Shown: positions 1 to 64,000 of the stretch, piece after piece
Layout: the number at the start of each line of letters is the position of its first letter
How positions within the stretch are numbered: position 1 is the first letter of the stretch
DNA from: Ramlibacter tataouinensis
Lineage (GTDB): Bacteria; Pseudomonadota; Gammaproteobacteria; Burkholderiales; Burkholderiaceae_C
DNA: 64,000 bases
Reading direction: 5' to 3'
Assembly: GCF_027941915.1 (NCBI RefSeq)
Contig: NZ_CP116009.1
Location: 1,984,001 to 2,048,000, forward strand
Notes under the pieces: generated by a model
Told to the model about the DNA's origin: nothing
The model's database searches: none
What the model saw: the letters and a program-made list of their open reading frames with translations, nothing else
Program-made: the position numbers and the translations under genes

Positions 1-1
1 C

Positions 2-555
2 GAGGTGCGCGTGGGCTCCGACCTGTACTACACCGATGCCGAGGGCAACTACCTGATCCACGGGCAGATGATCGATGCCCGCGCCCAGCGCAACCTGACC
101 GAGGAGCGGGTGAACAAGCTGACCGCGATCGACTTCGGCCAGTTGCCGGTCAAGGACGCCTTCACCATCGTGCGCGGCAACGGCAAGCGCCGGCTGGCGG
201 TGTTCGAGGACCCGAACTGCGGCTACTGCAAGCGCTTCGAGCGCGAGCTGCAGAAGCTCGACAACGTCACCATCCACATGTTCCTGTACCCGATCCTGGG
301 CAACGACTCGGTCGAAAAGTCGCGCAACATCTGGTGCGCCAAGGACAAGGCCAAGGCCTGGCAGGACTGGATGCTGCGCGACCAGGCCGCCCCGGCCGCC
401 GCAGCAGCGTGCGACGCGAGCGCGCTGGAGCGCAACCGCGAACTGGGCCGCAAGCACCAGGTCACCGGCACGCCGACGCTGGTGTTCGCCGACGGCACCC
501 GCGTACCCGGCGCCATCAACGCGGCCCAGGTCGAGAAGCAGCTGTCGCAAGCGCA

Positions 556-559
<4 letters not shown>
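2..559 (+). CDS. dsbC: Thiol:disulfide interchange protein DsbC, 5' truncated by window edge
   Basis: Periplasmic disulfide isomerase of the DsbC/DsbG family, which reshuffles wrong disulfides in exported proteins. The frame is open from the left edge (the codon before the first GTG is GAG), so the signal peptide and the start of the dimerisation domain lie outside the window. The thioredoxin-fold part is complete: the redox motif CGYC is at bases 218-229, a second cysteine pair follows (IWCAK and AACDA), and the Thr-cis-Pro loop reads VTGTPTLVF. The stop overlaps the next start (GTGA), which suggests translational coupling with the M61 peptidase. Family assignment is firm. DsbC is preferred over DsbG because of the CGYC motif. 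Confidence 0.9.
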
Positions 560-2297
<1,738 letters not shown>

Positions 2298-2319
<22 letters not shown>

Positions 2320-3500
2320 ACCCGGCCGGCCGCCGGCGCCTGCTGGCGCTCGTGGCCGTGGTGCTGCTGGCCCACGTGCTGGGCCTGCATGCCCTCTCGC
2401 GCTGGCTGCCGGGCGGCGAGCGGCTGCGGGCGATGGCCGAGCCGATGTACACGCGACTGCTGCAGCCGCAAGCGCCGGAGCCGCCGCCCGCCGTCCAGGT
2501 CGCGGTCGCGCCGCCGGCGGCACCGCAGCGGATGCGGGCCAGCCCCAGCGTGCCGCCGAAAGCCACCGGCACCCTGCCGGCGGCGGAGCCCGCGCCAGAA
2601 GCGCGCGCCGCGCCGGATGCGGAGCCGCCGGCCACCTCCCCGCCCAAGAACCAAACGGCCGAACCGCTCCCCGAGCCGGCGCCAGTCGCCGCGGACGCGC
2701 CCGTGCCTGAGCCAGCGCTGCCGCAGCCCTCGCTGGCGCAACCCGAGTCGCCCGCGGGGCCCGCCGCCGCAGCCGCTGCCGCCAGCGATCCGGCCCCACC
2801 CGCGGCGGGCACGGCGGCAGCGCCAGGCCCGGCCACATCGGCGCCGGACACCGGGCTGGATGGCTGGCCGGCCGACACCCGCCTGCGCTACACGCTGGGC
2901 GGGCGCTTCCGCAGCGGCGACCTGTACGGGCAAGCGCGCGTGCTGTGGCAACGCGAGGGCGCGCGCTACCAGGTGCGGGTGGAAGTGGACGTCACGCTGT
3001 TCGCCACCCTGGTCATGACCAGCCAGGGCGAGGTCGGGGCGCAGGCGCTGCAGCCCAGGGCCTACGAGGAGGTGCGCAACCGCAAGTCGCGCGGCCTGCT
3101 GCGCATGGGCGAGGGCGAGGTCCTGCTGCCCAACGGCAAGGTGCTGCCCCGCCCGCCCCAGCTGCAGGACACCGCCAGCCAGTTCGTCGAACTGAGCCAC
3201 CGCTTCGCCAGCGGACGGGAGCGGCTGGAAGTCGGTCGTGCGGTGAGCTTCTGGATGGCGCGCCCGGGCGCCGTAGACCTGTGGACCTACGACATCGTCG
3301 GCCAGGAGCGGCTGGTCACGGCCCTGGGCGACGTCGATGCGTTCCACCTCAAGCCGCGTCCGATCGCCAACCCGCGCGGCAACATCACCATGGAGTTGTG
3401 GTTCGCGCCGGCGCTGCAGTACCTGCCGGTGCGGGTGCGGGTGAACATGGGCGAGGAGGCCCACGTCGACCTCCTGGTCGAGGCCATCGACCAGCGCTAG
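2298..3500 (+). CDS. DUF3108 domain protein with Pro/Ala-rich linker
   Basis: Protein of about 400 residues. It has an N-terminal hydrophobic segment (RRRLLALVAVVLLAHVLGL), then about 140 residues rich in Pro, Ala and Glu, then a C-terminal beta-rich DUF3108 domain (from about LRYTLGGRF to the end). The layout resembles a membrane-anchored periplasmic protein on a flexible stalk, as in TonB-like proteins, but I see no TonB box or TonB domain. DUF3108 has no established biochemical role. The ATG at 2298 lies inside the M61 gene and immediately precedes the hydrophobic anchor, which decides the start. It completes a three-gene run with dsbC and the M61 peptidase. Confidence 0.8.
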
Positions 3501-3517
3501 CAGTTTGGGTTCAGCGG

Positions 3518-3546
3518 CCACCGCGGAACCGGCTTCGCCGGGCCGC
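3518..3546. repeat. Dispersed intergenic repeat, copy A
   Basis: A 29-base segment between the convergent DUF3108 and paaK genes. It matches 56270-56298 in inverted orientation at 28 of 29 positions. It contains a small hairpin, CCGGC-TTCG-CCGG-type. Its location between genes, and a second copy 53 kb away, point to a dispersed repeat family rather than chance. Confidence 0.7.
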
Positions 3547-3580
3547 CGGTGGGCCTTGCAGGCCGCTTCGGGGTGGGCCC

Positions 3581-4873
3581 TTACCGGCGCTTGTCCACCA
3601 CGCGCTTGGCCTTGCCGACGCTGCGCTCGACGCCGCCTTCGGGCCGCAGCTCGATCACGGCGGTGGTGCCGATGTAGGTCTTGATCTCGTGGGCCAGCCG
3701 CTCGGCGGCGCCGCGCGCCTCGTCGCCCTCGTGCGACAGGCCCTGGCGCGCCTCGATCGCGATGGTCAGCGAATCCATCGGCCCCTCGCGCGTCAGGATG
3801 CACTGGTAGTGCGGCGCCAGTTCGGCCCGCTTGCAGATCAGCTCCTCGATCTGGGTCGGGAACACGTTGACGCCGCGCACGATCATCATGTCGTCGCTGC
3901 GGCCGGTGATCTTCTCCATCCGGCGCATGGTGCGCGCCGTGCCCGGCAAGAGGCGCGTCAGGTCGCGCGTGCGGTAGCGGATGATCGGCAGCGCCTCCTT
4001 GGTCAGGCTGGTGAACACCAGTTCGCCCAGCTCGCCGTCCGGCAGCACCGCGCCGGTTTCCGGGTCGATGATCTCCGGGTAGAAGTGGTCTTCCCAGATG
4101 GTCGGGCCGTCCTTGGTCTCGATGCACTCGTTGGCCACGCCGGGGCCCATCACCTCCGACAGGCCGTAGATGTCGACGGCGTCCATGCCCATGCGCTGCT
4201 CGATCGCGCGGCGCATGTCGTTGGTCCAGGGCTCGGCGCCGAAGATGCCCAGCCGCAGGCTGGATTCGCGCGGGTCCAGTCCCTGGCGCTCGAACTCGTC
4301 GGCGATGGCCAGCATGTAGCTGGGCGTGACCATGATGATGTCGGGCCGGAAGTCGTGGATCAGCTGGACCTGGCGTTCGGTCTGGCCGCCGCCGAACGGC
4401 ACCACCGTCAGGCCCAGCTTCTCGGCGCCGTAGTGCGCGCCCAGCCCGCCGGTGAACAGGCCGTAGCCGTAGCTCACGTGCACCATGTCGCCCGGCCGCG
4501 CGCCGCTGGCCCGGATGCTGCGGGCCATCACCGCCGACCAGGTCTCGATGTCGTTGCGCGTGTAGCCCACCACCGTCGGCTTGCCGGTGGTGCCGCTGGA
4601 GGCGTGGACGCGCACGCACTGCTCGCGCGGCACCGCGAACGAGCCGAACGGGTAGTGGTCGCGCAGGTCGAGCTTGCTGGTGAAGGGGAATTTCGACAGG
4701 TCGGCCAGCGTGCGGCAGTCCGACGGGTGAACCCCCGCCTCGTCGAACTTGGCCCGGTACATGGGCGAGTTGCGGTACGCGTGGGCCAGCGTCGCCTGCA
4801 GCCGGCGCAACTGCAGCGCCTGCAATTCGTCCTGGCTGGCCTTCTCGATCGGTTCGAGGGGAAAGGTCGTCAT
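3581..4873 (-). CDS. paaK: Phenylacetate-CoA ligase PaaK
   Basis: Cytoplasmic AMP-forming ligase that activates phenylacetate to phenylacetyl-CoA, the first step of aerobic phenylacetate breakdown; about 430 residues, normal for the family. The adenylation P-loop SSGTTGKPT is near residues 92-100, followed by DIYGLSEVMGPG, YRTRDLTRLLPG, GRSDDMMIVRGVNVFPTQIEE and a C-terminal KAKRVVDKRR carrying the expected catalytic lysine region. I start at the ATG at 4873: GGAGG lies 4 bases upstream, while the GTG one codon earlier is too close to it. The ATG overlaps the paaI stop by one base (TGATG), so translation is probably coupled. It is last in the paaG-paaI-paaK run. Confidence 0.93.
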   Translation of the reverse strand: MTTFPLEPIEKASQDELQALQLRRLQATLAHAYRNSPMYRAKFDEAGVHPSDCRTLADLSKFPFTSKLDLRDHYPFGSFAVPREQCVRVHASSGTTGKPTVVGYTRNDIETWSAVMARSIRASGARPGDMVHVSYGYGLFTGGLGAHYGAEKLGLTVVPFGGGQTERQVQLIHDFRPDIIMVTPSYMLAIADEFERQGLDPRESSLRLGIFGAEPWTNDMRRAIEQRMGMDAVDIYGLSEVMGPGVANECIETKDGPTIWEDHFYPEIIDPETGAVLPDGELGELVFTSLTKEALPIIRYRTRDLTRLLPGTARTMRRMEKITGRSDDMMIVRGVNVFPTQIEELICKRAELAPHYQCILTREGPMDSLTIAIEARQGLSHEGDEARGAAERLAHEIKTYIGTTAVIELRPEGGVERSVGKAKRVVDKRR

Positions 4874-5304
4874 CACGCCTCCGGTATCACGCTGCCCTGG
4901 ATCTGCGCGCTCTTGCCGCGGAACATCGCCACCACCTCGCCGCGCTGGTTGGTCACCTTCATGTCATACACGCCGTGCCGGCCCTGCAGCACCTGCTCCA
5001 CGCCCTCGCAGGTGAGCACGTCGCCGGCCTGCCCCGGCTTGAGGAACTCGATGCTGCAGCCGGCCGCCACCGTGACCTTGTTGTGGCTGTTGCAGGCGAA
5101 GGCGAAGGTGGAGTCGGCCAGGGTGAAGATGAAGCCGCCGTGGCAGATGCGGTGGCCGTTGAGGTGCCGCTCGTCGATGCGCATGCGCATCACGGCTCGC
5201 CCGGCACTGCAGCTGACCAGCTCCATGCCCATGGTCTGGCGCGAGGCCACGTCGCCCTCGAACATGGCCGCGCCGACGCGCGCCGCGAGCTCGTCGGCCG
5301 TCAT
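4873..5304 (-). CDS. paaI: Hydroxyphenylacetyl-CoA thioesterase PaaI
   Basis: Hotdog-fold thioesterase of 143 residues. It hydrolyses stalled ring-hydroxylated phenylacetyl-CoA intermediates and so frees CoA in the paa pathway. The hotdog signature HGGFIFTLADSTFAFACNS carries the catalytic Asp region, and GRHGVYDMKVTNQRGEVVAMFRG is the C-terminal strand pair. The ATG at 5304 shares one base with the paaG stop, and its own stop shares one base with the paaK start, so the three genes form one translationally coupled unit. The surrounding reading frame extends far upstream but overlaps paaG and has no homology there. Identification rests on family signature plus operon context. Confidence 0.9.
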   Translation of the reverse strand: MTADELAARVGAAMFEGDVASRQTMGMELVSCSAGRAVMRMRIDERHLNGHRICHGGFIFTLADSTFAFACNSHNKVTVAAGCSIEFLKPGQAGDVLTCEGVEQVLQGRHGVYDMKVTNQRGEVVAMFRGKSAQIQGSVIPEA

Positions 5305-6107
5305 CACTCGCCCTTGAACTGCGCCGGGCGCTTCTGCAGGAAGGCGGCGACCCCTTCGAAGTAGTCGTGGGTGCGGCCCAGCGCCGACTGGGTGTCGCGC
5401 TCCAGGTCGAGCTGGGCGTCGAGGTCGTTGCTGGCGGCGGCACGCAGGGTGCGGCGGGTGGCCACCAGCGCCTGGGTCGGCAGCACGGCCAGGCGCTGCG
5501 CCAGCGCCAGCGCCGCCTCGACGCAGTCCTGTCCTTCGGGCGCCACGTCCCAGATCATTCCCCACGCCCTTGCGTCCGCGGCCGACAGCTTGTCGCCCAG
5601 CAGTGCGCAGCCCATGGCCCGGGCCAGGCCCAGCTTCCTGGCCAGGAACCAGGTGCCGCCGGCGTCGGGGATCAGCCCGATCTTGCTGAAGGCCTGGATG
5701 AAGGACGCGTTCGAGGCCGCCACCGCCAGGTCGCAGGTCATGGCCAGCGAGGCGCCCGCGCCCGCGGCCACGCCATTGACGGCGGCCACGGTAGGCACCC
5801 GCAGCGCCATCAGCCGGCGCACGGTGGGGTTGAACGCCTGCTCGATGATGGGGCCCGGATCGGCGCGCTGGATGCGATCGGGGCCCTCGGTGAAGTCGAA
5901 CTCCGCCAGGTCGGCCCCGGCGCAAAAGCCCCGCCCGGCGCCGGTGATGACGGCGGCGCGCACCGACTTGTCGGCCTCGATGCGGTCCAGCGCCTGCCAC
6001 AGCGCCTGGTGCATGGCGCGCGTGAAGCTGTTCAGCGACTGGGGGCGGTTCAGCGTGATCAGCGCGACGGCGCCGCGCGTTTCGTACAGGACGGTGCTCT
6101 CGGTCAT
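5304..6107 (-). CDS. paaG: 2-(1,2-epoxy-1,2-dihydrophenyl)acetyl-CoA isomerase PaaG
   Basis: Crotonase-family enzyme of 267 residues. In the phenylacetate pathway PaaG converts the ring epoxide to the seven-membered oxepin-CoA. Crotonase features are clear: LITLNRPQSLNSF at the N-terminus, the oxyanion-hole segments GAGRGFCAGADLAEF and AAVNGVAAGAGASLAMTCDL, and GLIPDAGGTWFLARKLG. The start at 6107 is preceded by AGGAG with good spacing, although the frame stays open upstream over the divergent hydratase gene. It is the first gene of paaG-paaI-paaK. The multicomponent epoxidase genes (paaABCDE) and paaZ are not in this window. Confidence 0.88.
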   Translation of the reverse strand: MTESTVLYETRGAVALITLNRPQSLNSFTRAMHQALWQALDRIEADKSVRAAVITGAGRGFCAGADLAEFDFTEGPDRIQRADPGPIIEQAFNPTVRRLMALRVPTVAAVNGVAAGAGASLAMTCDLAVAASNASFIQAFSKIGLIPDAGGTWFLARKLGLARAMGCALLGDKLSAADARAWGMIWDVAPEGQDCVEAALALAQRLAVLPTQALVATRRTLRAAASNDLDAQLDLERDTQSALGRTHDYFEGVAAFLQKRPAQFKGE

Positions 6108-6137
6108 GGGGTCTCCTGGCGATGAATCTAGCATCGG

Positions 6138-6153
6138 CCGACCGCGCGGTCGG
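6138..6153. promoter_or_regulatory. Perfect 16-bp dyad between divergent paaG and enoyl-CoA hydratase genes (probable repressor operator)
   Basis: CCGACCGCGCGGTCGG is a perfect palindrome in the 93-base divergent intergenic region. Possible -10 boxes flank it: TATAGT at 6171-6176 for the hydratase, and TAGATT (minus strand, 6125-6130) for paaG. At the normal 17-base spacing the dyad would cover the -35 position of both. Neither -35 resembles consensus. TetR-family repressors such as PaaR of Burkholderiales bind dyads of this length and composition; assigning PaaR is inference. Confidence 0.55.
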
Positions 6154-6200
6154 TCATGGTTTCCCTTGGGTATAGTCGTCCGCGCTACAGGAGAAAAGCA

Positions 6201-6980
6201 ATGGCCTACGAGAACATCGAAGTGCGCACCGAAGCCGGCCGGGTCGGCGTGGTGACGCTCAACCGCCCCAAGCAGCTCAACGCCCTGAACGAGCAGCTCA
6301 TGGACGAGCTGGGCGCCGCGCTCAAGGCCTTCGACGCCGACGACGCGATCGGCTGCATCGTGGTCACCGGCAGCGAGAAGGCCTTCGCCGCCGGCGCCGA
6401 CATCTCGCTGATGGCCAAGTACAGCTTCGCCGAGGCCTATGGCCGCGACTTCATCACCCGCAACTGGGAAACCATCCGCAGCATCCGCAAGCCGGTGATC
6501 GCGGCCGTCAGCGGCTTCGCCCTGGGCGGCGGTTGCGAGCTGGCCATGATGTGCGACTTCATCATCGCGGCCGACAACGCCCGCTTCGGCCAGCCCGAGA
6601 TCAAGCTGGGCATCATCCCCGGCGCCGGCGGCACCCAGCGGCTGCCGCGCGCGATCGGCAAGTCCAAGGCCATGGACCTCGTGCTGACGGCCCGCAACAT
6701 GGATGCGACCGAAGCCGAGCGCAGCGGGCTGGTCAGCCGGGTGGTGCCGCTGGACAAGTTGATGGAAGAGGCGCTGGCCACGGCCCTGCTGATCAGCAGC
6801 ATGCCGCGGCTGGCGGTGCTGGCGGCCAAGGAATCGGTCAACCGGGCCTTCGAAGGCACGCTCAGCGACGGGGTGATGTACGAGCGGCGGCTGTTCCACT
6901 CGCTGTTCGCCACCGCCGACCAGAAGGAAGGCATGGACGCCTTCCTGGCCAAGCGGACCCCGGTGTTCAGCCACCGCTGA
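6201..6980 (+). CDS. Enoyl-CoA hydratase (PaaF/crotonase type)
   Basis: Crotonase of 259 residues, likely a 2,3-dehydroadipyl-CoA or short-chain enoyl-CoA hydratase. It carries both catalytic glutamates expected of a true hydratase: [15 protein letters not shown] and [21 protein letters not shown]. The oxyanion segment is [14 protein letters not shown]. The start is fixed by AGGAG at 6189-6193, 7 bases before the ATG; the open frame upstream is non-coding. It is divergent from paaG and shares a regulatory dyad with it, which favours a role as PaaF in phenylacetate beta-oxidation. General fatty-acid hydratase activity cannot be excluded from sequence alone. Confidence 0.88.
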
Positions 6981-6992
6981 GCGCGGTTTGGC

Positions 6993-6998
6993 TATAAT
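6993..6998 (+). promoter_or_regulatory. -10 element of the tRNA-Met promoter
   Basis: A perfect TATAAT lies 11 bases before the mature tRNA 5' end. No good -35 is visible at 16-18 bases upstream, where the hydratase stop region lies. Strong -10 with weak -35 is usual for GC-rich tRNA promoters. Confidence 0.6.
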
Positions 6999-7009
6999 CT
7001 CGGGCTCTC

Positions 7010-7086
7010 GGCGCTTTAGCTCAGTCGGTTAGAGCGATGGAATCATAATCCACAGGTCCGCGGTTCGAGTCCGTGAAGCGCCACCA
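7010..7086 (+). tRNA. tRNA-Met (CAU), elongator type
   Basis: A 77-nt cloverleaf with encoded CCA. The acceptor stem GGCGCTT (7010-7016) pairs with AAGCGCC (7076-7082). The D arm is GCTCAGTCGGTTAGAGC, the anticodon loop ATCATAA gives anticodon CAT, and the T loop is TTCGAGT. It lacks the 1-72 mismatch of initiator tRNA. A CAT tRNA could also be tRNA-Ile2, whose wobble base is lysidine; overall similarity to betaproteobacterial tRNA-Met makes Met more likely. Confidence 0.9.
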
Positions 7087-7094
7087 AATCCCCC

Positions 7095-7130
7095 AAAGGC
7101 ACTGTCCGCGCGCAGTGCCTTTGTTCTTTC
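7095..7130 (+). terminator. Rho-independent terminator of tRNA-Met
   Basis: AAAGGCACTG (7095-7104) and CAGTGCCTTT (7113-7122) form a perfect 10-bp stem with an 8-base loop, followed by the T-rich GTTCTTTC. It starts 8 bases after the encoded CCA. Confidence 0.88.
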
Positions 7131-7149
7131 TAGCCTCTGGATCCACACC

Positions 7150-7536
7150 ATGAACCGCTGGAGTCTTGCCCTCGTCGCGGCGCTGGCCGCCGCCCCCACC
7201 CTGCAGGCGCAGGTGATCCGCACGGCCCCGGCCGACGTCAAGCCGGCCCGGCTGGTGGTGACCGCGCCGCCGGACATCACGCTGGACGGCCAACCCGACC
7301 GGCTGTCGCCCGGCGCCCGCATCCGCGGCACCAACAACCTGGTGCTGCTGTCGGGCAGCGTGGTCGGGCAGACGCTGCCGGTGGTCTACCGGCGCGATGC
7401 CGCCGGGCTGGTGCACGAGGCCTGGGTGCTCACCGAGGACGAGTACGCCAGGGTCGGCGGCGCCGACGACGGCAGCGCGCAAGGCCAGCGGCGCCTGGCC
7501 GAACTGCTGCAGGCCGTCTTCGGCGCGCGCAGGTGA
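7150..7536 (+). CDS. Small secreted hypothetical protein
   Basis: Protein of 128 residues with a signal peptide ([17 protein letters not shown], likely cleavage after LQA). The mature part is short and mostly predicted beta, with [23 protein letters not shown] and [15 protein letters not shown]. No catalytic motif or cysteine is present. It ends where miaB begins, so the two are probably cotranscribed downstream of the tRNA terminator. I do not recognise a named family and cannot give a function. It may be periplasmic. Confidence 0.7.
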
Positions 7537-7541
7537 GCGCC

Positions 7542-8870
7542 ATGAAGAAGGTTTTCATCAAGACCTTCGGCTGCCAGATGAACGAGTACGACTCGGACAA
7601 GATGGCGGACGTGCTGCACGCGACCGAAGGCTACGAAGCGACGCAGGACCCCGAGGAAGCCGACCTGATCCTGTTCAACACCTGCTCGGTGCGCGAGAAG
7701 GCGCAGGAGAAGGTGTTCTCCGACCTCGGCCGGGTCAAGCACCTGAAGAAGAAGGGGGCGCTGATCGGCGTCGGCGGCTGCGTGGCCAGCCAGGAAGGCG
7801 CGGCCATCATCGAGCGCGCACCCTATGTCGACGTGGTGTTCGGCCCGCAAACCCTGCACCGGCTGCCCGAACTGCTGGTCCAGCGCCGGCAGCAGGACCG
7901 GCCGCAGGTGGACATCCGCTTTCCCGAGATCGAGAAGTTCGACCACCTGCCGCCCGCTCGGGTGGACGGCGCCACCGCCTTCGTTTCCATCATGGAAGGC
8001 TGCAGCAAGTACTGCAGCTACTGCGTGGTGCCCTACACCCGCGGGGAGGAGGTCTCGCGCCCGCTCGACGACGTGCTGGCCGAGGTGGCCGAGCTGGCCG
8101 GCCAGGGCGTCAAGGAAGTCACCCTGCTGGGCCAGAACGTCAATGCCTGGCGCGGCCGCATGGGCGACACGGCCGAGGTCGCCGACTTCGCGCTGCTGCT
8201 GGAGTACGTGGCCGACATCCCCGGCATCGAGCGCATCCGCTACACCACCAGCCACCCCAACGAGTTCACCCAGCGGCTGGTCGAGGCCTACGGCAAGGTC
8301 CCCAAACTGGTCAGCCACCTGCACCTGCCGGTGCAGCACGGCAGCGACCGCATCCTGATGGCGATGAAGCGCGGCTACACCGCCATGGAATACAAGAGCA
8401 CCATCCGCAAGCTGCGGGCGGTGCGGCCGCAGATCTCGATGTCCAGCGATTTCATCGTCGGCTTCCCGGGGGAGACCGAGGAGGACTTCGGCAAGCTGAT
8501 GAAGCTGGTCGAGGACGTCGGCTACGACGCCAGCTTCAGCTTCATCTTCAGCCCGCGCCCCGGCACGCCGGCGGCCAACCTGCAGGACGACACGCCGCAC
8601 GCGGTCAAGCTGCGCCGGCTGCAGCACCTGCAGGCCGTGCTGGAGGAGAACGTGCGCCGCATCGGCGCCAGCCGCGTCGGCACCGTGCAGCGCATCCTGG
8701 TCGAGGGCCCCTCGCGCAAGGACCCCAACGAGCTGATGGGCCGCACCGAGTGCAACCGCATCGTCAACTTCGCCGGCGGTCAGCGGCTGGTCGGGCAGAT
8801 GGTCGACGTCACCATCACCCAGGCGCTGCCGCACTCGCTGCGCGGCGAAGTCGTGCAGCGCGCGGGCTGA
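7542..8870 (+). CDS. miaB: tRNA-2-methylthio-N6-dimethylallyladenosine synthase MiaB
   Basis: Radical-SAM methylthiotransferase of 442 residues that adds the methylthio group to i6A37 in tRNAs reading UNN codons. The N-terminal UPF0004 domain carries the cysteines of the auxiliary Fe-S cluster ([31 protein letters not shown]). The radical-SAM CX3CX2C motif is in [18 protein letters not shown] near residues 145-165, and a TRAM domain closes the protein. I choose the ATG at 7542 because AGGTGAG lies just upstream and [14 protein letters not shown] is the family N-terminus; an in-frame GTG at 7533 is unlikely. It is followed closely by the glrK homologue. Confidence 0.95.
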
Positions 8871-8881
8871 TCGCCGCAGCG

Positions 8882-10309
8882 ATGCTGCCGCTGCGCCCTA
8901 GCCGCCTTTCGTTCCGCCCGCTGCTGCTGGTCGCCTTCGTGCTGGTGGGCGGGCTGCTGGGCGGCACCGCGCTGCGGGCGGTGGTCATCCTCGACCGGCT
9001 GATGGCGCAGAGCACGGCCGCCAGCGCCGCGGCACTGGACCTGACGTCCAGCGCCCAGACCCTGGCCGAGCGCACCCTGGACATGGAGCGCGCCGCCCGC
9101 CAGTCGCTGATCCTCAACGACGCGCAACTGCGCCGCCGCTACCACGAGGAAGCCGGGCGGGCCCGCGACGCGCTGCAGCGGCTGGTCGACCAGGGCCTGC
9201 CGCAGCGCCAGGCCCATCGATGGCTGGCGAAGATCGAAGTGGTCGACGAGCTGATGCAGGGCCCGGCCGAAACGGCGCTCGATCGCGAGCGCACCTCGGC
9301 CCAGCACTTCCGCGACTTCGACGGCATCAATTCCGGCATCGCGCGCGAGGTGCACCAGCTGATCGATGCGCGCAACAAGGCGCTGAGCCAGCGCCTGGCC
9401 GCCAGCCGCTCGCGGCTGATGCAGCAAGTGGTCTTCGCCATCGGCCTGGCCGCCCTGCTGGCGGCCGGCCTGGGCATCTGGCTGGCGCGGCCGTTCCAGC
9501 GGCTGGAGCGCGCCATCGTCGGCCTGGGCGAGAACCGGCTGGAGGTGCCGATCGACATCCAGGGCCCGGCCGACGTGCGCCGCCTGAGCCAGCAGCTGGA
9601 ATGGCTGCGGCTGCGGCTGACCGAGCTGGACGCCGACAAGGCCCGCTTCCTGCGCCACGTCTCGCACGAGCTGAAGACGCCGCTGGCCGCCTTGCGCGAA
9701 GGCGTGTCGCTGCTGGAGGAAGGCGTCACCGGCGAACTCAACACGCGCCAGCGCGAGGTGGCGCGCATCCTGCAGCACAACGCCGCGGTGCTGCAGGAGC
9801 GCATCGAGGCGCTGCTGCGCTTCAACGCCGCCGCCTTCGAGGCGCGCCAGCTGCAGCGCCGGCCGACCGAGCTGCTGGCCCTGCTGCACGAGCAGGTCGA
9901 GGCGCAGCGGCTGCAGTGGCAGGCGCGCGAGCTGGAGCTGGACGTCGAGGGCGAACCCGTGGTGGCGCCGGTCGACCCCGACAAGCTGGGCACGGCGCTG
10001 GCCAACCTGCTGGCCAACGCGATCCGCTTCGCCCCGCTGGGCTCGAGCGTGCGGGTGCGGCTGTCGCGCGCCGCAGGCCGCGCCCGCATCGACATCCAGG
10101 ACCAGGGCGCCGGCATCGCGCCGGCCGACCGCGAGCGCGTGTTCGAGCCGTTCTACCGGGGCGAGCGCCAGCCGGCCGACGCCGCGGCGGGCACCGGCAT
10201 CGGTTTGTCCATCGTCAACGAATACATTGCAGCCCATGGCGGCCGCATCGAACTGCTGGACGGCGCGGCGTCCGGCGCCCACTTCCGGATCGAACTGCCC
10301 CATGCCTGA
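8882..10309 (+). CDS. glrK: Sensor histidine kinase, GlrK/QseE type
   Basis: Membrane sensor kinase of 475 residues. There are two transmembrane helices (about residues 12-35 and 180-200) around a helical periplasmic domain, then a HAMP segment, the dimerisation box RHVSHELKTPLAALREGVSLLEEG with the phosphorylated His, and an ATPase domain (NLLANAIRFAP as N box, DQGAGIAP, GTGIGLSIVNEY). The position-specific clue is the order kinase, small lipoprotein, sigma-54 response regulator. This matches the glrK-qseG-glrR locus of enterobacteria, where the kinase reports envelope state. The start lies 12 bases after miaB and the stop overlaps the lipoprotein start. Call as kinase is firm; orthology to GlrK rests mainly on synteny. 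Confidence 0.85.
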   Translation: MLPLRPSRLSFRPLLLVAFVLVGGLLGGTALRAVVILDRLMAQSTAASAAALDLTSSAQTLAERTLDMERAARQSLILNDAQLRRRYHEEAGRARDALQRLVDQGLPQRQAHRWLAKIEVVDELMQGPAETALDRERTSAQHFRDFDGINSGIAREVHQLIDARNKALSQRLAASRSRLMQQVVFAIGLAALLAAGLGIWLARPFQRLERAIVGLGENRLEVPIDIQGPADVRRLSQQLEWLRLRLTELDADKARFLRHVSHELKTPLAALREGVSLLEEGVTGELNTRQREVARILQHNAAVLQERIEALLRFNAAAFEARQLQRRPTELLALLHEQVEAQRLQWQARELELDVEGEPVVAPVDPDKLGTALANLLANAIRFAPLGSSVRVRLSRAAGRARIDIQDQGAGIAPADRERVFEPFYRGERQPADAAAGTGIGLSIVNEYIAAHGGRIELLDGAASGAHFRIELPHA

Positions 10310-10916
10310 CTTCCTGACTCGAGCGATGCGGCGCTCCCTGCCGGCACTGGCCCTGGCCCTGGCCGCGGCGGCCACGCTGGCCGCCTGCAGCACGCCGCCC
10401 CCGCCGCCGACGCCCGCCGCCCCGCCACCGCCGCCGGTCGCCAGCGAGGCCACGCGCGAGGCGCCGGCGACGCCACCCGAGCCGGCCACGACGCTGCCGC
10501 CGACCGGCAACCTGCCCACCCAGCCGCTGGCCGCCGCCCTGGCCTATGCCGACCGCGTGCGCGGCGCGCCGGCCGCCGCCCTGGGCCCGGAAATCGCCCG
10601 GCTGTCGCAGCCGGGCGCGGCGCCCCTGGAGCAACTGCAACTGGCGCTGGCCCTGCAGCAGATGCGCACGCCGGCCGACAACGGGCGCGCCGCCCAGGTC
10701 CTGCAGCGCCTGCTGGCGCTGGCCACCGACGACGCCCGCGAGCTGCATCCGCTGGCCCGCCTGCTGCAGGCGCAACTGGCCGAGCAGCGGCGGCTGGAGG
10801 AAGCCGGCGAGCGCCAATCGCAGCAACTGCGCGACGCCCAGCGCCGCGTCGACCAGCTCAATGAACGGATGGAGGCCCTGCGCGCGATCGAGCGGCGCCG
10901 GCCCTCGAGGAACTGA
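10302..10916 (+). CDS. QseG-like lipoprotein between kinase and response regulator
   Basis: Predicted lipoprotein of 204 residues. The signal ends in LAAAATLAACS, a lipobox with the acylated Cys, followed by a Pro-rich linker of about 40 residues. The rest is helical, with heptad-like Leu/Gln-rich segments (LEQLQLALALQQM and a C-terminal RQSQQLRDAQRRVDQLNERM coiled coil). In E. coli QseG is an outer-membrane lipoprotein that binds the sensor QseE/GlrK; position, size and architecture fit that role. The ATG at 10302 overlaps the kinase stop; a second ATG at 10326 would give a shorter signal and is also possible. Sequence similarity to enterobacterial QseG could not be measured here. Confidence 0.72.
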   Translation: MPDFLTRAMRRSLPALALALAAAATLAACSTPPPPPTPAAPPPPPVASEATREAPATPPEPATTLPPTGNLPTQPLAAALAYADRVRGAPAAALGPEIARLSQPGAAPLEQLQLALALQQMRTPADNGRAAQVLQRLLALATDDARELHPLARLLQAQLAEQRRLEEAGERQSQQLRDAQRRVDQLNERMEALRAIERRRPSRN

Positions 10917-10917
10917 C

Positions 10918-12315
<1,398 letters not shown>

Positions 12316-12338
12316 AACCGGCGGCCGGGCTGCCGGCC

Positions 12339-12356
12339 TGTCGCCAGGCGGCGACG
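12339..12356. promoter_or_regulatory. GlrR-like upstream activating dyad
   Basis: TGTC-N10-GACG at 12339-12356 differs at one base from the E. coli GlrR site TGTC-N10-GACA. The core GTCGCC-AGGC-GGCGAC is a perfect 6-bp inverted repeat. It sits 110 bases upstream of the -24 element of the sigma-54 promoter, normal for an enhancer site. A weak glrR terminator without a T tract is the alternative reading. Confidence 0.5.
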
Positions 12357-12448
12357 AAATAGCAGGTTTTCCGCCGAGAACCGGTGCCGCCTTCCCGCCC
12401 GGCCGCCCGATCGCGCGCAAGTGCTTGATTCCAAAGGGAAAAGAAAGC

Positions 12449-12464
12449 TGGCATAGGGTTTGCA
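12449..12464 (+). promoter_or_regulatory. Sigma-54 promoter of opgGH
   Basis: TGGCAT-N5-TTGCA matches the -24/-12 consensus TGGCAC-N5-TTGCA at all but one position, with exact 12-base spacing between the GG (12450) and GC (12462). The predicted start of transcription, about 12 bases past the GC, falls at 12474-12476, on top of the annotated opgG ATG at 12475. Either the message is leaderless or translation begins further in. Confidence 0.72.
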
Positions 12465-12474
12465 CTAGGCGAAC

Positions 12475-14043
12475 ATGCCTTTGTGTTTGCGCCGCCTGCG
12501 CGCCGCCGCGCTGGTGGTGGCGGTCCTGCTGGCCGGAACCTTCTCTGCAGCCTCGGCCCGGGCCGCCTGGGGATTCGAACAAGTCGCGGAACTCGCCCGC
12601 GCGCGGGCGGCTGCGCCCTTCCAGGCGCCCGATTCCGCGCTGCCGCCGGCGCTGGCCCAGCTCGACTACGACGGCCTGCGCGACATCCGCTTCCGCCCCA
12701 GCCACGCGCTGTGGCGCGGCGCCTCGCCGTTCGAGGCCATGTTCTTCCACCGCGGCCGCTACCACCCGGAGCCGGTGCGCATCCATGAGGTGGATGCGGC
12801 CGGCCGGGCCCACCCGGTGCGCTGGCAGGCCAGCGACTTCGACTACGGCAAGAACACCCTGGCAACCCAGGTCTGGCCCGACCTCGGCCATGCCGGCCTG
12901 CGCATCCACTACCCGCTCAACACGCCGGCCTACAAGGACGAACTGATCGTCTTCCTGGGCGCCAGCTACTTCCGCGCGCTCGGCGCCGGCCAGCAGTACG
13001 GCCTGTCGGCGCGCGGCCTGGCGATCGACACGGCCGGCGCCAATGGGCCGGAGGAATTCCCGCGCTTCACCGATTTCTGGCTCGAGCGGCCCGACCCGCA
13101 AGCCAGCCAGGTGGTGGTGCATGCCCTGCTGGATTCGCCGCGCGCCAGCGGCGCCTACCGCTTCACCGTGCGGCCCGGCAGCCCGACGGTGGTCGAGGTG
13201 CAGGCCCGCCTGTTCCTGCGCGCCACCGACCGGCCGATCGCCACCCTCGGCCTGGCGCCCCTCACCAGCATGTTCCTGGCCGGCGAGAACCAGCCGCGCG
13301 AGGGCGACTTCCGGCCCGAGGTGCACGACTCCGACGGGCTGATGGTGGCCAGCGCCAGCGGCGAATGGCTGTGGCGCCCGCTGCTGAACCCGCAGAGCCC
13401 ACTCGTCACGAGTTTCAGCCTGGACGGGCTGCGCGGCTTCGGCCTGATGCAGCGCGACCGCTCGTTCGCCAGCTACGAGGACACCGAGGCGCGCTACGAG
13501 CGCCGGCCCAGCGCCTGGGTGCGGCCCCTGGGCGACTGGGGCCCCGGCCGGGTCGAGCTGCTGCAGTTGCCCACGCCGGACGAGACCCACGACAACATCG
13601 CCGCCTACTGGGTGCCGGCGCGCCTGCCCGCGCCCGGCCAGCCGCTGGACTTCGCCTACGAGCTGTCCTGGCAGGGCGACGAGCAGCAGCGCCCGCCGGC
13701 CGCCTGGGTGACCCAGTCGCGCATCGGCTTCGGCTACGTGCGCGCCGACCAGGCCGCGGCGCTGGCCGGCCAGGTGCAGTACGTCGTCGATTTCACCGGC
13801 CCCGCGCTGGACGCGCTGCCGGCCGACGCCCCGGTGCAGGCGATCGCCAGCAGCCCCGGCAACGGCGCCATCGAGCAGGCCATCACCTGGTTCAACCCCG
13901 CGACCCGCAGCTGGCGCCTGGCGCTGCGGGTGCGCCCCATCGACGCGTCGCAGCCGGTCGAGCTGCGCGCCTTCCTGCGTCACCGCGACGACATCGTGAG
14001 CGAAACATGGACCCACATCGTGCTACCCACCTCCGCCCCCTGA
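12475..14043 (+). CDS. opgG: Osmoregulated periplasmic glucan biosynthesis protein OpgG
   Basis: Periplasmic protein of 522 residues needed for synthesis and branching of osmoregulated periplasmic glucans. It has a signal peptide (AAALVVAVLLAGTFSAASARA) and the MdoG domain, with the recognisable segments YDGLRDIRFRP, FFHRGRYHPEPVRIHEV, GASYFRALGAGQQYGLSARGLA, SMFLAGENQP and LNPQSPLVTSFSLDGLRGFGLMQRDR. The ATG at 12475 gives a complete signal peptide and is preceded by AGGCG, but it coincides with the predicted sigma-54 transcription start. It overlaps opgH by 37 bases, indicating one operon. Confidence 0.93.
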   Translation: MPLCLRRLRAAALVVAVLLAGTFSAASARAAWGFEQVAELARARAAAPFQAPDSALPPALAQLDYDGLRDIRFRPSHALWRGASPFEAMFFHRGRYHPEPVRIHEVDAAGRAHPVRWQASDFDYGKNTLATQVWPDLGHAGLRIHYPLNTPAYKDELIVFLGASYFRALGAGQQYGLSARGLAIDTAGANGPEEFPRFTDFWLERPDPQASQVVVHALLDSPRASGAYRFTVRPGSPTVVEVQARLFLRATDRPIATLGLAPLTSMFLAGENQPREGDFRPEVHDSDGLMVASASGEWLWRPLLNPQSPLVTSFSLDGLRGFGLMQRDRSFASYEDTEARYERRPSAWVRPLGDWGPGRVELLQLPTPDETHDNIAAYWVPARLPAPGQPLDFAYELSWQGDEQQRPPAAWVTQSRIGFGYVRADQAAALAGQVQYVVDFTGPALDALPADAPVQAIASSPGNGAIEQAITWFNPATRSWRLALRVRPIDASQPVELRAFLRHRDDIVSETWTHIVLPTSAP

Positions 14044-16067
14044 GGCATGCCACCGAGGGCGACAGCGGCGGCGGCGCGCTGGCCGGCGGCACGGCGGCTG
14101 CCGTACCCGCGGCCCGGCGCAGCCGGCTGCGCGAGGAGCGCCACCCGAACGCGGTGACGGCTCCGCCGGTGCGGCGCGGCTCGATGCCGACCCAGCCCTG
14201 GCGCGGCTTCTGGAACAGCATCGGCACGGCCTCGCTGGAGATCGCGCACCGGCTGCTGCCCGGCGAATCGCCTGCCCGTCGCGCACCCGCGCGCACCCGG
14301 GCGCCCTGGGAGCGCGCGGCCACGCGCCGCCGCGCCGCCTTCGCGGCCATCGCCCTGCTCAGCACCGCGATCGCCACCGTGCTGTTCGCCAAGGCGCAGC
14401 CCGATTCGCCCAATCCCTGGCTGCAGTGGGGCCAGATCGCGCTGTTCGCGGCGCTGTCCAGCTGGGTGGTGACCGGTTTCGCCACCGCGCTGATGGGCTT
14501 CTGGGTGGTGCTGCGCGGCGATGCCCACGGGTTGACGGCGCGCTCGGTGCACAACCAGGCGCTGGCGCCGGAGGTGCGCACCGCGATCATCATGCCGATC
14601 TGCGAGGAGCACGTAGCCACCGTGTTCGCCGGCCTGCGCGCCACCTGCGAGTCGCTTGCCGCCACCGGCCAGGCCGGCCAGTTCGACGTGTTCGTGCTGT
14701 CCGACAGTGCCAGCCCGGAAACCGCGGCGGCCGAGCGCGCGGCCTGGGAGGAACTGCGCGCCGCGCTCGCCACCCAGCCGGGCGTGCAGCCCGAGGTCTA
14801 CTACCGCCGCCGCACCCGCCGCACCCACCGCAAGGCCGGCAACGTCGCCGACTTCTGCCGCCGCTGGGGCCGCGACTACCGCTACATGGTGGTGCTGGAC
14901 GCCGACAGCGTGATGAGCGGCGACTGCCTGGTCACGCTGGCCAAGCTGATGGAGGCGAATCCGAAGGCCGGCATCATCCAGACCGCCACCCAGCCGACCG
15001 GGCTGATGACGCTGCATGCGCGGGCGCAGCAGTTCGCGGCGCGCGTGACCGGCCGGCTGTTCACGCTCGGCCTGCAGTTCTGGCAGCTGGGCGAGTCGCA
15101 CTACTGGGGTCACAACGCCATCCTGCGCGTCAAACCGTTCATGGCGCACTGCGGCCTGGCGCCGATCCGCGGCACGGGCGGACTGGCCGGCGGGATCATG
15201 TCGCACGACTTCGTCGAGGCCGCGCTGATGCGCCGCGCCGGCTACCACGTGTGGCTGGCCCCCGACGTGGCCGGCAGCTACGAGCAGCAGCCGCCCGACC
15301 TGCTGTCAGAACTGCAGCGCGACCGCCGCTGGTGCCAGGGCAACCTGCAGAACGCGCGCCTGATGGCCGAGCCCGGCCTGCACCGGGTGCACCGCGCCAT
15401 GTTCGCCATCGGCGCCATGTCCTACCTGTCGGCGCCGTTGTGGCTGGCCTTCATCGTGTTCGGCGCCTCGCTGTGGATGTCCGGCGCGCGCCTGCTGGTC
15501 GACGACGCCGGCTCGTCCGGCGCGCTGGTGGGCCTGTGGATCTGGACGCTGTGCATGCTGTTCCTGCCGCGCGTGCTGGGCGTGGCCGCCGTGCTGCTGG
15601 GCCGCCAGCAGCGCGCATTCGGCGGCACCGGCCGGCTGCTGGCCAGCTCGCTGGCCGAGACCCTGCTGTCGCTGCTGCTGGCCCCGATCCGCATGTTGGC
15701 GCACTCGCTGTTCGTGGCGGTGGCGCTCACCGGCATCAAGCTGCACTGGCAGTCGCCGCCGCGTGAAGCGCGCGCCCTGGGCTGGGGCTACGCCGCCGGC
15801 CAGCTGCTGCCGCTCACGGCCGCGGTCGGCGCGCTGGCCGCCGCCGTCGCCCTGGTCGATCCCGAAGCCGTGGCCGCGCTGCTGTCGGTGGCCGTGCCGC
15901 TGCTGCTGTCGGTGCCGCTGGCGGTGTTCACCAGCCATGCCGGCCTGGGCGCCTGGCTGCGCCTGCGCGGCCTGATGCTGATCCCCGAGGAAGCCTGGTC
16001 GCCGCCGGTGCTGCGCCGCGCCCGGCTGCACGCCGGACGGGCGGCCCGGCTGCTGCGCGCCGCATAA
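14007..16067 (+). CDS. opgH: Glucan biosynthesis glucosyltransferase OpgH
   Basis: Inner-membrane family-2 glycosyltransferase of about 686 residues that makes the beta-glucan backbone of periplasmic glucans from UDP-glucose. Two N-terminal helices (about 110-170) precede the cytoplasmic catalytic domain: FVLSDSASPE, VVLDADSVMSGD (metal-binding Asp), GTGGLAGGIMSHDFVEA and the product-binding DRRWCQGNL. Several helices follow (SYLSAPLWLAFIVFG onward). The ATG at 14007 lies within the 3' end of opgG; a later ATG at 14184 would remove a low-complexity N-terminus and is an alternative. In E. coli OpgH also links glucose status to cell size via FtsZ; whether that holds here is unknown. Confidence 0.92.
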   Translation: MDPHRATHLRPLRHATEGDSGGGALAGGTAAAVPAARRSRLREERHPNAVTAPPVRRGSMPTQPWRGFWNSIGTASLEIAHRLLPGESPARRAPARTRAPWERAATRRRAAFAAIALLSTAIATVLFAKAQPDSPNPWLQWGQIALFAALSSWVVTGFATALMGFWVVLRGDAHGLTARSVHNQALAPEVRTAIIMPICEEHVATVFAGLRATCESLAATGQAGQFDVFVLSDSASPETAAAERAAWEELRAALATQPGVQPEVYYRRRTRRTHRKAGNVADFCRRWGRDYRYMVVLDADSVMSGDCLVTLAKLMEANPKAGIIQTATQPTGLMTLHARAQQFAARVTGRLFTLGLQFWQLGESHYWGHNAILRVKPFMAHCGLAPIRGTGGLAGGIMSHDFVEAALMRRAGYHVWLAPDVAGSYEQQPPDLLSELQRDRRWCQGNLQNARLMAEPGLHRVHRAMFAIGAMSYLSAPLWLAFIVFGASLWMSGARLLVDDAGSSGALVGLWIWTLCMLFLPRVLGVAAVLLGRQQRAFGGTGRLLASSLAETLLSLLLAPIRMLAHSLFVAVALTGIKLHWQSPPREARALGWGYAAGQLLPLTAAVGALAAAVALVDPEAVAALLSVAVPLLLSVPLAVFTSHAGLGAWLRLRGLMLIPEEAWSPPVLRRARLHAGRAARLLRAA

Positions 16068-16151
16068 GACAACGGCGCCCAACGGACCTCGTCGCACCCG
16101 CACGTCGCTTGACGCGGCGGGCGGCGACTGCCGGGGCCGATTTGTGGGGCG

Positions 16152-16288
16152 CCGCGAAATTTCTCCGGCCGGGGGCAGCGCGCCGCAGGCGCGCGTTCGT
16201 GCACTGACTTGGCGGCGACTGTCTGAGCAGTGCGACGAAGGAGCACAGCGAGTTTCGCCGCCCGCCCCCGGCCGGAGAAATTTCGCGG
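16152..16288. repeat. 137-bp structured inverted-repeat element between opgH and ffh
   Basis: Perfect 25-bp inverted arms at 16152-16176 and 16264-16288 enclose an 87-base spacer. The spacer holds a second inverted repeat: TTCGTGCACTG at 16196-16206 against CAGTGC-G-ACGAA at 16228-16239, with one bulged base. The element lies in the 399-base gap (16068-16466) between the convergent opgH and ffh genes, which otherwise contains no convincing gene. It lacks a transposase or clear target duplication. It could be a dispersed repeat, a bidirectional terminator, or both. Confidence 0.8.
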
Positions 16289-16428
16289 GAAGCCCTTGCG
16301 AGCGCCAGCGAGCAGGGGCCGCCACACCATGAGGCACCGGCAGGCGCCGCCCGCCGCGCCCCCCGGGCCTCAACTCACTTGGATGGATGCGCGCACATTG
16401 CGCGCTGCTGAGGGCGGAAGCAGTGGAT

Positions 16429-16454
16429 CCCCGCCTCCGTGGAGATGACGGGGA
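16429..16454. repeat. Degenerate dispersed repeat (GGATCCCCGC...GATGACGGGG type)
   Basis: GGATCCCCGCCTCC followed by GTGGAGATGACGGGG resembles the widespread proteobacterial intergenic repeat built on GGATCCCCGC and a mirrored GCGGGGATGACG arm, here with a damaged second arm. It lies just past the ffh stop. Confidence 0.4.
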
Positions 16455-16466
16455 ATTAAGCGGACT

Positions 16467-17834
16467 TCAGAAGGGCAACTTGGGCAACCCGCCCTTGCCG
16501 GCGCCCATCCGCTTCATCATCTTCATCAGGCCGCCGCCCTTCATCTTCTTCATCATCCCCTGCATCTGCTCGAACTCATTGAGCAGCCGGTTGACGTCCT
16601 GGACGTGGACGCCGGCGCCGGCGGCGATGCGGCGCTTGCGGGTGGCCTTGATGATCTCGGGCTTGCGGCGCTCGGCAGCCGTCATGCTGCAGATGATCCC
16701 TTCCTTGCGGCGGATGTCGCGCTCGGCCTTGTCCATGTCGACCTGGCCGGCCTTGGCCTGGACCTGCGCCGGCATCTTCTCCATCAGCGTGGACAGGCCG
16801 CCCATCTGCTTCATCTGCTGGATCTGGGCCAGGAAGTCGTTCAGGTCGAAGCCCTCGCCGCTCTTGACCTTGGCGGCCAGCTTCTGCGCGGCCTGCACGT
16901 CGACGCCGGCGGTGACCTGCTCGACCAGCGCGACGATGTCGCCCATGCCCAGGATGCGGCCGGCGTGGCGCTCGGCGTCGAACACCTCCAGCCCGTCGAT
17001 CTTCTCGGACACGCCGGCGAACTTGATCGGCGCGCCGGTGACCTGCCGCACCGACAGCGCGGCGCCGCCGCGCGAGTCGCCGTCCATCTTGGTCAGCACG
17101 ATGCCGGTCAGCGGCAGCGCCTCCCTGAAGGCCTTGGCGGTGTTGACCGCGTCCTGGCCCTGCATGGCGTCGACCACGAACAGCGTCTCGACCGGGTTGA
17201 GCGCGGCGTGCAGCTCGCGGATCTCGCGCATCAGCACCTCGTCGATCGCCAGCCGGCCGGCGGTATCGACGATCAGCACGTCGAAGTACTGCCGGCGCGC
17301 GTGGTCCAGCGCCGCGCGGGCGATGTCCAGCGGCTTCTGCTCGGGCGTGCTCGGGAACCATTCGGCCCCGGCCTGCTGGGTCACCGTCTTGAGCTGCTCG
17401 ATGGCCGCCGGCCGGTAGACGTCGCCGGAGACCGTCAGCACCTTCTTCTTGCGCTTGTCGATCAGGTGGCGGGCCAGCTTGGCCGTGGTGGTGGTCTTGC
17501 CGGCACCCTGCAGGCCCGCCATCAGGATCACCGCCGGCGGCTGCGCCGCCAGGTTGATGTCCGACACGCCCTCGCCCATGGTGGCCACCAGCTCGCGGTT
17601 GACGATGCCCACCAGCGCCTGGCCGGGGTTGAGCGAGCCCACCACCTCCTGGCCGAGGGCCTTGTCCTTGACGCGGGCGACGAAGTCGCGCACCACGGGC
17701 AGCGCCACGTCGGCCTCGAGCAGGGCCATGCGAACCTCGCGCAGCATGTCCTGCACGTTGGCTTCGGTGATGCGCGCCTGGCCGCGCATTTCCTTGACCA
17801 GGCGGGAGAGTTTGTCGGAGAGGGCGGAGGCCAT
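16467..17834 (-). CDS. ffh: Signal recognition particle protein Ffh
   Basis: SRP54 GTPase of 455 residues that binds signal sequences on ribosomes and delivers them to FtsY. The N domain is followed by the G domain with P-loop GLQGAGKTTTTAKLA, DVYRPAAIEQLK, DTAGRLAIDE and TKMDGDSRGG, then the methionine-rich M domain (MKQMGGLSTLMEKMP, GMMKKMKGGGLMKMMKRMG) that binds 4.5S RNA and signal peptides. I start at 17834 (MASALSDKLSRLV), the conserved N-terminus, rather than at an in-frame codon 16 residues earlier. It is divergent from the ccsA-like gene. Confidence 0.96.
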   Translation of the reverse strand: MASALSDKLSRLVKEMRGQARITEANVQDMLREVRMALLEADVALPVVRDFVARVKDKALGQEVVGSLNPGQALVGIVNRELVATMGEGVSDINLAAQPPAVILMAGLQGAGKTTTTAKLARHLIDKRKKKVLTVSGDVYRPAAIEQLKTVTQQAGAEWFPSTPEQKPLDIARAALDHARRQYFDVLIVDTAGRLAIDEVLMREIRELHAALNPVETLFVVDAMQGQDAVNTAKAFREALPLTGIVLTKMDGDSRGGAALSVRQVTGAPIKFAGVSEKIDGLEVFDAERHAGRILGMGDIVALVEQVTAGVDVQAAQKLAAKVKSGEGFDLNDFLAQIQQMKQMGGLSTLMEKMPAQVQAKAGQVDMDKAERDIRRKEGIICSMTAAERRKPEIIKATRKRRIAAGAGVHVQDVNRLLNEFEQMQGMMKKMKGGGLMKMMKRMGAGKGGLPKLPF

Positions 17835-17899
17835 GGAAGTGCCGCGGGGCTGCCGCGGGGGCTGCGGCCGGCAAGGGGCCAAAGGCTAAACTGCGAAGC

Positions 17900-18697
17900 A
17901 TGATTCTAGCCAGTGGCCCCGCCACCACCGTGCTGTCGCTGGCCGCCGCCGCGGCCTATGCGCTGCCGGCCGCCGCGGCCACGCGTCTGAGCCAGCGCAG
18001 CGCGCGCTGGGCCCTGCTGGCGGCCTGGCTGCTGCACGCGATGGTGCTGGGCTGGACCCTGCTGGGCGAGTCGCCGCGCTTCGGCTTCGCGCCGGCGCTG
18101 TCGGTGACGGCCTGGCTGGTGCTCACGGTGTACGCCGTCGAGCGCGAGCTGTTCCCGCAGATGCAGGCGCGCTGGGCGCTCGCCGGACTGGGCTCGGTCG
18201 CCGTGCTGCTGGCCCTGTTGTTTCCCGGCGCGCCGCTGCACCCGGAGATCTCGCCGCTGCTGCCGCTGCACTGGGCGCTGGGGATCGCCTCCTACGGGCT
18301 GTTCGCCGCCGCCGTGGTGCACGCCTGGCTGATGCGCCGCAGCGAGCAGGCGATGCGCCAGGCCGCCGAACCGCAGGCCGGGCTGCCGCTGCTCACGCTG
18401 GAGCGCCTCACCTTCCGCTTCGCCACCGCCGGCTTCGTGCTGCTGTCGGCCACGCTGCTGGCCGGCATCGTGTTCGGCGAGGAGCTGTACGGCCGGGCCT
18501 GGCGCTGGGACCACAAGAGCGTGTTCTCGGTGCTGGCCTGGGCCGCATTCGCGCTGCTGCTGCTCGGGCGGGCGCGCTTCGGCTGGCGCGGCCGCACCGC
18601 GGTGCGCGTGCTGTACACCGGCTCGCTGCTGCTGCTGCTGGCCTATGTGGGCTCGCGCTTCGTGCTGGAGGTGGTGCTGGGACGGGCGGCGTCATGA
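17900..18697 (+). CDS. CcsA/YpjD-like cytochrome c assembly membrane protein
   Basis: Integral membrane protein of 265 residues with about eight hydrophobic helices and no signal peptide. The segments PLHWALGIASYGLFAAAVVHAWLM and YGRAWRWDHKSVFSVLAWAAF match the CcsA/ResC haem-handling family: histidines for haem in LLPLHW and WDHKSVFS, and a WD motif. The family member next to ffh in proteobacteria is usually called YpjD, an inner-membrane protein whose exact role is less clear than that of true CcsA. The stop overlaps the next gene by 4 bases. Confidence 0.82.
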   Translation: MILASGPATTVLSLAAAAAYALPAAAATRLSQRSARWALLAAWLLHAMVLGWTLLGESPRFGFAPALSVTAWLVLTVYAVERELFPQMQARWALAGLGSVAVLLALLFPGAPLHPEISPLLPLHWALGIASYGLFAAAVVHAWLMRRSEQAMRQAAEPQAGLPLLTLERLTFRFATAGFVLLSATLLAGIVFGEELYGRAWRWDHKSVFSVLAWAAFALLLLGRARFGWRGRTAVRVLYTGSLLLLLAYVGSRFVLEVVLGRAAS

Positions 18698-18918
18698 AGT
18701 ACCTGCTGGTGCTGGCCGTGCTGGCGATCGCCTACCTGCTGTGGCGCGGCGCGCGCACCCGCGCCATCGGTCGCCAGTCGAAGGGCCCGGCGGCCCTGCC
18801 GCAGGACATGGTGCGCTGCCCGGTGTGTTCGCTGCACCTGCCGCGACCCGATGCCGTGCCGGGCGCGAGCGGTCGGCTGTACTGCAGCGCCGAGCACCGC
18901 CGCGCCGGCGGCAACTGA
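18694..18918 (+). CDS. PP0621-type small membrane protein with zinc-ribbon-like cysteines
   Basis: Protein of 74 residues: an N-terminal transmembrane helix (YLLVLAVLAIAYLLW), a basic loop, then a small metal-binding-like segment MVRCPVCSLHLPRPDA and LYCSAEHRRAG, giving CxxC plus C and H. This matches the PP0621 family commonly found just before pilS. Function is unknown; the fold suggests a membrane-anchored zinc ribbon facing the cytoplasm. ATG overlaps the CcsA-like stop (ATGA). Confidence 0.8.
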   Translation: MKYLLVLAVLAIAYLLWRGARTRAIGRQSKGPAALPQDMVRCPVCSLHLPRPDAVPGASGRLYCSAEHRRAGGN

Positions 18919-18920
18919 CC

Positions 18921-20611
18921 GTGGCGTCCAGCTTCGCCGTCACCGGACCGGCCGGGCCCGCCGCCTCTCCCGAATCGGCCTTCGTGCGGCTCTGGCTGGG
19001 CTTCGCCACCGCCCGGGTCGGCGTGGCGGTGGCGCTGCTGATCCTGCTGCTGGGCGCCGGCCTCGCCGGCACGCCGCCGGTCTCCGGCTGGCTGGTGGGC
19101 CTGTGCGGGACCTACCTCGCCGCCACGCTGGCGGTGCGGCTGCTGGCGCGCCCTGGCCGGCCGGGCGCGGCGTTCGACCCGCAGTGGGTCTCCAGCATCG
19201 GCGTCGACCTGCTGGTGTTCGCCTGCCTGCAGTTCGTGCAGGCAGGCGGGATCTATTACGCGCCGCTGTTCGCGGTCCCGGTGCTGATGGCCTCGGTGCT
19301 GGGCTCCACCTCGCTGGCGCTGGGCACGGCGGCCGCGGTCGCCCTGCTGCTGCTGGCCGAGGCCTGGGTACTGGCGCTGCAGTCCCCCGGCGACATGGCG
19401 CAGCGCTTCGTGCAGGGCGGGCTGACCGGCATCGGGTTCTTCGCGCTGGCCTTCCTGGCGCACCAGCTCGCGCTGCGGCTGGAGCGCGAGGAAGCGGCGG
19501 CGCGCCGCAGCCGCAAGCTGGCGCTGATGCAGGTGCAGGTCAACCAGCTGGTGATCGACGCGCTGGCCGAGGGCGTGCTGGTGGTCGATCCGGCCGGCGA
19601 GGTGCAGGCCGCCAACCCCGCTGCGCGCGATTTGCTGGGCGCGCCGGCCGGCGAGCAGCCGCTGCACCTGTCCGACGACCCGGCCTGGGCGCCGCTGGCC
19701 GGCATGGCGGGGCGCACCTTCGACAGCCGCCAGCCGCAGCTGGCGGACCTGGCGCTGGAGCAGGCCGGCGCGCCGGCGCGCCACATGTATGCGCGCACCC
19801 GGCTGGCGGCGGCCGGCGAGTGGCCCAGCGACAGCCTGTGCGTGATCTTCCTGCAGGACCTGCGCGAGATGGAGGCGCGCCTGCGCACCGAAAAGCTGGC
19901 CGCCATGGGCCGCATGTCCACCGCCGTGGCGCACGAGATCCGCAATCCGCTGGCGGCCATCTCGCAGGCCAACGAGTTGCTGGAGGAGGAGCTGCACGAC
20001 CCGGCGCAGCGCCAGTTGAGCGCGCTGGTGCGCCAGAACGCGCAGCGGCTGTCGCAGATCGTCGAGGAGATCCTGGACGTCGCGCGCGTGCAGCACCAGC
20101 CGATCGACCCGGCGCAGGCCCGGCTCAACCTGGACCCGGCGGTTGCCGCGCACTGCCGCGACTGGGCCACCCAGAACCGCGCCGGGCAACGTCTCGCGCT
20201 GGTGCTGGCGGCGTCGCCGCAGCAGCCGGTGGACTTCGCGCCACACCACCTGCGCCGCATCCTGGTGAACCTGCTGGACAACGCCCTGCGCCATGCGTCG
20301 GCGGCGCCCGATGCGATCCAGGTCGCCACCACCGGCGCCGCGCAGCCCACGCTGACGGTCTGGAGCGACGGGCCGGCGCTCGAGCCCGCCGTCGAGCGCC
20401 ACCTGTTCGAGCCCTTCTTCTCCTCCGACAGCCGCTCCAGCGGCCTGGGCCTGTACATCTGCCGCGAGCTGTGCGGCCGCCACGGCGCGCGCATCGGCTA
20501 CCGGCGCGGCCCGGCGCCCGGCGGCGACCGGCGCGCCGGCAACGCGTTCTTCGTGGCATTCCGCACGTCCGGCACGGCCGGTGCGCACCCACCCTTTGCC
20601 AAAATAGCGGT

Positions 20612-20615
<4 letters not shown>
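18921..20615 (+). CDS. pilS: Type IV pilus sensor kinase PilS
   Basis: Sensor kinase of 564 residues. Six transmembrane segments fill the first 190 residues (for example [18 protein letters not shown] and [20 protein letters not shown]), followed by a PAS domain ([18 protein letters not shown]), the His box [24 protein letters not shown], the N box [13 protein letters not shown] and the G box [16 protein letters not shown]. In Pseudomonas PilS monitors pilin in the membrane and controls PilR. The GTG at 18921, 3 bases after the preceding stop, fits the operon. It overlaps pilR by 4 bases. Confidence 0.9.
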
Positions 20616-22061
<1,446 letters not shown>

Positions 22062-22078
<17 letters not shown>

Positions 22079-22652
22079 AACCGACGCACTGTGGGCCGGC
22101 GGCTGGTACCGCTTCGCCCGCCGGCTCGACTCGCCCAACTTCGGCCCGCGGCCGGCCGGCGCGATCGTCGACCTGGTGGTGGTGCACTCGATCAGCCTGC
22201 CGCCGGGCGAGTACGGCGGCGACCACGTGCAGGCGCTGTTCACCAACCGGCTGGACTGGGCGGCGCACCCCTACTTCAAGTCGATCGAGGGCCTGCAGGT
22301 CTCGGCGCACTTCTACGTGCGCCGCGGCGGCGAGGTCTGGCAGTTCGTCAGCTGCGACGACCGGGCCTGGCACGCCGGCGCCTCGTGCTGGCGCGGGCGC
22401 GACAATTGCAACGACGACTCGGTGGGCATCGAGCTGGAAGGCATCGAGGGCGGAACCTTCGAGCCGGCGCAGTACGAGGCCCTGGCCAGCCTGTGCGCCG
22501 CGCTCGCGCAGCGCTACCCGGTGCGCCACGTCGCCGGCCACGAGCACATCGCACCCGGCCGCAAGCACGACCCTGGCGCGGGGTTCGACTGGCCGCTGCT
22601 GCAGCGAAGCCTGGGATGGGACGCATCGGCGTTTCCGGCGCCGCCGGCGTAA
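22062..22652 (+). CDS. ampD: 1,6-anhydro-N-acetylmuramyl-L-alanine amidase AmpD
   Basis: Cytoplasmic zinc amidase of 196 residues that cleaves anhydromuropeptides during peptidoglycan recycling and so keeps AmpR-type beta-lactamase induction low. The amidase-2 domain shows the three zinc ligands in [15 protein letters not shown], the conserved [26 protein letters not shown], and [19 protein letters not shown]. The start lies within the last 17 bases of pilR. It is the last gene before the nrdAB promoter. Confidence 0.94.
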
Positions 22653-22682
22653 CTTCCTGTTGCGTTCCGAGTTGCGGGACAA

Positions 22683-22729
22683 CCACTACCTATAGCGCTT
22701 GATCTCGTTGCGGGCACTATCTATAGTGT
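22683..22729 (+). promoter_or_regulatory. nrdAB promoter with two NrdR boxes
   Basis: Box 2 (22714-22729, GCACTATCTATAGTGT) matches the NrdR consensus ACACTATATATAGTGT at 14 of 16 positions. Box 1 (22683-22698, CCACTACCTATAGCGC) matches at 11 of 16. Their starts are 31 bp apart, the helical phasing known for paired NrdR boxes. A promoter with TTGATC (22699-22704), a 17-base spacer and TATAGT (22722-22727) has its -10 inside box 2, so binding of NrdR-(d)ATP should block transcription. Confidence 0.85.
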
Positions 22730-22798
22730 CCCAAGCCTCGGGGGCGATTACACTCGCGCCCTTCGAAAAGAGAACAACTGCAGCAGAGGAAAAGACAC

Positions 22799-25723
22799 AT
22801 GCAAGTCCCGAGCGCCGCCGGCCTGTCGCCGCAACCCGCACCCGCCTTCAACGCCCCCGCCGCGGCCGCAACCGCCACCGACCCGCTGGCGCACTACCAG
22901 ATCATCCGCCGCAACGGCGCCGTCGTCCCCTTCGAGCCGAACAAGATCGCCGTGGCCATGATGAAGGCCTTCCTGGCGGTGCACGGCACCCAGGGCGCGG
23001 CCTCGGCCAGCGTGCGCGAGACGGTCGACACGCTCACCCAGCAGGTCATCCGCGCGCTGGTGCGCTCGCGCCCGGGCGGCGGCACCTTCCACATCGAGGA
23101 CGTGCAGGACCAGGTTGAACTGGGCCTGATGCGCGGCGGCCACCACGAGATCGCCCGCGCCTACGTGCTGTACCGCGAGCGCCGCGCGCAGGAGCGGGCC
23201 CGCCAGGCCGAGCCCGAAGTCGCCGAAGCACCGGTGCTGCACGTCACCGACGGTGGCCAGCGGGTGCCGCTGGACCTGGCGCACCTGAAGGCGCTGATCG
23301 AGAACGCCTGCGCCGGGCTGTCGGCCGACGTCCGGCCCGACCCGATCGTGGCCGAGACCATGCGCAACCTGTACGACGGCGTGCCGATCGACGAGGTGTA
23401 CAAGGCCTCGATCCTGGCGGCGCGCACGCTGATCGAGAAGGACCCCGACTACACCCACGCCACCGCCCGCCTGCTGCTGCACACCATCTTCAAGGAAGTG
23501 CTCGGCCGCGACGTCGCGCCGGCGGCGGCGGCCGAGGCCTACGCCGACTACTTCCCCGGCTTCGTCAAGAAGGGCGTGGAGGCCGAGCTGCTCAACCCCG
23601 AGCTGCTGCAGTACGACCTCAAGCGCCTGGGCGCCGCGCTCAAGGCCGAGCGCGACCTGCAGTTCGACTACCTCGGCCTGCAGACCCTGTACGACCGCTA
23701 CTTCCTGCACGTGCGCAAGACCCGCATCGAGCTGCCGCAGGCCTTCTTCATGCGGGTGGCGATGGGCCTGGCGCTCAACGAGATCGACCGCGAGGCGCGC
23801 GCCATCGAGTTCTACGAGGTGCTGTCGAGCTTCGACTTCATGTCCTCCACGCCGACGCTGTTCAACAGCGGCACCCTGCGCAGCCAGCTCTCGTCGTGCT
23901 ACCTGACCACGGTGCCGGACGACCTGGACGGCATCTACGAGTCGATCAAGGAAAACGCGCTGCTGTCCAAGTTCGCCGGCGGCCTGGGCAACGACTGGAC
24001 CCGGGTGCGCGCGCTCGGCTCGCACATCAAGGGCACCAACGGCGAGAGCCAGGGCGTGGTGCCGTTCCTGAAGGTGGTCAACGACACCGCGGTGGCGGTC
24101 AACCAGGGCGGCAAGCGCAAGGGCGCGGTCTGCACCTACCTGGAGAGCTGGCACCTGGACATCGAGGAGTTCCTGGAGCTGCGCAAGAACACCGGCGACG
24201 ACCGCCGCCGCACCCACGACATGAACACGGCCAACTGGATCCCCGACCTGTTCATGCGCCGGGTGATGGAACAGGGCGAATGGACCCTGTTCTCGCCGTC
24301 CAACGTGCCCGACCTGCACGACCTGTTCGGCGCCGACTTCGAAAAGGCCTACGTCGCCTACGAGGAAAAGGCCCGGCGCGGCGAGATCAAGCCCAGCAAG
24401 GTGGTGGCCGCCACCGACCTGTGGCGCAAGATGCTGTCGATGCTGTTCGAGACCGGGCATCCCTGGATCACCTTCAAGGACGCCTGCAACGTGCGCTCGC
24501 CGCAGCAGCACGCCGGGGTGGTGCACTCGTCCAACCTGTGCACCGAGATCACGCTCAACACCAGCGACACCGAGACGGCGGTGTGCAACCTGGGCTCGGT
24601 CAACCTGCTGCAGCACCTCAAGGACGGCGCAATCGACCACGACAAGCTGAAGAAGACGGTGTCCACCGCCATGCGCATGCTGGACAACGTCATCGACATC
24701 AACTACTACGCGGTCAAGAAGGCGCGCGACTCCAACCTGCGGCACCGCCCGGTCGGCCTGGGCCTGATGGGCTTCCAGGACGCGCTGTACGAGCTGCGCA
24801 TCCCCTACGCCTCGCAGCAGGCGGTGGAGTTCGCCGACCGCTCGATGGAGGCGATCTGCTACCACGCCTACTGGGCGTCGACCGAGCTGGCGCGCGAGCG
24901 CGGCCGCTACTCCAGCTACAAGGGCTCGCTCTGGGACCAGGGCATCCTGCCGCCCGACACGCTGGAGCTGCTGGCCCAGGCCCGCGGCGGCTACGTCGAG
25001 GTCGACCGCTCGGCCACGCTGGACTGGGATGCCCTGCGCCGCAAGATCGCCCAGGACGGCATGCGCAACTCCAACTGCGTCGCCATCGCCCCGACGGCCA
25101 CCATCTCCAACATCATCGGCGTGGACGCCTCGATCGAGCCCTGCTTCGGCAACCTGTCGGTCAAGTCCAACCTGTCGGGCGAGTTCACCGTGATCAACCA
25201 CTACCTGGTGCGCGACCTCAAGCGCCTGGGCCTGTGGGACGACGTGATGGTGATGGACCTCAAGCACTTCGACGGCTCGCTGCGGCCGATCGACCGGGTG
25301 CCGCAGGAGGTCAAGGCGCTGTACGCCACCGCCTTCGAGGTCGAGCCGCTCTGGCTGGTCGAGGCCGCCTCGCGCCGCCAGAAGTGGATCGACCAGGCCC
25401 AGTCGCTCAACATCTACATGTCGGGCGCCTCCGGCAAGAAGCTGGACGACACCTACAAGCTGGCCTGGGTGCGCGGCCTGAAGACCACCTACTACCTGCG
25501 CACCATCAGCGCCACGCACGCGGAGAAATCCACCGTGCAGTCGGGCCGCCTGAATGCGGTGGCCAACGGCGCCGGCAACGGCGGCATGAGCGCCGGTGCG
25601 GATGGCGGCATGTCCGCGCTCGACGCCGCGGCGGCCGCCGCGCAGCAGCAGATGAACGCGGTGCCCGCCACCGACATCAAGTTCTGCGCGATCGACGACC
25701 CGACCTGCGAAGCGTGCCAGTGA
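22799..25723 (+). CDS. nrdA: Class Ia ribonucleoside-diphosphate reductase, alpha subunit
   Basis: Large subunit of aerobic ribonucleotide reductase, 974 residues, making deoxyribonucleotides from NDPs. An N-terminal ATP cone (about 35-130, IIRRNGAVVPFEPNKIAVAMMKAF) gives allosteric activity control. The active site is complete: LSSCYLTTVPDD (first redox Cys), NLCTEITLNTSDTE (catalytic Asn, Cys and Glu) and CNLGSVNL (second redox Cys). The C-terminal tail ends in DPTCEACQ, the CxxC shuttle to thioredoxin or glutaredoxin. The N-terminus is about 20 residues longer than usual, rich in Ala and Pro. RBS AGAGGAAA precedes the ATG. Confidence 0.95.
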   Translation: MQVPSAAGLSPQPAPAFNAPAAAATATDPLAHYQIIRRNGAVVPFEPNKIAVAMMKAFLAVHGTQGAASASVRETVDTLTQQVIRALVRSRPGGGTFHIEDVQDQVELGLMRGGHHEIARAYVLYRERRAQERARQAEPEVAEAPVLHVTDGGQRVPLDLAHLKALIENACAGLSADVRPDPIVAETMRNLYDGVPIDEVYKASILAARTLIEKDPDYTHATARLLLHTIFKEVLGRDVAPAAAAEAYADYFPGFVKKGVEAELLNPELLQYDLKRLGAALKAERDLQFDYLGLQTLYDRYFLHVRKTRIELPQAFFMRVAMGLALNEIDREARAIEFYEVLSSFDFMSSTPTLFNSGTLRSQLSSCYLTTVPDDLDGIYESIKENALLSKFAGGLGNDWTRVRALGSHIKGTNGESQGVVPFLKVVNDTAVAVNQGGKRKGAVCTYLESWHLDIEEFLELRKNTGDDRRRTHDMNTANWIPDLFMRRVMEQGEWTLFSPSNVPDLHDLFGADFEKAYVAYEEKARRGEIKPSKVVAATDLWRKMLSMLFETGHPWITFKDACNVRSPQQHAGVVHSSNLCTEITLNTSDTETAVCNLGSVNLLQHLKDGAIDHDKLKKTVSTAMRMLDNVIDINYYAVKKARDSNLRHRPVGLGLMGFQDALYELRIPYASQQAVEFADRSMEAICYHAYWASTELARERGRYSSYKGSLWDQGILPPDTLELLAQARGGYVEVDRSATLDWDALRRKIAQDGMRNSNCVAIAPTATISNIIGVDASIEPCFGNLSVKSNLSGEFTVINHYLVRDLKRLGLWDDVMVMDLKHFDGSLRPIDRVPQEVKALYATAFEVEPLWLVEAASRRQKWIDQAQSLNIYMSGASGKKLDDTYKLAWVRGLKTTYYLRTISATHAEKSTVQSGRLNAVANGAGNGGMSAGADGGMSALDAAAAAAQQQMNAVPATDIKFCAIDDPTCEACQ

Positions 25724-25741
25724 GCCACGCATGAAGAGGGT

Positions 25742-25768
25742 ATCGGCGTTCTCCGACAGGACGCCGAT
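25742..25768 (+). other. Hairpin in the nrdA-nrdB spacer
   Basis: ATCGGCGT (25742-25749) and ACGCCGAT (25761-25768) form a perfect 8-bp stem in the 134-base gap between nrdA and nrdB. No T tract follows, so processing, mRNA stability or attenuation is more likely than full termination. I see no strong internal promoter. Confidence 0.45.
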
Positions 25769-25857
25769 GCAAACGAGCAACACAATCGCGGCGTGATGTG
25801 AACGGACACTTTGAAACACCGCATCACTGCCCGGATAATCCGAGCACTGGAAGACAC

Positions 25858-27099
25858 ATGCTGACCTGGGACGACGACGTCAAGCCCACTTCGCCAATCG
25901 CGCCGAGCAGCGGTTCACACTGGAACCGCGAGGCGGCCCCTTCACCGCTGTCCGCGGCGGCTCTCCAGCCATCCCCCACTTTCGCGCAACCCGCGCTGCG
26001 CACGCCGGGCGAAGGCCTGCGCGCGCCGGCCGCGCCCATCGCCGCGCCCATCGCCGCGCGCAGCGCCGAGGCCTCCAGCCACCGCCGCGTGCTGGCCGCC
26101 GACAAGCGCATCATCAACGGCCAGACCGACGTCAACCAGCTGGTGCCGTTCAAGTACAAGTGGGCCTGGGAGAAGTACCTCGCGACCTGCTCCAACCACT
26201 GGATGCCGCAGGAAATCAACATGAACCGCGACATCGCCCTGTGGAAGGACCCGAACGGTCTGACCGAGGACGAGCGCCGCATCATCAAGCGCAACCTGGG
26301 CTTCTTCGTCACCGCCGACTCGCTGGCCGCCAACAACATCGTGCTGGGCACCTACCGCCACATCACGGCGCCCGAGTGCCGCCAGTTCCTGCTGCGCCAG
26401 GCCTTCGAGGAGGCGATCCACACCCACGCCTACCAGTACATCGTGGAGTCGCTGGGCCTGGACGAGAGCGAGATCTTCAACGCCTACAACGAAGTGGCGT
26501 CGATCCGCGACAAGGACCAGTTCCTGATCCCCTTCATCGAGGCGATCATGGACCCCGACTTCCGCACCGGCACGCCGGAGGCCGACCAGACCCTGCTCAA
26601 GAGCCTGATCGTCTTCGCCTGCCTGATGGAAGGCCTGTTCTTCTACGTCGGCTTCACCCAGATCCTGGCGCTGGGCCGGCAGAACAAGATGACCGGCGCG
26701 GCCGAGCAGTACCAGTACATCCTGCGCGACGAGTCGATGCACTGCAACTTCGGCATCGACCTGATCAACCAGCTCAAGCTGGAGAACCCGCACCTGTGGA
26801 CGGCCGAATTCAAGGCCGAGATCCGCGGCCTGTTCCAGAAGGCCGTCGAACTCGAATACCGCTATGCCGAGGACACCATGCCGCGTGGCGTGCTGGGCCT
26901 CAACGCGTCCATGTTCAAGGGCTACCTGCGCTACATCGCCAACCGGCGCGCCACGCAGATCGGCCTGGAAGCGCTGTTCCCCAACGAGGAGAACCCCTTC
27001 CCCTGGATGAGCGAAATGATTGACCTGAAGAAAGAGCGCAACTTCTTTGAAACCCGCGTGATCGAGTACCAGTCGGGTGGCGCGCTTTCCTGGGATTGA
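25858..27099 (+). CDS. nrdB: Class Ia ribonucleoside-diphosphate reductase, beta subunit
   Basis: Radical-generating small subunit, 413 residues. The di-iron/tyrosyl site is recognisable: [12 protein letters not shown] holds the metal-ligand His and the radical Tyr, and [17 protein letters not shown] the second Glu/His set. C-terminal [26 protein letters not shown] docks to NrdA. About 75 N-terminal residues are low complexity ([13 protein letters not shown]). I start at the ATG at 25858 ([10 protein letters not shown]), preceded by GGAAG; the open frame 20 codons upstream lies in the spacer. The stop TGA overlaps a stray ATG that begins a 15-base copy of the downstream histone-like gene start. 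Confidence 0.95.
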
Positions 27100-27134
27100 T
27101 GGCAACTGCGAAGTCGTTGGACTCGTGAGTTTCG

Positions 27135-27180
27135 CCCGCACGGCAGACCGGCCTCCAAGAGCCGGCGCCCTGCGGGTTTA
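27135..27180 (+). terminator. Possible nrdAB terminator
   Basis: Nested inverted repeat: CCCGCA (27135-27140) with TGCGGG (27171-27176), and inside it CCGGC (27148-27152) with GCCGG (27161-27165), followed by TTTA. The stem is imperfect and the T run short, so termination is plausible but weak. Confidence 0.4.
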
Positions 27181-27260
27181 CGGTGTTCATGGGGTTGGAC
27201 GCATGAAGTCCAGCCTCATGGATCGCTCGGTGCCGCCAACAGGCGCTGAGTGCTTCTTTG

Positions 27261-27278
27261 GTTGATATCGATGTCAAC
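27261..27278 (+). promoter_or_regulatory. 18-bp dyad in the leader of the histone H1-like gene
   Basis: GTTGATATCGATGTCAAC is a near-perfect palindrome with only one mismatched pair. It ends 6 bases before the Shine-Dalgarno AGGAGA (27285-27290). It could be a repressor operator or an RNA hairpin limiting ribosome access. Confidence 0.4.
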
Positions 27279-27296
27279 TTGAACAGGAGAATGGAA

Positions 27297-27848
27297 ATGG
27301 CAACTGCGAAGAAAGCCGCCGCGAAGAAAGCTCCGGCGAAGAAGGCTGCGGCCAAGAAGGCCCCGGCGAAGAAGGCCACCGCCAAGAAGGCGCCGGCCAA
27401 GAAGGCCGCTGCGAAGAAGGCCCCGGCCAAGAAGGCGGCGGCGAAGAAGGCGCCGGCCCGCAAGGTCGCCGCCAAGAAGACCGCGGCCAAGAAGGCGCCG
27501 GCCCGCAAGGCCGCTGCCAAGAAGACCACGGCCAAGAAGGCACCGGCGCGCAAGGTCGCCGCCAAGAAGACTGTCGCCAAGAAGACCGCGGCCAAGAAGG
27601 CGCCGGCCAAGAAGGCCGCCGCCAAGCGCGCCCCCGCGAAGAAGGCGGCGGCGAAGAAGGGCGGCGCCAAGAAGGCCGCGAAGAAGGCGCCTGCGAAAAA
27701 GGCTGCGAAGAAGGCCCCTGCGAAAAAGGCCGCCAAGGCCCCTGCTGCCAAGCCCGCGTCGGCGCCGGCCGCGGCTGCGGCTCCTGCGGCGCAGACCACG
27801 CTGAACCCGCAGGCCGCCTGGCCTTTCCCCACGGCGTCCAAGCCGTAA
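27297..27848 (+). CDS. Histone H1-like Lys/Ala-rich DNA-binding protein
   Basis: Protein of 183 residues made almost entirely of AKKAPAKKA-type repeats, with variants ARKVAAKK and KRAPAKK, ending in a Pro/Ala tail ([29 protein letters not shown]). It resembles the C-terminal tail of eukaryotic histone H1, Chlamydia HC2 and AlgP, and very likely coats or bridges DNA. There is no globular domain. I choose the ATG at 27297 because AGGAGA ends at 27290; the ATG at 27291 is adjacent to it. The repetitive DNA is prone to length change by slippage. Two hairpins follow, the second a clear terminator. Confidence 0.88.
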
Positions 27849-27856
27849 CCGGATTT

Positions 27857-27932
27857 CACCGGAGAAGCCTGCGCGCTTCTCCGGTGGTCCCAGCCAAGAT
27901 CGACAAGCCGGGCCAAGCCCGGCTTTTCTTTT
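27857..27932 (+). terminator. Double hairpin terminator of the histone-like gene
   Basis: First hairpin: CACCGGAGAAGC (27857-27868) and GCTTCTCCGGTG (27875-27886), a perfect 12-bp stem without a T tract. Second: AAGCCGGGC (27905-27913) and GCCCGGCTT (27917-27925) with a 3-base loop and TTTTCTTTT, a textbook intrinsic terminator. Confidence 0.88.
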
Positions 27933-27989
27933 GGGCGATCGGCCGGCGCTACTCCATCGCCTTGCGCACGCCGTCCGGGTGCCGCTGAT

Positions 27990-28628
27990 TCAGCGCTGGC
28001 CGGCGGCCAGCGCGATGCGGCGCTGCAGGCGCGCGGCCTGTTCGCCGTCGCCGCGCTGCTCGGCCAGCTTCAGTTGCGCGCCCAGCCAGGCCAGCAGCGG
28101 CCGGCGCCAGCCTTGCGCCGAGGCCGTGTCGACCGCCACCTGCAGCAGGTCCGGCGACGCGCGGCCGGCGCGCATCGCGACGCCCGCCGCCACCAGCCGC
28201 GAGAATGGATCTTCGATCGCCGCCAGGCGGGCCGCGTCGGCTCCCCCCGCCACGGCGCGGTGCGGCGCCGGCAGCAAGTCGGCCGCTATCGGCGCGCCCT
28301 GCAGGTAGTCGGCGTAGGCGCGTTCGGCCGCGGGCGCATCGGCGCGCAAGGCCTCGAAGCCCGGGCAGGCTTGGAAGTCCAGGCTGGCCACCTGCAGCGC
28401 GCAGCGCGTGAGCTCGGCGCGCGCCACCAGGCCGGCCTGCCCGGTGGCCGCCAGCGCGCGCCGCGCCCGGTCGAACTCGGCCTGCGCTGCGCGGTCGCTG
28501 CCCGCCAGCCAGGCCTGCTCGTAGCGCTGCAGCGAACCGTGGGCATTGACCTGCCAGTCGGGCGCTGGCGGCCGGCTGCCGCAGGCCGCCAGCAGCACGG
28601 CGATGGAGGCGGCGGCCAGCCGCCTCAT
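27990..28628 (-). CDS. Predicted lipoprotein downstream of the MCE gene
   Basis: Lipoprotein of 212 residues with signal and lipobox AAASIAVLLAACGS. The mature part is helical, Ala/Arg-rich, with paired cysteines (LTRCALQVASLDFQACPGF). It is not recognisable as MlaC or as the PqiC/ABC-auxiliary lipoprotein family, although it sits where those usually occur: its ATG overlaps the MCE-protein stop by 4 bases. I start at 28628 because the frame upstream has no signal-peptide logic. A helper role in lipid transport is inferred from the operon only. Confidence 0.7.
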   Translation of the reverse strand: MRRLAAASIAVLLAACGSRPPAPDWQVNAHGSLQRYEQAWLAGSDRAAQAEFDRARRALAATGQAGLVARAELTRCALQVASLDFQACPGFEALRADAPAAERAYADYLQGAPIAADLLPAPHRAVAGGADAARLAAIEDPFSRLVAAGVAMRAGRASPDLLQVAVDTASAQGWRRPLLAWLGAQLKLAEQRGDGEQAARLQRRIALAAGQR

Positions 28629-29599
28629 GGCAGCCTGATCTCCGTGTCGCGCGCGAACGGCCACTTGCGGTTGATCTCGTTGATCAGCGACTCGACCTTG
28701 CGCAGGTTGGCCTCCACCTCGTTGCGCAGCGGGCCCAGGTCTTCGGTGGCGCCGCGCACGTTGGCGCCCACCGCCTGGGCTTCGACCAGCACGGCGTCGA
28801 CCTTCTTCAGGCTCTCGCGCGTGTCGGCCAGCAGGCCATTGAGCTGCACCACCGCGGCCCGCGCCTCGCGCACCACGCCTTCCGGACCGAACACCTGGGT
28901 GTCGGCCTTGGCCGCCAGCGTGTCGAAACGGGCCAGCAGGGCATTGGTGCGGTCCAGCGTGGTGATCACCCGGCGCGCGTCGGCCTCGTTGCCGAACAGC
29001 ACGCCCAGCGCGCCTTGCGGACCCTTGAGCTTGTCGGTGACCGCCTGCACGTTGGCCAGGCTGGCCGGCAGCGCCGCATCCTCGCGCGTCATCGACGACA
29101 GGTTCTCCAGCACCTCGCGGGCCGAGGCGATCACGCGCGGCAGCTCCGCCGTGGCGTCGCCGCGCAGCACCGGCCGCTCGGCCCCGTCGGCCAGCGGCGG
29201 GTCGGTCAGCACGCCGGTGAAGGCGCGGATGGCGGTGCCGCCCACCAGCCCGCGCACCAGCGTGAACACGCTGCTGGTGCGCAGCCAGTGCGCATCCTTG
29301 CGGGCCACGTCGATGAGGATGCGCACGTCGCCGGTGGCGCCCAGCTCCACCTTGCGCACGCGGCCGATCGGGAAGCCCGAGAAGGTCATGTCCATGCCCA
29401 CCGAGACCCCTTCCGAATCGTCGGTGGTCAGCACCAGCTGCTGCACCGGCTCGAAGAAGCCGCGGGCATACAGCAGGTAGGTGACGGCGGCGCCGATCAG
29501 CAGCACCGTGAACAGCAGCAGCAGCCGGGCCTTCAGCGCCAGTTGCGGCACCGGCGGCGCGGCGGCGGGCTCGGAGTCCTGCAAGGGGGTTTCGGCCAT
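28625..29599 (-). CDS. MCE (MlaD-type) lipid transport protein
   Basis: Protein of 324 residues anchored in the inner membrane by one helix (LLLLFTVLLIGAAVTYLLYARGFF). One MCE domain follows (about residues 50-135: LTTDDSEGVSVGMDMTFSGFPIGRVRKVEL ends in the typical strands), then a long helical tail (ADARRVITTLDRTNALLARFD to the C-terminus) like those that form tubes or needles in MCE complexes. It probably carries phospholipids or other lipids across the periplasm with the MlaE-like permease 4 bases upstream. The substrate is unknown. Confidence 0.85.
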   Translation of the reverse strand: MAETPLQDSEPAAAPPVPQLALKARLLLLFTVLLIGAAVTYLLYARGFFEPVQQLVLTTDDSEGVSVGMDMTFSGFPIGRVRKVELGATGDVRILIDVARKDAHWLRTSSVFTLVRGLVGGTAIRAFTGVLTDPPLADGAERPVLRGDATAELPRVIASAREVLENLSSMTREDAALPASLANVQAVTDKLKGPQGALGVLFGNEADARRVITTLDRTNALLARFDTLAAKADTQVFGPEGVVREARAAVVQLNGLLADTRESLKKVDAVLVEAQAVGANVRGATEDLGPLRNEVEANLRKVESLINEINRKWPFARDTEIRLP

Positions 29600-29603
29600 G
29601 GGT

Positions 29604-30413
29604 TCAGTAGTAATTGCCCACCAGCGAAACCGATTCCAGCAGCAGCAGCACCGCGAACATCCGCACCAGCCCCTGCAGGGCGGCGCCTTCGCGCGAGCTG
29701 GGCGAGGCGATGTCCTCGTTGGCGCCGGAGGCCATCGGGATCACGGCCACCGCCAGGCTGAAGAACAGCGTCTTGATCGCGAAGATCAGTGACACCGAAG
29801 GGTTGAACACGTGGCCGAACATGCGCGTGTAGGCCGGCAGCCCCGCGGGCGTGAGGCCGTATACCGCCAGGTAGGCCACCACCGCGGTCACCACGCAGCT
29901 CAGGGCCGCCAGGGTGACGGTGGAGAAGATGCCGGCCAGCAGCCGCGGCAGCACCTCGCCGGCCAGCGGGTCGATGCCGCGGCGGCGCAGCGCGTCGAAC
30001 TGCCGCGTGCGGCGCATCTCGCCCAGGGCAGCGCCGTTGGGGATGGTGCAACGCAGGGCGACGAACAGCGCCGCCGTCAGCGGGATCAGCTCCAGCACCA
30101 GCACCCGGATCACCATCTCCAGCGCGTACTGCGACAGGCCGTAGCTGCGCGCGGTGACGACGACGATCTTGGTCAGCACCACCGTCAGCAGCGCCGCCAG
30201 CATGGAAAAACCCAGCAGGATCGGGGCCGTGTCCAGCCAGGTGTGGCGGGCCAGCGCCGCCCGGGTGCGCGCGTCGCGGTAGCTGGAAGGCGACAGCGCC
30301 AGCGCCAGCAGCATCGCGCCGAAGAAGACCACGGCCCACCAGCTCAGGATCCAGCGCAGCGGCGCCGCGGCCGCGTGGCCCAGCCGGTGGTACCAGAGCG
30401 GTGCCGCAGTCAT
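29604..30413 (-). CDS. MlaE-type ABC transporter permease
   Basis: Integral membrane protein of about 269 residues with five to six helices and the MlaE/permease signature around RCTIPNGAALGEMRRTRQFDALRRRGIDPLAGEVLPRLLAG, followed by FNPSVSLIFAIKTLFFSLAVAVIPM. It should form the membrane core of an MCE lipid transporter with the neighbouring MCE protein. The usual ATPase gene (MlaF-like) is absent between or beside these genes. Start 30413 gives MTAAPLWYHRLG; an ATG four codons upstream is possible. Divergent from gor. Confidence 0.85.
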   Translation of the reverse strand: MTAAPLWYHRLGHAAAAPLRWILSWWAVVFFGAMLLALALSPSSYRDARTRAALARHTWLDTAPILLGFSMLAALLTVVLTKIVVVTARSYGLSQYALEMVIRVLVLELIPLTAALFVALRCTIPNGAALGEMRRTRQFDALRRRGIDPLAGEVLPRLLAGIFSTVTLAALSCVVTAVVAYLAVYGLTPAGLPAYTRMFGHVFNPSVSLIFAIKTLFFSLAVAVIPMASGANEDIASPSSREGAALQGLVRMFAVLLLLESVSLVGNYY

Positions 30414-30528
30414 GGGCGGGATCATAGCGGCGGCTTTCGCGCACCGTGCCCCGCAATGCCCCCGCGGCGGCGGCCCGGCAGCCTGCAGCCCACAATGCGC
30501 AGCACCCGCAACCGCGCCCGGAAGTCCC

Positions 30529-31896
30529 ATGGCCCACGAACCCGAATTCGACCTCTTCGTCATCGGCGGCGGCAGCGGCGGCGTGCGCGCCGCGCGCATG
30601 GCCGCGCAGCGCGGCGCGCGCGTCGCGCTGGCCGAAGCCGCCGCCATGGGCGGCACCTGCGTCAACGTCGGCTGCATCCCGAAGAAGCTGTACGCCTACG
30701 CATCGCACTACGCGCACGACTTCGCCGATGCCGCCGGCTTCGGCTGGGACGTGGGCCAGCCGCACCTGGACTGGGCCCGGCTCAAGGCCAACCGGGCCAA
30801 GGAGATCGCGCGGCTAAACGAGGTGTACGAACGCCTGCTGTCCGAGGCCGGCGTGCAGGTGCTGCGCGGCTGGGCCGAGCTGCTGGACCGGCACACGGCC
30901 CGGGTGCGCACCGAGGCCGGGCCGCAGACGCACACGGCGCGCCACATCCTGGTGGCCACCGGCGGCACGCCGACGGTGCCGCCGATCCCGGGCGCCGAGC
31001 TGGCCGTGACCTCCGACAGCATGTTCGACCTGGAGCCGTTTCCGCGCCGGCTGGCGGTGGTGGGCGGCGGCTACATCGCCTGCGAGTTCGCCTCGATCTT
31101 CCAGGGACTGGGCGCCCAGGTGACGCTGCTGTACCGCGGCGAGCAGATCCTGCGCGGCTTCGACGACGAGGTGCGGCAGTTCATCGCCGGCGAGATGGTG
31201 CGCAGCGGCATCGACCTGCGGCTGGACACCGAGCTGCGCGGCCTGGCGCGCGCCGGCGACGGCCTCGAGCTGGAACTGGACGACGACAGCCGCCTGCAGG
31301 CCGACACCGTGCTGTTCGCCACCGGCCGCGTGCCCAACGTCAACGGCCTGGGGCTGGAGGCAGCCGGGGTGCGCCAGGGCCGGCACGGCGCGATCGAGGT
31401 CGATGCCCACTACCGGACGTCGGCGCCCTCCGTGCACGCCGTGGGCGACGTCACGGCGCGCCTGCAGCTCACGCCGGTGGCGCTGGGCGAGGCGATGGCG
31501 GTCGTCGATCACCTGTTCGGCGATGGGCGGCGGCGCATGGGCTACGAGTACATCCCCACTGCGGTCTTCACGCACCCGAACATCGCCACCGTGGGCCTGA
31601 CCGAGCTGCAGGCGCGCGAGCGCTTGGGCCGCGTCACGATCTTCCGCAGCGAGTTCCGGCCGCTGCGCCACACCCTCAGCGGCAGCGGCGAGCGCTGCCT
31701 GATGAAGCTGGTGGTGGATGCCGCCAGCGACCGGGTGGTCGGCCTGCACATGGTGGGGCCGGATGCCGGCGAAGTGGTGCAGGGCTTCGCGGTGGCGATG
31801 AAGGCGGGGGCGACCAAGGCGCAGTTCGACGCCACCATCGGCATCCACCCGACCCTCGCCGAGGAGTTCGTGACGATGCGCGAGCCGGTGCGCTGA
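30529..31896 (+). CDS. gor: Glutathione-disulfide reductase
   Basis: FAD/NADPH oxidoreductase of 455 residues that regenerates reduced glutathione. N-terminal FAD motif IGGGSGGVRAARMAA, redox disulfide GGTCVNVGCIPKKLYAYAS, NADPH motif VVGGGYIACEFASIFQGLG, second FAD segment VHAVGDVT, and the interface His/Glu in GIHPTLAEEFVTM. The CVNVGC and PKKL context separates it from mercuric and lipoamide reductases. The ATG at 30529 follows GGAAG; upstream codons in the frame are unsupported. Confidence 0.93.
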   Translation: MAHEPEFDLFVIGGGSGGVRAARMAAQRGARVALAEAAAMGGTCVNVGCIPKKLYAYASHYAHDFADAAGFGWDVGQPHLDWARLKANRAKEIARLNEVYERLLSEAGVQVLRGWAELLDRHTARVRTEAGPQTHTARHILVATGGTPTVPPIPGAELAVTSDSMFDLEPFPRRLAVVGGGYIACEFASIFQGLGAQVTLLYRGEQILRGFDDEVRQFIAGEMVRSGIDLRLDTELRGLARAGDGLELELDDDSRLQADTVLFATGRVPNVNGLGLEAAGVRQGRHGAIEVDAHYRTSAPSVHAVGDVTARLQLTPVALGEAMAVVDHLFGDGRRRMGYEYIPTAVFTHPNIATVGLTELQARERLGRVTIFRSEFRPLRHTLSGSGERCLMKLVVDAASDRVVGLHMVGPDAGEVVQGFAVAMKAGATKAQFDATIGIHPTLAEEFVTMREPVR

Positions 31897-31909
31897 AAGC
31901 GCTTCTCCC

Positions 31910-31948
31910 CAAAGAAAAGCGCCGTCGCACCCGGAGGTGGACGGCGCT
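31910..31948 (-). terminator. Terminator for the small minus-strand gene
   Basis: AGCGCCGTC (31918-31926) pairs with GACGGCGCT (31940-31948), with an inner CACC/GGTG pair. Read on the minus strand it is followed by TTTTCTTT. It lies between the convergent gor and the small gene and may also limit gor read-through. Confidence 0.75.
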
Positions 31949-31970
31949 CACGGCCGGAAGCCGGGGCAGA

Positions 31971-32234
31971 TCAGTTGTACGGGCGCGCGTAGCTGCGGGC
32001 CGGCGCGGCCGGCTTGGACTCCTCTTCCGGCGGCAGGTAGATGGTGGTGCGGTCGATCTTGGCATCGTAGGCCGCAAGTTCCGCGCTGGCGCTGCGAATC
32101 ACCGCCCGATCGAGGGGATGGCACTGGCGCTGGCTCAGTTTCGAAAGCTGCTCGGACTTGTCGATCGTTTCGCGCACGGCGGTCGGATCCGTCATGAGAG
32201 CGAAGGGGTTCGATGCCAAGGCTGCTGTCGTCAT
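31971..32234 (-). CDS. Small conserved hypothetical protein
   Basis: Cytoplasmic protein of 87 residues without signal or membrane segment. A helical centre (AVRETIDKSEQLSKLSQRQCHPLDRAVIRS) is followed by a Pro/Glu-rich tail. The ATG at 32234 is preceded by AGGAG with 8-base spacing, a strong start signal, and the gene has its own terminator, so it is probably expressed well. No known family recognised. It is divergent from amn. Confidence 0.7.
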   Translation of the reverse strand: MTTAALASNPFALMTDPTAVRETIDKSEQLSKLSQRQCHPLDRAVIRSASAELAAYDAKIDRTTIYLPPEEESKPAAPARSYARPYN

Positions 32235-32301
32235 GGGCTCACTCCTGTTCAAGTTATCGGTCGTTCCCGGGTGGGAGAGACTGTCGCCGCTGGGCCAAAC
32301 T

Positions 32302-32326
32302 TGTAACGTCAGGGGCCTTCGTTACA
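32302..32326. promoter_or_regulatory. Spaced dyad between the small gene and amn
   Basis: TGTAACG (32302-32308) and CGTTACA (32320-32326) form a perfect 7-bp inverted repeat with an 11-base spacer in the 165-base divergent region. The half-sites are about two helical turns apart centre to centre, so a dimeric regulator could bind one face. No regulator can be named. Confidence 0.35.
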
Positions 32327-32399
32327 CCTTGTAGGACGCAGGCGCACGACCCGGACGGGCCTGGCCGAAGCGCCGCGGGCCCCTGTGCACAATAGGCAC

Positions 32400-33908
32400 A
32401 TGCCCTACATGCCGCCCTTCATCGCCCCGACTCGCCACAGCGATCCGGAAGGTGCGCTGGCCCAGGTGCGCACCATCTACGCGCAGCAGATCAACCACCT
32501 GCGCGACGCGATGCAGCGCTTCGTCGCCGGCGAGGCGCTGCCGGGCCACGTGCGGGCCTGCTATCCGTTCGTGCGCATCCAGACCGAGACGGCGGTGCCG
32601 CAGGAGGTGCTGGAGAGCCTGGGCCTGAGCTACGGCTTCGTCAGCGGTGCCGGCCGCTTCGAGACCACGCTGACCCGGCCCGACCTGTACGGCAACTACT
32701 ACCTGGAGCAGTTCCGCCTGCTGCGCCAAAGCCACGGCGTGGAGCTGGAGGTCGGCACCAGCACGCAGCCGATCCCGGTGCACTTCTCGTTCGCCGAGAA
32801 CGACCACATCGAAGGCTCGCTCAGCCCGCAGCGCCAGGCGCTGCTGCGCGACCAGTTCGATTTGCCCGACCTGGGTGCGATGGACGACGGCATCGCCAAC
32901 GGCACCTGGCGCGCCCAACCGGGCGAGGCGCAGCCGCTGTCGCTGTTCACCGCCGCGCGGGTGGACTACTCGCTGCACCGGCTGCGCCACTACACCGGCA
33001 CCGCTCCCGACTGGTTCCAGAACTTCGTGCTGTTCACCAACTACCAGTTCTACATCGACGAGTTCGTTCGCCTGGGCCACGAGGAAATGGCCCGGGCCGG
33101 CAGCGACTACAGCGCCTTCGTGGAGCCCGGCAACGTGGTGACGCGGCGCACCGGCCTGCGCCCGGGCGCGCCCGGCACGCCGCCCGAAGCCAGCTGGGGC
33201 GTGGCGCCGGCGCGCCTGCCGCAGATGCCGGCCTACCACCTGATGCGGCCCGACCACCAGGGCATCACGATGGTGAACATCGGCGTCGGCCCGGCCAATG
33301 CCAAGACCATCACCGACCACATCGCCGTGCTGCGCCCGCACGCCTGGATGATGCTGGGCCACTGCGCCGGCCTGCGCAGCAGCCAGCAGCTGGGCGACTA
33401 CGTGCTGGCCCATGCCTACGTGCGCGAGGACCACGTGCTGGACGAGGAGCTGCCGGTGTGGGTGCCGATCCCGGCGCTGGCCGAGATCCAGGTGGCGCTG
33501 GAGAAGGCGGTGGCCGACGTGACCCAATGCGAGGGCGCGGCGCTCAAGCGCATCATGCGCACCGGCACCGTGGCCAGCACCGACAACCGCAACTGGGAGC
33601 TGCTGCCCGGCAACGAGCCGCAGCGCCGCTTCAGCCAGAGCCGCGCCGTGGCGCTGGACATGGAAAGCGCCACCATCGCGGCCAACGGCTTCCGCTTCCG
33701 GGTCCCCTACGGCACGCTGCTGTGCGTGAGCGACAAGCCGCTGCACGGCGAAATCAAGCTGCCCGGCATGGCCAACCACTTCTACCGCGAGCGGGTCGAC
33801 CAGCACCTGCGCATCGGCATGCGCGCCGTCGAGATCCTCAGCGCCGGCGGCAGCCGCCGGCTGCACAGCCGCAAGCTGCGGGCCTTCGACGAAGTGGCGT
33901 TCCAGTAG
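32400..33908 (+). CDS. amn: AMP nucleosidase
   Basis: Enzyme of about 502 residues that cleaves AMP to adenine and ribose 5-phosphate, helping set adenylate pools. The N-terminal AMP-nucleosidase domain (YPFVRIQTETAVP, RPDLYGNYYLEQF) is followed by a nucleoside-phosphorylase-like domain: TMVNIGVGPANAKTITDHIAVLRP, MLGHCAGLRSSQQLGDYVLAHAY, and DMESATIAANGFRFRVPYGTLLCVSDKPLHGE, in which the Met-Glu binds ribose and the Asp the purine. I start at the ATG at 32400; a GTG five codons upstream is possible. Confidence 0.92.
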   Translation: MPYMPPFIAPTRHSDPEGALAQVRTIYAQQINHLRDAMQRFVAGEALPGHVRACYPFVRIQTETAVPQEVLESLGLSYGFVSGAGRFETTLTRPDLYGNYYLEQFRLLRQSHGVELEVGTSTQPIPVHFSFAENDHIEGSLSPQRQALLRDQFDLPDLGAMDDGIANGTWRAQPGEAQPLSLFTAARVDYSLHRLRHYTGTAPDWFQNFVLFTNYQFYIDEFVRLGHEEMARAGSDYSAFVEPGNVVTRRTGLRPGAPGTPPEASWGVAPARLPQMPAYHLMRPDHQGITMVNIGVGPANAKTITDHIAVLRPHAWMMLGHCAGLRSSQQLGDYVLAHAYVREDHVLDEELPVWVPIPALAEIQVALEKAVADVTQCEGAALKRIMRTGTVASTDNRNWELLPGNEPQRRFSQSRAVALDMESATIAANGFRFRVPYGTLLCVSDKPLHGEIKLPGMANHFYRERVDQHLRIGMRAVEILSAGGSRRLHSRKLRAFDEVAFQ

Positions 33909-33926
33909 TCCCTGCGGAATGGAGGT

Positions 33927-34790
33927 TCAGAGCGGACTCGTGGCGCCCGCGATCGTTCCCATCGCTTCGCCCAGCCGCACCGACTTGCTGGGGGCCCAGT
34001 CCGGCTGGAACGTGACCACGTCCTTCGGGAACAGCAGCACCACGGTGGAACCGAGCAGGAAGCGGCCCATCTCCTGGCCCTGGCGCAGCACGATGTCGCG
34101 GCCGGCGTACTCCCAGGCCCGCACCTCGCGGCTGCGCGGCGGATTCACCACCCCGTGCCAGACGGTGGCCATGCTGCCGACGATGGTGGCGCCCACCAGC
34201 ACGTTGACGAAGGGACCGAAGGCGGTGTCGAACACGCAGACCACGCGCTCGTTGCGCGCGAACAGGCCGGGCACGTGCCGCGCGGTGAGCGGGTTGACCG
34301 AGAACAGCTCGCCCGGCACGTAGGCCATCTTCACCAGCCGCGCGTCGCACGGCATGTGGATGCGGTGGTAGTCCTTGGGCGCCAGGTACAGCGTGGCGAA
34401 GTGGCCGTGGTCGAACCGGCGCGCCAGTTCGGCGTCGCCCGCCAGCAGCGCGGTGGTCGAGTAGCTGTGGCCCTTGGCCTGGAAGATCTGGTCGTGCTCG
34501 ATCGGCCCGAACTGGCTGATCGCGGCGTCCACGGGGCAGACCAGCGGCGCATCGGCGATCGGCCGGGCGCCCTCGCGCAGCGGCCGGGTGAAGAAGTCGT
34601 TGAAGGTGGCGTACGACTCGATGCGCGGGTCGGCCGCCTCGGCCATGTTCACCCCGTAGTGCGCGACGAAGCGCCGGATGATGGCGTGGGTCAGCGCCCC
34701 GCCGTGCAGGCCGGCCAGCTTGCCCATCAGCACCGTGAGCAGTTTCTTGGGCAGCAGGTACTGCTGCTGGATCGACAGGGGTGGGAACAA
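33927..34790 (-). CDS. psd: Phosphatidylserine decarboxylase proenzyme
   Basis: Pyruvoyl enzyme that makes phosphatidylethanolamine. The self-cleavage motif LGST is in [13 protein letters not shown] near the C-terminus, where the Ser becomes the pyruvoyl group; the catalytic His segments are [10 protein letters not shown] and the Asp [11 protein letters not shown]. No ATG or SD marks the start. The TTG at 34790 places the conserved [10 protein letters not shown] ten residues in, as in the E. coli protein, giving about 287 residues. The open frame continues far upstream over the divergent ABC gene without homology. Confidence 0.85.
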
Positions 34791-34868
34791 GGAGCGGCCC
34801 GGCAGGAGGAAAGCGGCGAATTCTAGGCGGCCCCGCGCGCGCCGGCGCTGCGACACAATGGCGCGCCC

Positions 34869-35791
<923 letters not shown>

Positions 35792-35792
<1 letters not shown>

Positions 35793-36589
35793 TGCGACCC
35801 GGCCTGTGGCATCCGCCCGACCTGTCGCTGCGCTGGTGGCCGGTGTTCCTGCGCAACCTGCTGGTCTGGCGCAAGCTGGCCGTGCCCAGCCTGATCGGCA
35901 ACATCGCCGAGCCGCTCATGTGGCTGCTGGCCTTCGGCTACGGCATGGGCGCGCTGGTCGGCCAGGTGCCGCTGCACGGCCAGCCGGTGCCCTACATCGT
36001 GTTCCTGGCCAGCGGCTCGGTCTGCATGAGCGCGATGAACGCGGCTTCGTTCGAGGCGCTGTATTCCGCCTTCTCGCGCATGCACGTGCAGAAGACCTGG
36101 GACGGCATCATGAACACGCCGGTGGGGCTGGACAGCGTGCTGCTGGCCGAGATGCTGTGGGCCGCCTTCAAGTCGCTGTTCACGGTCACGGCCATCCTGT
36201 TCGTGATGCTGGCCCTGGGCATCAGCCACAGCCCCAAGCTGCTGGCGGCCTGGGTGATCCTGCTGGGCGCCGGCATCACTTTTTCCAGCGTGGCGCTGAT
36301 CTTCAATGCGCTGGCCCGCGGCTACGACTTCTTCACCTACTACTTCACGCTGTTCGTCACGCCGATGATGTTCCTGTCGGGCGTGTTCTTCCCGCGCGAG
36401 CAGCTGCCGGCCCCGCTGCGGCTGCTGTCCGAGGCACTGCCGCTGACCCATGCGGTGGAACTGGTGCGACCGCTGTTCATCGACCAGTGGCCGGCCGACC
36501 CGCTGCGCAACGCAGCGGTGCTGGCGGGTTATGCAGCGGCCGGCTTCTGGGCCGCGCTGGTGCTGACCCGGCGGCGCTTCGCGACCTGA
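35792..36589 (+). CDS. ABC-2 transporter permease, NodJ family
   Basis: Membrane protein of 265 residues with six predicted helices and the ABC-2 signature [46 protein letters not shown], also seen in NodJ. Cytoplasmic N-terminus [18 protein letters not shown]. Pairs with the ATPase upstream (TGATG overlap). Exported substrate unknown. Confidence 0.87.
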
Positions 36590-36704
36590 ACCAAGGCCTT
36601 TGCGGCCACGCTCGCGCCGGCCCTGTGGTGCAATGTCCTTTCGACCCCGCGGCCCGTCCCGACGCGGCCTGCGCCATGCCCTCTCCAACCAGCGAAAGGT
36701 CCCG

Positions 36705-37124
36705 ATGAACAAGCTCGACAAGGTCGTTTACACCGCCCGCGCCCACACCACCGGCGGCCGCGAAGGCGGCCACTCGCGCACCGACGACGGTCGGCTCGAA
36801 GTCAACCTGAGCTCGCCCGGCGGCAAGGGCCAGGGCACCAACCCCGAACAGCTTTTCGCGGCCGGCTACTCGGCCTGCTTCATCGGCGCAATGAAGGCGG
36901 TGGCCAGCCGCCAGAAGGTCACCCTGCCGCAGGACCTTGCGATCGACGCCGAAGTCGATCTCGGCCCGGTCGGGCAGGCCTTCGGCATCGCGGTGCGGCT
37001 CAACGTCAGCCTGCCCGGCATGGAGGCCGGCCAGGCGCAGCAGCTGCTGGACGCCGCGCACCAGGTCTGTCCTTACTCGAACGCGACGCGCGGCAACATC
37101 GACGTGCAGATCAGGCTGGCCTGA
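36705..37124 (+). CDS. ohr: Organic hydroperoxide resistance protein, Ohr subfamily of OsmC
   Basis: Thiol peroxidase of 139 residues that reduces organic hydroperoxides. Both active cysteines are present: the peroxidatic Cys in [11 protein letters not shown] and the resolving Cys in [13 protein letters not shown], which is the Ohr-type spacing. N-terminus [25 protein letters not shown] is typical of Ohr. The ATG at 36705 follows AAAGG; upstream frame is not supported. No adjacent OhrR gene and no clear OhrR operator were seen. Confidence 0.92.
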
Positions 37125-37196
37125 AGCCGCCGCAGGGCCCCAGGGCCGCCGGCGGCGATGGCGCCGCGACCGCGGCATCTCTATCATCGGTCGGCC

Positions 37197-37639
37197 ATGC
37201 GCCTCGCCCGCTCTCGGACGTGCACGCCAACCTCCCGGCGGTGCGCGGGCTGGACGGCTCCTCGGCCGGCCAGGCCGGTGCCGCCTGGACCCACGCCCAG
37301 CTCACGCCCGGCCAGCGCGAGTTCCTGCGCGCGCTGCCCCTCAGTGCGCGCGTGGGCGGGGCGCTGCTGGCGCATGCCAGCGCCGACGACCCGCAGGCCT
37401 GGCACTACGTCAGCCATCCCGGACGGGCCTCGGCCAGCCTCGCGGCGGCGCAGGCGGCGGGGCGACTCGCTGGTGCTGGGCGGGCACGTGCACGAGCAGC
37501 GGCTGTTCTACGAGGGCCGTGACGGGCGCCTGGCCACCTTCGAGCCGGCGCCGGGGGTGCCCGTGCCGCTGGGGTCGCATCGCCGCTGGCTGGCCACCGT
37601 GGGGTCGGTGGGCCAGCCGCGCGACGGCGACGTACGGCG
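37197..37639 (+). pseudogene. Decayed metallophosphoesterase
   Basis: Remnant of a calcineurin-like phosphoesterase split over two frames. MRLA starts at 37197, then the frame shifts into SDVHANLPAV (the family's metal-binding SDxHxN motif). The middle of the protein, including the GD and GNH motifs, is missing. Homology resumes at LTPGQREFLRALPLSARVGGALLAHASADDP, then another shift leads to GDSLVLGGHVHEQRLFYEGRDGRLATFEP and RWLATVGSVGQPRDGD, the GHxH motif and C-terminus. At least two frameshifts and one internal deletion make it non-functional unless these are sequencing errors. Confidence 0.72.
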
Positions 37640-37954
37640 CTGCAGCGCGAGCACCTGGCGCGGCTGCGGCGCTGGGCCGGGGCGCTCGAGCTGCCGAGCC
37701 ATCCCGTGTCGTTCCACGTGCTGCACGCCGGCGACGTGGCGCAGGCACTGGTCGCCTTTGCCCAGGCCAACCACGCGACCCTTCTCATCCTTGGGAGCGC
37801 CACCCACGGGCTGTCGCTGCAGCGGGTGGTGCCCACGGTGCCGGTGCGCGTGGCGATGGCTGCGCCCTGCAGCGTGCTGATGGTCAAGCAGGCACTGCCC
37901 GTCTCGGCCTTGCAGGCAGGCCCGGCGCCGCCCGCCGCGCGCCCGCTGCGCTGA
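37640..37954 (+). pseudogene. C-terminal remnant of a universal stress protein (probably kinase-UspA fusion)
   Basis: In one frame from 37640 to the stop at 37954: REHLARLRRWAGALELPSHP, VSFHVLHAGDVAQALVAFAQANHATLLILGSATHG, then VPVRVAMAAPCSVLMVKQALP. This is the second half of a UspA domain, with a damaged nucleotide-binding GS motif (ILGSATHG). The QREHLARLR lead-in resembles the linker of bifunctional Ser/Thr kinase-UspA proteins. It is fused directly to the phosphoesterase remnant with no start codon or ribosome site of its own beyond a weak in-frame GTG near 37706. Confidence 0.65.
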
Positions 37955-37964
37955 CAATCGCGGC

Positions 37965-38975
37965 ATGCCGGACCCGCACCCCTACCAGGCGCTCACCCCC
38001 GACCTCGTGCTCGACGCGCTGGATGCCATCGGGCTGCGCGGCGATGGCCGCCTGATGGCGCTGAGTTCGTACGAGAACCGCGTCTACCAGCTGGCGCTGG
38101 AAGAACCCTTCGAAGGCCACGCCCAGGTCGTCGCCAAGTTCTACCGCCCCGGGCGCTGGAGCGACGAGCAGATCCGCGAGGAGCACGCCTTCGCGCGCGA
38201 GCTGGCGCAGGCCGAAGTGCCCGCGGTCGCGCCGCTGGAGGTCCAGGGCAGGCTGCTGCACCACCACGGCGGCTTTGCGTTCAGCGTCAGTCCGCGCCGC
38301 GGCGGCCGCACGCCCGAGCTCGACGACGAGGAGGTGCTGGCGTGGATCGGCCGCTTCCTGGCGCGCATCCATTCGGTCGGCGAGCGCCGGCCGTTCGAGC
38401 ACCGGCCCCGGCTGGACCTGGCCAGCTTCGGCCGCGAGCCGCGCGACTGGCTGCTGCAGCACGAGATCGTTCCGCTCGACGTGCAGGCGTCCTGGCGCGA
38501 GGTCTGCGACCAGGCCCTCGATGCGGTGGGCCGGGCGCTGGGCGGGGAGGACGGCAACTACGGACCCGGCTGGCGCCTGCTGCGGCTGCACGGCGACTGC
38601 CACCCGGGCAACATCCTCTGGACGCCCGACGAAGGGCCGCACTTCGTCGACCTCGACGACGCGCGCACCGGACCGGCGGTGCAGGACCTGTGGATGCTGC
38701 TGTCCGGCGAGCGGGCGCAACGCCAGCGCCAGCTCGGCGCGCTGCTGGACGGCTACGAGCAGCTGCGCGAATTCGACCGCCGCGAGCTGGCGCTGATCGA
38801 GCCGCTGCGCACGCTGCGCCTGATCCACTACAGCGCCTGGCTGGGGCGGCGCTGGGACGATCCGGCGTTCCCGGCCGCCTTTCCGTGGTTCGGCAGCAGC
38901 GACTACTGGAAGGGGCAGGTGCAGGTGCTGCAAGACCAGCTCGAAGCGATGGCCGAGCCCCCCGTGGTGGCCTGA
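37965..38975 (+). CDS. srkA: Stress response Ser/Thr kinase SrkA (YihE/RdoA)
   Basis: Aminoglycoside-phosphotransferase-fold protein kinase of 336 residues that protects against stress-induced death in E. coli. N-lobe Lys in VVAKFYRPGRWS, catalytic loop LRLHGDCHPGNILW and metal-binding HFVDLDDARTGPAVQDLWMLL, then IHYSAWLGRRWDDPAFPAAFPWF, all typical of YihE. Start 37965 is 10 bases past the Usp remnant. Intact, unlike its neighbours upstream. Confidence 0.9.
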   Translation: MPDPHPYQALTPDLVLDALDAIGLRGDGRLMALSSYENRVYQLALEEPFEGHAQVVAKFYRPGRWSDEQIREEHAFARELAQAEVPAVAPLEVQGRLLHHHGGFAFSVSPRRGGRTPELDDEEVLAWIGRFLARIHSVGERRPFEHRPRLDLASFGREPRDWLLQHEIVPLDVQASWREVCDQALDAVGRALGGEDGNYGPGWRLLRLHGDCHPGNILWTPDEGPHFVDLDDARTGPAVQDLWMLLSGERAQRQRQLGALLDGYEQLREFDRRELALIEPLRTLRLIHYSAWLGRRWDDPAFPAAFPWFGSSDYWKGQVQVLQDQLEAMAEPPVVA

Positions 38976-38985
38976 GGCCACGCGT

Positions 38986-39372
38986 TCAGGGCACGACTTG
39001 CTGAGATGCGCTCGGCGCCGCGGTGCCGGCCGGCGCCGGCAGCACGGGCGCCGGCGCCAAGTGGTTGGCCGGGTCGTAGATCACGGTGCCCGTGCCGACC
39101 CCGACCCCCGCCCGCACCGGCCCGCCGCCGATCGGCACGCTGGCGCCGACGCCGACACCGCCGGTCACCTGGCCGCGCTGGTTGACGCCAACGCCGACGC
39201 CGACCGGCCCGACGCCGGTTCCCACGCCGACATTGACGCCGCCGGTGCCGCCGCCCACGCCGATCGTGACCGGGCCCACCGGCACGCCGATGCCCACGCC
39301 AACGCCCGGCGACGCGCAGCCGGCGAGCGCGGCGCAGGCCAGGGCCACTGCGAGGAGGGATGCCGCTTTCAT
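38986..39372 (-). CDS. Gly/Val-rich lipoprotein
   Basis: Predicted lipoprotein of 128 residues. Signal and lipobox SLLAVALACAALAGCAS, then a low-complexity mature part of alternating Gly-Val repeats (GVGVGIGVPVGPVTIGVGGG and similar), ending in a Pro/Ala tail. The strand-like GV repeats suggest a beta-rich or disordered surface protein. No enzymatic motif. Start 39372 fixed by the signal peptide. Convergent with srkA. Confidence 0.72.
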   Translation of the reverse strand: MKAASLLAVALACAALAGCASPGVGVGIGVPVGPVTIGVGGGTGGVNVGVGTGVGPVGVGVGVNQRGQVTGGVGVGASVPIGGGPVRAGVGVGTGTVIYDPANHLAPAPVLPAPAGTAAPSASQQVVP

Positions 39373-39442
39373 GCGTCCATTGTGGTTGCCGCGCCGCATC
39401 GGCGCTGCCCGCCGGCTCCCCCTGTCGCGGTAGGCGCGGGGC

Positions 39443-41356
39443 TCAGGCCAGCAGCGCATTGACCCGCTTGACGTACGCAGCCGGGTCGTCCGGCATGCCG
39501 CCCTCGGCCAGGAGTGCCTGGTCGAACAGGATCTGCGCCAGGTCGTGGAAGTGGACCGAGCCGTCCAGCTTCCTGACCAGCGGGTGTTCGGGGTTGACTT
39601 CCAGCACCGGCTTGGCGTCGGGCACTTGCTGGCCGGCCTGCTTGAGCATGCGCGCCAGCTGCGTGCTCATGCCGCCGTCGCTGACCACCAGGCAGGCCGG
39701 CGAGTCGACCAGGCGCGAGGTGACGCGCACGTCCTCGGCCTTGTCCTTGAGCGCCTCCTTCAGCCGGGCCAGCACCGGCTTGAACGCCTCGGCCGCTTCC
39801 TCCGCCGCCTTCTTCTCGGCCTCGTCCTGCAGCTTGCCCAGATCGACGGCGCCCTTGGCCACCGACTGCAGCGGCGTGCCGTCGAACTCGTGCAGGTAGT
39901 TCAGCGCCCACTCGTCGACCCGGTCGGTCATCAGCAGCACCTCGATGCCCTTCTTGCGGAACACCTCCAGTTGCGGGCTGTTCTTCGCGGCCGCCAGCGT
40001 GTCGGCGGTGATGTAGTAGATCGCCTCCTGGCCCTCCTTCATGCGGGCCTTGTAGTCGGCGAAGGAAACGCTCACGGTATCCGACTGCGTGGAGGCGAAG
40101 CGCAGCAGCCTGGCCAGCCGCTCGCGGTTGGCGAAGTCCTCGCCCAGGCCCTCCTTGAGCACGGCGCCGAACGCGGCATAGAACTTCGCGTAGCGCGCCT
40201 TGTCTTCGGCCGATGCGCTGTCGTCCTTCTCGGCCTTGGCCATGTCCTCCAGCATGGCCAGCACCCGCTTGGTGCTGCCCTCGCGGATCGCGCGAACGTC
40301 GCGGCTTTCCTGCAGCAGCTCGCGGCTGACGTTGAGCGGCAGATCGGCCGAATCGATCACGCCGCGGACGAACCGCAGGTACACCGGCATCAGCGCCTCG
40401 GCCTCGTCCATGATGAAGACGCGCTTGACATACAGCTTCACGCCGGCGGCCTTGTCGCGGTTCCACAGGTCGAACGGCGCGTGCGCCGGGATGTACAGCA
40501 ACTGCGTGTACTCGGTCGCGCCTTCCACCCGGTTGTGGCTCCAGGCCAGCGGGTCCTCGTGGTCGTGGCTGGTCTGCTGGTAGAAGGCCTTGTACTGGTC
40601 GTCCGTGACGTCCTTCTTCGGCCGGGTCCAGAGCGCGCTGGCCTGGTTGACGGTCTCCCACTCGTCGGTGAGCACCATCTCGCCGCCCTTGTTGTCCTCG
40701 CCCTCCTTCCACTCCTCCTTGTGCATCAGGATGGGCAGCGAGATGTGGTCGGAGTACTTGCCGATGATGGACTTGAGCTTCCAGGTCGAGAGGTACTCGC
40801 CGGCCTCGTCCTTCAGGTGCAGCGTGATGCTGGTGCCGCGCTGGGCGCGGGTGATCGCCTCGACCTCGAAGTCGCCGGTGCCGGTGCTGGACCAGCGCAC
40901 ACCCTGGTCGGCCGGCAAGCCGGCGCGGCGCGACTCGACCGTGATGCGGTCGGCCACGATGAAGCCGGAGTAGAAGCCCACGCCGAACTGGCCGATCAAC
41001 TGGGCATCCGCCTTCTGGTCGCCGGTCAGGCGGCCCATGAATTCGCGCGTGCCGCTCTTGGCGATGGTGCCCAGGTTGTCGATCGCTTCCTGCTGCGACA
41101 GACCGATGCCGTTGTCAGAGATGGTGATCGTCCGGGCAGCCTTGTCGAAGCTCACCCGCACTTCCAGGTTGGGCGCGTCCTCGTACAGCGCGTTGTCGGC
41201 CAGCGCCTCGAAGCGCAGCTTGTCGCAGGCGTCGGAGGCGTTGGAGACCAGCTCGCGCAGGAAGATTTCCGGGTTCGAGTAGAGCGAATGGGTGACCAGG
41301 TGCAGGAGCTGGGCAACTTCGGCCTGAAAGGAGAGGGTTTGCTTGTTCTGGGACAT
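39443..41356 (-). CDS. htpG: Molecular chaperone HtpG (Hsp90)
   Basis: Bacterial Hsp90 of 637 residues. GHKL ATPase domain: [16 protein letters not shown] (catalytic Glu and Mg-binding Asn), [25 protein letters not shown], and [15 protein letters not shown]. Middle domain [26 protein letters not shown] and LQESR, followed by the C-terminal dimerisation domain. Start 41356 ([14 protein letters not shown]) is the family N-terminus. CTTGAAA at 41419-41425 on the minus strand matches the -35 of heat-shock (RpoH) promoters, but no convincing CCCCAT -10 follows. Confidence 0.96.
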
Positions 41357-42132
41357 GGGAGTCTTCTGGGAGCGGAGAAATCGGAAACGCGAGCACAGCT
41401 TGCGGTCGCAGCGGCGATTTTCAAGCGGCACGCTGCGGGGATGGTTTCCCCATTGCTGCAACAGCGCCAGCCGTTGCGCGTGAACTTGTCGACGGGCCGG
41501 CGCGGCACCTGCAGGGCGCGCTCGCCAGGGCAGGACGGCGGGTTGTTACAGTGCGCCGCAGTTCACGTCCCCGCCCATGTTCATCGAGCTACCCGCCTTC
41601 AGCCTGGATTTGGCCCGACCCGACCGCCCTGCCGACGCCCCTGAACGGCACCAGGCGCTCACCGTGGACCGCCAGCGCGGCGGCAAGCCCAGTTCCGCCC
41701 GGATGACACTCTCGGGTGCACGGCGCACGGGCCGGCCCGGGCCCCAGCGCATCTCTGTCAGTGGCAGGGATCCAGAAGCCTTCGCCGCCTTCACGAGCAC
41801 GCCACGGCCAGGCGAGGTCGAACCCGAGCACGGCAGCACCTGTCTTGTGGCCTTTTCGCTTCATCCGACGACCGGCGACGAGCCGGCGATCAGCGGCTCG
41901 GCTGGCCGCTGATCGCCGGCAAAGAGCCGAATATCCGTCCTGAAGTCACTTGATTTGTAACAGCACCCGACAATTTCGTGGAAAAACCACGAGCTTTCGT
42001 CGCTAAACCGATGCTTCCGCTGGGATCGAGGTTGCAAAGCCAGTCACGCCTGGTTACATTCAGCTCAACCCATAGGGAATTTCCCTAGGGCTTCTAAGCA
42101 GATCAGCAACCTTGCTCAACAGGAGCGTCCTC
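41357..42132. other. 776-base intergenic region between htpG and the pilus operon
   Basis: No convincing gene. Several open frames near 41546-41943 exist on both strands but lack RBS, signal or recognisable domain. The left part holds the htpG leader. From about 41930 the base composition is less GC-rich and contains a hairpin TCGTGG-AAAAA-CCACGA (41976-41992) and the pilus promoter described separately. Confidence 0.6.
42032..42087 (+). promoter_or_regulatory. Candidate promoter and operator of the chaperone-usher operon
   Basis: TTGCAA (42032-42037), a 17-base spacer and TACATT (42055-42060) match the -35/-10 consensus at 4 of 6 positions each. A perfect 15-base palindrome TAGGGAATTTCCCTA (42073-42087) sits at about +6 to +20, where a repressor would block transcription. 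The SD AGGAG (42121-42125) precedes the first pilus gene. Confidence 0.5.
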
Positions 42133-42630
42133 ATGAATCGATCGCACCTTGCTCGCCTGGCGGCGCTCACCCTGGCAGCCGTCGCCTGCGGCCCCAGCCT
42201 GGCCGCCGACAACACCACCCTCAACGTCTCGGCCACCGTGCAGGGCGTCTGCAAGCTGTACACCTCGGCCACCGGCGCGGCGCTGGGCGCCGGCACGCTG
42301 GCCATGGCCTTCACGCTCGACCCCTCGGTGGGCGGCGCGGCCACCCAGACCACCGACGTCTTCTACAAGTGCACCAGCGGCACGTCCGCCATCGCCATTC
42401 AGCTGGCCGGCGCCGGCTCGCCGTATGCCGGCACCCTGACGGGCACCGGAACGGCGCTCGGGAACAGCATTCCCTACTCGATCAGCTGGACCAACCCGGC
42501 CACGGCCGGCGCGGGCTTCGCGAGCGATGCGCAGTTCGTCACCCTGACCGGCACGATCGCCGCCGCCGACTACATCGCCAAACTGGCCGGGCCGTACGGT
42601 CAGAACGTCCCCCTGACGCTGACGCCGTAA
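42133..42630 (+). CDS. Spore coat protein U domain pilus subunit 1
   Basis: Secreted protein of 165 residues with signal peptide (LAALTLAAVACGPSLAA). The mature SCPU domain has NTTLNVSATVQGVCKLY at the start and ends in LAGPYGQNVPLTLTP. Two cysteines (GVCKLY and YKCTSG) can form the fold's disulfide. SCPU proteins are the pilins of archaic (Csu-type) chaperone-usher pili, assembled by donor-strand exchange. AGGAG at 42121 fixes the ATG at 42133. First gene of the operon, so probably the major subunit. Confidence 0.85.
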   Translation: MNRSHLARLAALTLAAVACGPSLAADNTTLNVSATVQGVCKLYTSATGAALGAGTLAMAFTLDPSVGGAATQTTDVFYKCTSGTSAIAIQLAGAGSPYAGTLTGTGTALGNSIPYSISWTNPATAGAGFASDAQFVTLTGTIAAADYIAKLAGPYGQNVPLTLTP

Positions 42631-42694
42631 CAGCAACCAGCCTGCTGGCTCTGCGCGGGAAAGCACTGACTTTCCGCGTAGCGCGGCGACTGCC

Positions 42695-43180
42695 ATGGCG
42701 ATCTGCAGTTTCCAGACGGGGGCACGGCTCGCCCTCATGCTCCTGGCCTGTGCCGGCGGCGCCGCCGCCGGCCAGAGCACGACGCTGGCTGTTTCGGCCA
42801 ACGTGCTGTCCAAGAGCAACTGCAAGTTCGACTCGAATGCGGTCAGCGCGCTGAACTTCAACATCGACCCCTCCTCCGCGAGCGACCTCACGGTTTCCAC
42901 CACGCGCACGTTCACCTGCAACGGCAGCGCCAACCCGGCTTCGTTCTCGGTGACGGCAAGCAACGGCAACCATGCGAGTGGCGGCACGCGCCGCATGCGG
43001 CACGGCGTCACGCTGACCGCCTACCTGCCCTACACACTGTCGTTCTCGCCCGCATCCGGATCGGTCGCCAAGGGCGCATCCAGCACGCTGACGATCAGTG
43101 GCACCGTGGCGAGCGCTGACTTCCAACCGGCTCTGCTCGGCAGCTACTCGGATACAGTCACGGTCACCCTGTCTCCCTGA
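42695..43180 (+). CDS. Spore coat protein U domain pilus subunit 2
   Basis: Secreted protein of 161 residues. Signal LALMLLACAGGAAAG, then an SCPU domain: STTLAVSANVLSKSNCKFDS, a second Cys in RTFTCNGSAN, and the ending LLGSYSDTVTVTLSP typical of the family's C-terminal strands. It differs from subunit 1 in sequence, so it is probably a minor or adaptor pilin. The start is the ATG at 42695, 64 bases after the previous stop. Confidence 0.82.
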   Translation: MAICSFQTGARLALMLLACAGGAAAGQSTTLAVSANVLSKSNCKFDSNAVSALNFNIDPSSASDLTVSTTRTFTCNGSANPASFSVTASNGNHASGGTRRMRHGVTLTAYLPYTLSFSPASGSVAKGASSTLTISGTVASADFQPALLGSYSDTVTVTLSP

Positions 43181-43192
43181 ATTGCGTCCGTC

Positions 43193-43948
43193 GTGACCTT
43201 CCTGCATGACACAAGGCGGCGCGTCCGTCGCACCCTCTGGAGCCTGCTTGCCGCGGCCCTCGCGCTGTGCCAGGCGCCGGCATTCGCCGCCGAATTCTCG
43301 ATCACGCCGATCCGCATCGAACTCAAGCCCGGTGTGATGAGCGAAACCGTCACCGTGATCAACCACGCGGACAAGCCGCTGCGGGTCACGGTCAAGCTCG
43401 CGGCCTGGACCCAGGACGAGCAAGGCAAGGACGTCTACACGGACAGCGCCGACCTGGTCTACTTCCCGCGCCAGCTCGACTTGCCGCCGGATTCCAAGCG
43501 GCTGGTGCGCGTCGGCTTGAAGACCCCCGCCGGGAGCACCGAGCGCGCTTACCGCCTGTTCGTCGAGGAAATCCCCGAGGTGGCGGCGATCACCCAGCCC
43601 CAGGTCAATTTCACCTTCCGCTTCGGTGTGCCGATCTTTCTGCCGCCGGTCCAGCCGCGCGCGCAGTTCGAGGTGCTCGAGCCCAAGCTGTCAGCCGGCC
43701 AGTTGTCGATCGGCGTTCGCAACGCCGGCAACCAGCATGTGCGCCTGACCAAGCTGACGATCAGCGACGGCGGCAGCTACCAGCAGGAGCTGGCCGGCTG
43801 GTACTCGCTCGCAGGAACGCAGCGCAGCTATGCCGCGAACCTCCCGGCCGACGTGTGCCGCCGGGTCAGGAAGCTGGACATCACGGTGGAAGGAAACGGC
43901 TTGCGCGTCGACCGGCAACTGCATGTCGATCCCGGCAGCTGTTCGTGA
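43193..43948 (+). CDS. Periplasmic pilus assembly chaperone (PapD-like)
   Basis: Two-domain immunoglobulin-like chaperone of 251 residues with signal peptide (LLAAALALCQAPAFA). N-terminal domain FSITPIRIELKPGVMSETVTVINHADKPLRV and the edge strand YRLFVEEIPE with an Arg in SKRLVRVGLK; the second domain begins near VPIFLPPVQPRAQFEV. It binds pilins in the periplasm and passes them to the usher. Start is a GTG at 43193. It overlaps the usher by 26 bases. Confidence 0.87.
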   Translation: MTFLHDTRRRVRRTLWSLLAAALALCQAPAFAAEFSITPIRIELKPGVMSETVTVINHADKPLRVTVKLAAWTQDEQGKDVYTDSADLVYFPRQLDLPPDSKRLVRVGLKTPAGSTERAYRLFVEEIPEVAAITQPQVNFTFRFGVPIFLPPVQPRAQFEVLEPKLSAGQLSIGVRNAGNQHVRLTKLTISDGGSYQQELAGWYSLAGTQRSYAANLPADVCRRVRKLDITVEGNGLRVDRQLHVDPGSCS

Positions 43949-46349
43949 TCCCTCCCCACGGACCGGCACCGCGTCCTTGCCGGGCCGCCAGCGGCCCCGC
44001 CCCGTTCCAGCGCGCTGGTTGCTGAATCTGTTGCTGGCGGCGGTCCTGCTGCCGCCGGCCACGGCCCTGTCGCAGGTCGCCGCGCCAGCCAAGGCGGCAC
44101 AGCCGACGGGCGAAGAAGCGATTCTCACTGTCACGGTCAACGGCATCCCCCGGGGCGAGTTCACCCTCATCAAGCAGGTTGACGACTACTGGCTGGGCGC
44201 CGGCGAGGTGCAGCGACTCAACCTGCAGCGCCCACCGCCTCCGGCCCAGGGCGGCTACGTGTCGGTCAAGTCACTGGGCGCGCGCAGCGTCCGCTTCGAC
44301 GAGGCACAGCTTGCCCTGCACCTGGAGTTCCCGGGCGAGAGCCTGCAGGGCACCCGCATCGACCTGTCCAGCCTGCCCAAGACGGTGCCGCTCAGCGAAG
44401 CCCCGCCCAGCCTGATCCTGTCGTACCGGCTGTCCAACCGTTCGGCCATGAGCGCCGGCCGGGAATGGACCGCCATCACGGACCTGAACGTGCGAACCGG
44501 ACCGCTGCTGCTGCGCCAGGAGCACCGGCTCGACATCGCCGGCAGCCAGCGTCGGCTGGCGCGCGGGCGCACGCAGGCCATCCTCGACCAGCCGGCCGCC
44601 GCACGGCGCTGGATTGGCGGCGATGTCGTCTCCACAGCCGGCAACTTCGGCTCGTCCATCACGGCGGCCGGCCTGCTGGTGACGAAGATCTGGAACATGA
44701 CGCCGGACGCCGTCCGGCAACCGCGCGCAGCCCTGCATGCATCGACCGTGCTTCCAGCGGAAGTCGAACTCAGCGTGGACGGCAGCACCGTCTTTCGCGG
44801 CAATGTGGGACCCGGACCGATCGAGCTGGACAACCTGATCCTCCATGGAGGCGCACGCAACCTGCGCCTGACCGTCACCGACGTCGCGGGTCGACGCCAG
44901 GTCATCGAGCAGCCGTTCCTGTTTGCCGATTCGGCGCTCGCCAAAGGCGTGCACGATTACAGCTACTTCATCGGCCGGCGCTCGGAGCTTGGCCCGGACT
45001 TTCGCTGGCGCTATCGCGAGGGCGCCTGGCAGGCCTTCCATCGCTACGGCGCCACCGACAGCCTCACCGTGTCGGCCGGCGGCGAGGGTAGCCCTGACTT
45101 CACGACGGCCGGGGTCGGAGCGACCTTGCGCAGCGACCACGCCGGCTTGCTGTCGCTCGACCTGCTGGGCCAACGACAGCGATCAGGTGGCGCTGCCGGC
45201 GGCTGGTCGGCCCGCTACGCCTACCAGACCCCGCGCTTTTCCACCCTGCTGGGCGTGCGCCAGTTCGAGCCCAACTTTCGCAGCTTCGCCATCGGCGCCG
45301 GCAGCTTTCCCCGGCGCGAGTGGCTCGCCGCCGCTTCGACCAGCTGGGGGCTGGCGACGCTCGCGGCGGAACTGACCCGGGTGGAGTCGGGGGCCGACTC
45401 CCGCTCCATCGGCACCCTGCGGCTGTATGCCAATCTCGACCGCGCGTCCCTCCTCAGTGCGGAGTGGCAGACCACGCGCAGCCGCAGCCAGCAGGATCAC
45501 CGGCTGGCGCTGGTCTACCGCGCCTTCCTGGATGCCAACAACTGGGCTGGCGGTTCGGCGGAGGTCAGTTCCGGGGCCCACACCGTGACCCTGGAAACCG
45601 GACGGCACATCCCCCAGTCGGAAGGCTTTGGCTACCGGGCTGCGCTGAGCAGCACGCACCAGGCAGGGCAGGAAAGCCAGACCGCATCCCTGGCGGGCGC
45701 CCTGAACCTGCGCCCGGCGACCCTGGAGCTCGCCACGACGCAGCAGACCGGTGGCCGCGGATTCTCCGAGTTCGCCCTGTCGGGGTCGCTCGTCGCCGTC
45801 GATGGCGAGATCGGATTGACCCGCAGCGTGCACGACAGCTTCATCCTGGCTCGGCTCGGTGCGCCGCAACCGGGCATCCAGGTGATGTTGAACAACCAGG
45901 TGCAGGGCACGACCGACGACAAGGGGCGCGTGTTCATCCCCAACGTGGGCGCCTTCGATCGCCAGGAAGTGTCGGTCAACGACCGCCAGATCCCGATGAC
46001 CTATCAGCTCGGCCATCGGGTCCAGCCGATTGCGCCGCCCTATCGCAGCGGCCTGCTCGTGGACTTCAAACTGCGCCGCATGCACGCGCTGGTGGGGATA
46101 GCCCGGCGCGCCCAACCTCAGGCTCCCGTGGCCTCGGCAAGCTGGTCCATGACGGCTCCCTCGGGCAAGGACGTGCTGATCGAGACCACTTCGACCGGCG
46201 ACTTCTACCTGGAAGACGTCGAGGCCGGCACCTACCGGGGCACGCTGGAGGTCGACGAAAGCCGCTACGCTTGCCGCCTGACTGTGCCCGAGTTCGACGA
46301 ACCGATTTATGAATCTGCGGAAGGCATCCTCTGTGAACAGGTTCGATAG
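43923..46349 (+). CDS. Outer-membrane usher of chaperone-usher pilus
   Basis: Usher of about 808 residues: signal-like segment ARWLLNLLLAAVLLPPATALSQ, N-terminal chaperone-binding domain (ILTVTVNGIPRGEFTLIKQVDDYWLGAGE), a long 24-strand-type barrel with Arg/Ser/Thr-rich strands, plug-like part near LSVDGSTVFRGNVGPGPIELDNL, and C-terminal domain YRGTLEVDESRYACRLTVPEF with a Cys pair. The N-terminal region before the signal helix is long; no better start was found than the ATG at 43923. Strand-rich sequence fits the Csu-type usher family. Confidence 0.87.
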   Translation: MSIPAAVRDPSPRTGTASLPGRQRPRPVPARWLLNLLLAAVLLPPATALSQVAAPAKAAQPTGEEAILTVTVNGIPRGEFTLIKQVDDYWLGAGEVQRLNLQRPPPPAQGGYVSVKSLGARSVRFDEAQLALHLEFPGESLQGTRIDLSSLPKTVPLSEAPPSLILSYRLSNRSAMSAGREWTAITDLNVRTGPLLLRQEHRLDIAGSQRRLARGRTQAILDQPAAARRWIGGDVVSTAGNFGSSITAAGLLVTKIWNMTPDAVRQPRAALHASTVLPAEVELSVDGSTVFRGNVGPGPIELDNLILHGGARNLRLTVTDVAGRRQVIEQPFLFADSALAKGVHDYSYFIGRRSELGPDFRWRYREGAWQAFHRYGATDSLTVSAGGEGSPDFTTAGVGATLRSDHAGLLSLDLLGQRQRSGGAAGGWSARYAYQTPRFSTLLGVRQFEPNFRSFAIGAGSFPRREWLAAASTSWGLATLAAELTRVESGADSRSIGTLRLYANLDRASLLSAEWQTTRSRSQQDHRLALVYRAFLDANNWAGGSAEVSSGAHTVTLETGRHIPQSEGFGYRAALSSTHQAGQESQTASLAGALNLRPATLELATTQQTGGRGFSEFALSGSLVAVDGEIGLTRSVHDSFILARLGAPQPGIQVMLNNQVQGTTDDKGRVFIPNVGAFDRQEVSVNDRQIPMTYQLGHRVQPIAPPYRSGLLVDFKLRRMHALVGIARRAQPQAPVASASWSMTAPSGKDVLIETTSTGDFYLEDVEAGTYRGTLEVDESRYACRLTVPEFDEPIYESAEGILCEQVR

Positions 46350-46815
46350 ATGGCTGCTGCTGGCGCTCGCACTGCCATGCGGCATCGCCCAGGCGCAGAC
46401 CGTGTGCCGCTTCGACACCTCCGGCAGCCTCGGTTTCGGCGTTTACGACGTGCTTGCCACTACCCCACGCGACTCGCAGACAGATATCCACGTCACCTGC
46501 AATCGCGACAGCGGGCCCGCCAACATCAGCCTGACGATCGGGCTGGGGCCGGGCACCAACAGCACGTCGACCAGTTCCCGCAAGCTGGTGTCCGCCACCG
46601 GGACCACGCCGCTCAGCTACGAACTGTTCCAGGACAACGCGCGCACGATCCACTGGGGCAACAGTGCGGCAATCGATGCCGCCACCCGCACGCAGTTCAT
46701 CCCGAACAAGACGCCGACAGCGGTCTTGTTCACCGTGTATGGCCGCATTCCCCCCCGGCAGGACGCGGTGGCCGGCACCTACGCCGATTCGGTGCAGGTG
46801 AACCTGACGCCCTGA
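46333..46815 (+). CDS. Spore coat protein U domain protein, probable tip or minor subunit
   Basis: Secreted protein of 160 residues: signal RWLLLALALPCGIAQAQ, SCPU domain with VCRFDTSGSLGFGVYDV, VTCNRDSGPANISL and the ending GTYADSVQVNLTP. I choose the GTG at 46333 because GGAAGG lies 8 bases upstream and the resulting signal peptide is compact; an ATG at 46309 would add eight residues. The gene overlaps the usher. In Csu systems the last gene is the tip adhesin, but that adhesin has two domains and this one is single-domain, so its role is uncertain. Confidence 0.82.
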   Translation: MNRFDRWLLLALALPCGIAQAQTVCRFDTSGSLGFGVYDVLATTPRDSQTDIHVTCNRDSGPANISLTIGLGPGTNSTSTSSRKLVSATGTTPLSYELFQDNARTIHWGNSAAIDAATRTQFIPNKTPTAVLFTVYGRIPPRQDAVAGTYADSVQVNLTP

Positions 46816-46828
46816 GGCCTGTCACTCC

Positions 46829-47269
46829 TCAGTTCGCGACGGCCACCTGGGCGGGCCACCGGTAGCGGCCGGGTGCGACCGACCCGGCGAGCCAGACCCG
46901 GAAGCGCAGCTCGACCTGCAACTGCCCCGGGCTCGGGGTCAGCAGCACTTGACCGCCTTCCGGGCCGAGGTGAAGCGCCGCAGGCAGTCCCTGGACGTCC
47001 ATGCCCGAGACCCATTCACCCTCCAAGGTGAAGCGCAGCATCAGGGCACGCAGGCTGTTGCTGCGCACTGTGAGCGACAGGGGCGCCGGCACGTCCACGT
47101 AGCCACGCGAGACGTCGCCGGTGCTGATCTCCAGCGCTGTCGGTTGCGAGCGAAGTTCGATGCTGGCGCTAGGCAGCAGCACGGCGCTGACGCCCAGGGT
47201 GGCCGCCCAGCCCGGAGCGCCGAACCCCATGGCCGCTGCCAGTGCCACGCAAAGCGCAACCCGCCGCAC
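46829..47269 (-). CDS. Secreted beta-rich protein convergent with the pilus operon
   Basis: Protein of 146 residues with a signal peptide (ALCVALAAAMGFGAPGWAA). The mature part is strand-rich (ASIELRSQPTALEISTGDVSRGYVDVPAPLSLTVRSN; FRVWLAGSVAPGRYRWPAQVAVAN). The final APGxYxWP strand resembles the ends of pilin-like domains, yet there is no cysteine. It is transcribed towards the pilus operon with 13 bases between stops. Function unknown; relation to the pilus is inferred from position and fold only. Confidence 0.65.
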   Translation of the reverse strand: MRRVALCVALAAAMGFGAPGWAATLGVSAVLLPSASIELRSQPTALEISTGDVSRGYVDVPAPLSLTVRSNSLRALMLRFTLEGEWVSGMDVQGLPAALHLGPEGGQVLLTPSPGQLQVELRFRVWLAGSVAPGRYRWPAQVAVAN

Positions 47270-47402
47270 CCGCTTCCCCTGTCATGATCCTGATCGGGAC
47301 CATGCTAGGAAGCCCGCCATGGGCGAGCGTAGGGAGATGGGCCGAGCCCATGCGGTGATTTCCCCGGCAGCTCGTAAGCCAACGACCTAGGCGACCGAAG
47401 CG

Positions 47403-48176
47403 TCAGAACGTCTCGCCTTCCCCCAAGTACCGCCACATCCCCAGCGGCAACTCCCCCAGCCGCACGCGCCCGATGCGCACGCGCTTGAGGCCGACCACCT
47501 TCAAGCCGACCAGCTCGCACATGCGCCGGATCTGGCGCTTGCGGCCTTCGGTCAGGACGAAGCGCAGCTGCTCGGGGTTCTGCCATTCCACGCCGGCCGG
47601 CTTGAGCGCGCGGCCGTCGAGCGACAGGCCGTGGCGCAGGCGCGCCAGTTGCGCGGCCGGGAACGCCGCCTGCACGTCGCGCGCCACCTCGCCGTAGCTC
47701 ACGCGCACCAGGTACTCCTTGTCGATGGTGGAGTCCTCGCCGATCAGCTGGCGCGCCACGCGGCCGTCCTGCGTCAGCACCAGCAGGCCGGTCGAGTCGA
47801 TGTCGAGCCGGCCGGCCGGCGCCAGGCCGCGCAACTGCGCCGGCGCGAAGCGGTGCGCTGAGCGGTCGCCGCTCCAGTGGCTGCGCGCCTGCACCAGCGC
47901 GGCCGCCGGCTGGTAGCCATCCTCGGCCTGGCCGCTGACGTAGCCCACCGGCTTGTGCAGCAGGATGGTGACCTGCTGCTGCTGCTGGCCGCGCGCGCGC
48001 GGGTCGACCTCGATGCGCGCCTGCGGCCCCACCTGCAGGCCCATCGGCGCGACCTGGCCATCGACGCGCACCCAGCCGCGCCCGATCCAGTCGTCGGCTT
48101 CGCGGCGGGAGCACAGGCCGAGTTCGGCCATGCGCTTGTTCAGTCGGGTGGTGGCGGGGCCGGTGGCGTCGGGCAT
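47403..48176 (-). CDS. rRNA pseudouridine synthase, RsuA/RluB/RluE family
   Basis: Pseudouridine synthase of 257 residues. N-terminal S4 RNA-binding domain ([30 protein letters not shown]), then the catalytic domain with [10 protein letters not shown] and the active Asp in [14 protein letters not shown], and [34 protein letters not shown]. The exact target (RsuA, RluB, RluE or RluF) cannot be fixed; length and sequence favour RluF/RluB-like. Start 48176. The Crp/Fnr regulator stop lies 10 bases upstream, so the two may be cotranscribed. Confidence 0.87.
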
Positions 48177-48186
48177 GGGGCCGCGA

Positions 48187-48918
48187 TTATCGGGTGGCCG
48201 CCGGCGCGCCACGGCCGCTGCTGCGCAGGGCCTCCAGATCCAGGATGCGCACGCCGCCGTACTCGATGCGGATGGCGCCCTGCGCCTGCAGCTCGCCCAG
48301 CGCCTCGTTGACCCGCTGCCTGGACAGGCCGACCAGGTAGGCCAGTTCCTGCTGCGTGATGCGCAGCAGCTCGCCGACGCCGGGGTACAGCACCGGGTTG
48401 AACAGCGCGGCCAGGCTGCGCGCCACCCGCAGTTCGGGGCTGGCCATGCGGTCGATCTCCAGCGCCGCGATGAACTGCGCGAGCCGCTCGTTCAGCTGGT
48501 TCATCACGAAGCGGTTGAAGCCGATCGAATGGTCCAGCAGCCAGTGGAAGGTGTCGACCGGCAGCCCGGCCACCACGCTGTTGCGCAGCGGCTGAATGTT
48601 GTAGCGGTAGTCCTCGCGCTTGAGGGCGGTCCCCTCGCCGAACCAGCCGCCGGGCGGCACCCCGGTGAAGGTCATGGTCTGGCCCTGCTCGCTGTCGGTG
48701 CTCATCTTCAGCAGGCCCTCGATCACGCCGAACCAGTAGGTCACCGGGCGGCCGACGCGGCAGACGAAATCGCCGGGCCGGGCATCTCCCACCGTGATCT
48801 GGCTGACCGCCCGCTCGTACTCCGGCGCCTGCAGCAGATGCAGCCAGGGAATGCCGGCCAGTTCGGCAGGCGTGGGGCGCCGGCGGCGCTGGTGCAGCGG
48901 GAGCTGGTCGGCCTTCAT
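48187..48918 (-). CDS. Crp/Fnr-family transcription regulator
   Basis: Regulator of 243 residues: cyclic-nucleotide-binding-like beta roll ([39 protein letters not shown]), dimer helix ([25 protein letters not shown]) and winged helix-turn-helix [30 protein letters not shown]. No N-terminal Cys cluster, so it is not an FNR-type oxygen sensor. Recognition helix [10 protein letters not shown] differs from CRP and FNR. The ATG at 48918 gives [10 protein letters not shown]; the frame continues upstream without homology. Divergent from the ligase-liv operon, with an 18-bp dyad in between, suggesting it controls that operon and itself. Confidence 0.88.
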
Positions 48919-48951
48919 GCGGGAAAACACCCTCAAGGGAATTCCCGGAAA

Positions 48952-48969
48952 TTGTCGTTGCAAAGACAA
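48952..48969. promoter_or_regulatory. 18-bp near-perfect palindrome between the Crp/Fnr gene and the ligase-liv operon
   Basis: TTGTCGTTGCAAAGACAA is symmetrical at 16 of 18 positions, with half-sites TTGTC and GACAA around a TTGCAA centre. It lies 33 bases upstream of the regulator start and 67 bases upstream of the ligase start. A second palindrome, GGGAATTCCC, lies just to its left (48938-48947). The length suits a Crp/Fnr dimer, but the half-site is neither TGTGA (CRP) nor TTGAT (FNR). Confidence 0.6.
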
Positions 48970-49036
48970 GCCGGCGTCAAAGTGGCTTCTACCATTCGCG
49001 CCATTCAGCCCGGCATCCGCCGGTGCGAGGACCCGG

Positions 49037-50983
49037 ATGGACACCACCTTCCCCCGCCTGCTGCTCCAGCACGCCGCCCAGCGCCCGGCCGCGCCGGCCA
49101 TGCGCGAGAAGGAATACGGCATCTGGCAAAGCTTCGACTGGTCGGCGCTGGCGCGGCTGGTCGAGCACCTCGCCTGCGGCCTGCACGAAGCCGGGCTGCG
49201 CCGTGGCGAGCACATGGTCGTGATCGGCGCCAACCGCCCGCGCCTGTACGCCACCATGCTGGCCGCGCAGTCGCTCGGCGCCATCCCGGTGCCGCTGTAC
49301 CAGGACGCGGCGGCCGCCGAGTGCGTGTTTCCCATCACCAATGCCGAGGTGCGCTTCGCCTTTGCCGAGGACCAGGAGCAGGTCGACAAGCTGCTGGAGA
49401 TCCGCCCGCAGTGCCCGCTGCTGCAGGCGATCTGGTACGACGACCCGCGCGGCTTGCGCAACTACACCGAGCCGGGCCTGGCCTCGCTCGACCAGCTGGC
49501 GCAGGCCGGCGAAGCGTTCGCGAGTCGCCACCCCGGCTTCTTCAAGGCCGAGGTGGACCGGGCCACGCCCGACGACGTGGCCTCGATGTTCTTCACCTCC
49601 GGCACCACCGGCAACCCGAAAGGCGTGGTGCACACGCACCGCACGCTGCTCGACCGCGCCAAGGCCGGCGCCGACTTCGACAGGCTGACCGAACGCGAGG
49701 AGGTGCTGGCCTACCTGCCGCCGGCCTGGATCGGCCAGAACATCTTCAGCTATGCCCAGTGGCTGGCCTGCGGCTACGTGGTCAACTGCCCGGAGTCGGG
49801 CAGCACGGTGATGATCGACCTCAAGGAGATCGGCCCCACCTACTACTTCGCGCCGCCGCGCGTGTTCGAGGGCCTGCTGACCACGGTGATGATCCGCATG
49901 GAGGATGCCGGCGCGCTCAAGCGGAGCATGTTCCACGCCTTCATGAAGCTGGCGCGCCGGGTCGGCCCGGCGCTGATGGACCGCCAGCCGGTCGGGCTGG
50001 CCGACCGGCTGCTGTACCGGCTGGGCGACGCCATGGTCTACGGCCCGTTGCGCAACAACCTGGGCTTCTCGCGGGTGCGCGTGGCCTACACGGCCGGCGA
50101 GGCGATCGGGCCCGACCTGTTCAGCTTCTACCGCTCGATCGGCATCAACCTCAAGCAGCTGTACGGCTCCACCGAGACCGCGGTGTTCGTCTGCCTGCAG
50201 CCGGACGACCAGGCCCGGGCCGACACCGTGGGCGTGCCGATCCAGGGCGTGGAGATCAAGGTGGCCGACAACGGCGAGATCCTGGTGCGCTCGCCCGGGC
50301 TGCTCAAGGGCTACTACAAGAACCCGCAGGCCACGGCCGAGGTGCTGACCAACGACGGCTGGTACCACACCAGCGACGCCGGCTTCATCGACGGCCAGGG
50401 CCACCTGAAGATCATCGACCGCGTCAAGGACGTCGGCCGCATCAAGGGCGGTGCCAGCGACGGCGCCATGTTCGCGCCCAAGTACGTGGAGAACAAGCTC
50501 AAGTTCTTCCCGCACATCAAGGAAGCGGTGGCCTACGGCGACGGCCGCGAGAAGGTCTGCGTGATGGTCAACATCGACTTCGAGGCGGTGGGCAACTGGG
50601 CCGAGCGGCGCAACCTGCCCTACGCCGGCTACACCGACCTGGCGCAAAAGCCCGAGGTGTACGGCCTGATCAAGGAATGCGTCGAGAAGGTCAACGCCGA
50701 CCTCGCGGCCGACGAGAAGCTGGCCGGCTCGCAGATCAGCCGCTTCCTGGTGCTGCACAAGGAGCTGGACGCCGACGACGGCGAGCTGACCCGAACCAAC
50801 AAGGTCCGCCGCGGCTTCATCGCCGAGAAGTACCAGGCGCTGGTGGACGCCCTGTACGCCGGCAGGACCGAACAGTACGTGGAGACGCAGGTGAAATTCG
50901 AGGACGGCCGCACCGGCAAGGTGAGCGCGACGCTGAAGATCGCGGACGCGCGCACCTTCGAGCCGGTCCAGGTGGCGGCATGA
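49037..50983 (+). CDS. AMP-forming acyl-CoA ligase (FadD-like) of the liv operon
   Basis: Large acyl-CoA ligase of 648 residues. P-loop FTSGTTGNPKGVVHTHRTLL, substrate-pocket region FAPPRVFEGLLTTVMIRM, A5 motif LYGSTETAVFVC, A7 YHTSDAGFIDGQGHLKIIDRVKDVGRIKGG. In the A8 hinge the usual K(T/L)xxGExI(A/S)P is replaced by GGASDGAMFAPKYVENKLKFFP, a variant found in the long-chain/aryl ligases linked to liv genes. It likely activates the acid brought in by the ABC importer encoded next. Start 49037 (MDTTFPRLLLQHAA). Overlaps livG (ATGA). Confidence 0.87.
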   Translation: MDTTFPRLLLQHAAQRPAAPAMREKEYGIWQSFDWSALARLVEHLACGLHEAGLRRGEHMVVIGANRPRLYATMLAAQSLGAIPVPLYQDAAAAECVFPITNAEVRFAFAEDQEQVDKLLEIRPQCPLLQAIWYDDPRGLRNYTEPGLASLDQLAQAGEAFASRHPGFFKAEVDRATPDDVASMFFTSGTTGNPKGVVHTHRTLLDRAKAGADFDRLTEREEVLAYLPPAWIGQNIFSYAQWLACGYVVNCPESGSTVMIDLKEIGPTYYFAPPRVFEGLLTTVMIRMEDAGALKRSMFHAFMKLARRVGPALMDRQPVGLADRLLYRLGDAMVYGPLRNNLGFSRVRVAYTAGEAIGPDLFSFYRSIGINLKQLYGSTETAVFVCLQPDDQARADTVGVPIQGVEIKVADNGEILVRSPGLLKGYYKNPQATAEVLTNDGWYHTSDAGFIDGQGHLKIIDRVKDVGRIKGGASDGAMFAPKYVENKLKFFPHIKEAVAYGDGREKVCVMVNIDFEAVGNWAERRNLPYAGYTDLAQKPEVYGLIKECVEKVNADLAADEKLAGSQISRFLVLHKELDADDGELTRTNKVRRGFIAEKYQALVDALYAGRTEQYVETQVKFEDGRTGKVSATLKIADARTFEPVQVAA

Positions 50984-51828
50984 ACATGATGACCGACGTG
51001 GCGTCCGTGCTGGTGCAGGAACAGGAGCCCGAGCAGGCCGCCGCCCCGGCGCGCAAGCTCGGCGACGTGATCCTCGAGGTGCGCAACATCTCGCTGTCGT
51101 TCGGCGGGGTGAAGGCGCTGACCGACATCTCGTTCGACGTCCGCGAGCACGAGATCCGCGCCATCATCGGCCCCAACGGCGCCGGCAAGAGCTCCATGCT
51201 CAACTGCATCAACGGCGTGTACCAGCCACAGCAGGGCAGCATCACCTTCCGCGGCCGGACCTTCAGCCACATGAAAAGCCGGCAGGTGGCGGAGATGGGC
51301 TTTGCCCGCACCTTCCAGAACCTGGCCCTGTTCAAGGGCATGAGCGTGCTGGACAACATCATGACCGGCCGCAACCTGCGCATCCGCAGCAACCTGCTGC
51401 TGCAGGCGCTGCGCATCGGGCCGGCCGAGCGCGAGGAGATCCGCCACCGCGAGTACGTCGAGCGGATCATCGACTTCCTGGAGATCCAGGCGTACCGCAA
51501 GACCCCGGTGGGCCAGCTGCCCTACGGCCTGCAAAAGCGCGTCGACCTCGGCCGCGCGCTGGCGATGGAGCCGCAGGTGCTGCTGCTGGACGAGCCGATG
51601 GCCGGCATGAACCTGGAGGAAAAGCAGGACATGTGCCGCTTCGTGCTGGACGTGAATGACGAGTTCGGCACCACGGTGGTGCTGATCGAGCACGACATGG
51701 GGGTGGTGATGGACATCTCCGACCGCGTGGTGGTGCTGGACTACGGCAAGAAGATCGGCGATGGCGCGCCCGACGAAGTGCGCAGCAACCCCGACGTGAT
51801 CAACGCCTACCTGGGCACCGCGCATTAA
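50980..51828 (+). CDS. livG: Branched-chain-type ABC transporter ATPase LivG
   Basis: ATPase of 282 residues. A 28-residue N-terminal extension precedes the NBD: Walker A GPNGAGKSSML, signature LPYGLQKRVDLGRAL (LivG-type LPYG variant), Walker B LLLDEPMAGM, H loop LIEHDMGVVMD, and the LivG C-terminal segment LDYGKKIGDGAPDEVRSNPDVINAYLG. Operon position after a CoA ligase and genes livH, livM, a receptor and livF suggests import of an organic acid rather than leucine. ATG overlaps the ligase stop. Confidence 0.92.
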   Translation: MNMMTDVASVLVQEQEPEQAAAPARKLGDVILEVRNISLSFGGVKALTDISFDVREHEIRAIIGPNGAGKSSMLNCINGVYQPQQGSITFRGRTFSHMKSRQVAEMGFARTFQNLALFKGMSVLDNIMTGRNLRIRSNLLLQALRIGPAEREEIRHREYVERIIDFLEIQAYRKTPVGQLPYGLQKRVDLGRALAMEPQVLLLDEPMAGMNLEEKQDMCRFVLDVNDEFGTTVVLIEHDMGVVMDISDRVVVLDYGKKIGDGAPDEVRSNPDVINAYLGTAH

Positions 51829-51843
51829 GGGAACCGAGACGCA

Positions 51844-52773
51844 ATGGGATTCTTCCTCGAGACCCTGCTGGGCGGCCTGATGGCCGGCATGCTGTATTCG
51901 CTGGTGGCGCTGGGCTTCGTGCTCATCTTCAAGGCCTCCGGCGTCTTCAACTTCGCCCAGGGCGCGATGGTGCTGTTCGGCGCCCTGGCCATGGCGCGCT
52001 TTGCCGAATGGATCCCGGGCTGGACCGGCATCGAGAGCAAGCTGGTCGCCAACGTGGCGGCGTTCATGGTGGCCGGGGCCATCATGTTCGCGGTGGCCTG
52101 GCTGGTGGAGCGGCTGGTGCTGCGCCACCTGGTCAACCAAGAAGCGGCCACCCTGCTGATGGCGACGCTGGGCATCGCCTACTTTCTGGAGGGCGTCGGC
52201 CAGACGCTGTTCGGCAGCAACATCTACAAGATCGACATCGGCATGCCCAAGGATCCGGTGATCGCGTTCGACCAGGTGTTCGAGGGCGGCATCCTGATCA
52301 ACAAGGAAGACCTGATCGCCGCTCTGATCGCCGCCGCGCTGGTGGCGCTGCTGACGGTGTTCTTCCAGAAGACCTCGACCGGCCGGGCGCTGCGCGCGGT
52401 GGCCGACGACCACCAGGCGGCCCAGTCGATCGGCATTCCGCTGTCGCGCATCTGGGTCATCGTCTGGTGCGTGGCCGGCATCGTGGCCCTGGTGGCCGGG
52501 ATGATCTGGGGCAGCAAGCTGGGCGTGCAGTTCTCGCTGACCACGGTGGCGCTGCGCGCACTGCCGGTGCTGATCCTGGGCGGGCTGACCTCGGTGCCGG
52601 GCGCCATCATCGGCGGGCTGATCATCGGCGTCGGCGAGAAGCTGTCCGAGGTCTACATCGGCCCGCTGGTGGGCGGCGGCATCGAGATCTGGTTCGCCTA
52701 CGTGCTGGCCCTGGGCTTCCTGCTGATCCGCCCGCAGGGGCTGTTCGGCGAAAAGATCATCGATCGAGTGTGA
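51844..52773 (+). CDS. livH: Branched-chain-type ABC transporter permease LivH
   Basis: Permease of 309 residues with about eight helices: LLGGLMAGMLYSLVALGFVLIFKASGVFNFAQGAMVLFGAL is the LivH hallmark, with TSTGRALRAVADDHQAAQSIGIPLSRIW as the EAA-like ATPase-coupling loop and TSVPGAIIGGLIIGVGEKLSE near the end. Start 51844, 15 bases after livG. Confidence 0.93.
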   Translation: MGFFLETLLGGLMAGMLYSLVALGFVLIFKASGVFNFAQGAMVLFGALAMARFAEWIPGWTGIESKLVANVAAFMVAGAIMFAVAWLVERLVLRHLVNQEAATLLMATLGIAYFLEGVGQTLFGSNIYKIDIGMPKDPVIAFDQVFEGGILINKEDLIAALIAAALVALLTVFFQKTSTGRALRAVADDHQAAQSIGIPLSRIWVIVWCVAGIVALVAGMIWGSKLGVQFSLTTVALRALPVLILGGLTSVPGAIIGGLIIGVGEKLSEVYIGPLVGGGIEIWFAYVLALGFLLIRPQGLFGEKIIDRV

Positions 52774-52790
52774 CGGCCGGAGTTCGAGCC

Positions 52791-53867
52791 ATGCTTTACA
52801 GAGAAAACGGCCAGTTCAAGACCAGCTACCGCGCCGACCAGCAGATCTTCCCGATCCAGCAGGACCGCATCTTCATCGGCCTGCTGCTGGCGGTGGCCTT
52901 CGTCGTGGTGCCGGGGCTGGCCAGCGACTACCTGTTCCGCGCCATCCTGATCCCGTTCCTGATCATGGCGCTGGCGGCGCTGGGCGTGAACATCCTGGTC
53001 GGCTACTGCGGCCAGATCTCGCTCGGCTCGGGCGCCTTCATGGCGGTGGGCGCCTACGGCGCCTACAACTTCTTCGTGCGCATCCCCGGCATGCCGCTGG
53101 TGCCGGCGATCCTGCTCGGCGGACTGTGCGCCACCGCCTTCGGCATCCTGTTCGGCCTGCCCAGCCTGCGCGTCAAGGGCCTGTACCTCGCGGTGGCCAC
53201 GCTGGCGGCGCAGTTCTTCTCCGACTGGATGTTCCTGCGGGTGAAGTGGCTGCTGAACGACTCGCCCTCCGGTTCGGTCGGCGTGACCAACCTGCAGGTG
53301 CTGGGCTGGCCGATCGACAGCGCGGCGAGCCGGTACTGGTTCTGCCTGGTGTTCCTGGTGGTCATGGCCCTGCTCGCCAAGAACCTGGTGCGCAGCGCCA
53401 TCGGCCGCGAATGGATGGCCATCCGCGACATGGACGTCGCCGCCGCGGTGATCGGCATCCGCCCGATGTACGCCAAGCTCAGCGCGTTCGCGGTCAGCTC
53501 CTTCGTCGTCGGCGTGGCCGGCGCGCTGTGGGCCTTCGTCTACCTCGGCACCTGGGAGCCGGCCGCGTTCTCGGTGGACCTGTCGTTCCGCCTGCTGTTC
53601 ATGGTGATCATCGGCGGTCTGGGCTCGATCATGGGCGCCTTCTTCGGCGCGGCCTTCATCGTGGTGCTGCCGATCGTGCTCAACCAGGTGCTGCCGCTGC
53701 TCGCATCGCTGGTCGGCGTCGAGTTCTCGACCACCGCCGTGTCGCATGCCGAACTGATGATCTTCGGCGCGCTGATCGTCTGGTTCCTGGCGGTGGAGCC
53801 GCACGGCCTGGCCCGGCTGTGGTCCACCGGCAAGCAGAAGTTGCGGCTGTGGCCCTTCCCCCATTGA
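52791..53867 (+). CDS. livM: Branched-chain-type ABC transporter permease LivM
   Basis: Permease of 358 residues with about ten helices. LivM signatures: ALGVNILVGYCGQISLGSGAFMAVGAYGAY, GLPSLRVKGLYLAVATLAAQFF, GREWMAIRDMDVAAAVIGI (coupling loop) and IIGGLGSIMGAFFGAAFIVVLP. N-terminus YRENGQFKTSYRADQQIFPIQQDR is an aromatic-acid-transporter-like extension. Start 52791, 17 bases after livH. Confidence 0.93.
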   Translation: MLYRENGQFKTSYRADQQIFPIQQDRIFIGLLLAVAFVVVPGLASDYLFRAILIPFLIMALAALGVNILVGYCGQISLGSGAFMAVGAYGAYNFFVRIPGMPLVPAILLGGLCATAFGILFGLPSLRVKGLYLAVATLAAQFFSDWMFLRVKWLLNDSPSGSVGVTNLQVLGWPIDSAASRYWFCLVFLVVMALLAKNLVRSAIGREWMAIRDMDVAAAVIGIRPMYAKLSAFAVSSFVVGVAGALWAFVYLGTWEPAAFSVDLSFRLLFMVIIGGLGSIMGAFFGAAFIVVLPIVLNQVLPLLASLVGVEFSTTAVSHAELMIFGALIVWFLAVEPHGLARLWSTGKQKLRLWPFPH

Positions 53868-53974
53868 TCGCGCGGATGCAAGCCAACGCCTTGCTCGCAT
53901 TCACCGATGCGCCGGCAATCCGTCCCGGTTCCACTGACGCTTCCCGTTCGCTTCACCTCAGAAGGAGACATCCC

Positions 53975-55306
53975 ATGAAGCTTCGTTCCCTCCTCGCGGC
54001 CGCCCTCGTGGCCGGCACCGCGCTGGCTTCGGCCCCCGCGGCGATCGCCCAGGCCAAGGAGCAGTTCTTCCCGCTGCTGTCCTACCGCACCGGGCCCTAC
54101 GCGCCCAACGGCACGCCCTGGGCCAACGGCAAGCAGGACTACCTGAAGATGGTGATGGCGCGCGACGGCGGCATCAACGGCGTCAAGCTCACCTGGGAAG
54201 AGTGCGAGACCGGCTACGCGACCGACCGTGGCGTCGAGTGCTACGAGCGCCTCAAGAGCCGCCCGGGCGTGACGCTGTTCGACCCGCAGTCCACCGGCAT
54301 CACCTTCGCGCTGACCGACAAGGCCCTGCACGACAAGATCCCGCTGCTCACGCTGGGATACGGCCTGTCGATCTCGGCCGACGGCATGGCGTTCCCCTGG
54401 AACTTCGAGCTCATGGGCAGCTACTGGACCGGTGCCGACATCCTGGTGCAGCACCTGGGCAAGAAGGAAGGCGGGCTGGACAAGCTCAAGGGCAAGAAGA
54501 TCGCCCTCGTCTACCACGACTCGCCGTTCGGCAAGGAGCCGATTCCGCTGCTGCAGGAGCGCGCGCGCATGCACGGCTTCGACCTGTCGCTGATTCCGGT
54601 CACCGCCCCTGGCGTGGAGCAGAAGGCCGCGTGGCTGCAGGTGCGCCAGCAGCGTCCGGATTACGTGTTCCTCTGGGGCTGGGGCGTGATGAACTCCACC
54701 GCCCTGAAGGAAGCGCAGGCCACCGGCTACCCGCGCGAGAAGATGTACGGCGTGTGGTGGGCCGGGGCCGAGCCTGACGTCAAGGACGTGGGCGCGGGCG
54801 CCAAGGGCTACAACGCGCTGGCGCTCAACCCCAGCAGCCAGCAACCCAAGGTGATCCAGGACATCCTGAAGTACGTGCACGACAAGGGCCAGGGCACCGG
54901 GCCGAAGGATGAAGTCGGCCACGTGCTGTACACCCGCGGCGTGATCATCCAGATGCTCAGCCACGAAGCGGTGCGGCGCGCGCAGGAGCGTTTCGGCAAG
55001 GGCAAGGTGATGACCCCCGAGCAGGTGCGCTGGGGCCTGGAGAACCTGAACCTCGACCAGAAGCGGCTCGACGCGCTCGGCTTCAATGGCGTGATGCGGC
55101 CGCTGTCCACCAGCTGCACCGACCACCAGGGCTCCACCTGGGCCCGCATCCACACCTGGGACGGCAGCAAGTGGAACTTCTCGAGCGACTGGTACCAGGC
55201 CGACGAGCAGATCCTCAAGCCGATGGTCAAGGCCGGCGCCGAGAAGTACCTCGCCGACAAGAAGCTCCAGCGCCGCAATGCGTCGGAGTGCCAGTCCGCG
55301 GGCTGA
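53975..55306 (+). CDS. Periplasmic substrate-binding protein of the liv-type transporter
   Basis: Receptor of 443 residues, larger than typical LivK (about 370). Signal peptide SLLAAALVAGTALASAPAAIAQ. The mature part has two type-I periplasmic-binding lobes (KKIALVYHDSPFGKEPIPLLQERA; PDYVFLWGWGVMNSTALKEAQATGYP) and C-terminal WSRIHTWDGSKWNFSSDWYQADEQ-like aromatic segments. AGAAGGAG at 53960 is a strong ribosome site. Ligand unknown; the neighbouring ligases suggest an aromatic or aliphatic carboxylate. Followed by a three-hairpin spacer that probably allows higher expression of the receptor than of livF. Confidence 0.87.
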   Translation: MKLRSLLAAALVAGTALASAPAAIAQAKEQFFPLLSYRTGPYAPNGTPWANGKQDYLKMVMARDGGINGVKLTWEECETGYATDRGVECYERLKSRPGVTLFDPQSTGITFALTDKALHDKIPLLTLGYGLSISADGMAFPWNFELMGSYWTGADILVQHLGKKEGGLDKLKGKKIALVYHDSPFGKEPIPLLQERARMHGFDLSLIPVTAPGVEQKAAWLQVRQQRPDYVFLWGWGVMNSTALKEAQATGYPREKMYGVWWAGAEPDVKDVGAGAKGYNALALNPSSQQPKVIQDILKYVHDKGQGTGPKDEVGHVLYTRGVIIQMLSHEAVRRAQERFGKGKVMTPEQVRWGLENLNLDQKRLDALGFNGVMRPLSTSCTDHQGSTWARIHTWDGSKWNFSSDWYQADEQILKPMVKAGAEKYLADKKLQRRNASECQSAG

Positions 55307-55325
55307 CGGCGACGTACCGTTCCCC

Positions 55326-55400
55326 TCCCGCCCGGCGGGATGGGGGAGCGCGGCGGCTCTGGTGAGCCGCCAATCGAAAGGCCCGGCGCCTTTCGATTGG
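55326..55400 (+). other. Three consecutive hairpins between receptor and livF
   Basis: TCCCGCC-CGGCGGGA-type palindrome (55326-55340), GGCGGCTC/GAGCCGCC (55352-55359 with 55364-55371) and CCAATCGAAAGGC/GCCTTTCGATTGG (55370-55382 with 55388-55400, a perfect 13-bp stem). No T tract follows. Such structures usually protect the 3' end of receptor mRNA and reduce read-through. Confidence 0.65.
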
Positions 55401-55410
55401 TGAAGACAAC

Positions 55411-56220
55411 ATGGCCACATCCAACATCGTTCTGAACGTCAACGGCATCGAGGTCATCTACAACCACGTGATCCTGGTGCTCAAGGGCGTCTCGCTGCAG
55501 GTGCCCGAGGGCGGCATCGTCGCCCTGCTGGGCGGCAACGGTGCCGGCAAGACCACCACGCTGCGCGCCGTCTCCAACCTGCTCAAGGGCGAGCGCGGCG
55601 AGGTGACCAAGGGATCGATCGAGCTGCGGGGCGAGCGCATCGAGAACCTGTCGCCGGCCGAGCTGGTGCGGCGCGGCGTGGTGCAGGTGATGGAGGGGCG
55701 CCACTGCTTCGCCCACCTGACCATCGAGGAGAACCTGCTGACCGGCGCCTACACGCGCGCCAGCAAGTCCGAGGTCGCAGCCAACCTGGAGAAGGTCTAT
55801 GCCTACTTCCCGCGCCTGAAGACGCGGCGGACCTCGCAGGCGGCCTACACCTCGGGCGGCGAGCAGCAGATGTGCGCCATCGGCCGGGCGCTGATGGCCA
55901 ATCCGCGCATGGTGCTGCTGGACGAGCCCTCGATGGGCCTGGCGCCGCAGATCGTCGAGGAGGTGTTCGAGATCGTGAAGGACCTCAACGCCAAGGAAGG
56001 GGTCACCTTCCTGCTGGCCGAGCAGAACACCAACATGGCGCTGAAGTACTCCAGCTACGGCTACATCCTGGAGAGCGGCCGCATCGTCATGGACGGCCCG
56101 GCCCAGGAGCTGGCGCGCAACGAGGACGTCAAGGAGTTCTACCTGGGCATGGGCGGCGGCGAGCGCAAGAGCTTCCGCGACGTCAAGAGCTACAAGCGGC
56201 GCAAGCGCTGGCTGGCATGA
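55411..56220 (+). CDS. livF: Branched-chain-type ABC transporter ATPase LivF
   Basis: Second ATPase of 269 residues: [45 protein letters not shown] (Walker A GGNGAGKTT), signature YTSGGEQQMCAIGRAL, Walker B VLLDEPSMGLAP, H-loop-type LAEQNTNMALKYSSYGYIL. The C-terminus is extended by a basic tail (YKRRKRWLA). It pairs with LivG. The start at 55411 lies 10 bases after the last hairpin. Confidence 0.92.
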   Translation: MATSNIVLNVNGIEVIYNHVILVLKGVSLQVPEGGIVALLGGNGAGKTTTLRAVSNLLKGERGEVTKGSIELRGERIENLSPAELVRRGVVQVMEGRHCFAHLTIEENLLTGAYTRASKSEVAANLEKVYAYFPRLKTRRTSQAAYTSGGEQQMCAIGRALMANPRMVLLDEPSMGLAPQIVEEVFEIVKDLNAKEGVTFLLAEQNTNMALKYSSYGYILESGRIVMDGPAQELARNEDVKEFYLGMGGGERKSFRDVKSYKRRKRWLA

Positions 56221-56269
56221 CTCCCCCCCGAAGCGCCTTCGGCGCCTCCCCCCAAAGGGGGCGCCACCA

Positions 56270-56298
56270 GCGGCCCGGCGGAGCCGGTTCCGCGGTGG
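56270..56298. repeat. Dispersed intergenic repeat, copy B
   Basis: Inverted counterpart of 3518-3546, 28 of 29 identical. It lies between livF and the PaaK-like gene next to further GC-rich inverted segments (GGCGCC and a CCCCC/GGGGG pair at 56240-56264). Confidence 0.7.
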
Positions 56299-56377
56299 CA
56301 CTGGAAGGCGGCCGCGGGCATCGCTGCCGTGCAGGTGGCGTGCCGGCAGTGGAGAACCGAGAGCAAGGACGTATTCG

Positions 56378-57625
56378 ATGAGCGAGTTCTTCGACGCGCT
56401 GGAAACGCGCGATCCGGCCGAGCGCGAGGCGGCGCTGCTGCGGGCGCTGCCGCGCCAGGTCGCGCATGCGCAGCGGGCATCGGCGGCCCTGGCGCAAATC
56501 CTGGACGGCGTGGATGCCGCCGCCGTCACTTCGCGCGCGGCGCTGGCGCGGCTGCCGGTCACGCGCAAGCACGAGCTGCTCGAGCGCCAGCGCGCCCAGG
56601 TCGCGAGCGATCCGTTCGGCGGCTTCTCGGCGCTGGTGCGCGGGCCGGCCATGCCGCGCGTGTTCTCGTCGCCCGGCCCGATCTACGAACCGGAGGGCGG
56701 CACCCGCGACTACTGGCGCACCGGCCGCGCCCTGTTCGCCGCCGGCTTTCGCTCCGGCGACCTGGTGCACAACGCCTTCAGCTACCACATGACGCCGGGC
56801 GCCTTCATCATGGAAGCGGGCGCGCATGCGGTGGGCTGCACGGTGTTCCCGGCCGGCATCGGCCAGACCGAGCAGCAGCTGCAGGCGATCGCCGAACTGC
56901 GTCCCAACGGATACACCGGCACGCCGAGCTTCCTGCGGATCCTGGTGGAGAAGGCGCAGGAGGCCGGCGCCGACATCGGCAGCCTGCGCAAGGCACTGAC
57001 CGGCGGCGAGGCCCTGCCGGCCAGCCTGCGCGACTGGTTCGCCGAGCGTGGCGTCGACGTCTATCAGAGCTACGCCACGGCCGACATCGGCCTGATCGCC
57101 TACGAGACCCCGCCCCGCGAGGGGCTGGTGCTGAGCGAGGACATCCTGGTCGAGATCGTGCGCCCCGGCACCGGCGACCCGGTGGCCGAAGGCGAGGTCG
57201 GCGAGGTGGTGGTGACCACGCTCAACCCGGCCTACCCGCTGGTGCGCTTCGGCACCGGCGACCTGTCGGCCCTGATGCCGGGCGCCTGCCCGAGCGGGCG
57301 CACCAACGCGCGCATCCGGGGCTGGCTGGGTCGCGCCGATCAGACCACCAAGGTGCGCGGCATGTTCGTTCACCCGGCCCAAGTCGCCGAGATCGCGCGC
57401 CGTTTCCCCGAGGTCGTCAAGGCGCGGCTGGTGGTCAGCGGCGAGATGGCCAACGACCGGATGACGCTCAAGGTCGAAGCGGCCGCGTGGCCGCAAGGCC
57501 TGGACGCGCGCATCGCCGAAGCGATCCGCGACGTCACCAAGCTGCGCGGCGAAGTCGAGTGCCTGGCACCCGGCGCGCTGCCGAACGACGGCAAGGTGAT
57601 CGAGGATGCCCGCAGCTACCGGTAG
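56378..57625 (+). CDS. PaaK-like adenylate-forming protein with an atypical P-loop
   Basis: Protein of 415 residues, family resemblance to phenylacetate-CoA ligase over its whole length: N-terminal helical part, RATRKHELLERQ-like segment, YTGTPSFLRILVEKAQEAG, LRKALTGGEALPASLRDWF, FGTGDLSALMP, GRADQTTKVRGMFVHPAQVAEIARRFP, and a C-terminal Lys in NDGKVIEDA. However the ATP-binding SSGTTGxPT loop is replaced by FSSPGPIYEPEGGTRDYW, and the YGLSE motif by YATADIGLIAYE. It may still be active with a different nucleotide grip, or be regulatory. It closes the liv operon. Confidence 0.8.
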   Translation: MSEFFDALETRDPAEREAALLRALPRQVAHAQRASAALAQILDGVDAAAVTSRAALARLPVTRKHELLERQRAQVASDPFGGFSALVRGPAMPRVFSSPGPIYEPEGGTRDYWRTGRALFAAGFRSGDLVHNAFSYHMTPGAFIMEAGAHAVGCTVFPAGIGQTEQQLQAIAELRPNGYTGTPSFLRILVEKAQEAGADIGSLRKALTGGEALPASLRDWFAERGVDVYQSYATADIGLIAYETPPREGLVLSEDILVEIVRPGTGDPVAEGEVGEVVVTTLNPAYPLVRFGTGDLSALMPGACPSGRTNARIRGWLGRADQTTKVRGMFVHPAQVAEIARRFPEVVKARLVVSGEMANDRMTLKVEAAAWPQGLDARIAEAIRDVTKLRGEVECLAPGALPNDGKVIEDARSYR

Positions 57626-57759
57626 CGCGCCGGCCCGCTTTGACGGGCATCAAGCACCGGCGTGGATTCGGGGTTTTCCATCAGGCGACGCTAAGTAATT
57701 TCCGCGATGGGCCCGGCAAGACCGCTGCCTATCATGGCGACTCTCTCAGAGGAGCATTC

Positions 57760-58746
57760 ATGAAGCTGCTTTACAAGACCGCTCTGCCGATGGCGCTGCT
57801 GGCCGTTGCCGCCACCGCCGGTGCCCAGGACTTCCCGGGCTCCAAGCCCATCACCATCGTCGTGCCGTTCGCCGCCGGCGGACCCACCGACCTGGTGGCA
57901 CGCCAGCTGGCCGAAGCCATGCGCAAGCCCCTGGGCGGCGCGACGATCCTGGTCGACAACGCAGCCGGCGCCGGCGGCACCATCGGCGCCAACAAGGTCG
58001 CCAAGGCTTCGGCCGACGGCCACACGGTGCTGCTCCACCACATCGGCGTCGCGACCGCGCCCGCCCTGTACCGCAACCTGCCGTACAAGACGCTGGACGA
58101 CTTCGAGTACGTCGGCATGGTCAACGAAGTGCCCATGACCGTGATCGGCCGCCCCACCCTGCCGGCCAACAACTACGCCGAGCTGACCAAGTGGCTGGAG
58201 GCCAACAAGGGCAAGGTCAACCTGGCCAACGCCGGTCTGGGCGCCGCCTCGCACCTGTGCGGCCTGCTGTTCCAGAGCTCGCTGAAGATGGAGATGACCA
58301 CCGTGCCGTACAAGGGCACCGGCCCGGCCATGACCGACCTGATCGGCGGCCAGGTGGACCTGATGTGCGACCAGACGACCAACACCAGCTCGCAGATCGA
58401 GGGCAAGAAGGTCAAGGCGTTCGCCGTCACCACCCGCCAGCGCCTGGCCACCCCGGCGCTGAAGGACCTGCCGACGATGCAGGAAGTCGGCTACAAGGAC
58501 TTCGAAGTGAACGTCTTCCACGGCCTGTACGCCCCCAAGGGCGTGCCGGCGGCGGCCCTCAAGAAGCTGAACGACGCGCTGAAGGTCGCCCTGAAGGACC
58601 CGGACTTCGTGCGCCGCCAGAACGAACTGGGCGCGGTGATCGTCTCCGACAAGCGCGTCGAGCCGGCCGAGCACAAGAAGTTCATCGCCGCCGAAATCAA
58701 CAAGTGGACCCCGGTGATCCGTGCCGCCGGCGTGTACGCCGACTGA
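57760..58746 (+). CDS. TctC/Bug-family periplasmic receptor 1
   Basis: Extracytoplasmic receptor of 328 residues. Signal TALPMALLAVAATAGAQ, then the family start DFPGSKPITIVVPFAAGGPTDLVARQLAE and VDNAAGAGGTIGANKVAKASADGHTVLL, the Bug-type ligand loop. Bug receptors bind carboxylates (citrate, aromatic acids, nicotinate and others) and often act with TctAB transporters, which are not next to it. RBS AGAGGAG precedes the ATG at 57760. Low-level internal promoter region 57626-57759 has no clear consensus. Ligand unknown. Confidence 0.88.
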   Translation: MKLLYKTALPMALLAVAATAGAQDFPGSKPITIVVPFAAGGPTDLVARQLAEAMRKPLGGATILVDNAAGAGGTIGANKVAKASADGHTVLLHHIGVATAPALYRNLPYKTLDDFEYVGMVNEVPMTVIGRPTLPANNYAELTKWLEANKGKVNLANAGLGAASHLCGLLFQSSLKMEMTTVPYKGTGPAMTDLIGGQVDLMCDQTTNTSSQIEGKKVKAFAVTTRQRLATPALKDLPTMQEVGYKDFEVNVFHGLYAPKGVPAAALKKLNDALKVALKDPDFVRRQNELGAVIVSDKRVEPAEHKKFIAAEINKWTPVIRAAGVYAD

Positions 58747-58769
58747 CGCGGGCCGACGCTCGCACCTGC

Positions 58770-58914
58770 AAGCCGCCTTCGGGCGGCTTTTTCATGCTCG
58801 CGCCTGCGAGGCCGGCTCCGCCGGCTTTTCACGCTGCGCCTGAATGTCGACTTCGCCGGCTTTTCATGCTGCGCCTGAAAGCCGCCTTCGGGCGGCTTTT
58901 GCATGGGCGCTGCG
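58770..58914 (+). repeat. Tandem array of four terminator-like hairpin units
   Basis: Four units of about 35 bases: 58770-58808, 58809-58843, 58844-58878 and 58879-58914. Units 1 and 4 carry GCCGCC-TTCG-GGCGGC stems followed by TTTT; unit 2 has GCCGGC-TCC-GCCGGC with TTTT; unit 3 is a mutated version. Each ends in a CATGCTGCGCCTG-like tail. The first unit is the natural terminator of the receptor gene; the rest look like tandem copies. Confidence 0.78.
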
Positions 58915-59010
58915 TTCTGCTGTTTGGCCGTTCGGGCCGAGGTCGCGTCGGCGGGGCCGCGGTGGCATCATGCCGATGCCAGATAACTTCACACCAACAG
59001 GAGACAAGCC

Positions 59011-60015
59011 ATGATCCCGACCCGTCTTTTGCGCCGCCGCGTGCTGGCGCTGGCCGCCGCCGGCGCCGCAACCCTCGCCCTGCCGGCCTGGTCGCAGTCC
59101 GGCTGGCCCGCCAAGCCGGTGCGCATCGTGGTGCCGTTCGCGCCGGGCGGCACCACCGACATCCTGGCGCGCGCGGTCGCGGTCGAATTGACCAAGGCCT
59201 TCAACCAGTCGTTCGTGGTCGAGAACAAGCCGGGTGCGGGCGGCAACATCGGGGCCGACCTGGTGGCCAAGTCGGCGCCCGACGGCTACACGCTGCTGAT
59301 GGGAACGGTCGGCACCCAGAGCATCAACAAGTGGCTGTACAGCCGCATGCCGTTCGATCCGCAGAAGGACTTCACCCCGGTCACGATGGTGGCGGCCGTG
59401 CCCAACGTGATGGTGGTGCCGGTGGAAAAGGCGCGGGCCAACAACATCAACAGCGTGGCCGATTTCATCCGCTACGCGAAGGCCCATCCGGGCAAGCTGA
59501 ACATGGCGTCCAGCGGCAACGGCACCTCGATCCACCTGGCCGGCGAGCTGTTCAAGTCCATGACCGGCACCTACATGACGCACTTCCCGTATGGCGGCTC
59601 CGGCCCCGCGCTGATGGCGCTGATCGGCGGCGACATGGACGTGATGTTCGACAACCTGCCGGCGTCGATGCCGCACATCAAGGCCGGCAAGCTCAAGGCG
59701 CTGGCGGTGACCAGCGCCCAGCCGTCGGCGGCGTTGCCCGGCGTCCCCACGGTCGAGCAGGCCGGCAACCTCAAGGGCTACGAAGCCAGCTCCTGGTTCG
59801 GCCTGCTCGGCCCGGCCGGACTGCCCCCGGAGATCGCCAACCGCATCCAGCAGGAAGTGGCCAAGGCGCTGAACGCGCCCGACCTCAAGGAAAAACTGCT
59901 GGCGCAGGGCGCCATTCCCAGCGGCAACACCCCGCAGCAATTCGCGGCGCACATCGACGCCGAACTGAAGAAGTGGCAGCCGGTGGTCAAGGCCTCCGGA
60001 GCCAAGGTGGATTGA
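59011..60015 (+). CDS. TctC/Bug-family periplasmic receptor 2
   Basis: Receptor of 334 residues with N-terminus [26 protein letters not shown] (possible Tat-like RRR motif, otherwise Sec). Family start [26 protein letters not shown] and [26 protein letters not shown], conserved [17 protein letters not shown] and [36 protein letters not shown] precedes the ATG. Different from receptor 1 in ligand-contact loops, so a different substrate is likely. Tandem receptor genes are common in Burkholderiales. Confidence 0.88.
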
Positions 60016-60102
60016 CCCCGGCAGTGCGCACCTGACCCCAATTTCGCCCGCGGCGCGCGGGCGCTTCCGTTCGCGCGGAATAACATGCAGCGCGAACACC
60101 CC

Positions 60103-60180
60103 TCGGGCGAGGATCGGGCTTTGCCGGTCCTCGCCCGACTGACTAGAGCACTCGGGAAGCGCGCAACGTTTTCCGAGTGG
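60103..60180. other. Two hairpins in the convergent gap before DUF1840
   Basis: TCGGGCGAGGA (60103-60113) and TCCTCGCCCGA (60128-60138) give a perfect 11-bp stem. CACTCGG (60149-60155) and CCGAGTG (60173-60179) give a second, weaker one. No T tract on either strand. Probably bidirectional transcription end structures. Confidence 0.5.
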
Positions 60181-60183
60181 ATG

Positions 60184-60507
60184 TCACACGCCCCACACGA
60201 TGTCCTTGCCGGCCTTCTCGCAGCGCTTGAGCATGTCGATGAACGGCAGCGCGCGCTGGCGCAGGGAGACTTCGGCAAAGGTCGGCGGCACCTGGCCCTT
60301 GGCCCGGGCTTCGTCGACCAGCGCCTGCTGCTCGGCTTCCTCCCGGGCGATCGCCGCCTCCAGCGCGGCGATGGCGCCGGGCATCTGCGGCGGCTCGATG
60401 ATGCCCTGGGGGCCGGGCTCCTTGCCGATGATTTCCAGCACCCGGCGCCCATTGGGCTCGAGCATGATCAGGTCGCCGGCGGCCTTGCTTTTGAACTTGT
60501 AGAGCAT
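60184..60507 (-). CDS. DUF1840 domain protein
   Basis: Cytoplasmic protein of 107 residues. MLYKFKSKAAGDLIMLEPNGRRVLEIIGKEPGPQGII is the DUF1840 signature, followed by a helical region (IAALEAAIAREEAEQQALVDEARAKG) and RALPFIDMLKRCEKAGKDIVWGV. Function of the family is unknown. The ATG at 60507 overlaps the cfa stop by one base, so it is translated with the synthase. Confidence 0.85.
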   Translation of the reverse strand: MLYKFKSKAAGDLIMLEPNGRRVLEIIGKEPGPQGIIEPPQMPGAIAALEAAIAREEAEQQALVDEARAKGQVPPTFAEVSLRQRALPFIDMLKRCEKAGKDIVWGV

Positions 60508-61775
60508 CAGTGGGCGTAGATGTAGGCGCGGTTGAACGGATAGGCCGATTGTGAGCCGCGCAGGGAGCCGGTCTCCAGCCTGCCGTCGGGCCGCGCCGCC
60601 AGCACCTGGTGCAGCGAGATCCAGCCCTGCTCGAAACTCATCGCGCAGCCGGCCAGGTACAGCCGGTAGGCACGCAGCACCTTGCCCGCGTTGCGGACGC
60701 TGCCGGTCGTCTCCAGCACGCGGCTGGCCTCGTCCAGCCGCTCTTCCAGCGCATCCGACCAGGCCCACAGCGTGCGCGCGTAGTGCGGCCGCAGGTTCTC
60801 GGCATCGACCATCTCCAGCCCGGCCAGCGCCAGCTCGCGCAGCACGTGGCTGACGTGCAGCAGTTCGCCGCCCGGGAAGATGTACTTGCCGATGAAGTCG
60901 CCCATGCCGGCGCCCAGCTGCGAGGTGGCGACGCCGCCGGCGGTGATGCCGTGGTTCATCACCAGGCCGCCCGGCGCGAGCAGCCGCTGCACCTTGCCGA
61001 AGTACACCGGCATGTTGGCGCTGCCCACGTGCTCGAACATGCCGACCGAGGCGATCTTGTCGTAGCTGTGCCCTTCGTCGAGTTCGCGGTAGTCGCGCAA
61101 CTCCATGCGCACCCGGCCGGCCAGGCCCTTTTCCGCGATCAGGCGGTTGACGTGGGCATGCTGGTTCTTCGACAGCGTGATGCCGGTGGCGTCCACGCCG
61201 TAGTGCTCGGCCGCCCACAGCAGCAAGCCGCCCCAGCCGGCGCCGATGTCGAGGAAGCGCTCGCCGCTGCGCAGCATCAGCTTGCGGCAGATGTGGTCGA
61301 GCTTGGCTTCCTGCGCCTGCGCCAGCGACAGGCCGGCGTCGCGGTAGTAGGCGCAGGAGTACACGCGCCGCGGATCCAGCCAGAGCGCGTAGAAGTCGTC
61401 CGAGACGTCGTAGTGGAACTGGATCTTTTCAGCGTCCTTCTGCGGCGAGGCGTGCGCCGCCAGCGACCGGGCGTGGCGCACCATCTGGGTCCACCAGCCG
61501 GTGTCGCTGCCCACCGGGCTGCCGGGCAGCAGGTGGGCAGCGGCCGCCATCAGGTCGCGCATGCGGCCCTGCACCTCGACCCGGCCCTCCACGATGTCCT
61601 CGGCCAGCTTGCCGATCTGGCCGGCGGCCAGCACCGCCACGGCGGACCAGTCCGACAGGGTCAGCGTCACGGATGGTTGGACCGCGCCGAGACGCCTGCC
61701 ACCGGGCAGGACCAGCGCGACGGCAACGGGCAGCGCCTCGACTTGCGCCGCGATCTTTCGCTCCAGGGGTTCCAT
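60507..61775 (-). CDS. cfa: Cyclopropane-fatty-acyl-phospholipid synthase
   Basis: SAM-dependent enzyme of 422 residues that converts unsaturated acyl chains in membrane lipids to cyclopropane chains. FHYDVSDDFYALWLDPRRVYSCAYYRD, SAM motif FLDIGAGWGGLLLWAAEHYGVDATGITLSKNQ, GMFEHVGSANMPVYFGKVQ, and FIGKYIFPGGELLHVSHVL with catalytic-site residues are all family-typical. Start 61775 gives MEPLERKIAAQ; an upstream GTG-like frame extension is unsupported. Cyclopropanation typically rises in stationary phase or acid stress. Confidence 0.93.
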   Translation of the reverse strand: MEPLERKIAAQVEALPVAVALVLPGGRRLGAVQPSVTLTLSDWSAVAVLAAGQIGKLAEDIVEGRVEVQGRMRDLMAAAAHLLPGSPVGSDTGWWTQMVRHARSLAAHASPQKDAEKIQFHYDVSDDFYALWLDPRRVYSCAYYRDAGLSLAQAQEAKLDHICRKLMLRSGERFLDIGAGWGGLLLWAAEHYGVDATGITLSKNQHAHVNRLIAEKGLAGRVRMELRDYRELDEGHSYDKIASVGMFEHVGSANMPVYFGKVQRLLAPGGLVMNHGITAGGVATSQLGAGMGDFIGKYIFPGGELLHVSHVLRELALAGLEMVDAENLRPHYARTLWAWSDALEERLDEASRVLETTGSVRNAGKVLRAYRLYLAGCAMSFEQGWISLHQVLAARPDGRLETGSLRGSQSAYPFNRAYIYAH

Positions 61776-61872
61776 GGGCAACCGCTCCAGGGGAGTTGGC
61801 GTAGGCAAATTCTTGCCACCCCATCGGGCCGGGGTCAACTGCTCAGCTGTAGGACAGCTTCGCTTCTTTCCA

Positions 61873-61909
61873 TTGACAGCAATTGCTTGAGGCTTAAACT
61901 ATTTAAACC
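61873..61909 (+). promoter_or_regulatory. marR promoter with overlapping MarR-type dyad
   Basis: Perfect -35 TTGACA (61873-61878), 16-base spacer and TAAACT (61895-61900). Across the -10, GGCTTAAA-CTA-TTTAAACC (61891-61909) is an imperfect palindrome with 7 of 8 matching arm positions, the length and AT-rich type bound by MarR regulators. The regulator gene starts 21 bases further, so autorepression is likely. Confidence 0.65.
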
Positions 61910-61930
61910 TTCACTCCTTCGACACGCCCC

Positions 61931-62398
61931 ATGGACATGGAAGCGCGGGCGCACAGCGAGCACCCCGAGGCGCTGCGGCTGTGGCTGCGCCTGCTGACCT
62001 GCACCCAACTGGTGGAAAAGCAGTTGCGCACCCGCCTGCGCGAGCGCTTCGACACCACGCTGCCGCGCTTCGACCTGATGGCGCAGCTCGAGCGCGCGCC
62101 CGAAGGGCTGAAGATGAACGAGCTGTCGCGCCGCATGATGGTCACCGGCGGCAACGTCACCGGCATCACCGACCAGCTGGCGCAGGAGGGCCTGGTCGAC
62201 CGGGTCGATGTCGAAGGCGACCGCCGCGCCTACCGGGTGCGCCTGACCCCGCGCGGGCGCAAGCTGTTCAACGAGATGGCGCAGCAGCACGAAGACTGGA
62301 TCGTGCAGGCCTTCTCGGCCCTGTCCGACAAGGATCTGGCCACCTTGCACCGCCTGCTGGGCAAGGTGAAGGAGCACACGCTCGAAAGTGGCCGGTAA
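61931..62398 (+). CDS. MarR-family transcription regulator of the aryl-CoA ligase operon
   Basis: Regulator of 155 residues with the winged helix-turn-helix MNELSRRMMVTGGNVTGITDQLAQEGLVDRVDVEGDRRAYRVRLTPRGR, the MarR DxRxxR wing, and N- and C-terminal dimer helices. It lies 25 bases upstream of a probable 2-aminobenzoate-CoA ligase. MarR-type repressors next to aryl-CoA ligases typically respond to the aryl-CoA product; that is inference here. Start 61931. Confidence 0.9.
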   Translation: MDMEARAHSEHPEALRLWLRLLTCTQLVEKQLRTRLRERFDTTLPRFDLMAQLERAPEGLKMNELSRRMMVTGGNVTGITDQLAQEGLVDRVDVEGDRRAYRVRLTPRGRKLFNEMAQQHEDWIVQAFSALSDKDLATLHRLLGKVKEHTLESGR

Positions 62399-62423
62399 CC
62401 GGCCGCCACCCGCAGGAGCACCG

Positions 62424-64000
62424 ATGTCCGCACAGACCGACCGATTCGTCCACGACCGCCTGCCGCCGCGCGAGCAGTGGCCGCTCATGCGCTACGACCT
62501 GCCCGAGCTGCAGCTGCCGCAGCGCCTGAACCTGGTCGAGGAGCTGCTCGACAAGGCGGCGGACAAGGGCTGGGCCGACCGGCCGATGCTGCGCTCGCCG
62601 AAGATCACGCTCACGTACGCCGACGCGCGCGAGCGGGTCGACCGCATTGCGCGCGTGCTGGTCGAGGACCTCGGGCTGGTGCCGGGCAACCGCGTGCTGC
62701 TGCGCGGCGGCAACTCGATCGGCATGGCGCTGGCCTGGCTGGCCGTGGTCAAGGCCGGCCTGGTGGCGGTGGCCACCATGCCGCTGCTGCGCGCGCGCGA
62801 GCTGGGCGACATCATCGACAAGGCTCAGCCCGCGGTCGCCCTGTGCGACGCCAGGCTGCTGGACGAGTTGCAGCAGGCACGCGAAGGCCGGCCGGTGCTG
62901 CGCGAGATCGTGCCCTTCAACGCGCCCGACCAGCCCGGCTCGCTGGCCGTGCGCGCGGCGCAGAAGGACGGCGACTTCCCCCCCTGCCCGACCGCGGGCG
63001 ACGACATCGCCCTGCTGGCCTTCACCTCCGGCACCACCGGCAAGCCCAAGGCCGCCGTGCATTCGCACCGCGACGTGCTGGCGGCCTGCGAAGCCTGGCC
63101 GCGCCACGTGCTCAAGGCCACGCCCGACGACATCGTGATGGGATCGCCGCCGCTGGCCTTCACCTTCGGCCTGGGCGGCCTGTTGCTGTTCCCGATGTGG
63201 GCCGGCGCCTCGGTGTACTTCCCCGACATCCCGTACACGCCGGAAGCGATGGTCAAGCTGATCGGCGAAGTGGGCGCCACCATCTGCTACACCGCGCCGA
63301 CCTTCTACCGCCAGATGGCGCCGTTCGCGCGCCAGCACGGGCTGCCCACGCTGCGCCAGTGCGTCAGCGCCGGCGAAGGCCTGCCCGACGCCACCCGCCA
63401 GCTGTGGAAGCAGGCCACCGGCATCGAGATGTGCGACGGCATCGGCGCCACCGAGATGTTCCACATCTTCATCTCCTCGGCCGGCGCCGAGGTGCGCCCG
63501 GGCGCCATCGGCAAGGTGGTGCCGGGCTACCAGGCCAAGGTGGTCGATGACGAGGGCCGGGAAGTGCCGCGCGGCACCGTGGGCAAGCTGGCGGTGATCG
63601 GCCCGACCGGCTGCCGCTACCTGGACGATGCGCGCCAGACCAACTACGTGCAGGACGGCTGGAATTTCCCCGGCGATGCCTTCGTGCAGGACGCCGACGG
63701 CTACTTCTTCTACCAGGCCCGCGCCGACGACATGATCATCACGGCCGGCTACAACGTCGGCGGCCCGGAGGTCGAGGACGCGCTGCTGCGCCACCCGGCG
63801 GTGGCCGAGTGCGGCGTGATCGGCAAGCCCGACGACGAGCGCGGCATGGTGGTCAAGGCATTCTGCGTGCTCAAGCCCGGCCACGAGCCCGGACCCGAGC
63901 TGGTGCGCGCGCTGCAGGACCACGTGAAGGCCACCATCGCGCCCTACAAGTACCCGCGCGAGATCGAGTTCCTTGCCAGCCTGCCGCGCACCGAGACCGG
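62424..64000 (+). CDS. Probable 2-aminobenzoate (anthranilate)-CoA ligase, 3' truncated
   Basis: AMP-forming ligase open to the right edge (525 codons seen, no stop). P-loop FTSGTTGKPKAAVHSHRDVL, A5 DGIGATEMFHIFISS, A7 WNFPGDAFVQDADGYFFYQARADDMIITAGYNVGGPEVEDALLRHP and the beginning of the A10 region. N-terminus RFVHDRLPPREQWPLMRYDLPELQLPQRLNLVEEL is characteristic of 2-aminobenzoate-CoA ligases and related benzoate ligases of Burkholderiales. CAGGAG at 62412 precedes the ATG. It should be followed outside the window by aminobenzoyl-CoA monooxygenase genes if the assignment is right. Substrate is inferred. Confidence 0.82.
   Translation, partial: MSAQTDRFVHDRLPPREQWPLMRYDLPELQLPQRLNLVEELLDKAADKGWADRPMLRSPKITLTYADARERVDRIARVLVEDLGLVPGNRVLLRGGNSIGMALAWLAVVKAGLVAVATMPLLRARELGDIIDKAQPAVALCDARLLDELQQAREGRPVLREIVPFNAPDQPGSLAVRAAQKDGDFPPCPTAGDDIALLAFTSGTTGKPKAAVHSHRDVLAACEAWPRHVLKATPDDIVMGSPPLAFTFGLGGLLLFPMWAGASVYFPDIPYTPEAMVKLIGEVGATICYTAPTFYRQMAPFARQHGLPTLRQCVSAGEGLPDATRQLWKQATGIEMCDGIGATEMFHIFISSAGAEVRPGAIGKVVPGYQAKVVDDEGREVPRGTVGKLAVIGPTGCRYLDDARQTNYVQDGWNFPGDAFVQDADGYFFYQARADDMIITAGYNVGGPEVEDALLRHPAVAECGVIGKPDDERGMVVKAFCVLKPGHEPGPELVRALQDHVKATIAPYKYPREIEFLASLPRTET

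Follow-up and report, generated by a model that had tools for sequence, protein, structure and literature searches.

A conserved GlrR-type sigma-54 promoter ahead of opgG-opgH, with a predicted leaderless opgG mRNA

Sequence comparison points to a complete and conserved GlrR-dependent sigma-54 promoter that probably drives opgG-opgH, with a transcript whose predicted start falls on the opgG ATG or no more than about 2 bases from it, so that OpgG would be made from a leaderless mRNA. We put the probability of this reading at roughly 85%. The presence, conservation, spacing and specificity of the promoter elements, and their association with glrR, are computed here. In the mechanism we propose, phosphorylated GlrR would bind two upstream sites, at 12272 and 12339, and IHF would bend the promoter DNA. 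GlrR would then activate sigma-54 polymerase, with presumed dependence on RpoN, to form an open complex at 12449–12464. The transcript, with a predicted 5′ end at the opgG ATG (give or take about 2 bases), would run into opgH, and OpgG would be translated without a leader. By this route the envelope-sensing GlrK-QseG-GlrR system, responding to a presumed physiological input, would control periplasmic glucan synthesis.

The window, by which we mean the whole stretch of 64,000 nucleotides analysed, covers positions 1984001–2048000 of a single-contig genome of 4.47 Mb. Its gene order is miaB, glrK, a gene in the position of qseG, glrR, opgG and opgH, followed by ffh on the opposite strand (Table 1). 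The GlrK-like protein is 32% identical to E. coli GlrK over 428 aa, and GlrR is 56% identical to its E. coli counterpart over 443 aa, with a near-identical recognition helix (21 residues compared). In NCBIfam the best match of GlrR is the GlrR model, at 609 bits and below the curated cut-off of 763; the next, NtrC, scores 414, or 195 bits lower. The protein in the QseG position resembles E. coli QseG weakly (30% identity over only 87 aa, E=0.002), and searches of it against Pfam and NCBIfam returned no match. MdoG and MdoH, recognised through Pfam and NCBIfam, are encoded in tandem, the arrangement that identifies an opgGH operon. The true start of opgH may lie upstream of 14184, within 14043–14184, as the residues preceding the called start, REERHPNAVTAPP, recur in relatives that have opgH only. 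Two rpoN genes are present in the genome, at 2168673–2169143 and 1458427–1458894.

Table 1. Genes and regulatory elements of the glrK-opgH region, in window coordinates.
Feature	Coordinates	Strand	Basis
glrK-like sensor histidine kinase	8882..10309	+	Pfam HAMP (below its cut-off), HisKA, HATPase
qseG-position lipoprotein-like gene	10302..10916	+	position; lipobox-like LAAC by eye
glrR, sigma-54-activating response regulator	10918..12315	+	Pfam Response_reg and Sigma54_activat; GAFT loop is GAFTDA
UAS1, GlrR-type site TGTCGCCGGATGACGACA	12272..12289	.	perfect TGTC-N10-GACA, within the 3′ end of glrR
UAS2, GlrR-type site TGTCGCCAGGCGGCGACG	12339..12356	.	TGTC-N10-GACG, conserved in relatives
IHF-type site CAAGTGCTTGATT	12418..12430	.	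strict consensus match, predicted
sigma-54 -24/-12 promoter TGGCATAGGGTTTGCA	12449..12464	+	matrix score and conservation
Predicted transcription start (A of opgG ATG)	12475	+	glmY geometry and conserved spacing; inferred
opgG (mdoG), periplasmic glucan biosynthesis protein	12475..14043	+	Pfam MdoG, E=5.6e-189
opgH (mdoH), membrane glucosyltransferase	14184..16067	+	NCBIfam MdoH 1026 bits, cut-off 829

The original prediction placed a sigma-54 -24/-12 element upstream of opgG, and it is present as described. On a home-made matrix, TGGCATAGGGTTTGCA scores 19.1 bits of a maximum 19.7, and the runner-up on both strands of the 64 kb reaches 13.5, which is 5.6 bits lower; the element also has GG-N10-GC. 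A consensus match by itself is no proof of function, because TGGCAYN5TTGCW has 3 matches genome-wide and its reversed control is equally frequent (3). The GlrR-like dyad that had been noted at 12339 is likewise present and conserved, as the second of two sites, but taken singly it is weak evidence. TGTC-N10-GACG occurs 139 times in the genome versus 197 for the reversed control, and TGTCGCN6GCGACA with at most one mismatch occurs at 44 places versus 70. We accordingly reject this dyad, UAS2, as stand-alone evidence, since by itself it is at chance level in this genome; the case for its reality lies in conservation and arrangement, not in the frequency of a single motif. Two elements had been overlooked earlier, namely UAS1 and the IHF-type site, the latter called with the IHF consensus YAANNNNTTGATW. 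UAS1 is an exact TGT-N12-ACA and UAS2 is one base off (ACG).

Conservation was followed in two sets of loci. The first set consists of opgG loci, and the named relatives among its sources include Ramlibacter, Hydrogenophaga, Polaromonas, Acidovorax, Rhodoferax and Ideonella; among those loci with a detectable glrR, 73 carry a sigma-54 site under a fixed rule and three (L013, L095, L027) have none under the search rule. Dereplication of the glrR-opgG loci left 62. Both TCGC-N6-GCGA and GTCG-N8-CGAC occur in 62/62 of these and TGTC-N10-GACA in 57/62, while the commonest dyad across 100 shuffles reached a maximum of 6. A strict IHF match is found in 58 of the 73 loci (shuffle mean 0.2, maximum 3). 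In the 34 opgG loci for which no glrR was detected, the UAS form is seen in 2 and the IHF site in 1; one of these loci (L042) has no upstream DNA. A sigma-54 score of at least 12 is reached in five of the 34 (L029, L032, L033, L034, L078), and L078, whose upstream contig is short, also carries UAS and IHF sites. L029 belongs to the same genus as the window and has no GlrR at E≤1e-100; its opgG is about 58% identical and is preceded by a sigma-54 match of 18.1 bits with the T at -78. Neither a UAS nor a strict IHF site accompanies that match, which perhaps serves another activator or is a relic.

The second set comprises 300 family genomes, at least 95% complete and drawn regardless of promoter. 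GlrR of at least 68% identity occurs in 86 of them, and in 81 of the 86 glrR is followed by opgG (45) or by opgH without opgG (36). By coordinates opgG is directly downstream in 44, the 45th being cut by a contig end. The sigma-54 site scores 11 bits or more in all 81 adjacent loci and 14 or more in 77, and shuffled spacers reach 11 bits in 27/1620. At least one GlrR-type site is present in 80/81 adjacent spacers and at least two in 60/81. The strict IHF site is found in 62/81 and absent from 19/81; a UAS and an IHF site occur together in 61/81, and two UASs plus IHF in 47/81. In two further genomes (G192, G335), where opgG is remote from glrR, opgG is still preceded by a sigma-54 site together with a UAS at -111, and one of these genomes adds a strict IHF site. 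Three others have glrR, then the promoter, then another gene. The conservation in relatives on which the original prediction had staked itself is therefore borne out, with the -24/-12 element, the dyads and the distance to the start codon all kept over 37 genera, although the loci are phylogenetically related and the counts are not independent. The proposal that GlrKR drives opgG-opgH gains support in that the promoter accompanies opgG or opgH next to glrR. It needs amending as to the gene served: opgG as a universal target is rejected, the first target homologue being opgH in 36/81 loci, and the likely target is better put as opgH, with opgG optional.

The combination of UAS2 and promoter is specific. 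A strict pattern, TGTCGCN6GCGAC-N75-105-TGGCAN6TTGC, has 36 matches in the 300 family genomes and none for its reversed control. Thirty-four of the matches begin 27–94 nt after glrR, and the other two precede the remote opgG of G192 and G335. In 299 genomes of the order the pattern has 13 matches (control 0), 11 of them outside the family, and all 11 are directly downstream of a glrR. Two of these 11 promoters are followed by opgG, three by a gene for a secreted BON/OsmY-like protein (by eye) and six by another or unidentified gene. GlrR proteins of 61–64% identity were also sampled (9 of the 13 below 68%), and all 9 come with a sigma-54 site scoring 11 bits or more and with one or more UASs. 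These arrangements suggest that GlrR keeps a promoter beside itself while the gene behind it changes. Within the genus, the 19 genomes with a glrR-opgG locus hold 31 exact TGTCGCN6GCGACA sites, 19 at the locus and 12 scattered, and 19 other genomes hold 16 such sites (all counted by eye). No second recurring target is evident in the genus with this strict motif, which would miss degenerate sites. A GlrR paralogue of about 60% identity, GlrR2, is found in the same genus, and TGTCGG-N6-CCGACA dyads adjoin it in 9/9 loci. In the 6 loci where its helix was recovered, this reads A[QHR]RNRTDFY in place of AGRNRTEFY, a possible change of specificity.

The conserved spacing of an ATG or GTG from the promoter, and the rarity of Shine-Dalgarno sequences, lead us to predict a conserved leaderless sigma-54 mRNA. 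Counted from the T of TGG, the annotated glmY start of E. coli is at 27 nt and the opgG ATG of the window at 26 nt. In the second set, an ATG or GTG lies 26–29 nt from the -24 element in 63/81 loci (37 of them at 27), comprising 35/45 opgG and 28/36 opgH loci and spread over 29 of the 37 genera. The background for ATG or GTG is 8.8% per 4-nt slot further downstream. In the first set the corresponding figure is 68/73 opgG loci, or 69 if L091 is included, where a TTG at 24 was the codon tallied and an ATG is present at 27 as well. Shine-Dalgarno 4-mers are found ahead of the ATG in 5/63 loci, and the window has AGG only, 5 nt before the ATG. The leaderless opgG mRNA that had been suggested is thus supported by the geometry of 63 of the 81 loci, but as a universal arrangement it is rejected, 18/81 having no ATG or GTG at 26–29. 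These 18 fall in 11 genera, of which 3 also hold loci with the leaderless geometry, and two of them have a degenerate -24 (CGG). In three loci of the first set (L096, L100, L112) the next ATG is at +68 from the T.

The first open reading frame behind the promoter is not always the same. We looked at 20 opgH-only loci in detail, and ATG stands at 26–29 in 20/20. It opens opgH in 8, an ORF of 66–68 codons in 8 and an ORF of 21–29 codons in 4; three loci of this last kind have a GTG at 28–29 in the frame of opgH, which makes their first ORF ambiguous. The start spacing is kept for all three kinds of first ORF, opgG, opgH and small. The ORF of 66–68 codons (SPSFALRPQRD ... KRFPAIGDTP) is itself conserved; it is found in loci that lack opgG, after the GlrR promoter and before opgH, and it has a conserved C-terminus and differences of 0.29, 0.23 and 0.39 per codon pair at the three codon positions, and a Pfam search gave no useful family (best E=0.051, below its cut-off). 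At 22 GlrR-type promoters that have other targets or lie outside the family, ATG at 26–29 is found in 0/22 and GTG in 4, and a Shine-Dalgarno sequence with an ATG further down is found in 15/22. Given the promoter, we regard leaderless initiation of OpgG as likely. A broader idea, for which we see even odds, is that the GlrR promoter carries an ATG at +1/+2 that would serve whichever first ORF follows, with the promoter kept and the target swapped between lineages; periplasmic glucan synthesis would then be under a leaderless switch gated by transcription. If the start codon is built into the promoter in this way, only transcripts begun there would be translated well.

How else might the locus be read? 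One reading takes the dyads for terminators or for repeats that arose by chance, and the -24/-12 match for an accident. It agrees with the single motifs being no more frequent in this genome than their controls, and we consider it next to negligible. The letters of the dyads, not pairing alone, are conserved in all 62 dereplicated loci, and the dyad and IHF site are confined to 2/34 and 1/34 of the opgG loci without a detected glrR. In aligned spacers UAS2 is followed by A-tracts, not T-tracts, and the terminator scan around the spacer gave a single terminator-like match, a weak one at 12467–12480, which leaves a terminator reading of the dyads unsupported. A promoter that depends on sigma-54 while answering to an NtrC-type protein other than the adjacent GlrR is a more serious idea, as the family genomes encode several sigma-54 activators (93–224 first-look candidates per genome among those listed) and some have a GlrR paralogue. 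We nevertheless find it improbable: within TGTCGC..GCGACA the sites are identical in every letter to those of E. coli GlrR, every one of the 36 strict family matches is beside glrR or before opgG, the 11 outside the family all directly follow glrR, and the GlrR2 paralogue is flanked by sites of a different sequence.

The likeliest competitor, although still unlikely, accepts the GlrR/sigma-54 promoter and holds that opgG is not leaderless. Translation would then begin at a downstream in-frame start or on a second, upstream transcript, and CATG near +1 would reflect a preference of the initiation region. In favour of this scheme, opgG might start at a TTG, at 12481 or 12487, AGG stands 5 nt ahead of the ATG, read-through from glrR may occur, and 18 loci of 81 have no ATG or GTG at 26–29. 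Against it, the roughly 93 nt that follow the projected start contain no further in-frame ATG, GTG or TTG in 17/73 loci, and 15 of these loci have none upstream either. GTG replaces ATG at the same position in some loci, and the spacing stays constant while the N-terminal length varies and the first ORFs differ. A simple scan of 12200–12600 gave no sigma-70-like site.

If this reading is correct, GlrKR would have a clear role outside the enterobacteria, in many bacteria of soil and water, namely the control of osmoregulated periplasmic glucans, and the leaderless mRNA made by sigma-54 polymerase would be both conserved and sharply testable. Among the matches listed from the open-licence literature, no paper deals with GlrR control of opgGH or with a conserved leaderless sigma-54 mRNA, and the main text of PMC3162934 does not mention glucan, mdoG, opgG or GlrR. 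The genes are those of the known osmoregulated periplasmic glucan operon opgGH (mdoGH), and the predicted GlrR/sigma-54 control is what differs. In two further reports, GlrKR is noted in beta-proteobacteria (PMC8895600) and GlrR is listed in Acidithiobacillia (PMC12194929). Leaderless mRNAs are familiar in proteobacteria: 171 such transcripts are described for S. meliloti in a paper that also cites effects of non-AUG starts and of start-codon proximity (PMC3616915). Like these, the predicted opgG mRNA would have its start codon at the 5′ end and no Shine-Dalgarno sequence. What may set it apart from the S. meliloti cases is its sigma-54-type promoter and an arrangement that persists over 29 genera even though the first ORF differs.

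The closest known systems are the GlrR-activated promoters of E. coli. According to PMC6075780, GlrR (QseF) activates an rpoE promoter there, and glmY has three UASs with the consensus TGT-N12-ACA and is helped by IHF. The rpoE case resembles ours as an envelope-related output of GlrR through sigma-54, although the gene differs. GlmY was not found in the present genome by a search that is positive in E. coli, with none at gathering score in the window, and no GlmY relic was found. In E. coli MG1655 the UASs of the glmY promoter stand at -230, -197 (TGTCGCTTTCTGGCGACA) and -134, its IHF match is at -177, and the T of TGGCACAGTTACTGCA is at -27. In the window, counted from the predicted start, UAS1 is at -203, UAS2 at -136, the IHF site at -57 and the T at -26. 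The activator family and the TGTCGC-N6-GCGACA core are common to both promoters. Each also has a pair of UASs near -200 and -135, an IHF-type site and, 26–27 nt ahead of the start, a sigma-54 element. The third UAS, at -230, is a feature of glmY, and the window has two. The placement of IHF differs, the strict site of the window being close to the promoter and that of glmY between two UASs; in the 81 relatives an IHF match lies between the UASs in 33 and near -24 in 54. The promoter is downstream of glrR here, whereas in E. coli it is upstream of glrK. If our reading holds, E. coli and the beta-proteobacteria would have a promoter architecture in common, and its output would have changed from an sRNA, as in E. 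coli, to structural genes, here opgG-opgH or opgH.
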